From the NCBI RefSeq assembly GCF_027257175.1, contig NZ_JAPFGD010000013.1:1-64000 (forward strand): a stretch of DNA of 64,000 bases, in the 5' to 3' direction. Each line of letters begins with the position of its first letter. Within the stretch, counting starts at the first letter, position 1. The stretch comes from Castellaniella sp. S9. GTDB taxonomy: Bacteria > Pseudomonadota > Gammaproteobacteria > Burkholderiales > Burkholderiaceae_B. Below are positions 1-64,000 of this stretch, one piece after another. A program made the translations under genes and the position numbers. The notes under the pieces were generated by a model, which did not search any database, was not told the DNA's origin, and saw nothing but the letters and a program-made list of their open reading frames with translations.

Positions 1-704
<704 letters not shown>

Positions 705-746
705 GGCTGACTCCTGACTGTGGAATAGAGCAATACTGTCAATCTG

Positions 747-821
<75 letters not shown>

Positions 822-864
822 GTTAATTCGTTGCGGCGAACTGCCTCCGCGCACGGATTCCGCT

Positions 865-938
865 TGGAGCGGGTGAAGGGAATCGAACCCTCGTCATAAG
901 CTTGGAAGGCTTCTGCTCTACCATTGAGCTACACCCGC
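865..938 (-). tRNA. tRNA-Gly (anticodon TCC)
   Basis: Reverse-strand cloverleaf with acceptor GCGGGTG/CACCCGC, discriminator T and encoded CCA. The anticodon loop CTTCCAA gives anticodon TCC. The T-loop GTTCGATTC is intact. It lies between tRNA-Tyr and tRNA-Thr in the same transcription unit. Confidence 0.97.
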
Positions 939-1009
939 GATTCAATTCACCCGTTTTTTTTGGATCGATCGCCCTATTCGTTCAGCCAGGCGCCACCGAT
1001 CGCGTGCTT

Positions 1010-1096
1010 TGGTGGTGGGAGTTGGATTCGAACCAACGTAGGCGCAAGGCCAACAGATTTACAGTCTGCCCCCTTTAACCACTCGGGCACCCCACC
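1010..1096 (-). tRNA. tRNA-Tyr (anticodon GTA)
   Basis: Reverse-strand type II tRNA of 87 nt with the long variable arm typical of bacterial tRNA-Tyr. Acceptor GGTGGGG pairs near the 3' end, with an encoded CCA. The anticodon stem/loop CAGA-CTGTAAA-TCTG gives anticodon GTA. It is the first gene of the tRNA-tuf operon, about 10 nt downstream of the predicted transcription start. Confidence 0.97.
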
Positions 1097-1111
1097 AAAA
1101 GCGAATTCCGG

Positions 1112-1140
1112 ATTATGCAGATGTTTTTTGAGGCTGTCAA
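1112..1140 (-). promoter_or_regulatory. Near-consensus sigma70 promoter of the tRNA-tuf operon
   Basis: On the reverse strand a perfect -35 TTGACA (1135-1140) is separated by exactly 17 bp from the -10 CATAAT (1112-1117). The sequence after the -10 starts CCGG, a G+C-rich discriminator as seen in stringently controlled stable-RNA promoters. The start point would be near 1105, just before tRNA-Tyr. Regulation by ppGpp is an inference from the discriminator. Confidence 0.85.
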
Positions 1141-1222
1141 GGTAAACCCTTGCCTGGGTTGGCGGGTGCCCGCGAGGGGATGCTCGCGGTCTGTGCCTGG
1201 GGTATGCGGCGAAGCTCACCCG

Positions 1223-1259
1223 GTCCCGGCTGCGCCGGGACTGCCCGGCCGCAGGCCGG
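1223..1259. repeat. Two tandem G+C-rich hairpins beyond the parB 3' end
   Basis: A perfect inverted repeat with 8-bp arms and a 3-nt loop (1223-1241) is followed by a second with 6-bp arms and a 3-nt loop (1245-1259). Both are very G+C rich and neither has a U-tract. They lie about 65-100 nt beyond the parB stop in the space before the divergent tRNA operon. They could form an intercistronic 3' stabilising structure, a Rho-assisted stop or a REP-like extragenic element. Confidence 0.45.
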
Positions 1260-1324
1260 ACCGTCCGGAGGGGCGGAAAAAACTTTATGTCATCCGCCGC
1301 GCCTCAAGAACCAAGAACCTGACC

Positions 1325-2257
1325 TCAGGCCCCCTGCTCTCCCAGAACCCCCGACAGGCCCTGGCGCTCCAGCAGGGCGTCCAGGTGTTCCCAGTCATGG
1401 AAATCGATCATCAGCTGACCGCCCTTGCGCGCCCCCGGTTTGATCCGCACGCGGGTGGCCAGGTGGTCGGAGAGCGCCTTTTCCATGCGCTCGAGGTCGC
1501 CATTGCGCACGGCTGCGCGGCGCGGTGCCGTCGTGGCGCGGACCGCGGCGTCGTCCTCCTCGCGCAGCACTCGCGCGACGCGCTTTTCGGTCTCGCGCAC
1601 CGACAGCCGGCGAGCGATGACCTCGTTGGCCAGCATGATCTGCTGCGCCGCCGACGTCGCCAACAAGGCGCGCGCGTGCCCCATGTCGATGTCGCCCGCC
1701 AGCAGCATGGTCTGCACCGGCTCGGCCAGGTTCAGCAGCCGCAGCAGATTGCTGGTGGCCGAGCGCGAGCGGCCGATGGCCGTTGCCGCCTGTTCGTGGG
1801 TCAGGCCGAACTCGTCGAGCAGCCGGCGCACCCCCTGGGCCTCCTCGAGGGGGTTGAGGTCCTCGCGCTGGATGTTTTCGATCAGTGCCATGACCGCGGC
1901 GTTCTCGTCCGCGACCTCCCGCACCAGCACGGGGATTTCACGCAAGCCCGCGATCTGGGCGGCGCGGAAGCGCCGCTCGCCGGCGATGATTTCGTAATGG
2001 CCGGCGTCCTCGCCGCCCAGGGCGCGCACCAGGATCGGCTGCATGATCCCCTGCGTGCGGATGGATTCCGCCAGGTCGTTCAGTGCGCCCTCGTCCATGC
2101 GGGTGCGCGGCTGGTAGCGGCCCGCCCGCAGCAGGCGCACGTCGAGCGTGCTCGGCAGGTTTTCGGGGGGTTTGCGGCCCATCTGGTCCAGGGCGCCGGT
2201 ATCCGCGCCCAGCAGGGCGTCCAGGCCCCGTCCCAATCCTTTTTTCCGTGTAGCCAT
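1325..2257 (-). CDS. parB: Chromosome-partitioning protein ParB (CTPase clamp)
   Basis: 310 aa, a normal ParB length. ParB loads on parS, slides as a CTP-dependent clamp and recruits ParA and condensin for origin segregation. The N-terminus RKKGLGRGLDALLG (residues 4-17) is the ParA-stimulating segment. The CTP-binding box II GERRFRAA is at 93-100 and the ENIQREDLNPLEEA motif at 127-140. A helix-turn-helix follows at about 145-177, and a C-terminal dimerisation region completes the protein. It begins 43 bp after parA in the mnmG-rsmG-parA-parB operon. Three parS sites lie about 3.6 kb away in front of mnmG, so target and protein are linked. Confidence 0.97.
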   Translation of the reverse strand: MATRKKGLGRGLDALLGADTGALDQMGRKPPENLPSTLDVRLLRAGRYQPRTRMDEGALNDLAESIRTQGIMQPILVRALGGEDAGHYEIIAGERRFRAAQIAGLREIPVLVREVADENAAVMALIENIQREDLNPLEEAQGVRRLLDEFGLTHEQAATAIGRSRSATSNLLRLLNLAEPVQTMLLAGDIDMGHARALLATSAAQQIMLANEVIARRLSVRETEKRVARVLREEDDAAVRATTAPRRAAVRNGDLERMEKALSDHLATRVRIKPGARKGGQLMIDFHDWEHLDALLERQGLSGVLGEQGA

Positions 2258-2300
2258 TGTCTGTTCCTTGGGTCTTTGTTCCGTGGCGCCGGGCCTCGCC

Positions 2301-3101
2301 TCAGGCGCGGCCGGCTTTCACGCGGGCAATGAGTTCCTCGCCGAACTCCAGATAGGCCTTGGCGCCGCGCGAGGACTTGTCGTAGATCACCCCCGGCAGG
2401 CCGTAGCTGGGCGCCTCGGCCAGGCGGACGTTGCGTGGCACCACGGTCTTGAACACCTTGTCGCCGAAATGCGAGCGGATCTGGTCCGAGACCTGCTGCT
2501 GCAGGGTGATCCGGGTATCGAACATGACCCGCAAGAGGCCGATGAGTTCGAGGTCCGGGTTGAGATTGCGGTAGACGCGCTTGATGGTATTGACCAGATC
2601 GGAGAGCCCCTCCAGCGCAAAATACTCGCACTGCATGGGGATGATGACCCCATGCGCGCCGGACAATCCGTTGAGCGTCAGCAGCGACAGCGTGGGCGGG
2701 CAATCGATCAGCACAAAGTCATAGTCCGCGCTCACGGCCTGCAAGGCGTCCTTGAGGCGGCGTTCGCGATCCGGCATCTGGACGAGATCGATTTCCGCGC
2801 CCGACAGCTCGCGATTGGCCGGCAGCACGTCATAGCCGCCGGATTCCGAACGCACGCGCGCCGATGCGACGTCCGCCTCGCCGATCAAGACCTGGTACAG
2901 ATTGATCTGGGCCTGGTTCTTGTCGATGCCGCTGCCCATGGTGGCATTGCCCTGGGGATCCAGGTCGACCAGCAGGACGCGCTGTCCGTGCATGGCCAAT
3001 GCGGCCGCCAGGTTGATGGCGGTGGTGGTCTTGCCCACCCCACCCTTCTGATTGGCGATGCAGAACACGCGTGCGGTCGGCGTCGGGCTATCGGCTGTCA
3101 T
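2301..3101 (-). CDS. parA: Chromosome-partitioning ATPase ParA
   Basis: 266 aa. ParA is the nucleoid-bound ATPase that moves ParB-parS complexes. The deviant Walker A motif KGGVGKTT is at residues 19-26, followed by DLDPQGNATMGSG (Walker A') and the Walker B segment VLIDCPP. The start at 3101 ([13 protein letters not shown]) was chosen because its ATG overlaps the rsmG stop as ATGA. The longer upstream reading is rsmG in another frame. There is no N-terminal DNA-binding extension, so it is the short chromosomal Soj type. Overlap with rsmG suggests translational coupling. Confidence 0.97.
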   Translation of the reverse strand: MTADSPTPTARVFCIANQKGGVGKTTTAINLAAALAMHGQRVLLVDLDPQGNATMGSGIDKNQAQINLYQVLIGEADVASARVRSESGGYDVLPANRELSGAEIDLVQMPDRERRLKDALQAVSADYDFVLIDCPPTLSLLTLNGLSGAHGVIIPMQCEYFALEGLSDLVNTIKRVYRNLNPDLELIGLLRVMFDTRITLQQQVSDQIRSHFGDKVFKTVVPRNVRLAEAPSYGLPGVIYDKSSRGAKAYLEFGEELIARVKAGRA

Positions 3102-3769
3102 TCTTTTCCTTTTGAACCTAAATAGATCAGGCAACGTTGCGCATCCAGTTCCGGCACCCGCAATTCGACGGATCCGGATACCCTCCATTCGGTGTCCGCC
3201 TCGAGGGCCGCGACCTCGTCCTCGGGAAATCGACCCTTCATCGCCGCCATCGTGCCGCCCGCCACCAGATGTCGCCCCGACAGCGCGGCGAAGTCCGCCA
3301 GGGAGGCAAAGGCGCGTGAAATCACGAGATCCGCCCCTAAGGGCTCGATCGCCTCGATCCGCCCGTGCACGGCCGTCACATTGGTTAATCCCAGGACGCC
3401 CGCGGCCTGCCGGATGAAGGCGGTCTTTTTGTGGACCGCATCGACGCACACGATCCGCCATTGCGGTTGGCAGATTGCCAGAATGATACCCGGCAAGCCG
3501 GCCCCCGAGCCCATGTCGGCGATTCGCGTGGCGCTCTCCTGTCCCTGCAAGGCCCGCAGCGGCGGCACCACCGCCAGGCTGTCGAACAGATGCTGGACCA
3601 GCATCTGTGCCGGATCCCGGATGGCGGTCAGGTTGTATGCCTTGTTCCAGCGCTGCAGCTGTTCGAGGTAGCCCAGCATGAGGGGCGCATGCCGCAGGTC
3701 GCCCACCATGCCCAGCGCGCGCAAGGCCTCCTCGAGGCGCGGCAGGAAGTCCCCCGACGGGCCCGTCAT
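3098..3769 (-). CDS. rsmG: 16S rRNA (guanine527-N7)-methyltransferase RsmG
   Basis: 223 aa. RsmG methylates N7 of G527 in 16S rRNA using S-adenosylmethionine. The SAM-binding motif GSGAGLPGI is at residues 87-95. The preceding [11 protein letters not shown] (40-50) and the following [12 protein letters not shown] region are RsmG hallmarks. The start at 3769 forms an ATGA overlap with the mnmG stop, and its own stop overlaps the parA start in the same way. The three genes are therefore tightly coupled. The frame remains open upstream inside mnmG, but that is not coding. Confidence 0.95.
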
Positions 3770-5682
3770 GCGGCCTGGCGCCGGTGTTGCCACCGTTTCA
3801 GGTGTACCAGCAGCAGCGAGATCGCGGCCGGCGTGACGCCGGAGATCCGTCCCGCCTGCCCGATGTCGGCGGGACGGCCGAGCTTCAGCCGCTGACGGAC
3901 CTCGTTCGACAGGCCCGGAACCTGGTCGTAGTCGAAATCCTCGGGGATCGCCTGGCTGGCGTGCGCCTGCTGCCGTTCGATCTCCGCGCCCTGCCGCTCG
4001 ACATAGCCCGCGTACTTCACCTGGATGGCAACCTGCTCGGCATCGGCGGCGTCCGTCAGGCCCGGCCCCGCGATGAGCTCGCCCTGCTCGTCGCACAGCG
4101 CCATGAGCTGCCCATAACCGACGTCCGGCCGCTTGAGCAGGTCGTATAGGGTGTAGTCCCGGTCGACGCGTTGGCCGGGCAGGACCTCCAGCACGTGTGC
4201 GCCGAGGACCCTGGGATTGATGCGGGTGTCGCGCAGTCGTTCGACTTCCGCCGCCACGCTGTCGCGACGGCGACAAAAGGCGTCCCAACGGACGTCATCG
4301 ATCAACCCCAGCCGGCGTCCGGCCTCGGTCAGGCGCAAATCGGCATTGTCTTCTCGCAGGCTCAGACGATATTCGGCCCGCGAAGTAAACATTCTGTAAG
4401 GTTCAGTTACGCCTTTCGTTACAAGATCATCGACCAGAACCCCGATATAGGCCTCGTGGCGTGCAGGCGCCCAGGGCGTCTCGCCCTTGACCTGCAAAGC
4501 GGCATTCACGCCGGCGAGCAAGCCCTGGGCGGCCGCCTCCTCGTACCCCGTGGTTCCATTGATCTGCCCCGCAAAGAACAGGCCGTGGATGGAACGGGTT
4601 TCAAGCCACGGGTGTAGATGACGGGGATCAAAGTAGTCATACTCGATGGCGTAGCCTGGGCGCATGATGCGCGCCTGCTCCAGGCCAGGCAGGCTGCGAA
4701 CCAGAGCAATCTGGACGTCGAATGGCAAGCTTGTCGAGATTCCATTGGGATAGATCTCGCAAGAAGACGCGCCCTCGGGTTCCAGGAAAACCTGGTGGCT
4801 GGCCTTGTCCGCAAACCGGTGAATCTTGTCCTCGATCGATGGGCAGTACCGAGGCCCTACCCCCTCAATAGTGCCCTCTTCGCTATACATGGGCGAACGA
4901 TCGAGCCCAGAGCGTACGATGTCGTGGGATCTCTCGGTCGTGTGGGTGATCCAGCACGGCACTTGCGGGGGATGCATGTCCGCCCGTCCCATGGCGGAAA
5001 AAACAGGAACCGGATCCGTATCCCCAGCCTGCATCTCTGTCTTCGAGAAGTCGATGGATTTGGCGTCGATCCGCGGCGGCGTGCCGGTTTTCAGGCGCCC
5101 TTGCGGCAATTGCAGCTCTTTGAGACGCTGGCCCAAACTGATGGCCGGAGGATCCCCCGCACGGCCGGCCGAATAATGGGACAACCCCACGTGAAGCAGC
5201 CCATTGAGGAAGGTACCCGCCGTCAATACAACGGCCCGCGCACGAAAGATCAACCCGATCTGGGTCCGGGCGCCCACGACGCGATCGCCCTCGAGCACCA
5301 AATCATCGACCGGCTGTTGGAAGATCGTCAGATTCGGCTGTGATTGCAGGGTCATCCGGATGGCCCTGCGATAGAGGGATCGATCCGCCTGGGCCCGAGT
5401 CGCCCGGACCGCAGGTCCTTTCGAACGATTCAAGATCCTGAACTGGATGCCCGCCAAGTCGGTTGCCAGGGCCATCGCGCCACCCAGGGCGTCGACCTCC
5501 TTGACCAGATGTCCTTTGCCTATCCCGCCAATCGACGGATTACAAGACATCTGTCCCAGAGTATCCATATTGTGGGTCAACAGAAGCGTGGACGCACCGG
5601 TACGCGCCGCAGCAAGCGCTGCTTCGGTTCCTGCGTGGCCGCCACCGACCACAATGACATCGAATTCTTCAGAGTAGTTCAT
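3766..5682 (-). CDS. mnmG: tRNA uridine-5-carboxymethylaminomethyl modification enzyme MnmG (GidA)
   Basis: 638 aa. This FAD-dependent subunit works with MnmE (encoded at 23288-24760) to install the cmnm5 group on wobble U34 of certain tRNAs. The N-terminal dinucleotide-binding motif GGGHAG is at residues 13-18. The family signatures [14 protein letters not shown] and [13 protein letters not shown] follow, and the C-terminus has the helical MnmE/tRNA-binding domain. It is the first gene of the mnmG-rsmG-parA-parB operon. The 500-bp region before it contains three parS sites, the usual neighbourhood of the origin in many bacteria. Confidence 0.98.
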
Positions 5683-5879
5683 CTATCAATTTTCACGGAA
5701 AGCATGGGAGCGATCCGCCATGAGCCTGTCTCGGTCATACACTAGCAGCGATCAAGACATTGAAATCATCAAACCTTACACCAGGCGCCAGGCATAAGCG
5801 GCGCAAGGAAGGTGGAAATTATACTTCGCTACTTGCCGACCACAGGAACGCAATTCTTTTCTTTCCGTATCTGAATGGA

Positions 5880-5895
5880 TGTTCCACGTGGAACA
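5880..5895. promoter_or_regulatory. parS site 1 (perfect palindrome)
   Basis: The 16-bp sequence TGTTCCACGTGGAACA is a perfect palindrome and matches the parS form known from Pseudomonas and Burkholderia chromosomes. It is the ParB loading site and lies about 200 bp upstream of mnmG, in the same locus as parAB. Confidence 0.93.
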
Positions 5896-5933
5896 TATCC
5901 GTTAAAGCTGAATCGCGCATCAATTGATGCGTA

Positions 5934-5949
5934 TGTTTCACGTGGAACA
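5934..5949. promoter_or_regulatory. parS site 2
   Basis: TGTTTCACGTGGAACA differs from the perfect palindrome at one position (T for C), and the central CACGTG is intact. It starts 54 bp after the start of site 1. The TGTTTCACGTG half is the Bacillus-type parS half-site. Confidence 0.9.
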
Positions 5950-5974
5950 CATCGCCTCCGATAGCAGGGGAAAG

Positions 5975-5990
5975 TGTTTCACGTGGAACA
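5975..5990. promoter_or_regulatory. parS site 3
   Basis: TGTTTCACGTGGAACA, identical to site 2, starting 41 bp further on in the same orientation. Three sites within 111 bp make a compact ParB loading cluster. Confidence 0.9.
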
Positions 5991-6035
5991 TCCACCGCAC
6001 TGGCATAGAACACTAAAGATTGTTTAATGCGTGCC

Positions 6036-6056
6036 TGTGTATAAGCCTGTGAATAA
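6036..6056 (+). promoter_or_regulatory. Pair of near-consensus DnaA boxes next to parS
   Basis: TGTGTATAA (6036-6044) and TGTGAATAA (6048-6056) each differ by one base from the DnaA box TGTGGATAA. They have the same orientation and are spaced 12 bp apart. They lie in the A+T-richer spacer between parS and the cold-shock gene, together with T/A-rich runs. They could be part of the origin or of DnaA titration near it. The 5683-6180 interval otherwise holds only the parS cluster and the csp terminator. Confidence 0.4.
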
Positions 6057-6130
6057 GCTGTGCAGCACAAGTGGACAAATACTGCCCTGCAGCCAAGCGC
6101 ACTAACTCGGCAGGGCATCGATAAGGCCAG

Positions 6131-6158
6131 AAAAGAAAAGGCACCCCGTAGGGTGCCT
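6131..6158 (-). terminator. Rho-independent terminator of the cold-shock gene
   Basis: On the reverse strand an 8-bp stem (arms 6139-6146 and 6151-6158, tetraloop of 4) is followed by a T-rich tract (TTTTCTTTT-like, 6131-6138). It begins 23 nt downstream of the csp stop and is correctly oriented for it. Confidence 0.88.
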
Positions 6159-6180
6159 CGGCGCGAAACCGTCCTGAAAA

Positions 6181-6387
6181 TCAGAGAGGGCGGATCTCGG
6201 CGGCCTGCGGACCCTTGGGGCCGTCCTTGACCTCGAATTCGACCGCCTGGCCTTCGTTCAGGCTGCGATAGCCGCGGCCCTCGATTGCCGAAAAGTGCGC
6301 GAACACATCAGCGCCACCTTGGTCGGGAGTAATGAAACCGAAACCCTTTTCGGCGTTGAACCACTTGACTTTGCCCGTTTGAGCCAT
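6181..6387 (-). CDS. Cold-shock domain protein (CspA family)
   Basis: 68 aa, the typical CspA size. It is a single-stranded RNA/DNA-binding OB-fold protein acting as an RNA chaperone. The protein begins [20 protein letters not shown], containing RNP1 (KGFGFI), and continues to RNP2 (DVFAHFSAI). The start at 6387 is the family's conserved start. The in-frame extension to 6468 would add residues foreign to the family. A terminator follows 23 nt after the stop, so the gene is monocistronic. The space upstream (6388-6600) could hold a long 5' leader as in cspA, but no clear cold-box was seen. Confidence 0.95.
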
Positions 6388-6768
6388 GATCTGAAACGTC
6401 CATAAAAATAAAGGTACACAATGAATCAAGAACGCTGAAACGAAACAGATCGTGCCCAATAAAACCAAACCGGCAAGACTAAAGCGAAACCCGCGTACTG
6501 CTTGAATTCCATTGCAACAGGGAGCATAACCATGCCTTGATGTAAATTCAAATCATAGTTTACCCCTAGGAATCCCGCCGCCAAGTGCAAGCACACACGG
6601 CACCGCGACTTGTACAGCAAATTCCCGAGCTATATTGTATTCGTCCAGGCGTGGACACTACACACTATTTACCGATCTACGCTGATTTCGGACAAAAAAC
6701 AACATAGCTCTCTTCTTTCACATTATCCAGACATCCATTCCTCATTCAATTCCGGCAGGACCGCCAAT
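6388..6768. other. Intergenic spacer between csp and the YbdL-type aminotransferase
   Basis: This 381-bp stretch separates two divergent genes and is more A+T rich than its surroundings. It must hold the csp promoter and leader (leftward) and the aminotransferase promoter (rightward). No consensus promoter, riboswitch or repeat can be assigned with confidence. A weak TTGTAC / TATATT pair is at 6610-6636, but its spacing is only 15 bp. Confidence 0.5.
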
Positions 6769-7947
6769 ATGAAATCCAAACTGCCCGACGTGGGCATTAC
6801 CATCTTCACCGAGATGAGCCAGCTGGCTCTGGATCACCAGGCCATCAATCTGGGGCAGGGCTTTCCCGACTACAACCCGGATGCTTTGCTGATTCAGTGC
6901 GTGAATGAGGCCATGTTGGCGGGCCACAATCAATATGCGCCGATGGCAGGTGTACCCGTCTTGAGAGAAGCCGTGGCGGAAAAGATGGCCCGCCTGCAAG
7001 CACACGAATATGACCCCGGCGACGAGATCACCATAACCTCAGGCGCAACCGAAGCCTTGGCATCCGCGATCACCGCCCTGGTTCATCCCGGCGACGACGT
7101 CATACTCATCGATCCCGCCTATGACCTATACGCGCCGGTCATCCGCCTTGCGGGTGGTACCGTGGTGCGCGTACCGATGATGCCGCCAACCCAGGACACG
7201 CCGCGCTTTGCCATGGATTGGAACGCGCTGGAGGGTGCCCTCGGCCCCAAGACCCGGATGATCGTCCTCAATTTCCCCAACAACCCGACTGGAACGATCC
7301 TGTCCGACGACGATCTGGCTCATCTGGAGCGCATCGCCTCCCGGCATGACGTGCTGCTGCTGTCCGATGAGGCGTATGAGCACATCGTGTTCGATGGTGA
7401 ATCGCACCGCAGCCTCGCCAGCCGGCCCGCGCTCGCGGAACGCTCTGTGGTGATCTCGTCCTTCGGCAAGACCTTTCACGCCACGGGCTGGAAGATCGGC
7501 TACCTATGTGCCCCAAAATCCCTATCGGCCGAAATCCGGAAGGTTCACCAGTTCATGGTGTTCTCGGTCCCGACGCCGATGCAGCACGGCTTGGCCAATT
7601 ACCTGCGCAAGCATGCGCGGCTGGAACAGCTATCCACCTTTTATCAGCAAAAGCGCGATCGCCTGAAAACCGGTCTGGAAGGCTCCGCGTTTCGCCCCTT
7701 GCAGTCCCAAGGCACGTTCTTCCTCTTGGTAGATACCTCGGCGCTGGGCGATTCAAAGGAAAAAGAGCTGGCCCGTCGCTTGACGATCGACCACGGCATT
7801 GGCGCCATTCCGGTCTCGGCCTTCTACGAGGATCCGAATGCGCCCCAGGCCAACCACCGATTGTTGCGCCTGTGCTTTGCCAAACAGGACCCCACCCTGG
7901 ATCGTGCCGTGGAGGCCCTGAGGGCCGTCCCGGGCGTGGCTGCGTGA
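6769..7947 (+). CDS. ybdL: Methionine-type PLP aminotransferase (YbdL family)
   Basis: 392 aa. Fold-type I aminotransferase closely resembling E. coli YbdL, which transaminates methionine and aromatic amino acids. It shows LGQGFPDYNPD and NQYAPMAGVPVLREA near the N-terminus, NFPNNPTG in the middle, and SSFGKTFHATGWKIGY with the PLP lysine at 234. The arginine near the end (LLRLCFAKQD) binds the substrate carboxylate. The ATG at 6769 was preferred because AGGA lies just upstream and YbdL proteins start with a similar sequence (SKLPDVG). The frame's upstream extension is low-complexity and unlike the family. It stands alone between csp and the DnaA-box region. Confidence 0.9.
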   Translation: MKSKLPDVGITIFTEMSQLALDHQAINLGQGFPDYNPDALLIQCVNEAMLAGHNQYAPMAGVPVLREAVAEKMARLQAHEYDPGDEITITSGATEALASAITALVHPGDDVILIDPAYDLYAPVIRLAGGTVVRVPMMPPTQDTPRFAMDWNALEGALGPKTRMIVLNFPNNPTGTILSDDDLAHLERIASRHDVLLLSDEAYEHIVFDGESHRSLASRPALAERSVVISSFGKTFHATGWKIGYLCAPKSLSAEIRKVHQFMVFSVPTPMQHGLANYLRKHARLEQLSTFYQQKRDRLKTGLEGSAFRPLQSQGTFFLLVDTSALGDSKEKELARRLTIDHGIGAIPVSAFYEDPNAPQANHRLLRLCFAKQDPTLDRAVEALRAVPGVAA

Positions 7948-8211
7948 GGGTCTTGCGGTTTTTTAGTACTAATGTCTTTATAAAACCGTTAATGATGATG
8001 GAACCCTGTGGATAAGTAGAACAAGTCTATTTATCATTAAAAATCAAATGCTTATGTCGGAAAACCCTGTGGTTGAAGTTGTGTGTGGGACTAGGACGGA
8101 TTGGGGATCGATTTTCCATGACAGGATTCCAGCGGCGTTGTGAACACATTACGAACATGAATTCCACAGAACCCGTCCTTAGGCCTTATCCACAGGCGGT
8201 CTGTAGCGGTT
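7948..8211. other. Intergenic region with two perfect DnaA boxes; origin (oriC) candidate
   Basis: The space between two convergent genes starts with an A+T-rich stretch (about 7965-8060, with runs of T and A). It carries a perfect DnaA box TGTGGATAA at 8007-8015 and a second one, TTATCCACA, in inverse orientation at 8186-8194. A two-mismatch box lies at 8069-8077. It is 2 kb from the parS cluster. A+T-rich DNA flanked by DnaA boxes near parS fits a compact oriC, but there are few boxes. Assignment is an inference, and GC skew would decide. Confidence 0.42.
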
Positions 8212-9267
8212 TCAGGCGGGCCCTAGGGTCGGATGTCGATCGCCGTTGTCGTAGACCAGGCACCGTTCCGGCCACAGCAGGGCCGCCAATCTGAACCGGG
8301 TCCGGCCGGCGCTGCCGTTTGCCTTGCGCTCGCGCCAGCGGGCGCCGGCCGAATAGTCCACGCAGAAGACCCGTTGGCCACGCCCGTGCCAGGCGGTGGG
8401 CGCCACACCATCGAACAGCAGGCTGTAGCGCGAGGCCTTGGCGCGGGGCGGGAGGTCAAACATCCGCCAATAGTGGCCGATCACCACCGGTTGGGTGCCC
8501 TCATAATCGTTCCACCAGGCGGTACGGTCCGAATAGCGCCAACGATTGCCGGAATAAAACGGCGTGGTGCTGCGTTCCTCGATGCCCGAGGTCAGGCGTT
8601 TGACCGGATTGAGTCGCTGTTCCAGCATTTCATAGTCGGCAACCGCATGCAGGTAGGGCGGGGGGTTGTCCGGATCCTCGAGCTGGGCGGCCCAGCGTGA
8701 TTTTTCCTCCAGATAACGCTCGTATAGTCCGTCGACCTGCGCGGCGGCGCGCACGCGTTCATTCCAGTGATGCATGGCGTCGACCAGTCGGCCTCGTTGC
8801 ACGTCGGCGATGGCGTCGATGGACGGTGGATCCCAGGCCGCGTGCACAATGCGCAGGGAGGGGCTTTGCAAGGCCAGGGGCAGGCCGGCAAAGAACTCGC
8901 GGATCGCCGGGCGCTGCTCGGGTGTCGCGCGCGTGAATGGCGCGTAGAACGGCCGGTCCGGGAGCTCGCGCGCGTCGAAATACCAGCCCGAGCCATCCTT
9001 GGCGTCGTTGGCCAGCAGATTGATTTCGTGATTGCCGAGAATCGCCAGGGCTTTGCCATCCTCGATCAGCGAGCGCACCCGGTCGATGACGGCGATGCTG
9101 TCCGGGCCGCGGTCGCAGAGGTCGCCGATGAAGACCAGCCGGCGGCCCGGGCCCGGATCTTGCTCCAGCTGGTCAAGCAAGGCATTCAGCGCAGTGATCT
9201 CGCCATGGATGTCGCCGATGATCGCCAGTGGCTCTTCGGGTATGGTCTGGAGCAGGGTGTCGTTCAT
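8212..9267 (-). CDS. Calcineurin-like metallophosphoesterase
   Basis: 351 aa. A binuclear metal phosphoesterase with all metal-ligand blocks: GDIHG (residues 18-22), GDLCDRG (48-54), GNHEIN (78-83), a VHAAW histidine and a late GHYWR block. This places it in the PPP-like phosphatase/Ap4A-hydrolase superfamily. It is longer than ApaH or PrpE and its substrate is unknown. It is divergent from the Fic gene with 68 bp between the starts, so the two may share control. The DnaA-box region follows directly after its stop. Confidence 0.85.
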   Translation of the reverse strand: MNDTLLQTIPEEPLAIIGDIHGEITALNALLDQLEQDPGPGRRLVFIGDLCDRGPDSIAVIDRVRSLIEDGKALAILGNHEINLLANDAKDGSGWYFDARELPDRPFYAPFTRATPEQRPAIREFFAGLPLALQSPSLRIVHAAWDPPSIDAIADVQRGRLVDAMHHWNERVRAAAQVDGLYERYLEEKSRWAAQLEDPDNPPPYLHAVADYEMLEQRLNPVKRLTSGIEERSTTPFYSGNRWRYSDRTAWWNDYEGTQPVVIGHYWRMFDLPPRAKASRYSLLFDGVAPTAWHGRGQRVFCVDYSAGARWRERKANGSAGRTRFRLAALLWPERCLVYDNGDRHPTLGPA

Positions 9268-9335
9268 CGATCTATTTTCGTATGGCTTGGGATTGTGGAC
9301 AATGGGGTGGTATCCGGGTTGAAAAGGAGCCTGCC

Positions 9336-9959
9336 ATGAGCCGGTATGAGGTCAGCGGCCAGCAGAACACCTACCAGGAGGGATCCGAGGGCGAGGTATT
9401 GGCCAACAAGCTGGGTATCGTGCGTCGCCAGGATATGGACGAGGCCGAGCTGATACTGCTGCGCAAGCTCTATTTCTCGGTGCTGCGCGAGCATCCGGTC
9501 AAGGGGCCGATCACCGTGCGCCTGATTCGGGAATGGCACCGGCGGTGGCTGGGCAACTTGTATCCCTGGGCGGGTTTCGAGCGCTCGGTCAATATGAGCA
9601 AGGACGGTTTTCCGTTTGCCGCGGCCGACCGGATTCCCGGACTGCTCGAGGAATTCGAACGCCGCCACCTATCCCGCTATACACCGTGCACCGGAATGAA
9701 TCGCGCCGCCCTGGAGGAGGCGATCGCCGTGACGCACGTGGAGTTCATCCTGATTCACCCGTTTCGCGAGGGCAATGGGCGCCTCTCGCGCATGATGGCC
9801 GATGTCATGGCCGGCCAGGCCGGATGGGGACCGTTGGATTACAGCAGTTGGGAGGCCGATCGGACGGGCTACATCCACGCCATCCAGTCGGGGATGGCGG
9901 AAGATTATGCGCCGATGTGCGCCAAGGTCGGGGAAGCGCTGGGGCCGGCGCCTGTTTGA
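9336..9959 (+). CDS. Fic-domain protein (single-domain nucleotidyl/AMP transferase)
   Basis: 207 aa. The catalytic Fic motif HPFREGNGRLSR (residues 141-152) is complete, including the catalytic histidine and the anion-hole residues. Such enzymes AMPylate or otherwise modify target proteins. The flap segment NMSKDGFPFAAA is at 86-97. No clear internal S/T-xxx-E-G/N inhibitory helix was found, so an external antitoxin is possible. The start at 9336 has AAAAGGAG at the right distance. The longer frame to 9228 overlaps the divergent gene. It ends exactly against a small convergent gene (9960-10157). Confidence 0.88.
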   Translation: MSRYEVSGQQNTYQEGSEGEVLANKLGIVRRQDMDEAELILLRKLYFSVLREHPVKGPITVRLIREWHRRWLGNLYPWAGFERSVNMSKDGFPFAAADRIPGLLEEFERRHLSRYTPCTGMNRAALEEAIAVTHVEFILIHPFREGNGRLSRMMADVMAGQAGWGPLDYSSWEADRTGYIHAIQSGMAEDYAPMCAKVGEALGPAPV

Positions 9960-10157
9960 TCAGGCCTTGGCCGCCGCTAGTGCGAGCTCCAGTCCGCTGT
10001 AGCGGCTGTCGCGTGACAGCAGGCGGGATTCGATGTCCTGGATGGCTTGGCCGGTTTCGATGGCGGTGGAACTGGCGATCGCGCGAATGATGCGGAGATG
10101 GTCCGCCGGATCGGCGGGCGCCTGGATAGGCGTAAAGGTCGGGACGCTGGAGGTCAT
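9960..10157 (-). CDS. Small hypothetical protein convergent with fic
   Basis: 65 aa and not recognised. It is predicted to be mostly helical, with an N-terminal proline-containing tail and a central helix containing SSTAIETG. That resembles, but does not match, the Fic-inhibitory motif S/T-xxx-E-G/N. Its stop codon abuts the fic stop (shared TGATCA). A perfect -10 TATAAT lies directly before the start codon on its strand, so the mRNA may be almost leaderless, and no Shine-Dalgarno is visible. Possible roles are Fic regulator or unrelated small protein. Confidence 0.6.
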   Translation of the reverse strand: MTSSVPTFTPIQAPADPADHLRIIRAIASSTAIETGQAIQDIESRLLSRDSRYSGLELALAAAKA

Positions 10158-10380
10158 GGATTCATTATACCGTGCGGGCTTGTCCGGAATCGGATTTTAT
10201 TGGGCATTTGGCGCAGGAACCGTGCTGTTACGCGACACTACCGGTCGACGGGCAGGGTGGACCTTGAGCCAGGACAGAAAAGTGCGATGAAGCGATTCCA
10301 CGAGTTGCCCGGGCAACACTAGAATGGATTATGAGCCCGGGTCGCATATCCTGTGCGACCTTCGACAGACAGGGGGAAAA

Positions 10381-10815
10381 ATGTCCGATATCGTTTTGGC
10401 AACCGATGGATCCAGCTACAGCCTGGAGGCCGCCCGATTCATTACTCAAGGAGGCCTGCTGCCGGACGGCGGCACGGTCCACGTCCTGCATGTGTCCACG
10501 GCGCTGCCCGCACGGGTGACGCGCTTCGTGGACAAGGATTCCGTCGACAGCTGGTATGCCGAGGAAGCCGCCAAGGTCCTGGACCCCACGACTGATGTCC
10601 TGGCGGCGGCAGACATTCCGTTCGAAACCCACTCCCTGATCGGCTTCGCGCCGCAGGAGATCGTCGATTTCGCCAAGAAGGCCGGCGCCCGCATGATCGT
10701 CATGGGGGCGCACGGCCGCGGCGTGCTGCTGGACGCGGTGATCGGTTCGGTGGCGGGGCGTGTGCTGTCGCTGTCCGAGTGTCCGGTGTTGTTGGTGAAG
10801 GTGCCGAAGGCGTGA
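10381..10815 (+). CDS. Universal stress protein (UspA family)
   Basis: 144 aa. A single Usp domain beginning MSDIVLATDGS, with the ATP-binding G-2x-G-9x-G-S pattern near the C-terminus (GAHGRGVLLDAVIGSVAG). It is therefore the ATP-binding subtype, a cytoplasmic stress/energy sensor. The start at 10381 is preceded by AGGGGG. The frame extends upstream to 10324 without family similarity. It is probably monocistronic and lies just before vapBC. Confidence 0.92.
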   Translation: MSDIVLATDGSSYSLEAARFITQGGLLPDGGTVHVLHVSTALPARVTRFVDKDSVDSWYAEEAAKVLDPTTDVLAAADIPFETHSLIGFAPQEIVDFAKKAGARMIVMGAHGRGVLLDAVIGSVAGRVLSLSECPVLLVKVPKA

Positions 10816-10819
10816 GGCC

Positions 10820-10857
10820 TTGTCGAGATAGTCCCAGCATGCTATGGTATATAGCAT
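10820..10857 (+). promoter_or_regulatory. vapBC promoter with overlapping operator
   Basis: A -35 TTGTCG (10820-10825) is followed 17 bp later by -10 TATGGT (10843-10848). A perfect inverted repeat with 7-bp arms ATGCTAT / ATAGCAT and a 5-bp centre (10839-10857) covers the -10. A VapB-type antitoxin would bind such a repeat to autoregulate. Confidence 0.6.
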
Positions 10858-10897
10858 TGATACATACCAATACCATCAACCCAAGGGAGCAGCCACT

Positions 10898-11140
10898 ATG
10901 CGAACCGCCAAGATTTTCTGGACTGGGCGCTCTCAGGCCATCCGCCTACCCAAAGAATTCCGATTCGATGTCGACGAAGTCCGCATTCGCCGTCAGGGCA
11001 CGTCAGTCATTTTGGAACCGGTAGCCAACGATTGGGATTGGCTGGCCGCCGTGGCCGGCCCGGTAGATGCGGAGTTCGAGCAGGCCGTGCTGGAGCAACC
11101 CGGTGAACAATCCCGACCGGAGCTGGATATCTTCAAATGA
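10898..11140 (+). CDS. vapB: Antitoxin VapB (AbrB/SpoVT-type)
   Basis: 80 aa. The N-terminal half has the AbrB swapped-hairpin fold signature of VapB/VagC: TAKIFWTGRSQAIRLPKEFR, then VRIRRQG and VILEP. The C-terminal tail (about 45-80) is acidic and would wrap the toxin. The start at 10898 follows AAGGGAG at a proper distance. The last four bases overlap the vapC start (ATGA), the usual translational coupling. It is expected to neutralise VapC and to repress the operon by binding the inverted repeat at 10839-10857. Confidence 0.93.
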   Translation: MRTAKIFWTGRSQAIRLPKEFRFDVDEVRIRRQGTSVILEPVANDWDWLAAVAGPVDAEFEQAVLEQPGEQSRPELDIFK

Positions 11141-11532
11141 AGTATCTGCTGGATGCCAACGCCGTCATCGCCATCCTGAAAGGCACGCCCACCCTGTTGC
11201 AGCGTTTACGCAAACATGTGCCCGCAGATTTCGGGCTTCCGTCCATCGTGTCGCATGAATTATTCTACGGTGCGTACAAGGGCCGGCGCACTGCAGAGAA
11301 TCTGGCGCGCATCGACGCGCTGCGATTCGAGATACTGCCGCTTGAAGAAGATGATGCTCGGCACGCCGGTGAAATCCGCGCCCTGCTCGCCAATGCTGGC
11401 ACGCCTATCGGTCCCTACGATGTGCTGATTGCAGGCCAAGCCCGCGCACGAAACCTGATACTCCTCACGCGCAACGTGCGCGAATTTTCCAGAGTGCCTG
11501 GCTTGGTTGTTGAAAACTGGGAAGACGAATGA
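11137..11532 (+). CDS. vapC: PIN-domain ribonuclease toxin VapC
   Basis: 131 aa. The PIN nuclease acidic residues are visible: D6 (LLDAN), E41 (SHELFYGA) and D95 (IGPYDVLIA), with the polar residue at 113 in LTRNVREF. VapC toxins cleave tRNA or rRNA. The gene overlaps vapB by 4 bp. Its stop lies 2 bp from the stop of the convergent PIN protein at 11535, so two PIN genes of different families meet tail to tail. Confidence 0.94.
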   Translation: MKYLLDANAVIAILKGTPTLLQRLRKHVPADFGLPSIVSHELFYGAYKGRRTAENLARIDALRFEILPLEEDDARHAGEIRALLANAGTPIGPYDVLIAGQARARNLILLTRNVREFSRVPGLVVENWEDE

Positions 11533-11534
11533 CG

Positions 11535-12182
11535 TTACGACAAGAGCTTGAGGCGATGGAGCCGCTCGCGCTGCAAGGTATCGGCCAGCGGCTCGGGGGC
11601 GCGACCCAGCGCCACAGAATCGGCGGCGACGGCCTGCACGGCGGCTTGCAGGCGTGATGATCCCGCCCGCCACCAGTCGGCCAGCAATTGATCGGGGGAA
11701 TATGCATCAAGTCCCAGGCGCCGCAATTCGGATCGATTGAAGTCCTTCAGGTTCCATGTCATCACCCGCACAGCGGGAGGGCGCTGCAAACCGCAGCGCG
11801 CGCGCCGTGCCAGGCCGGCCGCGATCACGTGAAAATCCTTCGGGTCGCTGTAGCGCAACCCGATCTCATAGGGCTCTGTGTGGGCCTCCATGGCGCCGGG
11901 GAAACGCTGGTTCATGGCGTTCCACTGTTCCGCCAGCTTTTCAGGCGGAATCTGCCACAGGCGCGCCGCGTTGCGGCGCCATTCTTCGCCGATGCGTTCG
12001 GTCCAGACCGGTTGGAATACACCCTGGCCGGCCACACGCAGCAGCAATTGGCGCTGCACCGTGGACATCAGCACGCAGGCATCGAGGACCACGAAGGGCG
12101 GGGCGGACGCAGTGTGCTGGTTTCCGCAAAAGTTGGTCCTTTGGGTGACGCAATAGAACGGGTGGGTTGCGGGCTCCTTCAT
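11535..12182 (-). CDS. Lone PIN-domain protein
   Basis: 215 aa. After an about 28-residue N-terminal extension it reads PFVVLDACVLMSTVQRQLLL, with the first PIN aspartate at 34, then a WTERIGEEWRRNA segment and a central DPKDFHVIAAGLARRA block with conserved acidic residues. A VMTWNLKDF segment resembles the PIN family in which the toxin is paired with an HTH antitoxin. No antitoxin is adjacent: upstream is a deaminase (10-nt gap, same strand). The N-terminal start (12182) is uncertain. It may be an orphan toxin or a decayed toxin-antitoxin locus. Confidence 0.75.
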   Translation of the reverse strand: MKEPATHPFYCVTQRTNFCGNQHTASAPPFVVLDACVLMSTVQRQLLLRVAGQGVFQPVWTERIGEEWRRNAARLWQIPPEKLAEQWNAMNQRFPGAMEAHTEPYEIGLRYSDPKDFHVIAAGLARRARCGLQRPPAVRVMTWNLKDFNRSELRRLGLDAYSPDQLLADWWRAGSSRLQAAVQAVAADSVALGRAPEPLADTLQRERLHRLKLLS

Positions 12183-12192
12183 CCCGAGCAGA

Positions 12193-12693
12193 CTAACCCT
12201 GCCCGTTTTGTGCTGACCTTTTCTGCTGCCGCTTGATGTGGAGCTGATGGATCTGCTCGGAGAGTTCATCATCTGGTCCGTCAACGACAGTATCCGTGAT
12301 GACTTCACCGATGGGCAGGGTGCGCACGCGCGAGGAAGGGGCGCCCAGAGCCAGGCGCCAACCGTGTAGCTGCTCGGAGGAGCTTGCATACACGATTCTG
12401 CCCAGCCCGACCCAACCGTGGGCCGCTGCGCACATCGAGCAATGCTCGCCTGATGTGTAGACCGTCGCCCCGGCCCTTTGCTCCGGGCGCATGTGCTGCG
12501 CGGCCCATCGCGCGATTGCGAATTCGGGATGCCGGGTGTGATCGCCACCCGAGACACGGTTACGATCCTCGAACAAGACCTGCCCGTCGGCTGCCACCAG
12601 CACCGACCCAAAGGGTTCGTCGCCAGCCTCAAGCGCCTCCGCAGCCAGTTCCACGCAGCGGCGCAGGTGCTTGCGGTCAAGTTCATTGATCAT
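12193..12693 (-). CDS. Nucleoside/guanine-type deaminase (CDA superfamily)
   Basis: 166 aa. A zinc-dependent deaminase with the motif HPEFA (residues 55-59, catalytic E57 and zinc ligand H55) and SGEHCSMC, with zinc ligands C85 and C88. This is the layout of the TadA/guanine deaminase family rather than free cytidine deaminase. The HPE variant instead of HAE is common in nucleoside deaminases of the guanine-deaminase type. It is on the same strand as the PIN gene 10 nt downstream, so they may be co-transcribed. The substrate is not assignable. Confidence 0.85.
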   Translation of the reverse strand: MINELDRKHLRRCVELAAEALEAGDEPFGSVLVAADGQVLFEDRNRVSGGDHTRHPEFAIARWAAQHMRPEQRAGATVYTSGEHCSMCAAAHGWVGLGRIVYASSSEQLHGWRLALGAPSSRVRTLPIGEVITDTVVDGPDDELSEQIHQLHIKRQQKRSAQNGQG

Positions 12694-12862
12694 CAGCCCA
12701 TCTCCTGAACATCCATGATGTCCATACCCTACCAGTCTCTGTTGCGCGTGTCATCCGGCGTTGGTCGTGGATGAAGATATGCCCTTCGACCAGGGCCTTG
12801 GCTTCGAGGCTGAAGCTCATGCCATGGAAATCTCGGTTCTCTACCAGGTGGTTGGGCAACAT
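12683..12862 (-). CDS. Possible 59-aa ORF or gene remnant overlapping the deaminase start
   Basis: A leftward frame from ATG at 12862 encodes MLPNHLVENRDFHGM, continues with a helical segment FSLEAKALVEGHIF and is rich in charged residues. It overlaps the deaminase start by 11 bp. The frame stays open with protein-like composition a short way upstream (SRLAIKI). It may be a short real gene or the end of a decayed one. No family was recognised. The rest of the 12694-12984 gap holds nothing else I can support. Confidence 0.25.
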   Translation of the reverse strand: MLPNHLVENRDFHGMSFSLEAKALVEGHIFIHDQRRMTRATETGRVWTSWMFRRWADDQ

Positions 12863-12984
12863 GATCTTGATGGCGAGACGGCTTACACTCGTCGATGCAC
12901 GTTGGTGCGGCGGTTCTCATGGTGTCGATTCTGATGGTGATGAATACTTCTTCGATACGTTGTTGCGTCAGGCGATGGGCTTGG

Positions 12985-13839
12985 ATGCCGGAGATCAGGG
13001 TGGTGTGGACCAGGTACCCGGCGTTGGTTCTCTGTTGCCTGACGCTGCTGTTACTTTCACCGGTGGATGGCGCCAGCGCTGCAGCCCAGGATGTGGTCTT
13101 CCCGTTGCGGGTGCAGCAGGGGGCGATGGTGATCGGCAAGGTAGCGCCCAAAAGTGAGGTGATCTATGAGGGGCGCACGCTTGCCGTCACCGGCTATGGC
13201 ACTGTGGTGTTTGGTGTCGCGGCCGATGCCACCGGCCCCCTCCATCTGCGCGTGACCCCGCCCGGCGGCGCAGCCCTGTCCGTGAATCTGGCCGTGCAGC
13301 CGCGCGACTGGCCGGTCGAGCGGGTTAGCGGGCTGCCGCCCAAGACTGTCTCGCCTCCGCCGCAGGTTGCGGCCCGGATTCGTCGGGAGCAGGCCAGGGT
13401 GGCCGAGGCACGTGCGACCAGTGATTCCGGGACGGGTTTTGCCGAGGCCTTCATCTGGCCGGTGCACGGTCGCGTTTCAGGGCGCTTCGGTAGCCGGCGC
13501 ATCTATAACGGGGTCCCAGGTGCCCCGCATTCGGGCATGGACATTGCTGTCCCGACCGGCACACCGGTCAGGGCGCCAGCCAGTGGCCGCGTGGTGTTTG
13601 CCGATTCTGACCTGTATCTGACCGGCGGTACGGTGCTGATTGACCACGGTTATGGCATCGGCTCGAACTTCCTGCACCTGTCCCGCCTGGATGTCCATGT
13701 GGGTGACGTAGTGAGTCAGGGCCAGATCATTGGGCTGGCGGGCGCGACTGGGCGTGCGACCGGACCCCACCTGCACTGGGGCATGACATGGTTCGAGATG
13801 CGTATCGATCCCTTGCTGGTGCTGGATCGCACGCAGTGA
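12985..13839 (+). CDS. Secreted M23 (LytM) metallopeptidase
   Basis: 284 aa from the chosen start. The N-terminus has a hydrophobic signal segment (ALVLCCLTLLLL) ending near GASAAAQ, so export is expected. A beta-rich N-terminal domain is followed by an alanine/arginine linker and the LytM domain with zinc ligands HSGMD (H182, D186) and HLHWG (H262, H264). M23 enzymes cleave peptidoglycan crosslinks or, when inactive, activate amidases; here the ligands are complete. The frame opens at 12895, but the ATG at 12985 gives a more normal signal peptide. It is convergent with gyrB, 30 bp apart. Confidence 0.9.
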   Translation: MPEIRVVWTRYPALVLCCLTLLLLSPVDGASAAAQDVVFPLRVQQGAMVIGKVAPKSEVIYEGRTLAVTGYGTVVFGVAADATGPLHLRVTPPGGAALSVNLAVQPRDWPVERVSGLPPKTVSPPPQVAARIRREQARVAEARATSDSGTGFAEAFIWPVHGRVSGRFGSRRIYNGVPGAPHSGMDIAVPTGTPVRAPASGRVVFADSDLYLTGGTVLIDHGYGIGSNFLHLSRLDVHVGDVVSQGQIIGLAGATGRATGPHLHWGMTWFEMRIDPLLVLDRTQ

Positions 13840-13869
13840 CTTGCTGCCATGCTGGGCAGGCCGAAATGA

Positions 13870-17468
<3,599 letters not shown>

Positions 17469-17472
17469 GTTC

Positions 17473-18882
17473 TTATCCTTTGAGGGTTTGTTCCAAAACG
17501 TGCAGTGCGTGGTTCAGCTCGGTCTGCTTGCCGCGCAGGTCGGTGATCTTGCGCACGGCGTGCAGCACCGTGGTGTGGTCGCGGCCTCCGAAGAGGTCGC
17601 CGATTTCCGGCAGGCTTTTCTGGGTGAGTTCCTTGGCCAGGTACATCGCGATCTGGCGCGGTACGGCAATATTGGCAGGGCGCCGTTTCGAATACATGTC
17701 GGCGACTTTGATTTTATAAAAGTCGGCGACGGTCTTCTGGATGTTTTCCACGGTGATCTGGCTGTTGGACACCGACAGCAGGTCCTTGAGGGCCTCCTTG
17801 CAGACCTCGACGGTGAGCACCTCGCGGCCGTGGAAGCGCGCAAAGGCCGAGACCTTGCGCAGGGCGCCCTCGAGCTCGCGCACGTTGCTGCGCAGGTGCT
17901 TGGCGATGAAGAACGCGACCTCCTCGGGCATGGTGATGCCCTCGGCCTGGGCCTTGCGCAGCAGGATGGCCACCCGCATTTCCAGTTCCGGCGGCTCGAT
18001 CGCGACGGTCAGGCCGGAATCGAAGCGCGAGATCAGGCGGCTGTCGATGTTGGCCAGTTCCTTGGGGTAGGTGTCCGAGGTGATGATGATCTGCTTGCGC
18101 TGCGCCACCATGGCCTCGAAGGCGTAGAAAAATTCCTCCTGGGTACGATTCTTGCCGGCGAAGAACTGGATGTCGTCGATCAGCAGCAGGTCCAGGGAAT
18201 GGTAGTAGCGCTTGAAATCGTCGAAGGCGCGCCGCTGGTAGGCCTTGACCACGTCGGAGACGTACTGGTCGGCGTGGACGTAGCGCACGCGGGTGCTGGT
18301 GCCGCTGGCGATCAGGGCGTTGCCGATGGCATGGATGAGGTGGGTCTTGCCCAAGCCGACGCCGCCGTACAGGAACAGCGGGTTGTACGAGACGCCTGGA
18401 TTTTCGGCGACCTGCATGGCGGCGGCGCGGGCCAGTTGGTTGGCCTTGCCGATGACGAAGTTGTCGAAGGTCAGTTCCACGTTCAGGCGCGAGCGGTCCT
18501 GCACGGCGTCCTCGGCCGCGGCCTGGACGGCGGCGGGCACGGAGGGCGCCGGGGCGGGGGCGGCCGGCTGGGGCTCGGACGCCGGGCTGGGTGCGATGGC
18601 GCGCATGGGTGCGGCGCCCCGGGCGGGGCTGGCCGGCAGTTCGAAGCAGACCTGGACGGCCTGCGAGAACCAGTCGCTGGCAAGCGCCTCGATGCGGGCG
18701 GAGAAGTTCTTGCGCACCCAGTCGAGCTTGAAGCGGTTGGGGGCGGCAATGCGCAGCACGGCCAGGTCCTCGTCGAACTCGAGAGGGACCAAGGGGCGGA
18801 TCCAGGCGCTGATCTGTTGCGGGGGGAGTTCCTGCTCCAGTTGCTGGAGGCAGGCCTGCCAAAATTCGTTCATAGAGGTCAT
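17473..18882 (-). CDS. dnaA: Chromosomal replication initiator DnaA
   Basis: 469 aa from the chosen start. Domain I ([19 protein letters not shown]) is followed by a proline/alanine-rich domain II at about 85-125. The AAA+ domain has Walker [10 protein letters not shown] at 173-181 and Walker [11 protein letters not shown]. Domain IV has the DnaA-box-binding helix [15 protein letters not shown]. The start at 18882 (MTSMNEFW) was chosen because GAGG lies 9 nt upstream; MNEFW at 18873 lacks a Shine-Dalgarno. The GTG at 18927 lies inside a DnaA box and is unlikely. It leads the dnaA-dnaN-gyrB operon and is divergent from rpmH. Confidence 0.97.
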
Positions 18883-18919
18883 TTCGCTAAACCTCGATTC
18901 TACCCTCTCCGGTCGCAAG

Positions 18920-18928
18920 TTATCCACA
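18920..18928 (+). promoter_or_regulatory. Perfect DnaA box upstream of dnaA
   Basis: TTATCCACA, a perfect consensus box, 38 bp upstream of the chosen dnaA start in the dnaA-rpmH divergent space. It most likely serves DnaA autoregulation. The intergenic space (158 bp) has no second perfect box, so a full origin here is less likely than near parS. Confidence 0.75.
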
Positions 18929-18971
18929 GCGCCCCCATGGGAACCCTGGGCAAGGTCGCCAAATATTTGAC

Positions 18972-18998
18972 TTGTCAGCGGGAATTTGCTGAAATAAT
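18972..18998 (+). promoter_or_regulatory. Probable rpmH promoter
   Basis: TTGTCA at 18972-18977 and AATAAT at 18993-18998 have a 15-bp spacer; a 17-bp reading gives the poorer TAATGG. It is the best sigma70-like pair in the dnaA-rpmH spacer and would place the start point about 35 nt before rpmH. Confidence 0.4.
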
Positions 18999-19040
18999 GG
19001 GCTTTTCGAGATTTAACGCCCTAGCTCTTTTGGATTTGCC

Positions 19041-19175
19041 ATGAAACGCACCTACCAGCCTTCCGTCACCCGCCGCAAGCGCACCCACGGCTTTCGCGTG
19101 CGGATGAAGACCCGAGGCGGTCGCGCCGTCCTCAACGCGCGCCGTGCCAAGGGCCGCAAGCGCCTCGCCGTCTGA
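19041..19175 (+). CDS. rpmH: 50S ribosomal protein L34
   Basis: 44 aa, the exact usual size. It reads [18 protein letters not shown] and then a basic tail ending GRKRLAV. It is divergent from dnaA and followed by rnpA, yidD and yidC, the conserved bacterial order. The short stable product is a component of the large ribosomal subunit. Confidence 0.98.
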
Positions 19176-19222
19176 CCGCGGATACACCGCCGCACGGCCG
19201 CCCCTCGGACGGCCCGACTGCC

Positions 19223-19579
19223 ATGCCATCCGCTTTTCCACCGGCGGCCCGGCTGCATCGCCCCTCGGAGTACGCTTCTGCCTTGAAAGGCCGGCGCGTG
19301 GCCAGAGGGGCGATGTTCGTTGTCATGCGGCCGCGCGAACCGCAATCCGGTCCGGCCCGGCTTGGCCTGATCGTGCCCAAGCGGCAGGCGCCGCTGGCGG
19401 TCACCCGCAATGCGCTCAAGCGCGTCCTGCGCGAGGCCTTCCGGCTGCGCCGCGCGGAACTGCCGCCGGGGGACCTGGTGTTTCGCTTGATCGCCCGGCC
19501 TGAACCTTGCAGCCTGACGGTCCTCAAGCGCCGGGCGCGCACCGAGGCCGATGCGCTGCTGCGCCGGATTGCGCCATGA
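19223..19579 (+). CDS. rnpA: Ribonuclease P protein component
   Basis: 118 aa. It binds the catalytic RNase P RNA and helps process tRNA 5' ends. The RNR signature [13 protein letters not shown] is intact, and [13 protein letters not shown] precedes it. The start at 19223 gives an N-terminus ([19 protein letters not shown]) matching the family. It lies 47 bp after rpmH, and its stop overlaps the yidD start as ATGA. Confidence 0.95.
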
Positions 19580-19809
19580 TCAAGGCCTTGTTCATCGCGC
19601 CGATCCGCTTTTACCGGTATTTCCTCAGTCCCTGGGTGGGACAGCAGTGCCGCTTTACGCCCACCTGCTCGGCCTACGCCATCGAGGCCATCGAGCGACA
19701 CGGCGTGCCGCGCGGCCTATGGCTGGGCGTGCGGCGTATCGCGCGCTGCCATCCGGGCTGCCCGGGCGGGCACGACCCGGTGCCGGAGCCCCGCCCGCCG
19801 CGGGCATGA
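19576..19809 (+). CDS. yidD: Membrane-protein insertion efficiency factor YidD
   Basis: 77 aa. It carries the family signature [20 protein letters not shown], then [14 protein letters not shown] and a CHPGCPGG motif. YidD is a small inner-membrane-associated protein that helps YidC-dependent insertion. The start at 19576 overlaps the rnpA stop by 4 bp. It lies between rnpA and yidC as in most bacteria. Confidence 0.95.
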
Positions 19810-19901
19810 GGCCGCAGCACGCGCTCATCCGCTAGTCAGGAGAGCTAAGTTAAACTGATGGGCTTTTGGCATCGCCCCACCCTATCGATAGAACAGGCGC
19901 C

Positions 19902-21584
19902 ATGGACATACGACGCACGATCCTCTGGATGATTTTTTCGTTTTCGCTGCTGCTGTTGTGGAACAACTGGCAGGTGCATAATGGGCATCCCTCCCTGTTC
20001 GGCTTGACGCCGCCCGCCGCCACGCAGGCCGATCCGGCGGCGACGCCGGATGCCCGGCCGGCCGATGTGCCGGTCGCCGCCGCCGGCACTGCCGCCGCCC
20101 AGTCCGGCGAGACCAAGGTGCCCGCGCAGGCCGCCGAGCCCACCGGCCAAGAGGTCAGCGTCAAGACCGACGTCTATGAATTGACCTTCGACACCCTGGG
20201 CGCCCAGCTGGTGCGCGCCGAGCTGCTGAAATACAAGGCGCTGGACGGCTCGGGCGGCCCGATGCTGTTGCTGGACAACCAGCCCGGCCGCATCTACCTG
20301 GCCCAGACCGGGGTCGTGGGCGCGCCGCAGGGGCAGGGCTATCCCACGCACCTGACGCCATTCACGCTGACGACGCCCGAGCCCGTGCGGCAGGGCGACA
20401 CCCTGACGGTGTCCTTCGAAGCGACGGCGGGCGACGTCCGGGTGGTGAAACACTTCATCCTCCACGATGGCAGCTATGACATCCGGGTGCGTCACGACAT
20501 TTACAACCTGGGCGATGCCCCGGTCGATCCGTCGCTGTACCTGCAGCTGACGCGCGACGGCAACGATCCCCCGAACACCTCGCATTTCTACAGCACGTTC
20601 ACCGGCCCGACGGTGTATTCGGAGGAAGACAAGTTCCAGAAGATCAGCTTCGAGGATATTGCCAAGGGCAAGGCCAGCTACATCCCGCAGGCCGACAACG
20701 GCTGGATCGGCATGGTGCAGCACTACTTCGCCTCGGCCTGGGTGCCGCCGCAGGGGGTGGTGCGCACCAACCAGGCCTTGCGCGTGGCCGACAATCTGTA
20801 TGCCGTGCGGACCATCCAGTCCGTCGGGACCATCGCCCCGGGCGAGCACCGCAGCGTGGAGGCCCAGCTATGGGTCGGCCCCCAGGACCAAGTCGCCATG
20901 AGCGAGGTGGCGCCCGGTCTCGAGCTGGTCGTGGACTATGGCTGGGTGACCATCATCGCCAAGCCGCTGTTCAGTCTCATGACCTGGATCCACGGCATGC
21001 TGGGCAACTGGGGTTGGACCATCGTGGCCCTGACCCTGCTGATCAAGCTCGTCTTTTATCCCCTGTCGGCGGCCAGCTACCGCTCGATGGCGAAAATGAA
21101 GCTCGTCACGCCCCGCATGCAGGCGCTGCGTGAAAAGTTCGGCGACGACAAGGCCAAGCTCAACGCCGCCATGATGGAGATGTATCGCACGGAAAAGATC
21201 AATCCCCTAGGTGGGTGCCTGCCCATGGTGGTGCAGATTCCGGTGTTCATCGCCCTGTACTGGGTGCTGCTGGCCAGCGTCGAGATGCGCGGCGCGCCCT
21301 GGATCTTGTGGATCCACGACCTGTCGGTGCGCGATCCCTGGTTCATCCTGCCGGCGGTCATGATGGCCACGATGTTCCTGCAGATCAAGCTCAATCCCAC
21401 GCCGCCGGACCCCACCCAGGCCAAGATCATGATGATCATGCCGCTGGTGTTCGGGGGGATGATGTTTTTCTTCCCCGCGGGCCTGGTGTTGTACTGGTGC
21501 GTGAACAACGCGGTGTCGATCATCCAGCAGCGCGTCATCATGACGCGCCTGGATCGCGAGAAGGCCGCCTCGGCCTCCAGTTGA
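19902..21584 (+). CDS. yidC: Membrane protein insertase YidC
   Basis: 560 aa, the Gram-negative long form. An N-terminal transmembrane anchor (ILWMIFSFSLLLLWNNW) is followed by an alanine/proline-rich linker and a large periplasmic beta domain up to about residue 340. The conserved C-terminal insertase core has five membrane segments, including NWGWTIVALTLLIKLVFYPL and the MYRTEKINPLGGCLPM loop. The start at 19902 is the family's. The upstream in-frame ATG at 19866 would add non-conserved residues. A terminator follows 25 nt after the stop. Confidence 0.97.
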   Translation: MDIRRTILWMIFSFSLLLLWNNWQVHNGHPSLFGLTPPAATQADPAATPDARPADVPVAAAGTAAAQSGETKVPAQAAEPTGQEVSVKTDVYELTFDTLGAQLVRAELLKYKALDGSGGPMLLLDNQPGRIYLAQTGVVGAPQGQGYPTHLTPFTLTTPEPVRQGDTLTVSFEATAGDVRVVKHFILHDGSYDIRVRHDIYNLGDAPVDPSLYLQLTRDGNDPPNTSHFYSTFTGPTVYSEEDKFQKISFEDIAKGKASYIPQADNGWIGMVQHYFASAWVPPQGVVRTNQALRVADNLYAVRTIQSVGTIAPGEHRSVEAQLWVGPQDQVAMSEVAPGLELVVDYGWVTIIAKPLFSLMTWIHGMLGNWGWTIVALTLLIKLVFYPLSAASYRSMAKMKLVTPRMQALREKFGDDKAKLNAAMMEMYRTEKINPLGGCLPMVVQIPVFIALYWVLLASVEMRGAPWILWIHDLSVRDPWFILPAVMMATMFLQIKLNPTPPDPTQAKIMMIMPLVFGGMMFFFPAGLVLYWCVNNAVSIIQQRVIMTRLDREKAASASS

Positions 21585-21609
21585 TCAGCGGCGGTCCGCC
21601 GTCCCCCTG

Positions 21610-21640
21610 AAGGCGCCCACACGGGCGCCTTCTTGCTGTT
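21610..21640 (+). terminator. Rho-independent terminator after yidC
   Basis: A perfect 9-bp stem (21610-21618 with 21623-21631) with a 4-nt loop is followed by the T-rich run CTTGCTGTT. It closes the rpmH-rnpA-yidD-yidC unit. Confidence 0.85.
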
Positions 21641-21713
21641 CGGAAAGCTCGTTTGACGTCCGGCCATGAGATTCGATAGGATCAATCATTCAATATAAAG
21701 GATGATGTTCAAT

Positions 21714-23183
21714 ATGTCGAACGATCGTATCGGCCTGGACCTGCGGGATCCGGCTTTGCTGCGCACGGAAGCTTATCTGGCCGAGGGCTGGCGCGCCGCC
21801 GCATCGGGGCGGACCTTCCCGGTGTTCAATCCCGCCACAGGCGAGCGCCTGGCCGAGGTGGCCAGCCTCGATGCCGGCGAGCTGCGGGGGGCCATCGCCG
21901 GCGCGGTGCGCGCCCAGGCGCAGTGGGCCGCCCGTACCCCCGCGGAACGCGGCCGCCTGCTGCGCGCCTGGAACGACCTCATCCTGGAAAATGTCGAGGA
22001 CATCGCCCGCCTCATGACGCTCGAACAGGGCAAGCCCCTGGCCGAGTCGCGCGGCGAGGTCAAGTACGCCGCCTCGTTCATCGAGTGGTTCGCCGAGGAG
22101 GGCAAGCGCAGCTACGGCGACGTGATTCCGTCCCCGACGGCCGACAAGCGCCTGTTCGCCGTCAAGCAGCCGGTCGGCGTATGCGCTGCCATCACGCCCT
22201 GGAATTTCCCGGCGGCCATGATCACGCGCAAGGCCGCACCGGCCCTGGCGGCCGGCTGCGCCATGATCGTCAAGCCGGCCGAGGACACGCCGCTGACGGC
22301 ATTGGCCCTGGCGGCGCTGGCCGAGCGCGCGGGCATCCCGGCGGGCGCCCTCCAGGTGGTGACGGGCGATGCGCGCGAGATCGGCGGCGTGCTGACCGAA
22401 AGCCCGGACGTGCGCAAGCTCTCGTTCACCGGCTCGACCGAGGTGGGCCGCCTGCTCATGGCGCAATCGGCGCCCACCATCAAGCGCCTGTCGCTGGAAC
22501 TGGGTGGCAACGCGCCTTTCATCGTATTCGAAGACGCCGACCTGGATGCCGCGGTCGAGGGTGCGATGGCGTCGAAATACCGCAACAGCGGCCAGACCTG
22601 CGTGTGTGCCAACCGCCTGCTGGTGCAGGCGGGGGTTTACGACGCCTTTGTCGAGAAACTGCGTGCCAAAGTCGCCGGCCTGAAGGTCGGCAACGGCACC
22701 GAGGAGGGTGTGCAGCAAGGGCCGTTGATCAACCGCGATGCGCTCGACCATGCCCTTGCGCTGATCGAGGACGCCCGGGCGCACGGCGCCCGCGTCGTGA
22801 TCGGCGGCGAGGCGCACGCCCTGGGTGGTACGTTCTTTCAGCCCACCATCCTCGGTGATCTCAGCCTCGACATGCGGGTGGCGCACGAGGAAATATTCGC
22901 CCCGGTGGCGCCGGTGTTCCGCTTCGAGACCGAGGCCCAGGCGATCGCCCAGGCCAACGACACCGAGTATGGCCTGGCCGCCTATCTATACACCCGGGAC
23001 ATCGCCCGCGCCTGGCGCGTCGGCGAAGCCCTGGAGTACGGCATGGTGGGCCTGAACACCGGCATGATCTCGAACGAGGTCGCGCCCTTCGGCGGCATCA
23101 AGCAGTCCGGCCTGGGCCGCGAGGGCTCGCACTATGGCATCGACGAGTACCTCGAGGTGAAGTACCTCTGCCTGCAAGTATAG
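21714..23183 (+). CDS. gabD: Succinate-semialdehyde dehydrogenase (NADP+)
   Basis: 489 aa. Aldehyde dehydrogenase superfamily, closest in pattern to GabD, which oxidises succinate semialdehyde in GABA-type catabolism. Seen are ITPWNFPAAMITRKAAPALA, the catalytic glutamate block LELGGNAPFIVF, and the catalytic cysteine C296 in SGQTCVCANR. The C-terminus GLGREGSHYGIDEYLEVKYLC is typical. The ATG at 21714 is preferred over 21702 because AAAGGA then stands 11 nt away. It is a single gene between yidC and mnmE. Confidence 0.88.
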   Translation: MSNDRIGLDLRDPALLRTEAYLAEGWRAAASGRTFPVFNPATGERLAEVASLDAGELRGAIAGAVRAQAQWAARTPAERGRLLRAWNDLILENVEDIARLMTLEQGKPLAESRGEVKYAASFIEWFAEEGKRSYGDVIPSPTADKRLFAVKQPVGVCAAITPWNFPAAMITRKAAPALAAGCAMIVKPAEDTPLTALALAALAERAGIPAGALQVVTGDAREIGGVLTESPDVRKLSFTGSTEVGRLLMAQSAPTIKRLSLELGGNAPFIVFEDADLDAAVEGAMASKYRNSGQTCVCANRLLVQAGVYDAFVEKLRAKVAGLKVGNGTEEGVQQGPLINRDALDHALALIEDARAHGARVVIGGEAHALGGTFFQPTILGDLSLDMRVAHEEIFAPVAPVFRFETEAQAIAQANDTEYGLAAYLYTRDIARAWRVGEALEYGMVGLNTGMISNEVAPFGGIKQSGLGREGSHYGIDEYLEVKYLCLQV

Positions 23184-23287
23184 AGGCGGCGCGGGTGCGG
23201 GATGCGGCGCGCGCGGCGGCTCGCTACACTGGCGCTTGACGCCGCCCATCCGCCCGCGGCGGGCGCCCGACATTCAGACCCGCAACC

Positions 23288-24760
23288 ATGGCCGACAGCT
23301 CCACGGATCCCATCATCGCGATCGCCACCGCCCCCGGCCGGGGCGGCATCGGCGTGCTGCGGATTTCCGGCCCCCGGCTGGCCGACTATGCGCACAGCCT
23401 GTTGGGCCTGACGCCGCGGCCGCGCCACGCCCATTACCTGCCGTTTCGCAATGCCGCTGGCGAGGTCATGGACGAGGGCATTGCCCTGTACTTTCCAGGC
23501 CCCCATTCCTATACCGGCGAGGACGTGCTGGAACTGCAGGGCCACGGCGGGCCCGCCGTGCTGCGCCGCGTGCTGGAGGACTGCCTGGTGCGCGGCGCAT
23601 CCATCGGCCTGCGCCTTGCCCAGCCAGGCGAATTCACCCAGCGCGCCTTCCTGAACGATCGCCTGGACCTCGCCCAGGCCGAGGCCGTCGTCGATCTCAT
23701 CGAAGCCAGCTCGGCCGCCGCCGCGCGTAGCGCCATGGCTTCGCTGTCGGGCGCCTTTTCCGCCGAGGTCGACGCCCTGGCCGAGCGCATCGTTCACCTG
23801 CGCATGCTGGTCGAGGCCACCCTGGATTTTCCCGAGGAGGAAATCGACTTCCTGGAAAAGTACCAGGCGGCGCAGCGCCTGGAGGCGGTGTCCGATGCGC
23901 TGGACGGTGTGCTGCGCACCGCGCGCCGGGGCCTGGTGTTGCGCGAGGGCCTGCACGTGGTCCTGGCGGGCCAGCCCAACGTCGGCAAGTCCAGCCTCCT
24001 GAACGCCCTGGCGGGCGACGAGGTGGCCATCGTCACCCCGATCGCCGGCACTACGCGCGACCGGGTCGTGCAGCAGATCCACATCGAGGGCGTGCCCCTG
24101 CACGTCGTCGACACCGCCGGCCTGCGCGACACCGAGGACACGGTCGAGCGCATCGGCATCGAGCGCAGCTGGGCCGAGATCGCCCGCGCCGATGTCATCC
24201 TGCACCTGCAGGATGCCCGCAGCCCCGGCGATCCCCTCGACGCCGACATCGCCCGGCGCCTGCCGCCGCAGGCGCCGGTGCTGGTGGTGTGCAACAAGGT
24301 CGACCTGCTGGACGAGGCGGGGCAGAGGGCGTTGGCGTCCGGGGCGGCAGGTTCACGGCCGGCCGCGGGTGCCCGCTCCGGCGCCGGGATGGCCGGTGCC
24401 ACGGGTGACGGTACGGGTACAGTCGGGATACCGGCCGCGGATACGTCGGACGCCTTGCTGGTGTCCGCGCATACCGGTGAAGGCCTGGATGCGCTGCGGG
24501 CGCGCCTGCTTTCGATCGCCGGCTGGACGCCGGGGACGGAATCGCCGTGGCTCGCGCGCGAGCGCCACGTCCAGGCCCTGGAGGCGGCCCGCGCCCACCT
24601 GCGGGCCGCCGCCGCGCATGCGGCGCACAGCGATCAGGTCCTGGACCTGTTCGCCGAGGAGCTGCGCCTGGCGCACGAGGCCCTGTGCGGGATCACCGGG
24701 CAGTTCACCAGCGATGATTTGCTGGGGGAGATCTTTTCCAGTTTTTGTATTGGGAAGTGA
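23288..24760 (+). CDS. mnmE: tRNA modification GTPase MnmE (TrmE)
   Basis: 490 aa. It partners with MnmG to modify U34 of tRNA. An N-terminal tetrahydrofolate-binding domain (about 1-120) and a helical domain flank a Ras-like G domain. Its motifs are GQPNVGKS (228-235), DTAGL (275-279), NKVD (336-339) and SAHTG (393-397). A 35-40-residue Gly/Ala-rich insertion (about 350-388) between the last two makes it longer than the usual 450-455. The essential C-terminal FCIGK (486-490) is present. Its last codons (TTT TGT ATT) are A+T-rich for this genome and were apparently supplied by the integrated element that starts here. Confidence 0.97.
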
Positions 24761-24761
24761 G
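24743..24761 (+). repeat. Left att-like copy of the mnmE end (attL candidate)
   Basis: Sequence TTTTGTATTGGGAAGTGAG, overlapping the last five codons and stop of mnmE. It resembles the attachment core described at the trmE end for SGI1-type islands (TTCTGTATTGGTAAGTAA, recalled from the literature). Confidence 0.75.
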
Positions 24762-24893
24762 GTTGGGTCTATGGACGTCCACTGAAGTTTGCTGATTTGC
24801 CTGTAAGCCGCATAAATAAAGGGATTTTTGTCTACTGAGTGATTCGGTGATACAGTCAAAGCCATCGCTATCCGGGTCCATATTTGGGTCCAA

Positions 24894-25083
24894 GTCACTG
24901 ATACCGCTCTCAAGGCACTCAAACCAAAGGATGCTTCTTACATCGTCAGTGACGATCGCGGGCTGTACGTCGAAGTGCTGCCGAGTGGTAGCATCGTCTG
25001 GCGTTACCGCTATCGGCTGGATGGCAAACGGGAAAAGCTCACACTCGGTAAGTACCCGGCCCTTACCCTGAAGAGCGCCGTCA
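24894..25083 (+). pseudogene. Truncated tyrosine-integrase N-terminus (P4/DUF4102 type)
   Basis: The frame reads VTDTALKALKPKDASYIVSD, then a GLYVEVLPSGSIVWRYRYRL segment and KLTLGKYPALTLKSAV. This is the arm-binding N-terminal domain of P4-type integrases. No ATG, GTG or TTG precedes it in frame after the stop at 24840. The similarity stops at about 25083, where unrelated sequence begins, so only about 63 of roughly 400 codons remain. It is placed immediately inside the attL candidate, where an integrase gene is expected. Confidence 0.8.
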
Positions 25084-25105
25084 TTGTCCAGATCTCGTTC
25101 TCATA

Positions 25106-25243
25106 TCATGCCAGCGATAAAGTTGCCGGAGACTTGGGAGCTAGGGCAGGTGTTTGCCAAACGATGCCGTGCGCTTCGAGAAGGCCGACTAGACGGGCGT
25201 TCTCGGCACGAAGGCGGGCGATCTCATCGCTGTGGTACGTCAT
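25106..25243 (-). pseudogene. Short gene stub, N-terminus of a helicase-like protein
   Basis: 45 codons from ATG at 25243 encoding MTYHSDEIARLRAENARLVG, a coiled-coil start, followed by LLEAHGIVWQTP. This resembles the opening of large helicase/primase proteins carried by integrative elements (TOTE-like), recalled from family knowledge and not certain. It then runs into unrelated codons and a stop, where it meets the integrase stub head to head. It is likely a deletion remnant. Confidence 0.4.
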
Positions 25244-25285
25244 ACTGCCTCCACACGTGCAGACTCACCCCACCCGTTGCCACCA

Positions 25286-26335
25286 CTAGCGCAACTCGTA
25301 CCACGTCCCACGCCCGCCCCCCTGCTGGACCAGATGCCCCTGCTTCACCAGCGTACGGAAGTGCTGTTTGAGCGTGTTGCGGTTGCCGCCGGTCAGGCGG
25401 ATGGCTTCGGCCATGGTGATACGGCCGTGCTCGCGCGTGAATTCGACGATCTGCAATGCCAGGTCCGGCAGCTTGGCCAGCACCAGCTTCTCGCGCTCGA
25501 CCTTGCGCTCCAGGCGACGTACCTGCTGGGACAGCGCACGCAGGAAGAACACCAGCCAAGGCTGCCAATCAGGCGCGTCGGTGCGGATGCTGCCTTGTGT
25601 CTGGCGCAGCGCCAGGTAGTAGGCTTCCTTGGTCTGCTCGATTACGCTTTCCAGTGAGCTGTACGGCACATAGGCATAGCCGGACTGCAACAACAGCAAG
25701 GTGGTCAGTACCCGGCTCAAACGGCCATTGCCATCCTGGAAAGGGTGAATCTCCAGAAACACCACGACCCAGATGCCGATGAGCAGCAGCGGATGCAGGC
25801 GCCCATGACTGCGCTCCTCGTTGAACCAGGTCACCAGTTCGGCCATTAGATGCGGTGTATCAAAAGGCGTGGCAGTCTCGAAGACAATACCCAACTGTTT
25901 GCCGTGTTCATCGAAGGCCGCCACGCTGTTGCTGGTGGTCTTGTAATTGCCGCGATGCCAGGCATCCTTGTCGCTGTAGGTTAGCAGGTCGCGGTGCAAT
26001 TGCCGGATGTGGTTTTCTGTCAGCGAGATGTCTTGCCAAGACGTAAACACCAGTTCCATGACTTCGGCATAACCAGCGACTTCCTGCTCATCGCGCGTCT
26101 CGAACGACTTGATCTGCAGATTGGACAACAAACGCTCGACTTCGCGATCCGACAGCTTGCTGCCCTCGATACGAGTCGAGGAGCCGATGCTCTCGATGGT
26201 GGCCACCCGCCGCAGTGCCGACAGCCGATCCGGTGCCAGCGTGCCTAGCGCACGCCACGCGCCCTTGAATTCGTCTATCCCGGCGATCAGGCCCAGGATG
26301 TCGGTGGTGATCTGGAGGGTGTCTGTGCGGATCAT
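25286..26335 (-). CDS. Fic-family protein with N-terminal inhibitory helix and C-terminal winged helix
   Basis: 349 aa. A class II Fic protein. The inhibitory motif SSTRIEG (S/T-xxx-E-G) near residue 52 would block ATP in cis. The catalytic motif HPFQDGNGRLSR is complete, and a C-terminal winged-helix segment (GRITMAEAIRLTGGNRNTLK) suggests DNA binding. Such proteins AMPylate targets and may autoregulate. The start at 26335 (MIRTDTLQ) is preferred; the upstream MGVNG codons lie in the repeat region. It is the only intact gene of the mnmE element and is transcribed against mnmE. Confidence 0.9.
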   Translation of the reverse strand: MIRTDTLQITTDILGLIAGIDEFKGAWRALGTLAPDRLSALRRVATIESIGSSTRIEGSKLSDREVERLLSNLQIKSFETRDEQEVAGYAEVMELVFTSWQDISLTENHIRQLHRDLLTYSDKDAWHRGNYKTTSNSVAAFDEHGKQLGIVFETATPFDTPHLMAELVTWFNEERSHGRLHPLLLIGIWVVVFLEIHPFQDGNGRLSRVLTTLLLLQSGYAYVPYSSLESVIEQTKEAYYLALRQTQGSIRTDAPDWQPWLVFFLRALSQQVRRLERKVEREKLVLAKLPDLALQIVEFTREHGRITMAEAIRLTGGNRNTLKQHFRTLVKQGHLVQQGGGRGTWYELR

Positions 26336-26349
26336 GGAACCAATAGTAC

Positions 26350-26403
26350 ACCCATTTACACCCAATCATGACTCCCAACCATTTCGGAACCCATTTACAC
26401 CCA
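26350..26403. repeat. Two perfect 15-bp direct repeats in the Fic leader
   Basis: ACCCATTTACACCCA occurs at 26350-26364 and 26389-26403, spaced 39 bp apart, 15-70 bp upstream of the Fic start. It could be an operator pair for the Fic winged-helix domain, or an iteron/arm-type site of the old element. The rest of 26336-26671 holds the right end of the element and the ohrR promoter. Confidence 0.55.
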
Positions 26404-26563
26404 TTCCTGTTGGGGCTAGCACAGCGACCACAAGCGAAGACCCGTATGCCATGGAAGTCCAGCGGGGGATACACTGAAGCATTGGGTCCAAGAATAGGCC
26501 CAAGTGAGACTCTTTTCTCGGAATTAATTTTTATGAATCAATAAGATAAAATCCAATAAACCC

Positions 26564-26582
26564 TTCTGCATCGGGAAGTGAG
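26564..26582 (+). repeat. Right att-like copy of the mnmE end (attR candidate)
   Basis: TTCTGCATCGGGAAGTGAG. It translates as FCIGK-stop in the mnmE sense and differs from the left copy only at three T/C positions, all third codon positions. The A+T-rich sequence just left of it (26515-26560) contrasts with G+C-rich DNA to the right, marking a compositional boundary. Confidence 0.78.
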
Positions 26583-26636
26583 CGAGACCCGATGGCGGAT
26601 TCACGGTTCCGGGGGTTACTCGATTATATAGATTGC

Positions 26637-26665
26637 TTGCTATCAAATAGCACACTATATATAAT
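26637..26665 (+). promoter_or_regulatory. ohrR promoter with overlapping operator
   Basis: The -35 TTGCTA (26637-26642) is separated by 17 bp from the -10 TATAAT (26660-26665). A perfect inverted repeat TGCTAT-CAA-ATAGCA (26638-26652) overlaps the -35 and spacer. The ATG at 26672 is only 7 nt after the -10, so the transcript would be leaderless or nearly so. OhrR autorepression at this repeat is inferred. Confidence 0.75.
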
Positions 26666-26671
26666 CATTCC

Positions 26672-27136
26672 ATGGACCTCGCGACCCAACCTCCGCCAAC
26701 CGCCGGCACGCCGCTTGCCCTGGACGCTCAGCTTTGCTTTGCCTTGTATTCCGCGCACTTGGCGATGGGCAAGGTCTATCGGCGGGCGCTGTCGGGGTTG
26801 GACCTGACCTATCCCCAATACCTGGTAATGCTGGTGCTCTGGGAATCGGACGGTCTGTCGGTGTCTGAACTGGGCGAACGCCTGTACCTGGATTCGGCCA
26901 CGCTGACGCCGCTGCTCAAGCGCCTGCAGGCCTCGGGCCTGGTGGCGCGCGAGCGCAGCCCCGAGGACGAGCGCCGCGTGCTGGTGCGCCTGACGGATGC
27001 GGGCCGCGCGCTGCGCGAGCGGGCACAGGCCGTGCCCGCGGACGTCATCTGCGCGACGGGCTGTACGCCCGAGCGCCTGCAAGGCTTGAAGGCCGATCTC
27101 GAGTCCTTGCGTCTGAATCTGCTGCGGCCGGAATGA
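26672..27136 (+). CDS. ohrR: Organic-hydroperoxide-sensing repressor OhrR (MarR family)
   Basis: 154 aa. A MarR winged helix (about 50-110, [20 protein letters not shown], then DERRVLV) with the two OhrR redox cysteines: sensing C22 in [10 protein letters not shown] and resolving C127 in VICATGC, plus C131. The numbering matches the Xanthomonas two-cysteine type. Oxidation of C22 by organic peroxides releases DNA and derepresses ohr, which lies 98 bp downstream on the same strand. No Shine-Dalgarno is visible, consistent with a leaderless message. Confidence 0.95.
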
Positions 27137-27234
27137 CTTCATCGCCGCCCATGGGCGGCGATGGCGCCGGCCAGGGACATTGCCGCGACGTGGTGCGGGC
27201 AGTGTCCTCAATCCGCACCACAAGGAGAACCTCC

Positions 27235-27660
27235 ATGACAGTCGAAAACGTCCTCTATACCGCCCACGCCAAGGCGACCGGAGGCCGCGAAGGCAGCGCA
27301 AAATCCTCCGACGGCCATCTGGACATCAAGCTGTCGACGCCCAAGGAACTGGGCGGCGGCGGCGGCGACGGCACCAATCCCGAGCAATTGTTCGCGGCCG
27401 GTTATTCGGCGTGCTTTCTGGGCGCCTTGAAGCTGGTCGCCGGCAAGGCCGACGTCAAGCTGCCCGATGACACCAGCGTGGAAGGCGCGGTGGGCATCGG
27501 TCCGATCCCGACGGGCTTTGGCATCCGGGTGGAACTGAAGATCTCGGCCGCCGGCGTCGAGCGCAAGACCCTCGAGGATCTGGTGCAAAAGGCGCACGTG
27601 GTCTGCCCGTACTCGAACGCGACGCGCGGCAATATCGACGTGACGCTGACGGTGGCGTGA
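27235..27660 (+). CDS. ohr: Organic hydroperoxide resistance protein Ohr
   Basis: 141 aa. A thiol peroxidase of the OsmC/Ohr family that reduces fatty-acid and organic hydroperoxides with lipoylated partners. The peroxidatic cysteine C60 (YSACFLGAL) and resolving C124 ([13 protein letters not shown]) are present, and the start [20 protein letters not shown] is typical. The ATG at 27235 has AAGGAG 7 nt upstream. The frame extends up to 27133 without a ribosome site. It is controlled by OhrR just upstream. Confidence 0.97.
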
Positions 27661-27716
27661 CCTCGCCGGCCCGCGGGCCGGCTGGCGGCGGCGCCCCAGT
27701 GGGATGCGCCGCATCG

Positions 27717-27754
27717 AAAGGATTATGGCCGCCTGTGGGCGGCCGTAATCCTTT
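27717..27754. terminator. Long hairpin after ohr, abutting the MFS start codon
   Basis: A 17-bp stem with one G-U type mismatch (arms 27717-27733 and 27738-27754, 4-nt loop) begins with AAAGG and ends CCTTT. It works as a bidirectional terminator shape. A shorter perfect 18-bp palindrome lies at 27665-27682. The 3' arm ends on the base before the ATG of the MFS gene, so the hairpin would sequester its ribosome site. Confidence 0.7.
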
Positions 27755-29089
27755 ATGATTGCACGGTCGAAGTTTCGGGATCGCAGCGTGCGCCGTCCAT
27801 TGTTCCAGATCGCCGCGGCATGCTGCGACCGCCGCGGGATTCATTACGGCTGGGTGGTCGCCGCCGTCGCATTCCTGACCATGCTGTCCTCGGCGGCCGC
27901 CGTGGGTCTGCCCAGCGCATTTCTGGTGCCGCTCAGTGAGGAGTTCGGCTGGGACATCGACCAGATTTCCTCGGCCTTGGCGATCCGTTTCGTGCTGTTC
28001 GGCCTGCTGGGGCCGTTTGCGGCCATCCTGATCGAGCGCTACGGTCTGCGACGCATCATCTGCCTTGCCCTGGTGCTGGTGGCCTGCGGCCTGGGTATGG
28101 CGACGATTATGTCCCAGGTCTGGCACCTGCTGCTGCTCTGGGGCGTGGTGCTGGGGACCGGCGCGGGGTTGACGGCGCTGGTGCTCAGCGCCATCGTGGT
28201 CAATCGCTGGTTCGACCGCCGGCGGGGCCTGGTGCTGGGCCTGCTGACGGCCAGTGCGGCGACCGGCCAGCTGGCCTTCCTGCCGCTGGCGGCCTGGCTG
28301 ATCGAGACGGTGGGCTGGCGCTACGCGGTGGTGCCGGTCATCGTTTGTTGTCTGGTGGTCGCGCTGCTGGCGTTCCTGTTGATGGCGAACCGGCCCGAGG
28401 AGGTCGGCCTGCGGCCGTACGGAGCCGCGCCCAGCGCGGCGCCCGAGCCCGTCGCGACCGGAAGGCCTGGGTTTCGCGAGCCCTTCGTCGCCTTGTTCGA
28501 GGCTTCGCGCAATCCGACGTTCTGGGTATTGTTCGGCACGTTCTTTGTCTGTGGCCTCAGCACCAGCGGGCTGATCCAGACGCACTTCATCACGCTGTGC
28601 GGGGATTTCGGCATGGGTCCCGTGCCGGCCGCCTCGGTGTTGGCCATGATGGGGCTGTTCGATCTGGTGGGCACGGTCCTGTCGGGCTGGCTGTCCGACC
28701 GCTACGACAACCGCAAGCTGCTGTTCTGGTATTACGGCCTGCGCGGCCTGTCCTTGTTCTGGCTGCCGCATTCCGAGTTCTCGCTGGTGGGCCTGTCGGT
28801 GTTCGCCATGTTCTACGGACTGGACTGGATCGCCACGGTGCCGCCGACGGTCAAACTGACGACGGCGGCTTTCGGCAAGGCGCGCGCCGGCATGGTGTTC
28901 GGCTGGATTTTTGCCGGCCACCAGGTGGGCGGCGCGATCGCGGCCTATGGCGCGGGGCTGTCGCGCACCGTGTGGCTGACGTACACGCCGGCCTTGTACG
29001 CGGCCGGGCTGGCGTGCTTCGTGGCGGCGGTGGCCGTGTTCCTGATCCGCCGGCCCGCCGCGCCGACCTTGTCAGCGGCCGGCGCTTGA
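27755..29089 (+). CDS. Major facilitator superfamily transporter (MCT/OFA-like)
   Basis: 444 aa with 12 predicted membrane helices. HYGWVVAAVAFLTMLSSAAAV is the first. The motif between helices 2 and 3 reads LGPFAAILIERYGLRR, and the second-half A-like motif is DRYDNRK. The start HYGW and overall layout resemble the oxalate/formate-antiporter and monocarboxylate branch. Substrate is unknown. The start is uncertain: the ATG at 27755 is directly against a hairpin and has no Shine-Dalgarno, and a GTG at 27788 is an alternative. Confidence 0.85.
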   Translation: MIARSKFRDRSVRRPLFQIAAACCDRRGIHYGWVVAAVAFLTMLSSAAAVGLPSAFLVPLSEEFGWDIDQISSALAIRFVLFGLLGPFAAILIERYGLRRIICLALVLVACGLGMATIMSQVWHLLLLWGVVLGTGAGLTALVLSAIVVNRWFDRRRGLVLGLLTASAATGQLAFLPLAAWLIETVGWRYAVVPVIVCCLVVALLAFLLMANRPEEVGLRPYGAAPSAAPEPVATGRPGFREPFVALFEASRNPTFWVLFGTFFVCGLSTSGLIQTHFITLCGDFGMGPVPAASVLAMMGLFDLVGTVLSGWLSDRYDNRKLLFWYYGLRGLSLFWLPHSEFSLVGLSVFAMFYGLDWIATVPPTVKLTTAAFGKARAGMVFGWIFAGHQVGGAIAAYGAGLSRTVWLTYTPALYAAGLACFVAAVAVFLIRRPAAPTLSAAGA

Positions 29090-29147
29090 CGCAGAATTCG
29101 AGGGGCGTCCTTCAGTAGACTGAATACCCCTTCAAGGAGACCCCCCG

Positions 29148-30269
29148 ATGTCCACACGCACTGTTCCGCCCTTCCGCGCCGACCATGTCGGCAGCTTTCT
29201 GCGGCCCGTCTATCTGCTCGAGGCGCGCGATCGCCACGCCAAGGGCGAGATCGATGCCGCCGCGCTGCGCGCCGTCGAGGACCGCGCCATTACCGAGATC
29301 GTGCGGTTCCAGGAGGACATCGGCCTGAAATCGGTGACGGACGGCGAGTTCCGGCGCACGTACTTCCACCTCGATTTCCTGCGCCAGCTCGATGGCGTGG
29401 TGACCGACGATCCCGTCGTGGTCACGGGCGAGGACGGCGTAGAGCACCTGTCGCCGCCGTCGATTCGCGTCAACGGCAAGGTGCGCCACGCGCGCGACAT
29501 CCAGCGGGCGGATTTCGAGTACCTGGCCAGCCAGGTGTCCGCCGGCCACACGCCCAAGGTCACCATTCCCTCGCCGACCATGCTGCACTTCCGCGGCGGG
29601 CGCGCGGGCATCGACGCCGTGGCCTATCCGGAACTGGAGCCCGAATTCTACGAGGACGTGGCCGAGGCCTACGGCCAGGAACTGCGCAGCCTGTTTGACG
29701 CCGGCTGCCGCTACGTGCAGATGGACGACACCAACCTGGCCTATCTGTGCGACGGCCGCATGCGCGAGGCGGCCAAGGCGCGCGGCGACGATCCGAATGA
29801 ACTGCCGCACCGCTACGCCAAGTTCATCAATCGCGTCGTGGCCCGCAAGCCCGAGGGCATGGTGCTGGCCATGCACCTGTGCCGCGGCAACTTCAAGAGC
29901 ACGTATGCGGCCGAGGGCAACTACGAGCCGGTGGCCGAGGCGCTGTTGTCCGAAATGCACCTGGATGCGTATTTCATGGAATACGACGACGATCGCAGCG
30001 GGGATTTCCGGCCCTTGCGATTCCTGCCGGCCAACAAGATCGTGGTGCTGGGCCTGGTCACGACCAAGTTCGGCGCCCTCGAATCCAAGGACGACCTCAA
30101 GCGCCGCATCGACGAGGCGGCCAGGCATGCGCCGCTGGAGCAGCTCGCCCTGTCGCCGCAGTGCGGCTTCTCGAGCACGGTGCACGGCAACAATGTGGCC
30201 ATCGAGGATCAGCGGGCCAAGCTGCGCCTGGTGGTCGAGACCGCGCGCGAGGTCTGGGGCGACGCCTGA
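29148..30269 (+). CDS. MetE C-terminal-like cobalamin-independent methyltransferase
   Basis: 373 aa. It matches the short MetE-like family (YxjG/YxjH type), which keeps only the catalytic barrel of MetE. Seen are FRADHVGSFLRP at the start, DGEFRRTYFHLDF, the zinc-ligand histidine in MHLCRGN and the cysteine in SPQCGFSS near the end. Such enzymes transfer a methyl group to homocysteine or a related thiol. It has AAGGAG 10 nt before the ATG. No adjacent methionine genes, so the donor is unknown. Confidence 0.88.
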   Translation: MSTRTVPPFRADHVGSFLRPVYLLEARDRHAKGEIDAAALRAVEDRAITEIVRFQEDIGLKSVTDGEFRRTYFHLDFLRQLDGVVTDDPVVVTGEDGVEHLSPPSIRVNGKVRHARDIQRADFEYLASQVSAGHTPKVTIPSPTMLHFRGGRAGIDAVAYPELEPEFYEDVAEAYGQELRSLFDAGCRYVQMDDTNLAYLCDGRMREAAKARGDDPNELPHRYAKFINRVVARKPEGMVLAMHLCRGNFKSTYAAEGNYEPVAEALLSEMHLDAYFMEYDDDRSGDFRPLRFLPANKIVVLGLVTTKFGALESKDDLKRRIDEAARHAPLEQLALSPQCGFSSTVHGNNVAIEDQRAKLRLVVETAREVWGDA

Positions 30270-30316
30270 GGGCATGCCGGTCCTGGCCGGCCGCGGCGCA
30301 CTGGCGGCGGACGGCC

Positions 30317-31264
30317 TCAGGGCCGCCGGGACGGGGCGGCCGCGACGGCGGGCGCGGGGGCGCGGCGCCATTCGAGTGCGCCGATTGCAATGCCGCTGAT
30401 GCAGATCACGGCAATGCCCACCCAGGTGAGGGCGTCCGGGAAATCGCCCCAGACCAGCCAGCCCAGCACCGCGGCGGCGACGATCTGCAGATAGATGAAA
30501 GGCGCCAGCATCGAGGCGGGGGCCATGCGGTAGGCCTGGATCTGCAGGATGTGCCCCAGGGCGCCCCATACGCCTGTGGTCAGCAGCACCAGCCATTCCA
30601 GCAGACCGAATTCCCGTAGGGTCGGCCAGGCAGCCGGCAGCGAGACGGGCAGCGCCAAGGTCAGGCAGATCGCGCCGACACCGCCGCTCCAGACCAGGGT
30701 GGTCATGGGATTGTCGATGGCCACCCGACGCGTGCATAGGTATTGGACGGCAAACAGCATTGCCGTGCACAGGCCGAACGCCACGCCGACGGGGTCCAGC
30801 CCGCTGCCGGGCCGGATGATGATCAGCACGCCCAGGAAGCCGCTGAGCGCCGCGATCCAGCGCGACAGCCGCGCCGGCTCGCCGAGGATCCAGGGGGCGC
30901 AGGCCAGCAGGATGAGGGGCGCGAGGAAATTGATCGAGGTGGCCTCAGCCTGCGGCAGATGTTGCAGTGCTGAAAAAAACGTGAAGGTGGACACGAACAT
31001 CACGGTTCCGCGCAACACTTGGGCGTAGGGCCTTTGTGTGCGCAGCAGCGCTCGCAGGCTGCGCGGGCGTATCAGGGCCAGCACCAGCACGAGGTGGACG
31101 AAAAACCGGACCCAACAGAGAAAGATCAAGGGCAGCCCGGTCGTCAGGATCCATTTGCCGCTGGTATCCAGGCCGGACAGCGACCAGGACGAGAGCACCA
31201 GCAGGCCGATGCCAAAGAGGGGCGAACTGGACGGAATGGTGGGCGCGGATGGGTGAGACGGCAT
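30317..31264 (-). CDS. DMT/EamA-family transporter
   Basis: 315 aa, ten predicted transmembrane helices in two EamA repeats (first about 12-140, second about 155-300). Segments such as FGIGLLVLSSWSLSGLDTSG and the second-repeat ALGHILQIQAYR are typical of the RhaT/EamA branch. It probably exports or imports a small metabolite. The start at 31264 (MPSHPSAP) is preferred over 31294. It is convergent with the MetE-like gene, 47 bp apart, and divergent from narK. Confidence 0.85.
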   Translation of the reverse strand: MPSHPSAPTIPSSSPLFGIGLLVLSSWSLSGLDTSGKWILTTGLPLIFLCWVRFFVHLVLVLALIRPRSLRALLRTQRPYAQVLRGTVMFVSTFTFFSALQHLPQAEATSINFLAPLILLACAPWILGEPARLSRWIAALSGFLGVLIIIRPGSGLDPVGVAFGLCTAMLFAVQYLCTRRVAIDNPMTTLVWSGGVGAICLTLALPVSLPAAWPTLREFGLLEWLVLLTTGVWGALGHILQIQAYRMAPASMLAPFIYLQIVAAAVLGWLVWGDFPDALTWVGIAVICISGIAIGALEWRRAPAPAVAAAPSRRP

Positions 31265-31478
31265 GGTGCGGCGGCAAGGATGCTCCAGACGCACACCTTA
31301 ACCGAAATCCGCCCCGCGCCGTGGCCGTACCGCCGACTATTTCACCGGGCCACGCCCGAATCGGCGGCGCGCGCCCTCCTTCGGCGCGAGGATTAGATAT
31401 AGATCATGAACCCCTTCCGCCCGCGTGGCTAATATGGGCCTGTGCGCTCATCGGCGCGGCACGGTCAGGGAGAGTCTC

Positions 31479-32759
31479 ATGACGCAATACGCATCCGGGC
31501 CATCGGCCTCGAACCAGGGCAGGGCCTTGCGGGTCCTGTTCTCCAGCACATTGGCCTTCACGGTCTGCTTCGCCGTCTGGACGATGTTCTCGGTCCTGGG
31601 CATTCCGCTGAAGGCCGAACTGGACCTGAACGAAACCCAGTTCGGCCTGCTGATCGCCACGCCGGTCCTGACCGGCTCGCTGGTGCGGGTGCCGCTGGGC
31701 TTCCTGACGGACCGCCTGGGTGGGCGCGCCGTCTTCCTGGCCGTCATGCTGGTGTGCGTGCCGCCCTTGTACCTGATGGCCCATGCCACGACCTATGCGC
31801 AGTTTCTGGTGCTGGCGCTGTTCGTCGGCCTGGCCGGCGGGACGTTCTCGGTCGGCACGCCGTATGTCGCGCGCTGGTTCGCGCCCGAACGCCGGGGCTT
31901 TGCCATGGGGGTCTTCGGGGCGGGGAACTCGGGTTCCGCGGTGACGATGTTCGTGGGCCCGGCGATCATCGGTGCCTTTGGCTGGGCCATGCTGCCGCAG
32001 GCCTATGCGGCCCTGATGCTCGGCACCGCGGTGTTGTTCTGGATGTTCAGCCATAGCGATCCGGCGCATCGCGTGCCCTCCGGCGTCTCGTTCACGCAGC
32101 AACTGAAGGTGCTGAGGGATCCCCGGGTGTGGCGTTATTGCCAGTACTACTCGGTGGTGTTCGGCGGCTATGTCGCGCTGGCGCTATGGGCCACCAAATA
32201 CTATGTGGCCGAGTACGGCTTCGATCTGAAGCTGGCGGCCTTGCTGGCGACGATCTTTTCCCTGCCTGGTGGGGTGTTGCGGGCCCTCGGCGGCTGGTTT
32301 TCGGACCGGTTCGGCGCGTACACGGTGACCTGGTGGGTGATGTGGGTGTGCTGGGTGTGCTTCTTTATCCTGTCCTATCCGCAGACGCGCATGGCCATCC
32401 AGACGCAGCACGGCGAGGTCGCCCTGTCCATCGGCCTGAATGCCTGGGTCTTCACCGCCTTGCTGTTCATCGTCGGCGTCGCCATGGCCATCGGCAAGGC
32501 CTCGGTGTTCAAGTTCATCAGCGACGACTATGCGGACAACATCGGCGCGGTATCGGGGGTGGTGGGCCTGGCCGGCGGCCTGGGTGGATTCGTGCTGCCG
32601 ATCATGTTCGGCGCCCTGCTGGACATCACGGGCATCTATTCCAGCGCCTTCATGCTGCTGTATGGGGCCGTATGCGTGTCGCTGGTGTTCATGCACTATT
32701 CGTTTCGCGGCGCCCCGCGCGCGGGTGCGGAATTGCGCGAGGGGCATGCCACGGCCTGA
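31479..32759 (+). CDS. narK: Nitrate/nitrite transporter, NarK type (NNP family)
   Basis: 426 aa, 12 helices. The NNP signatures are seen twice: FGAGNSGSAVTMFVGP in the first half and SGVVGLAGGLGGFVLPIMFG in the second. The arginine in the second helix region (LVRVPLGFLTDRLGGR) and FKFISDDYADNIGAVSG are typical of NarK1-like nitrate/proton symporters or nitrate/nitrite antiporters. The ATG at 31479 has AGGGAGAG in front. No nitrate reductase genes are near, so its physiological partner lies elsewhere. Confidence 0.88.
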   Translation: MTQYASGPSASNQGRALRVLFSSTLAFTVCFAVWTMFSVLGIPLKAELDLNETQFGLLIATPVLTGSLVRVPLGFLTDRLGGRAVFLAVMLVCVPPLYLMAHATTYAQFLVLALFVGLAGGTFSVGTPYVARWFAPERRGFAMGVFGAGNSGSAVTMFVGPAIIGAFGWAMLPQAYAALMLGTAVLFWMFSHSDPAHRVPSGVSFTQQLKVLRDPRVWRYCQYYSVVFGGYVALALWATKYYVAEYGFDLKLAALLATIFSLPGGVLRALGGWFSDRFGAYTVTWWVMWVCWVCFFILSYPQTRMAIQTQHGEVALSIGLNAWVFTALLFIVGVAMAIGKASVFKFISDDYADNIGAVSGVVGLAGGLGGFVLPIMFGALLDITGIYSSAFMLLYGAVCVSLVFMHYSFRGAPRAGAELREGHATA

Positions 32760-32772
32760 AGCGGCCGTGGCC

Positions 32773-33057
32773 TCAGCCGCCGCAGCCGCCGCAGCAATTG
32801 CCGTCCTCGCCGTGCACCGGCTTGAGGGCATGGTAGCCGGCATCCTCGACGGCGACCCGCAGGCGCTGTTTCGAGACCTGCTCGGGGTCGAAGGCCACGG
32901 TGGCTTTTTCGGTGTCCAGCGATACCGAGACGCTGCTCACGCCCTTGATGGCGGACAGCGCGGCGTCCAGTTTATCGGCGCAGGCGGGGCCTTGGAGGCC
33001 TTCGATGCGGATGATCTCGGTGTCCAATCGGGTACGGGTGATGGTTTCGCTTTGCAT
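32773..33057 (-). CDS. Heavy-metal-associated (HMA) domain protein with altered metal site
   Basis: 94 aa. A CopZ-like ferredoxin fold: IIRIEGLQGPACADKLDAAL, then GVSSVSVSLDTEKATVAFDP and LRVAVEDAGYHA. The usual GMxCxxC loop is GPACADK (residues 23-29), so only C26 remains. The C-terminal tail NCCGGCGG (C88, C89, C92) adds a new cysteine cluster. Metal binding would then use a different geometry. The start at 33057 has GAGGAA 5 nt upstream, and the longer frame to 33102 is not needed. It is convergent with narK and divergent from an aldo/keto reductase. Confidence 0.82.
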   Translation of the reverse strand: MQSETITRTRLDTEIIRIEGLQGPACADKLDAALSAIKGVSSVSVSLDTEKATVAFDPEQVSKQRLRVAVEDAGYHALKPVHGEDGNCCGGCGG

Positions 33058-33102
33058 GAGTTCCTCGGGGGTCGGGAAAGCCCACAAATCGGGCGGGGTC
33101 AT

Positions 33103-33123
33103 AGATATAAATAAAATATATCT
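33103..33123. promoter_or_regulatory. A+T-rich inverted repeat in the divergent HMA/AKR spacer
   Basis: Perfect 7-bp arms AGATATA and TATATCT with a 7-bp A+T spacer. It stands out in this G+C-rich genome and lies 46 bp before the HMA start and 59 bp before the reductase start, so it is a good candidate operator for either gene. Confidence 0.5.
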
Positions 33124-33181
33124 TTTGTGCGCGCTAGTATAGCAGCTCTATTTGGAATTCTGAGCCACGGAGGACATAGTG

Positions 33182-34132
33182 ATGCCGACCACTCGCAAGC
33201 TGGGCCGAACGGACCTTGAAATACAGCCTTTGGTCTTCGGTGCCAACGTGCTGGGATGGACCATGGACGAGGCGACGTCGTTTCGCGTCCTCGATGCCTA
33301 CGTCGATGGGGGATTCACCGCCATCGATACGGCCGACTCGTATTCGCGGTGGGTGCCCGGCAACGACAGCGAGAGCGAAAAAATCATAGGCCGCTGGCTG
33401 CACGCCCGCGGCAATCGCGATCGCGTCCTTGTATTGACAAAGGTCGGTTCGGACATGGGTCAGGGAAAGCGTGACCTTTCCTCGGCGTGGATCGAACAGG
33501 CGGTCGAAGGGTCCTTGCGGCGCCTGCAGACGGATTACATCGACCTGTACCAGAGCCACTGGCCGGATCCGACGGTGTCCCACGAGGAAACCCTGCGGGC
33601 CTATGACCGCCTGATCCAGGCGGGCAAGGTCCGCCATATCGGCTGCTCGAATTTCGATGCGGCCCTGTTGGCGCAGGCGCAGTCCGTAGCCGAGGATCTG
33701 GGCCTCGCGCGCTACGAGACCGTCCAGAACGAGCTGAACCTCTATAGCCGCTCGGCCTACGAGGGGCCGGTGCAGGACTTCGTGGTGAAGAACGGCCTGA
33801 GCGCCTTGTCCTATTTCTCGCTCGCCTCGGGATTCCTCACCGGCAAGTATCGCTCGGTGGCGGACCTGGCCGGACGGCCGCGCGGCACCTGGCTCGAAAA
33901 ATACTTCGATGACCGCGGCTTGCGGATTCTGGCGGCACTGGACGAAGTCGCGGGGGCGCGCGGGGTCCAGCAAGCCGAGGTCGCCATTGCCTGGATCAAT
34001 GCCCAGCCGGGCGTCGCGGCCGCGATCGCCTCCGCGACATCGCTGGAACAACTGGATGTGCTGATGCGCGCCGCCCGCCTGCGCTTGACGGATGCCGAGC
34101 TTGCCCGCCTGAATGAGGCCGGCCGCGCCTGA
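33182..34132 (+). CDS. Aldo/keto reductase
   Basis: 316 aa. An NADPH-dependent (beta/alpha)8-barrel oxidoreductase with the complete tetrad D49, Y54 (IDTADSYSRW), K87 (VLTKVG) and H126 (LYQSHWPD). Overall it fits the AKR families that act on small carbonyls, such as the YajO or IolS type. The ATG at 33182 follows GGAGGA; the listed reading can also begin at a GTG one codon earlier. It is followed 4 bp later by dinB, so the two are probably co-transcribed. Confidence 0.88.
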   Translation: MPTTRKLGRTDLEIQPLVFGANVLGWTMDEATSFRVLDAYVDGGFTAIDTADSYSRWVPGNDSESEKIIGRWLHARGNRDRVLVLTKVGSDMGQGKRDLSSAWIEQAVEGSLRRLQTDYIDLYQSHWPDPTVSHEETLRAYDRLIQAGKVRHIGCSNFDAALLAQAQSVAEDLGLARYETVQNELNLYSRSAYEGPVQDFVVKNGLSALSYFSLASGFLTGKYRSVADLAGRPRGTWLEKYFDDRGLRILAALDEVAGARGVQQAEVAIAWINAQPGVAAAIASATSLEQLDVLMRAARLRLTDAELARLNEAGRA

Positions 34133-34136
34133 ATGC

Positions 34137-35267
34137 ATGCAAACCTCAACCCCCCGCCGCATCGCACACTTGGACATGGACGCGTTCTATGCCTCGGTGG
34201 AACTGCTGCGCTATCCGGATCTGCGCGGCAGGCCGGTGGTGATCGGCGGGCGGGGCGATGCGCCGGTCGATGGACGCTATGCATTCCTGCGCGATTACGT
34301 GGGCCGCGGCGTGATCACCACGGCGACGTACGAGGCGCGTGCGCTGGGCGTGCATTCGGCGATGGGGATGATGAAGGCCGCCCAGCTGGCGCCCGACGCC
34401 GTCATGCTGCCGGTGGACTTTCCCGCCTACCGGCATTATTCGCAGCTGTTCAAGGCGGCGGTGGCGACGATCGCCCCCCACATCGAGGATCGCGGGATCG
34501 ACGAGATCTACATCGACCTGAGTGCGCTGGAGGGGTCTTCGGCGGCGCTGGCGCGCCGCATCAAGGCGGCGGTGCGCGAGGCGACGGGCCTGAATTGTTC
34601 GATCGGCATCTCGTCCAACAAGCTGGTGTCCAAGATCGCCTCCGAATTGGACAAGCCCGACGGCATCACGGTGATCGGCCCCGGCGACCTGGAGCGCCGC
34701 ATCTGGCCGCTGCCGGTCTCGCGGATCAACGGCATCGGGCCCAAGGCGACCGTCCGGCTGCAGTCCCTGGGCATTGATACGATTGCACAGCTCGCCGCCG
34801 CGCCGCCTGACCTGCTGCAGGCGAACTTTGGCCTGGCGTATGCGCGCTGGATGGTGGATGCGGCCCACGGCATCGATGAGCGCCCCGTGGTCACCGAATC
34901 CGAGCCCAAGTCGCTCAGCCGCGAGACCACCTTCGAGCGCGACCTGCACGTGCGCCGCGACCGGACGCTGCTGTCAGGGATATTCCGCGAGCTGTGCGTG
35001 CGCCTGGCCGAGGACCTGCGGCGCAAGCGCGTGCGCGGGGCCACGGTGGGGATCAAGCTGCGCTTCGAGGACTTCAGGATCGTGACGCGCGACCTGACGC
35101 TGCCCGAGGCGGTGAACGACGCCGATGCGATTCATCGGGCGGCCGGCCAGTGCCTCAAGCGCGTGGTGCTGGATCGGCGCCTGCGGCTGCTGGGCGTGCG
35201 CGTCAGCAAGCTCGAGCCGGATCTGGGCGATGCCAGGCAGCACCCGGTCCAGCTCGCGCTGTACTGA
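34137..35267 (+). CDS. dinB: DNA polymerase IV (Y-family translesion polymerase)
   Basis: 376 aa. The palm shows HLDMDAFYASVE with catalytic aspartates and the SIDEIY-like DRGIDEIYIDL. The helix-hairpin-helix NGIGPKATVRLQSLG is in the thumb, and the little finger follows. Compared with E. coli DinB there is a longer finger loop around residues 32-48 (GGRGDAPVDGRYAFLRDYVG). The tail does not end in the usual QLxLF clamp motif but in HPVQLALY, which could still bind the clamp. It starts 4 bp after the reductase gene. No LexA box was noticed. Confidence 0.93.
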   Translation: MQTSTPRRIAHLDMDAFYASVELLRYPDLRGRPVVIGGRGDAPVDGRYAFLRDYVGRGVITTATYEARALGVHSAMGMMKAAQLAPDAVMLPVDFPAYRHYSQLFKAAVATIAPHIEDRGIDEIYIDLSALEGSSAALARRIKAAVREATGLNCSIGISSNKLVSKIASELDKPDGITVIGPGDLERRIWPLPVSRINGIGPKATVRLQSLGIDTIAQLAAAPPDLLQANFGLAYARWMVDAAHGIDERPVVTESEPKSLSRETTFERDLHVRRDRTLLSGIFRELCVRLAEDLRRKRVRGATVGIKLRFEDFRIVTRDLTLPEAVNDADAIHRAAGQCLKRVVLDRRLRLLGVRVSKLEPDLGDARQHPVQLALY

Positions 35268-35280
35268 GGACGCGACGTGA

Positions 35281-36792
35281 TCAGCCGTGCGTCGGGAACG
35301 CGAATTCCGGGCCCTTGGATTCGCTGTCGGGCCAGCGCTGCATGACGGATTTCTGGCGGGTGTAAAAGCGCACGCCTTCCTCGCCGTAGATGTGCATGTC
35401 GCCGAACAGGCTGTTCTTCCAGCCGCCGAAGCCGTGCCAGGCCATGGGCACCGGGATGGGGACGTTGATGCCGACCATGCCCACCTGGATGCGGCGCGCG
35501 AATTCGCGCGCCGCGTGGCCGTCGCGCGTGAAGCAGGCGACGCCATTGCCGAAACTGTGTTCGTTGATGATGTGGATGGCGGAATCGATGTCCGGCGCGC
35601 GCACGCAGGACAGCACGGGGCCGAAGATCTCCTCCTGGTAGATGCGCATGGAGGGGGTCACGTGGTCGAACAAGCTGCCGCCGATGAAGAAGCCGTCCTC
35701 GTGTCCCGGCACCTTGAGGTTGCGGCCGTCGAGGACGAGCTGCGCGCCTTCGCTGGTGCCGATGTCCAGATAGTTGCGGATGCGCTGCAGGGCATCCTGG
35801 GTGATGACCGGACCCATTTCGGCGGTCTCGTCCATGCCGTGCGAGACCTTCAGCGCGCGGGCGCGCTCGGCCAGCAGCGGCATGATGCGATCGGCCGCGT
35901 CGCCCACCAGCACGGCGACGGACACGGCCATGCAGCGTTCGCCCGCCGCGCCGTAGGCTGACCCGATGAGGGCGTCGACGGCCTGTCCCAGATCGGCGTC
36001 GGGCATCACGACCATGTGATTCTTGGCGCCCCCCAGGGCCTGGACGCGCTTGCCGTGGCGCGCGCCCTGCTCGTAGATCGAGCGGGCGATCGGGGTCGAG
36101 CCGACGAAGCTCACGGCCTGCACCTCGGGATGGGACAACAGCGCCTCGACGGCCTGTTTGTCGCCCTGGACGACGTTGAACACGCCGTCGGGCAGGCCGG
36201 CTTCGCTGAGCAGCTCGGCGATGCGCAAGGTCACCGAAGGATCGCGCTCGCTGGGCTTGAGGATGAAGCAGTTGCCGGTGACGATGGCCAGCGGGAACAT
36301 CCAGCAGGGCACCATGGCGGGGAAGTTGAACGGCGTGATACCGGCGACCACGCCCAGGGGCTGGCGCATGGTCCAGTTGTCCAGGCCGGTGGCGACCTGT
36401 TCGGTGTAGTCGCCCTTGAGCAATTGTGGGGCGCCGCAGGCGAATTCGATGATGTCGATGCCGCGCGCCACCTCGCCATGCGCGTCGCTGAAGACCTTGC
36501 CGTGCTCGGCGGTGATGATGGCGGCAAGCTCGTCGTGATGGGCGTTGATCAGTTCGAGGAACTTGAACATCACGCGGGCGCGGCGCGGTGCCGGGGTGGC
36601 GGCCCAGGCGGGGAAGGCGGCGGCGGCCGAGCGCACGGCGGCCTCCACGTCCTCGAGACTGGCCAGGCGCAGCTCGCGCGTGACTCCGCCGGTGGCGGGA
36701 TTGTAGATGGGCTGGGTGCGGGTGCCCTGGCCCGGGGTGCGCCGGCCCTGGATGTAGTGGCCGACCTCGGCGGTGTCTGTATAGGCTTGCAT
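35281..36792 (-). CDS. mmsA: Methylmalonate-semialdehyde dehydrogenase (CoA-acylating)
   Basis: 503 aa. It oxidises methylmalonate or malonate semialdehyde to propionyl- or acetyl-CoA in valine, beta-alanine and inositol catabolism. The Rossmann region [19 protein letters not shown] (152-170) and the catalytic C287 in [10 protein letters not shown] are the MmsA pattern. The start at 36792 has AGGAGG. It is divergent from a LysR-type regulator, which is the likely controller, and convergent with dinB. Confidence 0.93.
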
Positions 36793-36931
36793 GGGGTGCC
36801 TCCTGGTGGATGATGATGGCCGCGAGTCGGGCGACGATCGGGTGTGCTGTGGGTGGATACACATGAAATCCGAACTGGACACCAGTGTAGGAGCCGCGCC
36901 GAGGCCTTGCATAGCCATGCGGACTGGAATG

Positions 36932-36953
36932 ATTGTTCAATTTAGTGAACAAT
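36932..36953. promoter_or_regulatory. Inverted repeat between mmsA and lysR (LysR-type operator)
   Basis: Perfect 8-bp arms ATTGTTCA / TGAACAAT with a 6-bp centre. It lies directly before the lysR start and 140 bp before mmsA, as expected for the autoregulatory binding site of a LysR-type protein controlling both genes. Confidence 0.75.
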
Positions 36954-36959
36954 GACCCT

Positions 36960-37910
36960 ATGGATATCAAGAACATCGATCAGCTCTGGCCCCACATCCA
37001 CTGGTTGACCATACTGGCCCAGCAGGGCAGTTTCACCTCGGCCGCCCGTCGCCTGTCGGTCAGCAAGGCATCGATGAGCCAGCGCATGGTCGAGCTCGAG
37101 CGTGCGGCCGGGGTGTCCCTGATCCAGCGCACGACGCGCTCGGTGCGCCTGACCGAGGCCGGCCAGCGGCTGGTGGACGAGACGCGCGATGCGTACACGC
37201 GCATCGCCCACAGTTTCGCCGACGTGCAGGACATGGCCGAGGTACCGCGCGGGCTGCTGCGTATCACCGCGCCGGTGGCGTTCTCGCGCCAGCAGCTGGC
37301 GGCGCGGCTGCCCGAGTTCCTGCGCCGCTACCCACAGATGCGCCTCGAGCTCGACATGAGCGACGAACTGGTGTCGCTGGCCTCCGAGGGCTTCGACCTG
37401 GCCCTGCGGCACGTCGAGGCGCCGCCCGATACCTACGTCGCGCGGGTCCTGTGCCGCACCCGCACGCTGCTGGTCGCCAGCCCGGCCTATCTGGCCGAGC
37501 ACGGCATGCCGGACCATCCCTCGCAACTCGAGGGCCACCGGCACCTGCACTATCCCAGGCAGCAAGGCTTGGCGACCTGGGCGTTCGAGCGCGTCGGCGC
37601 GCGCTCCGCCGGCGCGCGCGTGACCGTACCGGTACGGCCCGGGTTCGTGGCGAACAACAGCGAGGTGTTGCGCGACATGGCGTGTGCAGGCGTGGGCGTG
37701 GCCGTGCTGCCGGATTTCTCCGCCCAGCGCGCGGTGCAGTCCGGCGAATTGGTCGAGATCCTGCCGCAGTGGCGACCGGTCGGGGCATTTGGGCGTACTA
37801 TCTTCGCCTTGCGCCCGTATTCGACCAGGGCTCCGCGCACCGTGCGCGTCTTGCTCGATTACCTGCTGGAGGCGTTTTCGCAGGGTTTCGAGGCGCGCAG
37901 TGAACGCTGA
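36960..37910 (+). CDS. LysR-family transcriptional regulator
   Basis: 316 aa. An N-terminal winged helix at about 8-66 (FTSAARRLSVSKASMSQRMV is the HTH) and a periplasmic-binding-like effector domain from about 90. The start at 36960 was chosen; the upstream TTG at 36933 lies within the operator. Divergent to mmsA, it probably regulates that gene in response to a semialdehyde or acid pathway intermediate. It is followed 12 bp later by the EamA exporter, which may be co-transcribed. Confidence 0.92.
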   Translation: MDIKNIDQLWPHIHWLTILAQQGSFTSAARRLSVSKASMSQRMVELERAAGVSLIQRTTRSVRLTEAGQRLVDETRDAYTRIAHSFADVQDMAEVPRGLLRITAPVAFSRQQLAARLPEFLRRYPQMRLELDMSDELVSLASEGFDLALRHVEAPPDTYVARVLCRTRTLLVASPAYLAEHGMPDHPSQLEGHRHLHYPRQQGLATWAFERVGARSAGARVTVPVRPGFVANNSEVLRDMACAGVGVAVLPDFSAQRAVQSGELVEILPQWRPVGAFGRTIFALRPYSTRAPRTVRVLLDYLLEAFSQGFEARSER

Positions 37911-37922
37911 CGGGGGATCGAC

Positions 37923-38816
37923 ATGCCGTTGAAGGACACCCTGGCCGCCTTGGCGGTCGTGGTCGTGTGGGGCGCCAATTTCGTGGCGATCAAGCTCGGG
38001 GTGGACGCATTCCCGCCGATGCTGCTGGGCGCCTTGCGCTTCACGTTCGTGGCGTTTCCCGCCATCCTGTTCATCAAGCGGCCCGCGGTCTCCTGGCGCA
38101 TGTTGCTGGCCTACTCGGCGACCATCAGCATCGGGCAATTCGCCTTGCTGTTCCTGGCGATCCATCTGGGGATGCCGGCGGGCCTGGCCTCGCTGGTCCT
38201 GCAGTCGCAGGTGTTTTTCACCGTCCTGATCGCGGCGCTGGTGCTGCGCGAACGCATCGAGCGCCACCACGTGCTGGGCATGGTGATTGCCGGGGCGGGC
38301 CTGGTGCTGCTGGACCGCGGGGCGCACGCGGGCGCGGTGCCGCTGGTCGGTTTCCTGCTGACCTTGTGCGCGGCGCTGAGCTGGTCGCTCGGCAATATCG
38401 TGCTCAAGGGGGTGGGCAAGGTCGACATGCTGGCGCTGGTGGTGTGGGGCGCACTGGTGCCGCCGCTGCCCTTTTTGCTGCTGTCGGCCGTGTTCGAGGG
38501 GCCGCAGCGCATCGTCGACAGCCTGACGAACATCACCTTGCAGGGCGTCTTGTCGGTGGCCTACCTCGCGGGGGTGTCTACGTTGATCGGCTATGTGCTG
38601 TGGGGGCGGCTGCTGGCCAAGCACCCCGTGTCGCGGATCGCGCCGCTCAGCCTGCTGATCCCCGTGGTGGGGCTGCTGTGCGCGGACTGGTTCCTGGACG
38701 AGCACCTCAGCTTTTGGCAATGGATCGGCGGCGCACTGGCGCTGGCCGGCCTTGGCGTGAACTTGTTTGGCGTAAAACTGCTGCGCCATGTCCCGGGATT
38801 CGCGCAACGGCCGTAG
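37923..38816 (+). CDS. EamA-type exporter (DMT superfamily)
   Basis: 297 aa, ten predicted helices in two EamA repeats. It resembles the O-acetylserine/cysteine exporter EamA/YdeD: VVWGANFVAIKLGVDAFPPM at the start and SLLIPVVGLLCADWFLDEH in the second repeat. The start has GGGGG nearby and is 12 bp after lysR. A terminator at 38832 follows 16 bp after the stop. Confidence 0.87.
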   Translation: MPLKDTLAALAVVVVWGANFVAIKLGVDAFPPMLLGALRFTFVAFPAILFIKRPAVSWRMLLAYSATISIGQFALLFLAIHLGMPAGLASLVLQSQVFFTVLIAALVLRERIERHHVLGMVIAGAGLVLLDRGAHAGAVPLVGFLLTLCAALSWSLGNIVLKGVGKVDMLALVVWGALVPPLPFLLLSAVFEGPQRIVDSLTNITLQGVLSVAYLAGVSTLIGYVLWGRLLAKHPVSRIAPLSLLIPVVGLLCADWFLDEHLSFWQWIGGALALAGLGVNLFGVKLLRHVPGFAQRP

Positions 38817-38831
38817 AATAGGCGAATGACT

Positions 38832-38858
38832 GGCGCGATTGCGCGCCGGCCTTTTTTT
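38832..38858 (+). terminator. Rho-independent terminator between the exporter and the aminotransferase
   Basis: A 6-bp perfect stem GGCGCG/CGCGCC with loop ATTG (38832-38847), then GGC and a run of seven T residues. It lies 15-42 bp after the exporter stop and ends the lysR-eamA unit. Confidence 0.85.
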
Positions 38859-38873
38859 ATCTGGAATGCAAAG

Positions 38874-40073
38874 ATGACTCTCGATCGTGCCGGGCTCGAC
38901 GCCCTGATGGAAATCACTTCACGCCCCGAACTGATTTTTGTCCGGGGGCGAGGCTCCTGGCTCGAGGATCACAACGGCAAGCGATACCTGGATTTCATCC
39001 AGGGCTGGGCGGTGAACGCCCTGGGCCACAACGATCCGGCGATCGTCGCCGCCCTGACGCGCCAGTCCGGCCTGTTGATCAACCCCTCGCCGGCGTTCTA
39101 CAACCAGCCCTCGATCGACCTGGCCCGGCGCATCGTGGGCGCGTCCTGTTTCGATCGCGTGTTTTTCGCCAATAGCGGCGCCGAGGCCAACGAGGGGGCG
39201 ATCAAGCTCGCGCGCAAGTGGGGCCAGCTGCATCGCAAGGGCGCCTACAAGATCATCACCTTCGATCACAGCTTTCACGGCCGCACCCTGGCGACGATGT
39301 CGGCCTCGGGCAAGCCCGGCTGGGACCGCAAGTTCGCGCCCCAGGTCGACGGTTTTCCCAAGGCGGTCCTCAATGACCTGGATTCGGTGCGGGCGCTGAT
39401 CGATGACCGGACGGTGGCGGTGATGCTCGAGCCGGTGCAGGGCGAGGCCGGCGTGATCCCCGCGACGGCCGAATTCCTGCAGGCCCTGCGCGCCCTGACG
39501 CGCGAGCGCGACTTGCTGCTGATCGTCGACGAGGTGCAGACGGGCATGGGGCGTACCGGCGTCCTGTTCGCCCACCAGCTTGCGGGGATCGAGCCGGACA
39601 TCATGACCCTGGGCAAGGGCATCGGCGGCGGGGTGCCGCTGGCGGCGCTGTGCGCCCGCGAGGCCGTCAGCTGCTTCGAGCACGGCGACCAGGGCGGCAC
39701 GTATAACGGTAATCCCCTGATGACCGCCGTGGGCGTGGCAATCTTCGACACCTTGACGGCGCCGGGATTCATGGACGCAGTCAACGCCCGGGCGCAGCAA
39801 TTGTCCGAGGGACTGCTGGCGCTGTCGGCCAAATGGGGTCTGGGCGGCGAACGCGGCGTGGGCCTGCTGCGCGCCCTGGTGCTGGACCGGGACGAAGGGC
39901 CGGCGCTGGTCGAGGCGGCCCGCGATCGCTCGCCCGAGGGCATGCTGTTGAATGCGCCGCGCGGCAACCTGCTGCGCTTCATGCCCGCCCTGAACGTCGG
40001 CGCCGACGAGATCGATACCGCACTGGCCTGGCTCGACGAGCTGTTCGCCCAGGCGCGTGCCAGGAAAAACTAG
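38874..40073 (+). CDS. argD: Class III PLP aminotransferase, acetylornithine transaminase type
   Basis: 399 aa. Fold-type I class III: FFANSGAEANEGAIKLAR, the VDEVQTGMGRTG block, and LGKGIGGG with the PLP lysine. Residue patterns match ArgD (N-acetylornithine aminotransferase, arginine biosynthesis) and the related succinyl-diaminopimelate activity. The start at 38874 is after the terminator; the frame's earlier ATG at 38826 is within the hairpin. The stop overlaps the convergent MOSC gene by 4 bp. Confidence 0.85.
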   Translation: MTLDRAGLDALMEITSRPELIFVRGRGSWLEDHNGKRYLDFIQGWAVNALGHNDPAIVAALTRQSGLLINPSPAFYNQPSIDLARRIVGASCFDRVFFANSGAEANEGAIKLARKWGQLHRKGAYKIITFDHSFHGRTLATMSASGKPGWDRKFAPQVDGFPKAVLNDLDSVRALIDDRTVAVMLEPVQGEAGVIPATAEFLQALRALTRERDLLLIVDEVQTGMGRTGVLFAHQLAGIEPDIMTLGKGIGGGVPLAALCAREAVSCFEHGDQGGTYNGNPLMTAVGVAIFDTLTAPGFMDAVNARAQQLSEGLLALSAKWGLGGERGVGLLRALVLDRDEGPALVEAARDRSPEGMLLNAPRGNLLRFMPALNVGADEIDTALAWLDELFAQARARKN

Positions 40074-40942
40074 AAATCGAATTCCGGCTCGACGGCGTCG
40101 CCCACCTGCAGCCAGGCCTGCCCTTCGGGCAGCGCCGCGATGGCGTTCATGCCGAATAGCACGCCCTGCTCGAACTCGCGGTGCCGCGCCAGCGTGCGGC
40201 CCGGCTCCGCCGCGGTCCGCCCCGTCCGGGGATCCACGTTCGGGATGGGGCAGCGGGCGCAGGCCTTGACGAAGGCGAACCCCAGCTCGCCGACGCGAAA
40301 ACCGGCCAGGTGGTCCTCGTCGTAGGGCTCCAGCCCCTGCAGGACGATGTTCGGGCGAAAGCGGATCATGTCCACCGGCGCGTGCCCATCGGCCGCCAAT
40401 TGCCCGTTCAACGCATCCAGCGAATGCCGGTTGGTCACCAGGAAGGGAAAGCCATCCGCAAAGGCGAATTGGTGCCCGCCGGGCGGCGAGAAGCGCTGGG
40501 GCCAGTCCGGGTGGGACTGGATCCAGTGGGCGACATGCAGCCGGCTGGCGGGCCGTTGGGCCTGCGGGTGCAGATGCAGCAAGCGGCACGGTACGTCCAG
40601 GAAGGCGCTGAGCCAGGCGGCGGCCTCGTCGCCCTGGTCCGCGCCCAGCGTGGCGGCGCCCCAGATGGCCACGGGCACGGCCGGCGCCTCGGGCGACGGC
40701 GCGGGCACGAAGCAATCGGCTTGGCCGGGGGCGCGCAGCCACAGGCCGTCCGCCTGCGGCTCGGGCTGGATCAGCACCATGCGCGGGTACTGGCGCTGGG
40801 TGAGAAAGACACCCCTGGCATCGACGATGACCCAGTGTCGATCATGGGCCGGGCCGGCCTCCGACACGCGGATTCGGGTGTGCGCGATCCCGGCGCAGGA
40901 TTTGACCGGATAGCTGTAGAGGCTGTGGATGGTGGGGCGCAT
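40070..40942 (-). CDS. MOSC-domain molybdenum protein (YcbX-like, without ferredoxin domain)
   Basis: 290 aa. An N-terminal MOSC beta-barrel domain (IHSLYSYPVKSCAGI) is followed by the MOSC domain with the cysteine region VKACARCPIPNVDP, in which a conserved cysteine binds the molybdenum cofactor. It is shorter than E. coli YcbX (369 aa) because it lacks the C-terminal 2Fe-2S domain. The family reduces N-hydroxylated compounds. The start at 40942 (MRPTIHSLY) is the family start. It overlaps argD at the 3' end. Confidence 0.85.
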   Translation of the reverse strand: MRPTIHSLYSYPVKSCAGIAHTRIRVSEAGPAHDRHWVIVDARGVFLTQRQYPRMVLIQPEPQADGLWLRAPGQADCFVPAPSPEAPAVPVAIWGAATLGADQGDEAAAWLSAFLDVPCRLLHLHPQAQRPASRLHVAHWIQSHPDWPQRFSPPGGHQFAFADGFPFLVTNRHSLDALNGQLAADGHAPVDMIRFRPNIVLQGLEPYDEDHLAGFRVGELGFAFVKACARCPIPNVDPRTGRTAAEPGRTLARHREFEQGVLFGMNAIAALPEGQAWLQVGDAVEPEFDF

Positions 40943-41027
40943 GGCGGAGGCGGCAATCGGGGACGTGCCCATTCTAGCGCCTCTCGCACGATGTCCCGCC
41001 CCGGCAGGGCCGGGGCGGGGAAGGGCT

Positions 41028-43202
41028 TTACGCCCGGGCGGCCTGCTCGGCCTTTTTCACCTGGCGCCAGTGATGCAGCAGGGGCTCGGTGTAGCCATTG
41101 GGCTGTTCCAGGCCCTTGAAGATCAGGTCGCTGGCGGCCTTGAAGGCGCACGAGGTGTCGAAGTGGCCGTCCATGGGCTCGTACAGCGGATCGCCGGCGT
41201 TCTGCTTGTCGACCACGGCCGCCATGCGGCGCAGGGTCTGTTCGACCTGTTCGCGCGTGGTGATGCCATGCAGCAGCCAGTTGGCGATGTGCTGGCTGGA
41301 AATCCGCAGCGTTGCGCGGTCTTCCATGAGGCCGACGTCGTGGATGTCGGGCACCTTGGAGCAGCCGACGCCCTGATCGATCCAGCGCACCACGTAGCCG
41401 AGGATGCCCTGGGTGTTGTTGTCCAGTTCCTGCTGGATCTGCTCGGGCGTCCAGTTCGGCTCGCGGGCCACGGGCACGGTCAGGATGCGGTCGAGGTAGT
41501 CCTCATGGTGGTTTTCGAGGGACTTCTGGACCTCGACCACGTCGACCTGATGGTAGTGCAGCGCGTGCAGGGTCGCGGCCGTGGGCGACGGCACCCAGGC
41601 GGTGTTGCCGCCGGCCTTCACGTGGGCGATCTTTTGCTTGAGCATGTCGGCCATCAGGTCGGGCATGGCCCACATGCCCTTGCCGATCTGGGCATGGCCG
41701 CGCAGGCCGCATTCCAGGCCGGTCTGCACGTTGTTCTGCTCGTAGGCCTGGATCCATTCGCGGTTCTTCATGTCGCCCTTGCGCTCCATGGCGCCGGCCC
41801 GCATGGAGGTGTGGATCTCGTCGCCCGTGCGGTCCAGGAAACCGGTGTTGATGAACACGACGCGCTCGGCGGCCGCGGCGATGCAGGCCTTGAGGTTGAC
41901 GCTGGTGCGGCGCTCCTCGTCCATGATGCCCATCTTGATCGTGTTGGGCGCCAAGCCCAGCAGGGCCTCGGTGCGGGCGAAGATCTCGTTGGCGAAGGCC
42001 ACCTCGTCGGGGCCGTGCATCTTGGGCTTGACCACGTAGACCGAGCCGGTGCGGGAGTTGCGACGGCTCTGGAGGTCGGGCATCGCGGTCAAGACGGTCA
42101 TGACCGCATCGAGGATGCCCTCGGGGATCTCGCGGCCTTGCTCGTCGAGGATGGCCGGATTGGTCATCAGGTGACCGACGTTGCGCACCAGCATCAGCGA
42201 GCGCCCGTGCAGGGTCGCCGGGCTGCCGTCCAGCGCGGTGTACTCGCGATCGGGATTGAGGCGGCGCGTGATCGTCTTGCCGCCCTTGACCAGGTCCTCG
42301 ACGAGGGTGCCCTTCATGAGGCCGAACCAATTGCGGTAGGCCAGCACCTTGTCCTCGGCATCGACGGCGGTGACGGAGTCCTCGCAGTCCATGATGGTGG
42401 TCACCGCCGCCTCGACGACGATGTCCTTGATATGCGCGGTATCGGTCTTGCCGATGGGGTGCTCGGCGTCGAACTGCACCTCGAAGTACAGGCCGTTGTG
42501 GCAGAAGACCAGGGCCTCGGGTTGCTGGGGCGCGCCACGATAGCCGGCCAGCACGCCGGCATCCGCCAGTGTCGTGGCCTGGCCGTCGGCCAAGGTCGCG
42601 TGGAGCGCGCCGTCGGCCACCGCGTAGGCGCGGGCGTCGCGGTGCGAGCCTTGGGCCAAGGGGATGGTGTCATCGAGGAATTGGCGGGCAAAGGCGATGA
42701 CCTTGGCGCCGCGCACAGGGTTGTAGCCGCCGCTGCGCTGCGCGCCATCCTCGTCCGAGATGGCGTCCGTGCCGTACAGGGCGTCGTACAGGCTGCCCCA
42801 GCGCGCATTGGCGGCGTTCAGGGCATAGCGGGCGTTCATGACGGGCACCACCAGTTGGGGGCCCGCCCGGACGGCCATCTCGGCATCGACGTTGGCGGTG
42901 GTGACGGCAACCTGTGCCGGTGCGTCCTTGAGATAGCCGATGTCCTTCAGGAAGGCCCGGTAGGCGGCCGGGTCGGCGATGGCGCCGGGGTGCTTGTCGT
43001 ACCACTCGTCGAGGGCCGTCTGCAGGCGGTCGCGCTCGGCAAGCAGTTCGCGGTTCCGCGGGGCGAGGTCGCGGACGATACCCGCCAGGCCTTGCCAGAA
43101 GGCGTCGGCTCGTACGCCGGTGCCCGGCAGGGCTTCTTGTTCGACGAATTGGTGCAGCACGGCTGCGACCTGGAGTCCGTGGCAGGCGATGCGGTCGGTC
43201 AT
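41028..43202 (-). CDS. glcB: Malate synthase G
   Basis: 724 aa, the exact length class of the G isoform. It condenses glyoxylate with acetyl-CoA to malate. The sequence shows [36 protein letters not shown] and the acidic metal-site region [15 protein letters not shown]. Transcribed leftward, it lies 81 bp after the end of the GntR gene, on the same strand. It provides the anaplerotic sink for glyoxylate released by the dehydrogenase/aminotransferase operon that starts at 44175. Confidence 0.97.
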
Positions 43203-43236
43203 GGCAGTCCTTGATAAACGTTCAGGGTTTGTCCTG

Positions 43237-43259
43237 ATTATAGGAGGTCTTGTATAAGA
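43237..43259 (-). promoter_or_regulatory. glcB promoter with candidate operator
   Basis: On the reverse strand a perfect -10 TATAAT (43237-43242) is preceded by an imperfect inverted repeat TCTTGTATAAGA (43248-43259) lying between -35 and -10. The -35 (TTCAAC) is poor, which fits an activated or repressed promoter. The core GTATA resembles the site at the gntR start, so the same GntR protein may bind both. Confidence 0.5.
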
Positions 43260-43283
43260 GTTGAAGACGAGGCGGCGCCGTCG

Positions 43284-43991
43284 TCAATCCTGGCCGGATT
43301 CGGCGAGCATCCGGAGGACGGCGTCGCGCTTTTTGAGCAGATGCGCGCGCAGGATCGTCGCCAGGCCTTCGCCGTCGCGGGCCTCCAGCGCCTTGATCAT
43401 GTCGCTGTGTTCGTCGACGGCCTTGTCCCACTTGGCCTGTTCCAGGTTCGAGCGGAAACGCAGGGCCTGCAGGCGACGATTGGTGGTGACATAGATCTGC
43501 CGCAGCGCGCCGTTGCGGGCCGCCAGGTTGATCCGGTCGTGGATTTCGTGGTTTTTTGCGTAGTAGCCCGGCAGGTCGCGCTGGGCATGGCATGCCAGCA
43601 TGGTGTAGTGCAAGGCCTTGAGTTCGGCCAGTTCGGACTGGGTGATGCGCTCGCAGGCCAGCAAGCCCGAAAACGCCTCCAGGCCGCTCATCAGTTCGAA
43701 CATTTCGCGGATCTCGGCTTCGGACATGCGAAATACCGCCGCGCCGCGGTTGGGCGTGATGTCGACCAGGCCCTCGGCGGCGAGCACCTTGAGCGCCTCG
43801 CGCAGGGGCGTGCGGGAAATGCCCAGGGTATCGCACAGCTCGCGCTCGTTGAGCTTGGTGCCTGGGGGCAGCATGCCCTCGACGATGAAATTGCGCAGGT
43901 GCTCCACGACCGTGTCGTGCAGGCGCAGGCGCGCGAGCCGCGGCAATTGCGCAGGGGAAGTGGTAGTCAGCTCCTCATCTGTATTTTGCAT
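43284..43991 (-). CDS. GntR-family regulator, FCD/FadR subfamily
   Basis: 235 aa. Winged helix near residues 25-90 (LNERELCDTLGISRTPLREA) followed by an FCD all-helical effector domain with the metal/acid-binding histidines (HEIHDRINLA). Members sense organic acids such as lactate, glycolate and gluconate. It lies between leftward glcB and the rightward 14-kb operon and is probably the local regulator of both. The start at 43991 coincides with a palindrome. Confidence 0.93.
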   Translation of the reverse strand: MQNTDEELTTTSPAQLPRLARLRLHDTVVEHLRNFIVEGMLPPGTKLNERELCDTLGISRTPLREALKVLAAEGLVDITPNRGAAVFRMSEAEIREMFELMSGLEAFSGLLACERITQSELAELKALHYTMLACHAQRDLPGYYAKNHEIHDRINLAARNGALRQIYVTTNRRLQALRFRSNLEQAKWDKAVDEHSDMIKALEARDGEGLATILRAHLLKKRDAVLRMLAESGQD

Positions 43992-43994
43992 ACA
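43980..43994. promoter_or_regulatory. Inverted repeat overlapping the gntR start codon
   Basis: TGTAT-N5-ATACA, perfect 5-bp arms. The start codon (43989-43991) is inside the repeat, so bound regulator would also block its own translation start region. GTAT/ATAC half-sites are usual for FCD-type GntR proteins. The central half resembles the glcB-upstream repeat at 43248-43259. Confidence 0.55.
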
Positions 43995-44125
43995 TAAATA
44001 AAGATCTAAAGAACGAAAAGTACTTGCTATGTTACTCGAACGTCCTTTGTTAATAAAGCGCTAGGGTAAACACTGAGAAAAATCGCTCGTTTTTGCTTTT
44101 CTTTTAATGGGGGAATTGTTAAGGT

Positions 44126-44141
44126 ATTTTGAATTCAAAAT
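44126..44141. promoter_or_regulatory. Perfect 16-bp palindrome before the 2-hydroxyacid operon
   Basis: ATTTTGAATTCAAAAT, a perfect palindrome in A+T-rich DNA 34 bp upstream of the dehydrogenase start. It could be the operator of the 14-kb operon, bound by the GntR protein or another regulator. The 43992-44174 spacer is strongly A+T-rich, as for a regulated divergent promoter region. Confidence 0.6.
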
Positions 44142-44174
44142 TAAATATTCTTTCCTCTTGGTAGAGTGGTCTTG

Positions 44175-47100
44175 ATGGATGCCCCGGTTTCCCAGAAAGT
44201 GATCCATGCCGGCAAGATGCGCAACGTCCTGTCCGAGCGGCTTGCGCGAGAGGTTCGTGGCGACGTGCTGTTCAGCCGGGGCGATCGCGGCCGTTATGCG
44301 ACTGACGCGTCGATTTATCAAGTGGATCCGATCGGCGTGCTGGTGCCCGAGACTTTCGACGATGTCCGGGTGGCGGTCGATATGTGCCGCGACCTGCGGG
44401 TGCCTTTGGTGGCTCGGGGGGCGGGGACGTCCCAGTGCGGGCAGACGGTGGGCGAGGCCCTCGTCCTGGATAACAGCAAATATCTGAACCAGCTCGTCGA
44501 ACTGGATGTCGCCGGCATGACGGCCACCGTCGAGCCTGGCATTGTGCTGGATCAGCTGAATGCGAAGTTGCGGCCTCATGGCGTGTGGTTTCCCGTCGAT
44601 GTCAGTACCTCGGCCCAATGCACGCTGGGCGGTATGGCGGGCAATAACTCTTGCGGCTCGCGCTCGATCGCCTATGGCAACATGGTTCACAACGTCCTGG
44701 GCATCGATGCCTTGCTGTCCGACGGAACCGTGGGGCATTTTGGACCCCTGACCGGCATGCCGACGGACCGGACGCGCATCGGGACGCTCGTGCGCCGGTT
44801 GGGCGATCTCGCCGCACGCGAGCGCGACGAGATCGCACGACAGGTGCCCAAGGTCCTGCGCCGGGTCGGCGGCTACAACCTGGATATCTTCAATCCCCAG
44901 AGCGTGCGGCCCTACACCGCGGACGGCAGCGTCAACCTGGCGCATCTGCTGGTCGGCAGCGAAGGCACGCTGGCCGTCACCCGCCGGCTCACCCTCAAGC
45001 TCTCGCCGCTGCCGTCGAACAAGATCCTGGGCGTGGTGAATTTCCCTTCCCTGCGCGCCGCCATGGAGTCCGCGCAGCATATCGTGACGCTGGGGCCGAC
45101 CGCGGTCGAATTGGTGGATCACACCATGATCACGCTCAGCCGCGGAAATCCGGCCTTTTCCGCGGTGATCGAACGCGCCCTGATCGGCGAGCCGCAAGCG
45201 CTATTGCTGGTGGAGTTCGCCGGCGCGGACCGCGCCGCGCAACTGCACAAGCTCGAGCAGTTGGTCGAGCTCATGGGCGACCTGGGGTTGCCGGATTGCG
45301 TGGTGCGCATGCCCGAGGCCAAGGCGCAGCAGGCTCTGTGGGGGGTGCGCAAGGCCGGGCTGAACATCATGATGAGCATGCGCGGCGATGGCAAGCCCGT
45401 ATCCTTCATCGAGGACTGCGCGGTGCCGCTCGAGCACCTGGCCGACTACACCAGTCGCCTGACCGAAGTGTTCCAGAAGCACGGCACCAGCGGCACCTGG
45501 TACGCCCATGCGTCCGTGGGCACGCTGCACGTGCGTCCGATCCTCGACATGCGCGTGGATGGCGCCGCCAAGATGCGCGCGATCGCCGAAGAGGCCAGCG
45601 CCATCGTGCGTGAATACAAGGGTGCCTATTCCGGCGAACATGGCGACGGCCTGGTGCGCACCGAGTGGGTGTCCTGGCAATTCGGCCCCAAGCTGACCCA
45701 GGCCTTCGAAGAGATCAAGGCGCTGTTCGATCCGGACGGCCTGCTGAACCCCGGCAAGATCGTCCACGGTCCCAAAATGGACGACGCCTCGCTGTTTCGC
45801 TTCAAGCCGACCTACCAGGTGCTGCCCTTCGAGCCGGCGCTCGACTGGGCGGCCTGGAACGTGACGCAGGACGCCGTGGCGCAGACGGTCGGCGCGCCCG
45901 GCTCGGGCGACGACCCGACGGGCGGCTTCGCCAAGGCCATCGAGATGTGCAACAACAATGGCCATTGTCGCAAGTTCGACGCGGGCACCATGTGCCCCAG
46001 CTATCGCGTCACGCGCGACGAGCAGCACTTGACGCGCGGGCGCGCGAACACGCTGCGCCTGGCGCTGTCCGGGCAGATGGGGCCGGATGCCTTCACCTCC
46101 GAGGAGGTGCGTCGCAGTCTGGACCTGTGCGTGAGCTGCAAGGGCTGCAAGCGCGAATGCCCCACGGGCGTCGACATGGCCCGGATGAAGATCGAGTTCC
46201 TGTACCAGTGGCAGCGGCGCCACGGCGTGGCGCTGCGGGCCCGGCTGATCGCCACCATGCCCAAATGGGCGCCCTGGGCGGCGCGCCTGCCCTGGCTGTT
46301 CAACCTGCGCGACACACTGCCCGGCCTGGCCGGACTGTCCGAGAAATGGCTGGGGTTCGCGGCGCGCCGCACATTACCAAAATGGCGCCGGGACACGTTC
46401 CTGTCGGCGGCGCCCGACGAGCACGCCGAGGACGCGGATGTGGTGCTGTTCGCCGACACCTTCAACAACTACCTGGAGCCCGGCAATGCGCGCGCCGCGC
46501 TGAAGGTCCTGCGCGCCGCCGGCTACCGGGTGCACGTGGCGCGGGCCGCCCGCACCGATGCGCAGCCCACCCGCCCGTTGTGCTGCGGGCGTACCTACCT
46601 GTCGGCCGGCCTGGTCGACGAGGCGCGGCGCGAGGCGCAGCGGGTCATCGAGGCCTTGCGGCCGTTCGTCGCGCGGGGCGTGCCGGTCGTCGGCCTGGAA
46701 CCGTCCTGCCTGCTGTCGCTGCGCGACGAGTTCCTGGTCATGGGCCTGGGCGACGAGGCGCAGGCGCTGGCCAAGCAATCGTTCCTGTTCGAGGAATTCC
46801 TCGCGCGGGCGCACCAGGCCGGCACCTTGAAACTGGACCTCAAGCCCCTGCCGCAAAAGCGCGCGCTGCTGCATGGGCATTGCCACCAGAAAGCGTTCGA
46901 CGCGGTCAAGCCGGTGCAGGCCGTGCTGGGCCTGGTGCCTGGCCTCGAGGTCCAGTTGATCGAGTCCAGCTGTTGCGGCATGGCCGGCAGCTTCGGCTAT
47001 GAGGCCGGCCACTACGACATCTCGATGAAGATGGCCGAGCTGTCATTGCTGCCGGCCGTGCGCGCGGCCGGCCCGGACGATCTCGTCGTGGCCGACGGCA

Positions 47101-47183
47101 CCAGCTGCCGCCACCAGATCGCGGACGGGGCGCAGCGCCGCGCCGAGCACGTGGCGTGCGTCCTCGAGCGGGCGCTGCCATGA
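44175..47183 (+). CDS. Fused FAD-linked 2-hydroxyacid dehydrogenase with Fe-S and CCG domains (YdiJ-like)
   Basis: 1002 aa. An N-terminal FAD-binding type 4 domain (VARGAGTSQCGQ) and an FAD-oxidase C domain fill about the first 520 residues. Then come cysteine clusters CNNNGHCRKFDAGTMC (about 591-606) and LCVSCKGCKRECP (about 651) for Fe-S centres. Two CCG motifs, CCGRTY and SSCCGMAGSFG, lie near the end. This is GlcD plus GlcF in one chain, like E. coli YdiJ (D-2-hydroxyglutarate dehydrogenase). It oxidises a D-2-hydroxy acid to the 2-oxo acid and passes electrons to quinones. It heads the long operon. ATG at 44175 or GTG at 44166 are both possible. Confidence 0.93.
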   Translation: MDAPVSQKVIHAGKMRNVLSERLAREVRGDVLFSRGDRGRYATDASIYQVDPIGVLVPETFDDVRVAVDMCRDLRVPLVARGAGTSQCGQTVGEALVLDNSKYLNQLVELDVAGMTATVEPGIVLDQLNAKLRPHGVWFPVDVSTSAQCTLGGMAGNNSCGSRSIAYGNMVHNVLGIDALLSDGTVGHFGPLTGMPTDRTRIGTLVRRLGDLAARERDEIARQVPKVLRRVGGYNLDIFNPQSVRPYTADGSVNLAHLLVGSEGTLAVTRRLTLKLSPLPSNKILGVVNFPSLRAAMESAQHIVTLGPTAVELVDHTMITLSRGNPAFSAVIERALIGEPQALLLVEFAGADRAAQLHKLEQLVELMGDLGLPDCVVRMPEAKAQQALWGVRKAGLNIMMSMRGDGKPVSFIEDCAVPLEHLADYTSRLTEVFQKHGTSGTWYAHASVGTLHVRPILDMRVDGAAKMRAIAEEASAIVREYKGAYSGEHGDGLVRTEWVSWQFGPKLTQAFEEIKALFDPDGLLNPGKIVHGPKMDDASLFRFKPTYQVLPFEPALDWAAWNVTQDAVAQTVGAPGSGDDPTGGFAKAIEMCNNNGHCRKFDAGTMCPSYRVTRDEQHLTRGRANTLRLALSGQMGPDAFTSEEVRRSLDLCVSCKGCKRECPTGVDMARMKIEFLYQWQRRHGVALRARLIATMPKWAPWAARLPWLFNLRDTLPGLAGLSEKWLGFAARRTLPKWRRDTFLSAAPDEHAEDADVVLFADTFNNYLEPGNARAALKVLRAAGYRVHVARAARTDAQPTRPLCCGRTYLSAGLVDEARREAQRVIEALRPFVARGVPVVGLEPSCLLSLRDEFLVMGLGDEAQALAKQSFLFEEFLARAHQAGTLKLDLKPLPQKRALLHGHCHQKAFDAVKPVQAVLGLVPGLEVQLIESSCCGMAGSFGYEAGHYDISMKMAELSLLPAVRAAGPDDLVVADGTSCRHQIADGAQRRAEHVACVLERALP

Positions 47184-47213
47184 AGGCCGGCGAGTTTCCC
47201 TTGGAGTGTAGAC

Positions 47214-47621
47214 ATGAAGACAAAACCCGTATTAACGATTGACGACGTCAGGACCATTCTGGATGCCGCCAGCCGGTACGCGCGCGAGCACGACTGGAAC
47301 GTGACGATTTCCGTGGTCGATGACGGCGGCCACCTGCTGGGCATGTTGCGTCTGGATGGGGCGGCACCGCTCACGGCGGTGATTTCGCCGGGCAAGGCGC
47401 GCGTATCGGCGCTTGGGCGGCGCGAGTCCGGCACATATGAACAAAGTATCAACGAGGGCCGGTATGCCTATTTGTCCGTGCCCATGGACGCCATGCTCGA
47501 GGGCGGCGTGCCCATCGTCGTCGACGGGCAGGTCGTGGGTGCCGTCGGCGTGTCCGGCGTGAAATCGACGCAGGACGTGGAGATCGCCAAGGCCGGCATC
47601 GCGGCTCTTTCCGGTCGGTAA
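47214..47621 (+). CDS. GlcG/HbpS-type small protein, copy 1
   Basis: 135 aa. A single GlcG/HbpS (DUF336) domain: ISVVDDGGHLLGMLRLDGA in the middle and VVGAVGVSGVKSTQDVEIAK at the end. GlcG proteins accompany glycolate and tartronate/glycerate pathway genes; the exact job is unknown, some bind haem or cobalamin. It lies 30 bp after the dehydrogenase. A second copy is in the opposite operon (61228-61641). A -11 GGAGTG precedes the ATG. Confidence 0.9.
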   Translation: MKTKPVLTIDDVRTILDAASRYAREHDWNVTISVVDDGGHLLGMLRLDGAAPLTAVISPGKARVSALGRRESGTYEQSINEGRYAYLSVPMDAMLEGGVPIVVDGQVVGAVGVSGVKSTQDVEIAKAGIAALSGR

Positions 47622-47671
47622 GCACCGGCCGTATTGAATCTTGAATATCACTTTTTGAGGGCAATCCAGAT

Positions 47672-48868
47672 ATGTTGAGGCTCAGCGCACATCCTTCCGG
47701 CCGCCATTTTCTTCAGATTCCGGGGCCGACCAATGTGCCCGATCGAGTGCTGCGCGCGATCGACCACGGCACTATCGATCACCGGGGGCCGGAGTTCGGG
47801 GAACTTGGCAAAGCGGTACTGGCCGGGATGAAGCAAGTCTTCAAGACCGATGGCCACGTGATTATTTATCCCGCGTCCGGCACCGGCGCATGGGAGGCGG
47901 CCCTGGTCAATGCGCTGTCCACGGGCGACAAGGTGCTGATGGCCGAGACGGGGCATTTCGCGACGCTCTGGAAGAAAATGGCCGTGAGCCTGGGGCTGCA
48001 GGTGGAGTTCATGGCCGGCGACTGGCGCCGGGCAGCCGATCCGCAGGCCATCGAGGCACGCCTGCGCGAGGACAAGGGCCACGGGATCAAGGCGGTGTGC
48101 ATCGTGCACAACGAGACCGCCACCGGCGTGACCAGCGATATCAAGGCCGTGCGCGAGGCCATCGACCGCGCCGGGCATCCCGCCCTGTTGATGGTGGATA
48201 CCATCTCCTCGCTGGGCTCCATCGATTATCGCCATGACGAATGGGGTGTGGACGTCACGGTCGCGGGTTCCCAGAAGGGGCTGATGCTGCCGCCTGGCCT
48301 GTCGTTCAATGCGGTCAGCGCAAAGGCGCTGGCCGCAAGCCAGAACAACACGCTGCGGCGCTCGTATTGGGATTGGCACGCGATGATCGAGATCAACCCC
48401 ACGGGCTATTTCCCGTACACGCCGGCGACCAATCTGCTCTATGGCCTGCAGGAAGCCCTGGACATGCTCTTCGAGGAGGGGCTGGAGACCGTGTTCGAGC
48501 GGCACAAGCGTCACGCCGAGGCGACGCGGCGCGCGGTGCGGGCCTGGGGCCTGGAGATCCTGTGCGCGGATCCAGAACGCTACAGCCCGTCCCTGACCGC
48601 GGTCATGATGCCCGAGGGGCATAGCGCGGATGCGTTTCGCAGGATCGTCCTGGATCACTTCAACATGTCTCTCGGGCAGGGGTTGAGCAAGGTCAAGGAC
48701 AAGGTGTTCCGGATCGGTCACCTGGGCGACATCAATGACCTGACCTTGTGCGGCACGCTGGCCGGTGTGGAGATGGGGCTTGCATTGGCGAAAGTGCCCC
48801 ATGAGCAGGGCGGCGCCCGCGCCGCCATGTCCTACCTGGCGGAAAAAGCCGAGGTGCGCTCCCGGTAG
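47672..48868 (+). CDS. Glyoxylate aminotransferase (serine/alanine/aspartate-glyoxylate type)
   Basis: 398 aa. A class V PLP aminotransferase: LQIPGPTNVPDRVLRAI at the start, PASGTGAWEAAL for PLP phosphate, DTISSLGSIDY, and VAGSQKGLMLPPGL with the PLP lysine near 201. This is the family of serine-glyoxylate aminotransferase and BhcA (aspartate-glyoxylate aminotransferase of the beta-hydroxyaspartate cycle). It would convert glyoxylate to glycine or the reverse. The other beta-hydroxyaspartate cycle genes are not seen, so the amino donor is open. It is third in the operon. Confidence 0.9.
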   Translation: MLRLSAHPSGRHFLQIPGPTNVPDRVLRAIDHGTIDHRGPEFGELGKAVLAGMKQVFKTDGHVIIYPASGTGAWEAALVNALSTGDKVLMAETGHFATLWKKMAVSLGLQVEFMAGDWRRAADPQAIEARLREDKGHGIKAVCIVHNETATGVTSDIKAVREAIDRAGHPALLMVDTISSLGSIDYRHDEWGVDVTVAGSQKGLMLPPGLSFNAVSAKALAASQNNTLRRSYWDWHAMIEINPTGYFPYTPATNLLYGLQEALDMLFEEGLETVFERHKRHAEATRRAVRAWGLEILCADPERYSPSLTAVMMPEGHSADAFRRIVLDHFNMSLGQGLSKVKDKVFRIGHLGDINDLTLCGTLAGVEMGLALAKVPHEQGGARAAMSYLAEKAEVRSR

Positions 48869-49020
48869 TCCGGCATGCGGGATTCTTGAACAGCGGGCCC
48901 GATCAGGTTGCATGGGATCGGCGCCTCGCGCTCAAAGGAGGGCGATGACATTTTTTTACAGCATCGGGAAATTCAACGGAGACAACGGCGCGGCAGGGAT
49001 GATGGAGGCTGGTGTATGCG

Positions 49021-49036
49021 CGGCATCCGGATGCCG
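49021..49036. promoter_or_regulatory. Perfect 16-bp palindrome before TRAP gene dctP1
   Basis: CGGCATCCGGATGCCG, perfectly self-complementary, 29 bp before the chosen start of the TRAP binding protein. It could fold as a small stem in the leader or be an operator. Confidence 0.4.
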
Positions 49037-49064
49037 TCGTGCCGACCAACAAATTAGGGGTGGA

Positions 49065-50060
49065 ATGATGATACGCAAGACCAGGAATCTAGTGCGCTTG
49101 ATGGCTGCCGCCGGTGTGCTCGCGTTCGCAACCATGTCCAGTGCGCAGGCCGCCACGACTGTCCGGCTGGGTCACGTGGGCGAGCCGGGCTCCCTCATGG
49201 ACGTCACGGCCAACGAATTCGCAAAGCGCGTCAACGCGAAACTGGGCGACAAGGCCACGGTCGAGACCTACGGTTCCAGCCAGCTTGGCAACGATACCGA
49301 GATGCTGCGCAAGCTCAAGCTGGGTACGATCGACTTGGCCCTGCCCTCGACCGTGATGAGCTCGGTGGACCCAGTGTTCGCACTGTTCGAGATGCCCTTC
49401 CTCATCAAGGACCATGCGCACATGGCCAGGGTCCAGCAGAACGAGTACATCGTCGGCAAGATGGCTGAAGCCGCTGAGAAAAACGGCTACGTGCTGCTCG
49501 CCCTGTGGGAGAACGGCTTCCGCAACATCACCAACAACAAGCGGCCGATCGTCAAGCCGGAGGACTTGCAGGGCATCAAGCTGCGCACGCCCAGCGGCGA
49601 GTGGCGCCTGCGGATGTTCAAGTCCTATGGCGCCAATCCGACTCCCATGGCTTATTCCGAGACCTTCGTCGCCTTGCAGACGGGCGCTGTCGACGGCCAG
49701 GAGAATCCGCTGGCACAGATCTATCCCGCGCACTTCTACGAAGTTCAGAAATACCTGTCGATGTCGCACCACGTGTACACGCCGGTGTCTTTCCTGAGCG
49801 GCGCGAGCTGGAAGCGCCTGCCCGAGGATGTTCGCGCGATCATCAAGGAAGTGGCGATCGAGATGCAGCCGGTGGCACTTGAATATGGCGCCCAGATGGA
49901 CAAGGACTTGCTGGGCAAGCTCAAGGAGGAAGGCATGGAGGTCAACGACATCGATCAGGCGGCCTTCGTGAAGGCCTCGGCTGCCATCTACAAAGAGTTC
50001 GAGGCCACCGCGCCCGAGGGCAAGAAGATGATCGAGACCATTCAGTCGCTCAGGGACTGA
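49065..50060 (+). CDS. TRAP transporter substrate-binding protein, system 1
   Basis: 331 aa. DctP family: signal peptide (VRLMAAAGVLAFATMSSAQA), RLGHVGEPGSL at the mature start, and the ligand arginine in KLRTPSG with VDGQENPLAQI after it. DctP proteins bind a carboxylate by salt bridge to that arginine. The start at 49065 gives a normal signal peptide. An in-frame ATG at 48945 has a very strong AAAGGAGG but would add 40 residues. Partners are dctQ1 and dctM1, directly downstream. A hairpin follows the stop. Confidence 0.93.
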   Translation: MMIRKTRNLVRLMAAAGVLAFATMSSAQAATTVRLGHVGEPGSLMDVTANEFAKRVNAKLGDKATVETYGSSQLGNDTEMLRKLKLGTIDLALPSTVMSSVDPVFALFEMPFLIKDHAHMARVQQNEYIVGKMAEAAEKNGYVLLALWENGFRNITNNKRPIVKPEDLQGIKLRTPSGEWRLRMFKSYGANPTPMAYSETFVALQTGAVDGQENPLAQIYPAHFYEVQKYLSMSHHVYTPVSFLSGASWKRLPEDVRAIIKEVAIEMQPVALEYGAQMDKDLLGKLKEEGMEVNDIDQAAFVKASAAIYKEFEATAPEGKKMIETIQSLRD

Positions 50061-50082
50061 GTGTCTTGCGAGGCATTGTCGC

Positions 50083-50104
50083 GCGCCGGCGTCCGCGCCG
50101 GCGC
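50083..50104 (+). other. Intercistronic hairpin between dctP1 and dctQ1
   Basis: A perfect 8-bp G+C stem GCGCCGGC/GCCGGCGC with a 6-nt loop, no U-tract. It lies 22 bp after the dctP1 stop and 40 bp before dctQ1. Such structures can protect the upstream message or reduce read-through, giving more binding protein than membrane subunits. Confidence 0.65.
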
Positions 50105-50143
50105 GACAAGGATTCCAAGCCGTCCACGGGACACGGGAGATTT

Positions 50144-50653
50144 ATGAATACAGTTACTGCCCTGCGGTCCGGCCTGGACCGGCTCCTGGCGTTCATCGTC
50201 ATGGTGCTGGTGCTCGCCATATCGTTCGTGGTGATCCTGGGGTTCACGACCCGCTTGATGGGGATGCCGCTTTCCTGGACCGACGAGATCGCCGGCATCG
50301 GACTGGCCTGGCTCACGTTCTATGGCAGCGCGCTGGCGGCCGGCCGGGGCGCACACATCGCCAGCCCCAGCATCCTCGCCATGATCCCGTCGACCTGGCG
50401 CGTCGCGGTGACCATCGTGGCCGAGGCGTGCACGATCAGCTTTTTCGTGTTGCTGGCCTGGACGGGGTTGTATGTCGTCGAGATCCTTGCCGGCAGCAAG
50501 CTGATCAGCCTGCCGTTCATCTCCCAGCAGTTGACGCAGTCGGCCCTGCCGATCGGCGCCTGCCTGTTCATCCTCGCCGAACTATTGCGCCTGCCCGAGC
50601 TGCTGCGCGAGGCGAAGGCCGGAGGCCGCTCAGCGGACGACGACATATTGTGA
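50144..50653 (+). CDS. TRAP transporter small permease, system 1 (DctQ)
   Basis: 169 aa with four predicted membrane helices (LLAFIVMVLVLAISFVVILG is the first). It shows the DctQ segment SWTDEIAGIGLAWLTFYGSA, typical of tripartite TRAP small subunits. The start at 50144 has GGGAG at the right distance. It couples DctM1 and DctP1 in sodium-driven uptake of an organic acid. The gene is 43 bp before dctM1. Confidence 0.9.
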   Translation: MNTVTALRSGLDRLLAFIVMVLVLAISFVVILGFTTRLMGMPLSWTDEIAGIGLAWLTFYGSALAAGRGAHIASPSILAMIPSTWRVAVTIVAEACTISFFVLLAWTGLYVVEILAGSKLISLPFISQQLTQSALPIGACLFILAELLRLPELLREAKAGGRSADDDIL

Positions 50654-50696
50654 ATGGTCGGATGCCGATCATCCGACCATCCTGCCGAGGTCACTC

Positions 50697-51983
50697 ATGG
50701 GTATCACATTCATGCTGCTGGGTCTGCTGGCCCTCATTGTCATCAATATCCCGATCGCCGTGGCATTGGCGATCATCGGCGCGGCCGGCACCTATCTGAG
50801 CTACGGGGCGCATGCGCTGCCTGAAATCTCGCTGGTGCTGTTCGACGGGTCCACGAATTTTTCCCTGCTGGCCATCCCCCTGTTCATATTCGCCGGCGCG
50901 ATCATGAACAATTCGAGCCTGGCACGCCGCCTGATCGATCTGACGACGGCGCTGTTGGGATTCATCCGCGGGGGGCTGGCGATGGTCACGATCGGCGCTT
51001 CGGCCTTTTTTGCCGAGATCTCGGGCTCCGCGGTGGCTGGCGTGGCCGCATTGGGCACGGTGTTGATTCCGGCGATGGAGAAAAAAGGCTATTCGCGCGA
51101 GTTCGCCGCGGCGATCTCCTCGTCCGCCGCCAGTCTGGCCATTATCCTGCCGCCGTCGATCCCCATGATCCTATATGCGGTGATGGCGCAGGAATCCATC
51201 GTCAAGATGTTCATCGCCGGGGTGCTGCCGGGCATCATGGGCGCGCTGGGTTTGGCCCTGATGGCGTATTACCAGGCACGCAAGAAGAACTTCCCGGTCG
51301 AGGCCAAGTTCCAGGCATCCAGGCTGGTGAAGACGCTGCGGGAAGCATTCTGGGCCTTGACGATTCCCGTCATCATCCTGGGCGGCATTTTCGGCGGTTT
51401 CGTGACGGCCACGGAAGGCGCGGGCCTCGCGGTGTTGGTCGCGCTGGTCATCAGCGGCATCATCTATCGCGAACTGAGCTTCAAGAAACTCTATGACTGC
51501 TGCGTCCAAAGCGGCATTCAAACGGCTGTCGTGATGCTGCTGGTCGCAGCATCCGCCCTGGTCGGGTCGTACCTGACCCAGGCTCGGCTGCCGCAGGAAC
51601 TGGCCGCCGGCATCGAGAGCTTCAGTACGAACAAATACGTCATTCTCATGATCATGAACGTATTTTTCCTGGTTCTGGGAATGTTCCTGCACTCGGCGGC
51701 GGCCATCATCCTGGTGATCCCGATCGTGATGCCCCTGGTCCATGCGGTGGGCATCGACCCGGTCCACTTCGGCCTGATCGTCACGATCAACCTCGCCCTC
51801 GGGCAGCAGACGCCGCCGGTCGCCAGTGTGCTGATCACCGCGTGCTCGATCGCCAAGTCCGACATATGGCGCACCACCCGGGCCAATCTCGGCTTCATCG
51901 GCGTGCTGCTGGTCGTGCTTCTCGTCAATACCTATCTGCCCGATATTTCGCTGTCGCTGGTGCGTCTGGTCTACGGTTCTTGA
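50697..51983 (+). CDS. TRAP transporter large permease, system 1 (DctM)
   Basis: 428 aa, about 12-13 helices. The ion-coupled channel of the TRAP transporter. Typical blocks are SLLAIPLFIFAGAIM, GSAVAGVAALGTVLIPAM, ILPPSIPMILYAVMAQESI and TPPVASVLITACSIAK. The start is GTCACTCATG (50697). Followed 29 bp later by the crotonase gene. Confidence 0.94.
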   Translation: MGITFMLLGLLALIVINIPIAVALAIIGAAGTYLSYGAHALPEISLVLFDGSTNFSLLAIPLFIFAGAIMNNSSLARRLIDLTTALLGFIRGGLAMVTIGASAFFAEISGSAVAGVAALGTVLIPAMEKKGYSREFAAAISSSAASLAIILPPSIPMILYAVMAQESIVKMFIAGVLPGIMGALGLALMAYYQARKKNFPVEAKFQASRLVKTLREAFWALTIPVIILGGIFGGFVTATEGAGLAVLVALVISGIIYRELSFKKLYDCCVQSGIQTAVVMLLVAASALVGSYLTQARLPQELAAGIESFSTNKYVILMIMNVFFLVLGMFLHSAAAIILVIPIVMPLVHAVGIDPVHFGLIVTINLALGQQTPPVASVLITACSIAKSDIWRTTRANLGFIGVLLVVLLVNTYLPDISLSLVRLVYGS

Positions 51984-52012
51984 CGCGCCGCCTATTTAAG
52001 TGATGAGACGCC

Positions 52013-52795
52013 ATGAACGATGAAGTGATCTTCGAGAAATCCGGGCATCGGGCCGATGTGTGCTTCAACCGCCCGCACCAGCACAATGCGATGCGCTTCT
52101 CCATGTACGAGCGGCTCGAGGAGATCTGCGAGCAACTGGATGCCGACGACGAGATCCGCGTGGCCGTGTTTCGGGGGGCGGGAGGCAAGGCTTTTGTGGC
52201 CGGCACCGATATCGGGCAGTTCCGGGGTTTCAAAACGGGGGATGACGCCATCGCCTATGAAGCCCGCATCGACCGGGTGGTTGGACGCCTGGAGCGCTTG
52301 CGCTGCACGACGGTGGCGATGGTGCAGGGCGTGTGCGCAGGCGGGGGCGTGCCCATCGCTTTGGCCTGCGACTTTCGCTATGCCGACGACGATTTGCGTC
52401 TGGGCGTGCCCATCGCCAAGACCTTGGGCAATTGCCTGTCCATGGCCAATGTGGCCCGGATGATCGATTTCGTGGGCGTCGCCAAGACCAAGGAAATACT
52501 CATGCTGGGCAAGATGATCGGGGCCCAGGAGGCCAAGGCCGCGGGCGTGGTCAACGATGTGTTTGCCGCCGAGGACCTGGAGCAAAAAACCGACGCCTTG
52601 GTGGCGGACATCCTGGCCCTGGCGCCGCTGACGCTGCGGGCTGTCAAGACCGCCGTCCGGCGCACGCTGGACGCCAGGCGGGCCTCGTCCGAACTGGGCG
52701 AGGACTTCATCCGCCTCTGCTATACCAGCGAGGATTTTCACGGGGCGGTGGATGCTTTTATGGAAAAGCACCGGTATGCCTGGCAGGGCCGGTAA
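52013..52795 (+). CDS. Crotonase-superfamily enzyme lacking the hydratase glutamates
   Basis: 260 aa. Oxyanion-hole segments GGKAFVAGTDIGQF (57-70) and VCAGGGVPIALACDF (107-121) are intact. By alignment the two catalytic glutamates of enoyl-CoA hydratase fall on P114 (GGGVPIA) and I134 (LGVPIAK). The enzyme therefore should not do standard hydration but another crotonase reaction on an acyl-CoA (isomerase, hydrolase, lyase or decarboxylase). It lies between TRAP system 1 and the CoA-transferase; these two genes probably act in sequence on the imported acid as its CoA thioester. Confidence 0.9.
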   Translation: MNDEVIFEKSGHRADVCFNRPHQHNAMRFSMYERLEEICEQLDADDEIRVAVFRGAGGKAFVAGTDIGQFRGFKTGDDAIAYEARIDRVVGRLERLRCTTVAMVQGVCAGGGVPIALACDFRYADDDLRLGVPIAKTLGNCLSMANVARMIDFVGVAKTKEILMLGKMIGAQEAKAAGVVNDVFAAEDLEQKTDALVADILALAPLTLRAVKTAVRRTLDARRASSELGEDFIRLCYTSEDFHGAVDAFMEKHRYAWQGR

Positions 52796-52810
52796 ACGCA
52801 GGAGATGAAC

Positions 52811-54013
52811 ATGCAGCTGCCTCTGGAGGGTGTTCGCGTGCTCGACATGTCACAGATCATGGCGGGTCCCTACTGCACCATGGTGCTGGCCGACATGGGC
52901 GCGGACGTCGTCAAGATCGAAAAAATGAATGGTGGCGACGACTCCCGCCAGATGGGGCCTTTCGTCGACGGCGAGTCGAGCTGCTTCATGCAGATCAACC
53001 GCAATAAGCGCAGTGTCGCGCTGAACCTCAAGGACCGGGAGGTGCGCGAGATCTTCTACGACATGGCGCGCGGCAGCGACATCATCGTCGAGAACTACCG
53101 GCCGGGGGTGACGCAGTCCCTGGGGGTCGACTACGAGACGATCCGGCGGATCAATCCCGCCATCATCTATTGTTCGATTTCGGGCTACGGGCAGACCGGC
53201 CCCTATCGTGAAAAGGGCGGCTTCGATCTGGTGGCGCAGGGGGCTTCCGGCCTGATGTCGATGACCGGCGAGCCCGGCAGGCGGCCGCTCAAGACCGGGG
53301 TCGCGGTCTACGACATCGGCGCGGGCATCACGGCGATCTATTCGGTCCTGGCGGCGTACATCCATCGCCAGAAAACCGGCGAGGGCCAGCACGTCGACAT
53401 TGCGATCAGCGAGTGCGGCATCCCTTGGTTCACCTGGGAGGCCGCGGGTTATTTTTCAGAGGGCAGGGAGCCGCAGCCCGATGGCTGGCGCCATCGGGTC
53501 TCGGCACCGTACCAGTCGCTGGCCACGCGCGACGGTTATCTGGTGCTGGGCTGCGCGAACCAAAGGACCTGGGAGCGGTTTTGCAAGGATGTCGTCCAAA
53601 AGCCCGAATGGATCGAGGATCCGCGCTTCCTGACGAATTCCGACCGCAAAGCTCATATCGAGGCCCTGGAGCCGTTGATCGAGAGCGAGTTCGCGCGCGA
53701 GGACACGGCGTTCTGGATGACCCGCTGCGATGCGGCTGGGGTGCCCGCCGGACCGATCAACACTTTTGCGAAGATGCTGGCCGATCCCCATTACATCGCG
53801 CGTGGCATGGTACAGGAGTTTCAGCATCCGAAAGCAGGCAGGGTCCAGACCCTGGGTTTCGCCAGCAAATTTTCCGCCACGCCCCAGCAGATCCGGCGTC
53901 CCAGCCCATTGTTCGGCCAGCACACGGAGGAAGTCTTGCGGGCTTTTGGGGTGGATGTCGAGAAGGCCGCAGCCTTGCGCGATCGGGGGGCGATCGGCCC
54001 CGGGATCGACTAG
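52811..54013 (+). CDS. Family III CoA-transferase (CaiB/BaiF type)
   Basis: 400 aa. It shows GVRVLDMSQIMAGPYCTMVL at the start, NRNKRSVALNL at 64-74 and the nucleophilic aspartate D168 in VAVYDIGAG. Such enzymes transfer CoA between carboxylic acids (formyl-, succinyl-, carnitinyl-type). The start at 52811 has GGAG 6 nt upstream; an ATG 6 nt earlier is too close to it. It lies 15 bp after the crotonase, so both are co-expressed. The acid specificity is unknown. Confidence 0.92.
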   Translation: MQLPLEGVRVLDMSQIMAGPYCTMVLADMGADVVKIEKMNGGDDSRQMGPFVDGESSCFMQINRNKRSVALNLKDREVREIFYDMARGSDIIVENYRPGVTQSLGVDYETIRRINPAIIYCSISGYGQTGPYREKGGFDLVAQGASGLMSMTGEPGRRPLKTGVAVYDIGAGITAIYSVLAAYIHRQKTGEGQHVDIAISECGIPWFTWEAAGYFSEGREPQPDGWRHRVSAPYQSLATRDGYLVLGCANQRTWERFCKDVVQKPEWIEDPRFLTNSDRKAHIEALEPLIESEFAREDTAFWMTRCDAAGVPAGPINTFAKMLADPHYIARGMVQEFQHPKAGRVQTLGFASKFSATPQQIRRPSPLFGQHTEEVLRAFGVDVEKAAALRDRGAIGPGID

Positions 54014-54099
54014 GATCGTCGGTTGTCAATGAGAGCCGTCCCTTCGCGCGTGCCTGCGAGGAGACCGGGACGGACATACCCACAAGAGAGGAGAACACC

Positions 54100-55104
54100 A
54101 TGAAGCTATCAAAACTACTGCTGTCGTCCGCGATTGCGGTGGCCATGGCGGGGATGCCGATCCTTGGCCAGGCAAAGACCGTACATGTGTCCTATAACGT
54201 GGCCGAGGGCTCCAGTTGGGACAAGGGGGCGCAGAACTTCAAAGAGCTGGTCGAGAAACGCTCCGACGGAAAGTACACGGTCAGCCTCCACCCCAACGCA
54301 TCCATGGCCGGCGGCAATGACCGGGTGGAGCTTGAGATGGTCCAAGGCGGGGCGATTCAATTCCTTATCAAGTCCACGACCTGGCTGACCGGCCTGGATC
54401 CCAAATTCCAGGTCCTTGGCCTGCCGTGGTTGTTTCCCGACCATGACACCGCCAACCGGGTCATGGACGGCGAGGCGGGCGCCGCCTTGATGAAAACCGT
54501 CGACAGCAAAGGGTTGGTCGGTCTTGCATGGGGCGTCAATGGATTCCGGCAAGTGACGAACTCGCGCCAAGCCATCATGCAACCCAAGGACCTGAAGGAT
54601 CTGAAGGTGCGCGTACCGGGCATCCCCCTGTACTTGTCGATCTTCAAGGCATTGGGTGCCAACCCGACGACCATGAGTTTCTCCGAGGTGTTCACGGCCT
54701 TGCAGACCAAGACCGTGGACGGACAGGAGAACCCGATGTCGCTGATCTGGTCCTCGCATTTCTATGACGTCCAGAAGCACATGACGATCTGGAATTATTC
54801 CTATGACGCCGTCCTGTTTGCCTCCGGCGGCATGTTCTGGAATACGCTGAGTCCGGAAGACCAGGCTTTGTTCAGGGACGCCGCCAAGGAGGCCATGGCG
54901 TTCGAGCGCCAGGTCGTCGCGCAAGAGGATCAGACGCTGCCGCAGAAGCTCAAAGACGCGGGCATGACCATTACGGTGCTCACGCCTGAGCAGCAGGACG
55001 TATTCAAAAAGGCCCTGCAGCCCACGTACGACGAGTACAAGGGGAAACTGGGCAAGGATTTCGTCGAGCTGTTTGAAAACGGAGTGAAGGACGCTCGCCA
55101 GTGA
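54100..55104 (+). CDS. TRAP transporter substrate-binding protein, system 2
   Basis: 334 aa. A DctP-type periplasmic protein with signal peptide (LLLSSAIAVAMAGMPILGQA), mature start KTVHVSYNVAEGSSWDKG, ligand region DLKVRVPG and KTVDGQENPMSL. It differs clearly from the first system's DctP in sequence, so it may bind another ligand. The ATG at 54100 has AGGAGA in front. It is followed by dctQ2 after a G+C-rich hairpin. Confidence 0.94.
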   Translation: MKLSKLLLSSAIAVAMAGMPILGQAKTVHVSYNVAEGSSWDKGAQNFKELVEKRSDGKYTVSLHPNASMAGGNDRVELEMVQGGAIQFLIKSTTWLTGLDPKFQVLGLPWLFPDHDTANRVMDGEAGAALMKTVDSKGLVGLAWGVNGFRQVTNSRQAIMQPKDLKDLKVRVPGIPLYLSIFKALGANPTTMSFSEVFTALQTKTVDGQENPMSLIWSSHFYDVQKHMTIWNYSYDAVLFASGGMFWNTLSPEDQALFRDAAKEAMAFERQVVAQEDQTLPQKLKDAGMTITVLTPEQQDVFKKALQPTYDEYKGKLGKDFVELFENGVKDARQ

Positions 55105-55117
55105 GTCAATGAGTTTT

Positions 55118-55148
55118 CGGGTCGGCCGGCACGGTGTCGGCCGGCCCG
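55118..55148 (+). other. Intercistronic hairpin between dctP2 and dctQ2
   Basis: An 11-bp stem with one G-U pair (arms 55118-55128 and 55138-55148, 9-nt loop), no T-tract, 14 bp after the dctP2 stop. It has the same position and role as the hairpin after dctP1, though the sequences differ. Confidence 0.7.
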
Positions 55149-55188
55149 ATTCGCGCGGGTTCGCCGCATATCGGTCACAGGGTGATTC

Positions 55189-55704
55189 ATGAAAGCCGTC
55201 TTTCGAAAGCTGTTTTCCGCAGCCAACCATATCGAAGAAATCATCGTCATCGTCTGCATGTTCGGCATTACGGTCCTGACCTTTCTGGCCGTCCTGACGC
55301 GCTACGTATTCAGTTTTTCCATCGTGGGTGCCGATGAACTGGCGACGTTCATGTTTTTGTGGGCGGCGCTATTCGGCGCCTCGGCGGGGTTCAGGTATGA
55401 CAAGCATGGCGGGGTGCCCATCTTTGTGAACCTGCTGCCGTCGGGCGCGCGCCGATTGGCGGACTTGGGCGTCTTGTTGGTCATGGCCCTGTTCTTCGCC
55501 TTTTTGGCCTGGTATGCGTGGTTGTTCGTCGCACAATCATTTCGCATCGGGCAGACCAGCCCCGCCACGGGGATTCCGGTCTGGATCGTGAACGCGGGCA
55601 TTTTTGCGGCGCTGGCCCTGTGCGGACTGCGCTGTCTGAATGCGGCGCTTCGAGACTTGGCGGGCCGGCGACGGTATCCGGAAACGCCCAATCTGCCCGA
55701 GTGA
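55189..55704 (+). CDS. TRAP transporter small permease, system 2 (DctQ)
   Basis: 171 aa with four predicted helices (IEEIIVIVCMFGITVLTFLA first). The DctQ motif VGADELATFMFLWAALFGAS is present. It starts 84 bp after dctP2 and ends 6 bp before dctM2. Together with them it forms the second tripartite transporter of the operon. Confidence 0.9.
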   Translation: MKAVFRKLFSAANHIEEIIVIVCMFGITVLTFLAVLTRYVFSFSIVGADELATFMFLWAALFGASAGFRYDKHGGVPIFVNLLPSGARRLADLGVLLVMALFFAFLAWYAWLFVAQSFRIGQTSPATGIPVWIVNAGIFAALALCGLRCLNAALRDLAGRRRYPETPNLPE

Positions 55705-55710
55705 CACGAC

Positions 55711-57006
55711 ATGATGGAAATTCCCAGCTCCGGCCTTCTCGCGTTCATCCTGTTCTTTCTTTTTCTCTTCGTCAATTTCCCGATATCCGTCTCCCTCGGT
55801 CTGGCGGGCGTATCCGTTTTTGCGCTCTACGAGCTGGCGCCGTTCCAGACCCTGCCCATGATTTTCTCGGGGGCGATCAGCTCATTCGCACTGCTGGCCA
55901 TCCCGCTGTTCATCATCGCCGGGAACATGCTGGCCAAGACAGGGGTCGCGAGCCGGCTGATCTATCTGGCGCAGGTGATCGTGGGCGGAGTCCCCGGCGG
56001 CCTGGCCATTACGGTGATCGTGGCGGGCGCCTTCCTCGGCGCGCTCAGTGGCTCCAACGTCGCGGCCATCGCCGCCCTGGGATTCCTGATCGGGGCCATG
56101 CACAAGGTCGGCTATCCGATAGGCTTCGCCTGCGCGACGGTGGCGGCGGGCTGCACGTTCGGCGTGGTCATCCCCCCCAGCATCAACCTGATCCTGTACG
56201 GCGTCATTGCCAATGCGTCGATCCCAGCCTTGTTCGCCGCGGGCATCGGGCCCGGCCTGACGCTGGTGGTGGTGCTGTCCATCTACATCTATATCGTGGC
56301 CCGCTACAAGAAGTTCCCCATCGCTCAGGTTGAACGCAACTGGCCGATTTTCTGGCGCGCCCTGCGGGAGGCGTTCTGGGGGCTGATGGCGCCCGTGATC
56401 GTGCTCGGCGGCATCTATGGCGGCATCTTCACGGCCACGGAAGCGGCCGCCGTCATGGTCGCGTATGTCTTTCTGGTGGATCGTTTCGTATACAAGGAGA
56501 TGAACTGGAAGGAATACCCATACATGATGCTGGGGTCGGGCATCACCACGGGCGTCGTGATGCTGATACTGGCCATGGCGTCGATCCTGTCTTATGTGCT
56601 GATGCTCGATGGTACGGCCCTGCTCGTGCGCGACTGGCTGGTTCAGGTCAGCGGCGGCAGCATGGTGATCATGCTTTTGCTGGTGAACATGATATTGATT
56701 TTCGCCGGCATGTTTCTCGATCCGGTGTCTGCCATTTATTTGCTGGTGCCGCTGTTTTTGCCGGCAATCCAGGCGGTTGGCGTGGACACCATTCATTTTG
56801 GGACGATCATGACCGTCAATCTGTCCATGGCGCACATTACGCCGCCAGTCGGCCTGGCCCTATATCTGGCATCCCAGATTGCCGATATTCCCTTCACCCA
56901 GGCGGCAAGAGCCGCCGTGCCCTTCGTGGTGTGCGAGGTGATCGTGCTGGCATTGGTCACCTTCATCCCCGATATTTCGCTGAGTTTCGTCGGCTGGTTG
57001 AGTTGA
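55711..57006 (+). CDS. TRAP transporter large permease, system 2 (DctM)
   Basis: 431 aa. About 12-13 helices: FNFPISVSLGLAGVSVFALY-like start, SSFALLAIPLFIIAGNMLAK, GSNVAAIAALGFLIGAMHK, VIPPSINLILYGVIAN and TPPVGLALYLASQIAD. It is the ion-coupled subunit of system 2. The gene begins 6 bp after dctQ2 and the amidase follows 9 bp after its stop. Confidence 0.94.
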   Translation: MMEIPSSGLLAFILFFLFLFVNFPISVSLGLAGVSVFALYELAPFQTLPMIFSGAISSFALLAIPLFIIAGNMLAKTGVASRLIYLAQVIVGGVPGGLAITVIVAGAFLGALSGSNVAAIAALGFLIGAMHKVGYPIGFACATVAAGCTFGVVIPPSINLILYGVIANASIPALFAAGIGPGLTLVVVLSIYIYIVARYKKFPIAQVERNWPIFWRALREAFWGLMAPVIVLGGIYGGIFTATEAAAVMVAYVFLVDRFVYKEMNWKEYPYMMLGSGITTGVVMLILAMASILSYVLMLDGTALLVRDWLVQVSGGSMVIMLLLVNMILIFAGMFLDPVSAIYLLVPLFLPAIQAVGVDTIHFGTIMTVNLSMAHITPPVGLALYLASQIADIPFTQAARAAVPFVVCEVIVLALVTFIPDISLSFVGWLS

Positions 57007-57015
57007 GGTGCTGGC

Positions 57016-58524
57016 ATGATTGAGAACGGGGTTTTCGAAGACGCGGATGCCGGCGTTGATATTGCATCCCTGCGAAGAGAGATGCTGGCCCGACGTTTGA
57101 GTTGCGTTCAACTCGTCGAGCGCTGTCTTGCGCGCATCGAGCGCTGGGATCGTCGTGGCCCGGCATTGGGAGCCATGCTGGCCGTCAATCCGCGCGCGCT
57201 GGAGATGGCTGCCGACTGCGATGCCGCATTGTCCAGGCCTGGGGCCTCGATCAGGCCGTTGCACGGGATTCCCGTCGTGCTGAAGGACAATATCGGCACC
57301 TGCGGCATGCCCACCACGGGCGGCTCCAAGTCGTTGGAAGGGTTCACGCCCACTAGGGACAGTACGCTGGCGCGCAGGCTGATCGACGCGGGAGCGATCA
57401 TCCTGGGAAAGGCGAATCTGCACGAATTCGCACTCAGCGGACTCACCATCAGTTCGTTGGGCGGGCAGACTCGTAATCCCTACGATCTTACTCGCACGCC
57501 GGGCGGCTCCAGCGGCGGATCGGCGGTGGCGGTGGCCATGGGATTCTGCGCGGTGGCCCTGGGCACCGATACGGTGAATTCCATACGCTCGCCGGCATCC
57601 GCCACCGGACTGGTGGGGCTACGGCCCACGCGGGGCCTGGTCAGCCGGGCCGGCGTGCTGCCGGTATCGGACACGCAGGACGTGGCCGGCCCCATCGGGC
57701 GCTGTGTGGCGGATGTGGCATGTGTGATGGACGTGCTGGCGGGTTACGATCCCGACGATCCGCTGACTGCCCGATCCGTGGGCAAGACGCCGCCGACGTA
57801 TGTTGACGCGCTGGACGCAACAGCCTTGCGCGGCAAGCGGCTGGGCTTGCTGCGGGGGTTCCAGGGGACAGAGGCGCGGCATGCTGAAGTCAATCTGGCC
57901 GTGTCCAGGGCGGTTGAGGCGATGCGCGCCGGCGGCGCGGAAGTCGTGCCGCTTGAAGATCCGCAACTGGATGCGGACCGGCTTCTTCGCGAATACGATG
58001 TGCAGAAGTGGGAATTCAAGGCCCATTTCGAGCGATATTTGCACTCGCAGCCCGATGCGCCGCTGCGAAGCCTCGACGACCTCATCGAGGGCGGGCTGTT
58101 CCATCGCGAGTCTCTGGAAGCTTTCCTCATTCAGGCGCAAGACACCACCGATATCCAGCGCGACCCCGAGTATCTGGCCCGCTTGGTGGCAATCGAAGGT
58201 CTGCGTGATCGCGTGTTCGATCACATGGCGGCCCAACGCCTCGATGCACTGATCTATCCTTTGCAGAAATGTCTGGTCGCGCCGATCGGCAGCAATGGCC
58301 AGCCCGAGCGCAATGGAATTTTGGCGGCCCTGACGGGGTTCCCAGCCTTGAATGTGCCGGCCGGATTTTCCGTGGCTACGCCGCAGGCTCCCGTGGGCGT
58401 GCCGATCGGCCTGGACATCATGGCGCGCCCGTTCGAGGAGTCGCTCCTGCTGGGGCTGGGTTATGCGTACGAGCAGTTGGCCGGATGCTATCGTCCACCC
58501 GAGCATGCGGGGTGGGAACCCTGA
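57016..58524 (+). CDS. Amidase-signature family hydrolase
   Basis: 502 aa. Ser-cisSer-Lys amidase: the lysine K90 in VVLKDNIGT, the cis-serine in PGGSSGGSAV (163-170) and the nucleophile S189 in DTVNSIRSPAS. The common DTGGSIR is here DTVNSIR, a subfamily variant. It could release ammonia from an amide imported by one of the two TRAP systems, or act on an unrelated ester/amide. It closes the 14-kb operon, 9 bp after dctM2. Its stop abuts the stop of the convergent SHMT-like gene with no spacer. Confidence 0.9.
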   Translation: MIENGVFEDADAGVDIASLRREMLARRLSCVQLVERCLARIERWDRRGPALGAMLAVNPRALEMAADCDAALSRPGASIRPLHGIPVVLKDNIGTCGMPTTGGSKSLEGFTPTRDSTLARRLIDAGAIILGKANLHEFALSGLTISSLGGQTRNPYDLTRTPGGSSGGSAVAVAMGFCAVALGTDTVNSIRSPASATGLVGLRPTRGLVSRAGVLPVSDTQDVAGPIGRCVADVACVMDVLAGYDPDDPLTARSVGKTPPTYVDALDATALRGKRLGLLRGFQGTEARHAEVNLAVSRAVEAMRAGGAEVVPLEDPQLDADRLLREYDVQKWEFKAHFERYLHSQPDAPLRSLDDLIEGGLFHRESLEAFLIQAQDTTDIQRDPEYLARLVAIEGLRDRVFDHMAAQRLDALIYPLQKCLVAPIGSNGQPERNGILAALTGFPALNVPAGFSVATPQAPVGVPIGLDIMARPFEESLLLGLGYAYEQLAGCYRPPEHAGWEP

Positions 58525-59778
58525 TCACTCATAACAATACAGGCATCGCTTCAAACCGTCGTTGATGTTCTGCACCACATTGGCCAGGTCCGCGGTGGCA
58601 CAGGATGGCTCGAAGTAGAGCCGGCTCAGACAGTCCGCCAGCATGTCCAGCGCTTGCGGGCTTATCCCTTGGCGAGTCACGACGTGCGTGCCCAAGCGGA
58701 CTCCGCCGCGGTCCGGCCGGCCCGGCACCCGAGCGGTTCCTGTCAGGATGCCGACGGTCTCCGCCCGTGCGAGCAAGGCCCGGGCTTGCGCGGGCGTGTC
58801 CGTCTGAATCATCAGTTGGTGCGAGGATTGCGGGCCGGGGGCGGCCCCACCGCTGTTGAGGACGGGGACGCCGCGATCCCGCAATGCCCGATGGAGGCCG
58901 GCGGCATTCGCAACCGCCCTGCGCATGTAGCCGGACATGAAGCGGCCGGCCTCGTCCAGGGCGACAGACAGCCCTGCCAGGCGGCCCGCGTCGTAATTGG
59001 AGGTCCACCCCCCGACGAGATGGCGCTTCAGCCGTTCGTATGTCTCGGGATCGTGACCGAGCAGCAGTCCGCCAGGCGGAGCGGACAGCGTTTTGTACGT
59101 CGACATGGTCATGATGTCGAATCCCATCTGCATGGGATTCTGGTAGAGACCGCCGGCGATCAGCCCCGCCACGTGCGAGGCGTCATACACCAGCAGCGCG
59201 CCGCATGCTCTGGCTGCCTGGATCGTCTGGTCGACGGTGTATGGGTCCAGCATGACGCTGGCGCCCAGCATCACGATGCGAGGCGCGTGCTGGAGGATGC
59301 TGCGTGCGGATGCGGCGTCGTCATACACGCCGTCGGTGAACGTCAGCGGCAGGTGCCGGCGCTGGAGCACGCCCAGCGTGCCCGATTCGTGATGACTGAC
59401 ATGGCCGCCGTCCGCGGCGTCGATGGCTGCCACCAGGTCGTTTGGTCTCGAGAAAGCGGCGTAGACGGCGGCGTTGGCGTACGTGCAGCTTTGCAGGCGG
59501 GCATCGGCCCATGCGCCGCCAAACAGCGCATTGAGCTGGCTTGAGACCAGTGTCTCTAGTGCGGAGATCTCGTCGGTGCCCGGCTGTTGCTTGTGATAGG
59601 CATCGCCCATGGCCGGCATCAAGCCCATGGAGTTGGCGAGCGCCTCCCGCACCCGCGGCGACAGCATGCAGGCGCCCGCATAGAGCTGAATGCTGCGCGC
59701 CATGCGCGCCTCATGTTGGCGCAGGAGGGCCAGCGCGGCAGGCATGGGCGGGGTTTCAGACGGGGAGGTGGCTTTCAT
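58525..59778 (-). CDS. Divergent serine hydroxymethyltransferase-like PLP enzyme
   Basis: 417 aa. Fold-type I with VYDASHVAGLIAGG (198-211) and TMSTYKTLSAPPGGLLL with the PLP lysine K229, the order seen in GlyA. The SHMT N-terminal folate/serine region is replaced by GACMLSPRVREALANSMG and GDAYHKQQPGTDE, so substrate recognition differs. It could be a threonine-aldolase- or beta-hydroxy-amino-acid-lyase-like enzyme, splitting to glycine or glyoxylate-linked products. It lies 10 bp after pyk on the same strand, last gene of the hyi-glxR-ttuD-glcG-pyk unit. The start at 59778 is the first reasonable one. Confidence 0.82.
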   Translation of the reverse strand: MKATSPSETPPMPAALALLRQHEARMARSIQLYAGACMLSPRVREALANSMGLMPAMGDAYHKQQPGTDEISALETLVSSQLNALFGGAWADARLQSCTYANAAVYAAFSRPNDLVAAIDAADGGHVSHHESGTLGVLQRRHLPLTFTDGVYDDAASARSILQHAPRIVMLGASVMLDPYTVDQTIQAARACGALLVYDASHVAGLIAGGLYQNPMQMGFDIMTMSTYKTLSAPPGGLLLGHDPETYERLKRHLVGGWTSNYDAGRLAGLSVALDEAGRFMSGYMRRAVANAAGLHRALRDRGVPVLNSGGAAPGPQSSHQLMIQTDTPAQARALLARAETVGILTGTARVPGRPDRGGVRLGTHVVTRQGISPQALDMLADCLSRLYFEPSCATADLANVVQNINDGLKRCLYCYE

Positions 59779-59788
59779 GCCCGGCGGA

Positions 59789-61231
59789 TCAGGACGGCGC
59801 CGCCGAGGCGGGGACCGGCACCTGGGCGATGTGCAGCAGATTGGTGCTGCCGCTGTGCCCGAACGGCAGGCCGGCGACCACGATGACCGTATCGCCGGCG
59901 GAAGCGAGGCCCGCCTGGCGGGCGGCATCGGTTGCGCGGGCGATCATTTCGCTGGCCTCCTGCAGTTGCGCCGGAAAATGCATGGGATGAACGCCCCAGG
60001 CCAGGGCCAGCCGGCGGGCGACGTTCGCATCGGGCGTCAAGGCCAGGATGGGCGTGGAGGGGCGCTCACGGCTGGCGCGCAGGGCGCTGAAGCCCGAGGC
60101 CGTGTAGGCGATGGTGGCGGCGGGTTCCAGCAGGCCCGCGACGCGACGCAGCGCGCAGCAGATGGCGTCCGGGACGTTGGCGGCCGCCGGGCTGTGGCTG
60201 GCCTCGAGGCCGGTGCGCCATGAGGGGTCCTGCTCGACCTCGTGGATGATGTGCTGCATGATGCTGACGGCCTCGACGGGGTATTGCCCCGAGGCCGATT
60301 CGGCCGACAGCATCACCGCATCGGCGCCGCTGTAGACCGCGGTGGCGACGTCCGAGGCCTCGGCGCGGGTGGGCACCGGGGCGCCGACCATGGATTCCAG
60401 CATCTGGGTGGCAACCACCACCGGCTTGCCGGCGGCGCGTGCGCGCCGCACGATGCGCTGCTGCAGGATCGGCACCCGTTGGGGTGGCAGCTCCACGCCG
60501 AGGTCGCCGCGCGCGACCATGAGGCCGTCGGCGCGCTCGATGATGGCGTCCAGGTGCTCGATGGCCGACGGCTTTTCGAGCTTGGCCATGATCCAGGCGC
60601 GGTCGCCGACGAGGGCGCGTGCCTCGTCGATGTCCTCGGGCCGTTGCACGAACGACAGCGCAACCCAGTCCACGCCCAGCGACAGGCCGAAGGCGAGATC
60701 CTCGCGGTCCTTGGCCGTCAGGGGTGAAATCGGCAGGATCACGCCCGGCACGTTGACGCCCTTCCGGTCGGACAGGGCGCCGCCCACCATCACGGTGGTT
60801 TCCGCGTAGTCCGTGCCGTGGCGCTCGACGCGCAGGCGCAGCTTGCCGTCGTCGAGCAGCAGGTCGGTGCCCGACTCCATGGCGTCGAAGATCTCGGGGT
60901 GCGGCAGGCTCGCGCGGGTTTCGTCGCCATCGGCCGGATCGAGGTCCAGGCGAAAGGAGGCGCCCGCCTGCAGGATGGTCTTGCCGCCGGCGATGCGGCC
61001 GATGCGCAGCTTGGGCCCTTGCAGGTCCATGAGGATGCCGATGGGGCGGCCGAGCGCCTGTTCGATCTCGCGGATGGCCTGGTGGCGCGCGGCGTGGTCC
61101 TCATGGGTGCCGTGGCTGAAGTTGAGGCGGAACACGTCGGCGCCCGCCTGCACCAGGGCCTGGATCCGTTCGGGCGAGGAGCTTGCCGGTCCGAGGGTGG
61201 CCAGGATGCGGGCGCGGCGCGGCGTGTTCAC
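59789..61231 (-). CDS. pyk: Pyruvate kinase
   Basis: 480 aa. It makes pyruvate and ATP from phosphoenolpyruvate. Seen are RILATLGPASSSPERIQALV, FRLNFSHGTHEDHAAR, the lysine/metal block IMAKLEKPSAIEHLD and the ARGDLGVELP motif. The start is a GTG at 61231, which overlaps the stop of glcG2 (GTGA). It completes the path glyoxylate to 2-phosphoglycerate to PEP to pyruvate inside the glycerate operon, a recurring arrangement with ttuD in proteobacteria. Confidence 0.95.
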   Translation of the reverse strand: MNTPRRARILATLGPASSSPERIQALVQAGADVFRLNFSHGTHEDHAARHQAIREIEQALGRPIGILMDLQGPKLRIGRIAGGKTILQAGASFRLDLDPADGDETRASLPHPEIFDAMESGTDLLLDDGKLRLRVERHGTDYAETTVMVGGALSDRKGVNVPGVILPISPLTAKDREDLAFGLSLGVDWVALSFVQRPEDIDEARALVGDRAWIMAKLEKPSAIEHLDAIIERADGLMVARGDLGVELPPQRVPILQQRIVRRARAAGKPVVVATQMLESMVGAPVPTRAEASDVATAVYSGADAVMLSAESASGQYPVEAVSIMQHIIHEVEQDPSWRTGLEASHSPAAANVPDAICCALRRVAGLLEPAATIAYTASGFSALRASRERPSTPILALTPDANVARRLALAWGVHPMHFPAQLQEASEMIARATDAARQAGLASAGDTVIVVAGLPFGHSGSTNLLHIAQVPVPASAAPS

Positions 61232-61641
61232 GCCGGCGCCCCGCCGTCCAATGCCGCGATGCCGGCGCGCGCCGCCTGCGCGTCCTGCGCGGCCTTGACG
61301 CCCGATACGCCCACGGCGCCGATGACGCGGCCGTCGTGCAGGATCGGCTCGCCGCCCTCCAGCGGCATCACCGGCATGGACAGCGCCGCGATGCGGCCCT
61401 GGTTGACCATGTCCTCGTAGACCTTGCTGGGCTTGCCGCTGACCACGCAGGTGCGGGCCTTGCCGGGCGCCACGTCGGCGCTCATGGGGGGTGCGCCGTC
61501 CATGCGCTGCAGCCACAGCAGGTGGCCGCTGGCATCGCACACGGCGATGGAGACCGCCCAGCCGTTGGCCAAAGCCTCGGCCTGCGCGGCCGCGCCGATG
61601 CGTTGGGCATCCTCCAGTGTCAGCACTCGAATCGTCTTCAT
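61228..61641 (-). CDS. GlcG/HbpS-type small protein, copy 2
   Basis: 137 aa. DUF336 domain like the copy at 47214: SIAVCDASGHLLWLQRMDGA and VIGAVGVSGVKAAQDAQAAR. The shared GAVGVSGVK block confirms they are paralogues. It overlaps the pyk start by 4 bp and follows ttuD by 34 bp. Function is not established; the association with tartronate/glycerate genes is consistent with the family. Confidence 0.9.
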   Translation of the reverse strand: MKTIRVLTLEDAQRIGAAAQAEALANGWAVSIAVCDASGHLLWLQRMDGAPPMSADVAPGKARTCVVSGKPSKVYEDMVNQGRIAALSMPVMPLEGGEPILHDGRVIGAVGVSGVKAAQDAQAARAGIAALDGGAPA

Positions 61642-61675
61642 GGAGCCTCCTAAGCTGATGCGCCGCCCGGCCGGT

Positions 61676-62938
61676 TCAAAGGACCAGGATGGCGCGGAAG
61701 TCGTTTACGTTGGTGAGGGTGGGGCCGGTGACCAGCGAGTCGCCCAGCCGTTCGAAGAATCCGTGCCCGTCGTTGTCGTCCAGACGGGCGCGCGGCGGCA
61801 TGCCCAGTGCCCAGGCGCGCGCCAGCGTATCGGGCCCGATCAGCGCGCCGGCGATCTCCTCCTGGCCGTCGACGCCGTCGGTGTCGCCCGCCAGCGCATG
61901 GACATCCGGGGCGCCGTCCAGGGTGAGGGCAAGGGACAGCAGGAACTCAACGTTGCGTCCGCCGCGCCCGTTGCCGCGTATCGTGACGGTGGTTTCGCCG
62001 CCGGACAGCAGGACGCAGGGCGGTGGCGCGGGCTGGCGGTGGGCGCGAACCTGCAGGGCGATGCCGCCCAGGACCTTGCCCACGTCGCGCGCCTCGCCCT
62101 CGATGCGGTCGCCCAACAGCACCGGCGCGACGCCCGCCTCGCGGGCGACCGCGGCGGCGGCTTCGAGGGCCATCTGCGGTGTCGCGATGAAGTGGGTTTC
62201 TACTTTAGATAGCCGCGGATCGCCGGGCTTGATGGTTTCCCCCCCGCCGGATTCCAGCAGGGCCCGGGCGGCCGGCGGCAGGCCGATGCCGTAGCGGCGC
62301 ACGATGTCCAGGGCGTCCGCGCAGGTGCTGGGGTCGGCGACGGTGGGGCCCGAGGCGATGTCGGCCGCCTGGTCGCCGGGCACGTCCGAGATCAGCAGGT
62401 TCACCACGCGGGCGGGCGCGCAGGCGGCGGCCAGGCGGCCGCCCTTGATGGCCGACAGGTGCCGGCGCACGCAATTCATTTCGGAGATCGTGGCCCCGGA
62501 CTTCAGCAGGGCGCGGTTGATGTCCTGCTTGGCCTGCAGGTCGATGCCTTCGGCGGGCATGGGCAGCAGCGACGATCCGCCGCCCGAGATCAGGCAGACC
62601 ACCAGATCGTCGGCCGTCAGCCCCGCGACCTGCTCGAAGAGCCGGCGCGCCGCGACGGAGCCGGCCTCGTCGGGCACCGGATGGGCGGCCTCGATGATTT
62701 CAATGCGTTCGCAGGGCACCGCATAGCCGTAGCGTGTGACCACCAGGCCCTCGAGAGGGCCGGGCCAGTGGCGCTCGAAAGCCTGCGCCATCGCGGCCGA
62801 CGCCTTGCCGGCGCCGATGACGATGGTGCGGCCGGCGGGCGGCGCGGGCAGGAATCGAGCGATGCAGTGCTCAGGCTGGGCCGCCTGCACGGCGGCGGAA
62901 AACAGGCGGGTGAGAAGGTCGCGGGGCGTCGAGGTCAT
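61676..62938 (-). CDS. ttuD: Glycerate 2-kinase (MOFRL family)
   Basis: 420 aa. It phosphorylates D-glycerate to 2-phosphoglycerate. The GCK N-domain shows VIGAGKASAAMAQAFE and CLISGGGSSLLPMP, and the C-terminal MOFRL domain shows LSGGETTVTIRGNGRGGRN and DGVDG. The start at 62938 (MTSTPRDLL) is the family start; the frame continues upstream without meaning. It acts after GlxR in the operon. Confidence 0.95.
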   Translation of the reverse strand: MTSTPRDLLTRLFSAAVQAAQPEHCIARFLPAPPAGRTIVIGAGKASAAMAQAFERHWPGPLEGLVVTRYGYAVPCERIEIIEAAHPVPDEAGSVAARRLFEQVAGLTADDLVVCLISGGGSSLLPMPAEGIDLQAKQDINRALLKSGATISEMNCVRRHLSAIKGGRLAAACAPARVVNLLISDVPGDQAADIASGPTVADPSTCADALDIVRRYGIGLPPAARALLESGGGETIKPGDPRLSKVETHFIATPQMALEAAAAVAREAGVAPVLLGDRIEGEARDVGKVLGGIALQVRAHRQPAPPPCVLLSGGETTVTIRGNGRGGRNVEFLLSLALTLDGAPDVHALAGDTDGVDGQEEIAGALIGPDTLARAWALGMPPRARLDDNDGHGFFERLGDSLVTGPTLTNVNDFRAILVL

Positions 62939-63000
62939 GGATGCGTGGGCCGAGGTCGGACAAAGCGCGGCGGGTCCGCCCCGCCGCGTAGGGGGACAGC

Positions 63001-63885
63001 TTACTGTCCAATCTCGAAATTTGCCATGATTTCCAATGCGCGCACCATGCCCGAGTGGTCCCATGCGGCGCCGTCGTGGGCCGCGCAGGCGTTGAAGAGC
63101 TCCTGGGCGACGGCCGTGCTGGGCAGCGACACGCCGAGCTGTCGGGCCGTCGAGAGGGCCAGGTTGAGATCCTTTTGATGCAGTTCGACGCGAAAACCCG
63201 GATCGAAGCTGCGCTTGATCATGCGCTCGCCATGCACCTCGAGGATGCGTGAGCTGGCAAAGCCGCCCATCAGCGCCTGGCGCACCTTGGCCGGGTCCGC
63301 GCCGGCCTTGGACGCCAGCACCAGGGCCTCGCCCACCGCCTCGATGGTCAGGGCCACGATGATCTGGTTGGCGACCTTGGTCGTCTGTCCGTCGCCGTTG
63401 CCGCCGACCAGCGTCACGTTCTTGCCCATCAGGTCGAACAGCGGCTTGACGGTGTCGAAGGTCGCCTGCCGGCCGCCGACCATGATGGTCAGGCTGGCGG
63501 CCTTGGCGCCCACCTCGCCGCCCGAGACCGGGGCATCCAGGTATTCGCAGCCCAGCGCATTGATGCGCGCGGCGAAATCCTTGGTCGCCACGGGCGAGAT
63601 CGAGCTCATGTCGACGACGATCTTGCCCGGCGACAGGCCGGCCGCGACGCCTTGTTCGCCGAACAGCACGGCCTCGACATCGGGCGTATCGGGCACCATC
63701 AAGATGATGATGTCGGAGGCGGCGGCCACGTCGGCGCCGCTGGCCGCGGCGCGCGCGCCCGCATCCAGCAGGCTTTGCGGCACCTTGCTGCGGGTCTGGA
63801 CGGTGAGGGCGTGACCGCCGGCAATGAGGTTGGCGGCCATGGGGGTGCCCATGATGCCCAGTCCGATGAAACCGATATTGGCCAT
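63001..63885 (-). CDS. glxR: Tartronate semialdehyde reductase
   Basis: 294 aa. A beta-hydroxyacid dehydrogenase reducing tartronate semialdehyde to glycerate with NAD(P)H. The Rossmann motif GFIGLGIMGTPMAANL is at 5-20, DAPVSGGEVGA in the middle, and the catalytic lysine in GDGQTTKVANQ. The start at 63885 has AAGGAG. It lies 55 bp after hyi and 62 bp before ttuD. Confidence 0.96.
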   Translation of the reverse strand: MANIGFIGLGIMGTPMAANLIAGGHALTVQTRSKVPQSLLDAGARAAASGADVAAASDIIILMVPDTPDVEAVLFGEQGVAAGLSPGKIVVDMSSISPVATKDFAARINALGCEYLDAPVSGGEVGAKAASLTIMVGGRQATFDTVKPLFDLMGKNVTLVGGNGDGQTTKVANQIIVALTIEAVGEALVLASKAGADPAKVRQALMGGFASSRILEVHGERMIKRSFDPGFRVELHQKDLNLALSTARQLGVSLPSTAVAQELFNACAAHDGAAWDHSGMVRALEIMANFEIGQ

Positions 63886-63940
63886 GTGTCGTGCTCCTTT
63901 GAGAGTTCCGGTGATGAAGATCGCGTATCCGGGCCCGCGC

Positions 63941-64000
63941 TCAGGCACCCATGGCCTGGATCCAGCCCAGGCCCTCCCGGGTGTCGCCGGCCGGCTTGTA
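63941..64000 (-). CDS. hyi: Hydroxypyruvate isomerase, C-terminal end (runs off the right edge)
   Basis: Only 19 codons are visible, reading YKPAGDTREGLGWIQAMGA before the stop at 63941. The YKP...LGW ending and position before glxR match Hyi (hydroxypyruvate to tartronate semialdehyde). A glyoxylate carboligase (gcl) would be expected just outside the window. Confidence 0.8.
   Translation of the reverse strand, partial: YKPAGDTREGLGWIQAMGA

Follow-up and report, generated by a model that had tools for sequence, protein, structure and literature searches.

Cis-mobilizable elements (CIMEs) have two att ends and carry neither an integrase nor transfer genes. For SGI1 and related islands of Gammaproteobacteria, the target is given as the last 18 bp of trmE/thdF (mnmE), with imperfect direct repeats and an integrase of the lambda family (PMC3285670). 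Islands in trmE that carry anti-phage genes are reported from Shewanella as MGItrmE in another study (PMC12016545). Fic proteins, in turn, include toxin members of toxin-antitoxin pairs, according to a third source (PMC12249575). A search of one open-access library returned no paper that places mnmE with a defence island or hotspot, and none that places a Fic family protein with trmE and an integrase.

The locus analysed here lies in a window of 64,000 nucleotides from Castellaniella sp. S9, where the tail of mnmE is found on both sides of 1.8 kb of DNA. An earlier note had proposed that a former integrative element sits in the mnmE 3' end, and that an integrase stub, another stub and a Fic gene are what remains of it. 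Both proposals are borne out, the first by flanking repeats, an integrase stub and homologous left ends, and the second by PF13356, homology to a TOTE gene and PF02661. The insert is an eroded integrative element. Between its left and right ends it retains stubs of an integrase gene and of a TOTE gene together with an intact Fic gene, and it is most likely a trapped, self-regulated Fic gene at a shared hotspot, with a presumed anti-phage function. Its features and those of its flanks are as follows.

23288 to 24760, + strand: mnmE (trmE), complete, ending in FCIGK-stop (Pfam TrmE_N, MnmE_helical and MMR_HSR1).
24743 to 24760, + strand: left repeat or attL core, the last mnmE codons, TTTTGTATTGGGAAGTGA; unique apart from the right copy, with a native-like prefix.
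24761 to 24890, + strand: left element end and integrase leader (homology to the left ends of relatives).
24891 to 25080, + strand: integrase stub of 62 codons, arm-DNA-binding domain only (PF13356, E 6e-16).
25081 to 25111, no strand: deletion junction (blastn against G019, G025 and G092).
25106 to 25243, - strand: N-terminal stub of a TOTE-type primase-helicase gene (homology to a G019 ORF).
25286 to 26338, - strand: intact Fic gene with an SSTRIEG motif, the active site HPFQDGNGRLSR and a predicted C-terminal winged helix (PF02661, E 1e-15).
26347 to 26364, - strand: proximal motif copy TGGGTGTAAATGGGTGTA, a putative operator (conserved at Fic promoters).
26389 to 26403, - strand: distal motif copy TGGGTGTAAATGGGT (direct repeat D1).
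26470 to 26563, + strand: right element end with a GGGTCCAAGAATAGGCCCAAG-type site and a AATCAATAAGAT...CCC border (similar borders elsewhere).
26564 to 26581, + strand: right repeat or attR core, TTCTGCATCGGGAAGTGA (repeat comparison).
26672 to 27136, + strand: ohrR-type MarR regulator, chromosomal right flank (adjoins osmC in six same-genus genomes).
27235 to 27660, + strand: osmC-type gene, chromosomal right flank (PF02566).

That two copies of the mnmE tail flank foreign DNA, as the earlier note described, is readily confirmed. The direct repeat (24743-24761 and 26564-26582) is identical at 16/19 positions, its copies are separated by 1.8 kb, and the left copy has no further site at up to 4 mismatches on either strand of the 64-kb window besides the right copy. 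Both copies encode FCIGK-stop, and the differences had correctly been called synonymous, all three being T/C changes at third positions. The intervening DNA is A+T-richer, with 0.51-0.63 G+C in 500-base segments vs 0.60-0.73, mostly at least 0.65, in the flanks. The gene itself was matched in 61/61 genomes searched, weakly only in G030, and its tail has likely been preserved by selection. Two copies of the tail pattern on the same strand, 1 to 25 kb apart, are present in 17/268 family genomes, a set that includes G233, whose right copy ends in TGG with no stop, and G099, whose second copy is doubtful as an att site. A control pattern, the tail read backwards, gave only 4 matches in the same 268 genomes, and chance is therefore unworkable as an explanation of the paired tails. 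Right copies start with TTC in 15 of the 17 pairs and left copies in 6.

No site matched the predicted empty one, in which ohrR comes straight after a single TTC TGC ATC. Among the same-genus sites examined only the one in G001 is clean, and it reads TTT TGT ATT, ends in another stop codon and holds two intervening genes, in the order mnmE, monooxygenase-like gene, FAD oxidoreductase-like gene, ohrR, osmC. We rejected G004 and G008 as empty sites, where a RhuM-like gene adjoins mnmE, and likewise G007, where AAA-type and DUF4276-like ORFs are present. The labels RhuM, monooxygenase, FAD oxidoreductase, methyltransferase, AAA, DUF4276 and BREX are presumptive and were assigned by reading the sequence.

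Within the insert, the left end (mnmE end included) is 78-88% identical over about 160-200 nt to the left ends in G015, G005, G002, G166 and G235, and by inspection the right border resembles those in G025, G027, G103, G104, G135 and G233. The integrase stub is identical at 49/60 positions to an intact integrase in G019, a genome of another genus, and by inspection it lacks the ATG start present in G025; no integrase match was obtained in G000 at E 1e-80. Integrase homology stops at about 25079 and TOTE-gene homology begins at 25112, with 118 nt matching the first part of an 835-aa ORF in G019 at 86%. This ORF matches AEP-TOTE (PF22548, E 9e-96), and the stub, which has no Pfam match itself, is identified via its homology to the TOTE gene. 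The 1.8 kb holds only the integrase stub, the TOTE stub and Fic, with no transfer or mobilisation backbone, and two flanking repeats (att by repeat identity) without complete recombination or transfer genes constitute the layout of a CIME.

The suggestion of a hotspot shared with larger islands also stands. There are 18.6 kb between tail copies in G002 and 17.7 kb in G015, and the mnmE element of G019 spans about 29 kb: a complete integrase on the left is followed by centrally placed defence-type genes, then by the TOTE primase-helicase gene, a 381-aa gene and, as the last element-type gene on the right, the same Fic. The left end, TOTE stub and Fic of the window are homologous to this element in the same order. 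The defence models that its proteins match include DISARM-like helicase, type IIG and TOTE (nine and eight ORFs scanned), and a scan allowing up to 3 mismatches and reaching about 34.5 kb beyond the tail found no right-hand att core. Cognate integrases of at least 87% identity were found in 9/268 genomes at E 1e-80 (the G019 query included, and two partial), and all nine have an mnmE tail no more than about 400 bp away.

Class II Fic AMPylating enzymes combine an HxFx(D/E)GNGRxxR active site with an N-terminal (S/T)xxxE(G/N) motif. All 13 Fic sequences compared carry HPFQDGNGRLSR and SSTRIEG, and thus the class II motifs; none has an internal stop, and dN/dS is 0.04-0.13, with several dS values near or above 1. 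Judged by these substitutions, the Fic lineage of at least 85% identity is under purifying selection, and much of this selection may date from the time when the gene still moved. At that identity Fic lies downstream of mnmE and convergent with it in 12/13 family genomes that have an intact copy, a count that records position beside mnmE whatever the att boundaries in G072, G099 and G232. No match was obtained in 246 of the 268 genomes at E 1e-60. Since Fic itself was the seed of the survey, the retention of the gene partly reflects ascertainment, and at the 17 duplicated-tail loci Fic is between the copies in only 3 and just beyond them in 2. The C-terminus is predicted to fold as H-H-H-b-b at pLDDT 72-86, within a whole model of mean pLDDT 62.6.

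The promoter motif is the newest part of our findings. It is present at 95/102 Fic loci, which take in the window (L132), genomes present twice (L135, L136 and L140) and truncated Fic loci (L150-L153). Four of the 7 misses are truncated Fic loci, and the count becomes 92/95 once duplicates and truncated loci are removed. The 268 genomes contain 22 motif sites, 18 of them beside a Fic gene. Distances were counted where AT[CT] follows a clear start codon: of 46 such loci tested, 43 had the motif 26-59 nt away, of which 42 were aligned, and the other 3 missed by position. The motif lies 29 or 30 nt from the start codon in 40 of these 43 loci, so the reading frame is not kept and a coding extension was rejected. 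The motif is probably an operator for Fic's own winged helix. For its letters, no paper was found in one open-access library.

Could the repeats represent a local tandem duplication or an assembly artefact, rather than an att pair? The tail pattern does occur as an 18-bp tandem pair in G249, but relatives hold a foreign integrase and defence-type genes between the copies, similar borders recur across other genera, and recurrence together with the cognate integrase was looked for and found, which leaves this explanation with a negligible chance of being correct. The earlier note took the left A+T codons to be foreign and the right copy to be the stranded host end, such that the whole left copy came from the element and became the gene end. 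The right copy is indeed more native-like at one prefix position in G092 and G099, and two prefix differences in genus g4 favour this polarity. However, the first tail codon is TTT in 8/8 single-copy genomes of the window's genus (sites with foreign genes in G004, G005, G007 and G008 included) and TTC in none, and genus g53 has T at positions 6 and 9 in 8/8, agreeing with left copies wherever left and right differ. Third-position G+C also averages 0.60 over the last 15 mnmE codons vs 0.75 before in 30 mnmE genes including that of the window (amino acid composition uncorrected), and, whether or not the gene carries an element, this fall begins upstream of the repeat. The A+T-rich tail is found in relatives with other stop codons as well. 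Polarity could be scored in 7 of the 17 pairs, those with differing copies and several single-copy congeneric genomes for comparison; differences are native-like on the left at 9 prefix and 2 suffix positions, and on the right at 2 prefix and 1 suffix positions (G092, G099). From 61 single-copy tails in four genera and third-position G+C in 30 genes, we rejected a foreign A+T-rich end as the better reading and consider it quite improbable; the earlier polarity is probably backwards. On these comparisons the A+T-rich mnmE end looks native and the C-ending right copy element-derived, and the element contributed at most the final GGG AAG TGA of mnmE.

A different doubt is whether the remnant is simply a decaying scar, with Fic a bystander yet to be lost. 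Other remnants at mnmE, in G234 and G235, show no Fic, and five family genomes (G005, G022, G251, G236 and G158) have only broken or trace Fic there, which in G236 amounts to 24 nt that match weakly. Set against these losses are the 13 intact frames with their low dN/dS, the fixed active-site and inhibitory motifs, the persistence of intact Fic even where 13-140 bp remain between tail and gene (G222, G098, G092, G219 and G033), and the conservation of the promoter motif. We regard a bystander as unlikely, and retention of Fic by selection as the better account. As to its function, Fic matches the PADLOC SoFic model (161.7 bits, E 8e-48) and scores 59 bits against NCBIfam SoFic NF046030, far below the equivalog cut-off of 550, so a defence role is assigned by kinship only; by this analogy, Fic is a probable anti-phage enzyme. 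It might instead act as a toxin with a stabilising role, or regulate the hotspot or a host process, as the toxins known among Fic proteins, the predicted DNA-binding domain and the presence of Fic relatives on 63/72,556 plasmids could suggest. Yet the neighbours of Fic in the parent-type element match defence models, and one plasmid relative adjoins type I restriction genes. A toxin or regulator seems to us rather unlikely, and we retain the anti-phage role.

Our preferred reading, to which we assign a probability of roughly 0.72, is that an mnmE-specific element was eroded by deletions, and that selection kept Fic as a self-inhibited, self-regulated anti-phage enzyme. An element with a tyrosine integrase of the arm-DNA-binding type would have inserted by site-specific recombination into the last mnmE codons. 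Its attP core would have carried the same FCIGK-stop text, so that mnmE was rebuilt and its protein left unchanged. Strand exchange most likely took place after the codon ATT/ATC, whereby the left copy would retain the native TTT TGT ATT and the right would show the element's TTC TGC ATC; the crossover point is placed indirectly because there is no conspecific empty site. The original element would have been of the G019 kind. One deletion would have run from integrase codon 63 to about TOTE codon 45 and another would have removed the 381-aa gene, so that the two ends and Fic remained; homology supports these events, and their order is presumptive. The remnant would be immobile alone, in the layout of a cis-mobilizable element, with Fic retained through selection. 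Our best guess is that Fic, as a self-inhibited AMPylating enzyme of class II, halts phage-infected cells, and that its C-terminal winged helix would bind the promoter repeats and thereby limit Fic expression. More tentatively, this Fic family may control itself through the winged helix and a near-invariant motif that travels with it across phyla, while in the window's family (Alcaligenaceae-type, judging from the members with names) one branch may have been repeatedly delivered by mnmE-specific islands and domesticated as a stand-alone, self-regulated abortive-infection gene after island erosion.

The locus would then illustrate how a defence island is likely to end, with its mobile parts lost and a single probable immune gene left in the same position across many genera. 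The tails of mnmE are an easy spot to seek such genes in related bacteria, and the Fic promoter motif offers a direct and cheap way to test the restraint of a potentially toxic Fic protein.

SoFic, for which an antitoxin, AS1, has been reported, resembles the window Fic in having a Fic domain, an inhibitory motif and a C-terminal domain. The likeness extends to the fold, which matches 3ZCN, 3ZEC and 3EQX, but at 18-19% identity in the fold alignments, and the closest solved chain is 8UQU, another Fic protein, from Bordetella bronchiseptica. With CIMEs the remnant shares the layout of two att ends, and its mobilisation by a related element is putative. Like SGI1, it has the last 18 bp of mnmE as target, imperfect direct repeats and a lambda-family integrase (PMC3285670). 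Unlike SGI1, it is a remnant without transfer or mobilisation genes, in another host class, and its left copy is native-looking to the third codon. MGItrmE carries other cargo, 'fic' being absent from the main text of PMC12016545, and the window holds a 1.8-kb remnant; what the two share is a trmE island with anti-phage cargo, which in the window is probable.

The element between the two mnmE tails of Castellaniella sp. S9 (G000; 3.8 Mb in 33 contigs) is a genuine, eroded island targeted to the end of mnmE, and it is ordinary in kind. The points worth following up are the recurrent arrangement of mnmE with a Fic gene and a conserved motif at the Fic promoter. The locus contains these features:

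ending at 24760, the mnmE end (left copy), TTT TGT ATT GGG AAG TGA
24891-25080, integrase stub, matching at 49/60 positions the first part of a 416-aa integrase ORF found in G019, a genome of another genus
26347-26364 and 26389-26403, minus strand, copies of the motif TGGGTGTAAATGGGTGTA, near-invariant upstream of Fic genes
26564-26581, second copy of the mnmE end (right copy), TTC TGC ATC GGG AAG TGA

No further tail site at four or fewer mismatches is present on either strand of the 64 kb. Between the two copies G+C drops, and three gene remains are found there (the integrase stub, a second stub and Fic). By inspection, the right border resembles those of six other genomes in our 268-genome family set (G025, G027, G103, G104, G135 and G233).

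The proposal in the earlier note that an integrative element had entered the mnmE end is borne out by the likeness of the stub to the G019 integrase and by the recurrence of duplicated tails. The G019 ORF carries the domains Phage_integrase, Arm-DNA-bind_3 and central, and it has matches (E 1e-80) in 11 of the 268 genomes. Nine of these integrases (G019 itself counted; G015 and G133 partial) are at least 87% identical and have an mnmE tail no more than about 400 bp away, and the other two, at 40-42% identity, are not at mnmE tails. Two tail copies on the same strand, 1-25 kb apart, occur in 17/268 genomes (G000, G002, G013, G015, G025, G027, G084, G092, G099, G103, G104, G135, G220, G233, G234, G235 and G236). 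At a candidate mnmE end in G249 (C13:52300-52335), two exact 18-bp copies of the tail pattern stand directly in tandem, perhaps as a scar.

In G019, element-type ORFs extend to about 29 kb beyond the mnmE tail, and no right end was found in the stretch examined. The order among the scanned ORFs is integrase, SNF2/DISARM-like helicase, type IIG-like methylase, PDC-S39 match, Schlafen-AlbA protein, UvrD-type helicase, an unmatched 403-aa protein, AEP-TOTE primase-helicase, an unmatched 381-aa protein, and lastly the Fic gene; a 2121-aa ORF and some smaller ORFs are present besides these. Three stretches of the window can be aligned with G019. The left end together with the beginning of the integrase matches at 68% over 434 columns, 118 nt from the beginning of the TOTE primase-helicase gene match at 86%, and Fic with its promoter matches at 92% over 1120 columns. 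Two internal deletions in an ancestor like G019 account for this pattern. At mnmE in G005 there is a decayed relative of the window element, comprising integrase pieces, a RhuM-like gene, a TOTE stub, the 381-aa gene and a 3' Fic fragment.

Other genomes carry different genes at this position. In G001, mnmE is followed by two genes that we take to be monooxygenase-like and FAD oxidoreductase-like and then by ohrR and osmC, with no mobile genes seen between mnmE and osmC. The monooxygenase-like and FAD oxidoreductase-like pair precedes ohrR in G004, G008 and G009 as well; it is absent at window positions 26582-26671 and was not found in the G003 stretch either, and the best match to the FAD oxidoreductase-like gene in G000 is 40% identical and located elsewhere. 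Downstream of mnmE, G009 has a presumed methyltransferase-like ORF, and G004 and G008 have a presumed RhuM-like gene, which we take to be repeated hotspot cargo (L035, L039, L036, L042, L044 and L170). Copies 91-99% identical to that of G004 lie downstream of mnmE in G008, G005, G027, G025 (partial) and G135.

The earlier note had also read the A+T-rich codons of the left copy as foreign and the right copy as the host's, a polarity that on these comparisons is probably reversed. The first codon is TTT in 8/8 same-genus single-copy tails, where T is also commoner at positions 6 and 9 (5/8 and 4/8). In genus g53, T occupies both positions in 8/8, and in the two occupied g53 genomes the left copy matches T wherever their own copies differ. 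Across seven comparable pairs, differences in the first three codons are native-like on the left in 9 cases versus 2 on the right, and those in the remaining codons in 2 versus 1; all three right-side cases come from G092 and G099 of genus g4. Third-position G/C in 30 mnmE genes is only 0.30-0.47 at the codons near the end for D, D, I, F, F, C and I, while codons 16 to 105, counted back from the end, average 0.75; the low values reach upstream of the repeat. On average for these 30 genes, some of which have elements and some of which do not, third positions across window 24710-24757 are unusually A+T-rich. The suffix GGGAAGTGA is present in 14/17 left, 10/17 right and 13/61 single copies, a distribution consistent with exchange having occurred after codon three. 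The MnmE protein is the same whichever copy is native.

Fic matches at E 1e-60 or better are found in 22/268 genomes. Intact genes at 85% identity or more occur in 13, of which 12 lie downstream of mnmE on the same contig and the opposite strand; the thirteenth (G254) is at a contig edge. From the last codon of Fic to the nearest tail copy there are 13 bp in G222, 28 in G098, 43 in G092, 117 in G219, 140 in G033, about 530 in G000, and between 1.7 and 28 kb in G099, G072, G233, G025, G232 and G019. In G092 (L156, L157), the intact Fic gene lies beyond the right-hand tail of an island of 20.7 kb at mnmE, with ORFs that we take to be BREX-like, as if a newer island had settled in front of an older remnant. 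Broken Fic genes are at mnmE in G022, G251 and G005, and in G236 a 24-nt stretch next to the right tail weakly matches the beginning of Fic. Among the best 80 loci of a wider scan, mnmE is in the examined stretch at three: L052 (G233), L054 (G222) and L072 from Thiomonas, whose Fic is 82% identical and 64 bp from the tail. None of the whole copies at 74-79% (G130, G281, G288, G185 and G196, the last with one internal stop) is beside mnmE: in three of these genomes the tail is on a different contig, and in two it is about 100 kb off. Twelve comparisons with the window Fic give dN/dS of 0.04-0.13, with dS near or above 1 in some. Identity to G019 is 95% for Fic versus 72% for MnmE, which fits movement of Fic by lateral transfer.

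Upstream of Fic, TGGGTGTAAATGGGT is present with two or fewer mismatches at 95/102 loci, many of them from other orders and some from bins labelled as other phyla, although the labels of metagenome bins can be mistaken; Beta- and Gammaproteobacteria are among the carriers. Across 42 aligned promoters, AATGGGTGTAAATGGGTGTAnnATTGG is nearly invariant at most positions and better conserved than the flanks; the motif is sometimes doubled, with copies about 39 bp apart, and lies 29 or 30 nt from the start codon in 40/43 loci. Of four plasmids with Fic genes 69-77% identical, one has the motif exactly, and the closest matches on the other three differ from it at 2, 3 and 4 positions. At one mismatch or fewer, 20 of the 268 genomes have the motif, at 22 sites in all, against 1 hit for the control. 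Of these sites, 18 (17 genomes) are beside Fic, one is at the G158 mnmE end and three are elsewhere. The G158 site (L174) follows the mnmE tail at a distance of about 90 bp, and the motif alone was seen at that locus, where no Fic gene was found. In the predicted structure, the C-terminal 58 residues of Fic form three helices and a two-strand wing, and the motif is probably an operator for this winged helix. Because the motif is conserved upstream of Fic and the winged helix is predicted at its C-terminus, we may fairly infer autoregulation.

The PADLOC SoFic model scores 161.7 bits against the window Fic, the NCBIfam SoFic model scores 59 bits (below its cut-off of 550), and a structure search places Fic folds at the top, with a middling model of the window protein. 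In a 2025 report (PMC12249575), Sofic is described as guarding bacteria from phage through AMPylation and abortive infection, with AS1 as its antitoxin. Our best guess is that the window Fic would serve in phage defence.
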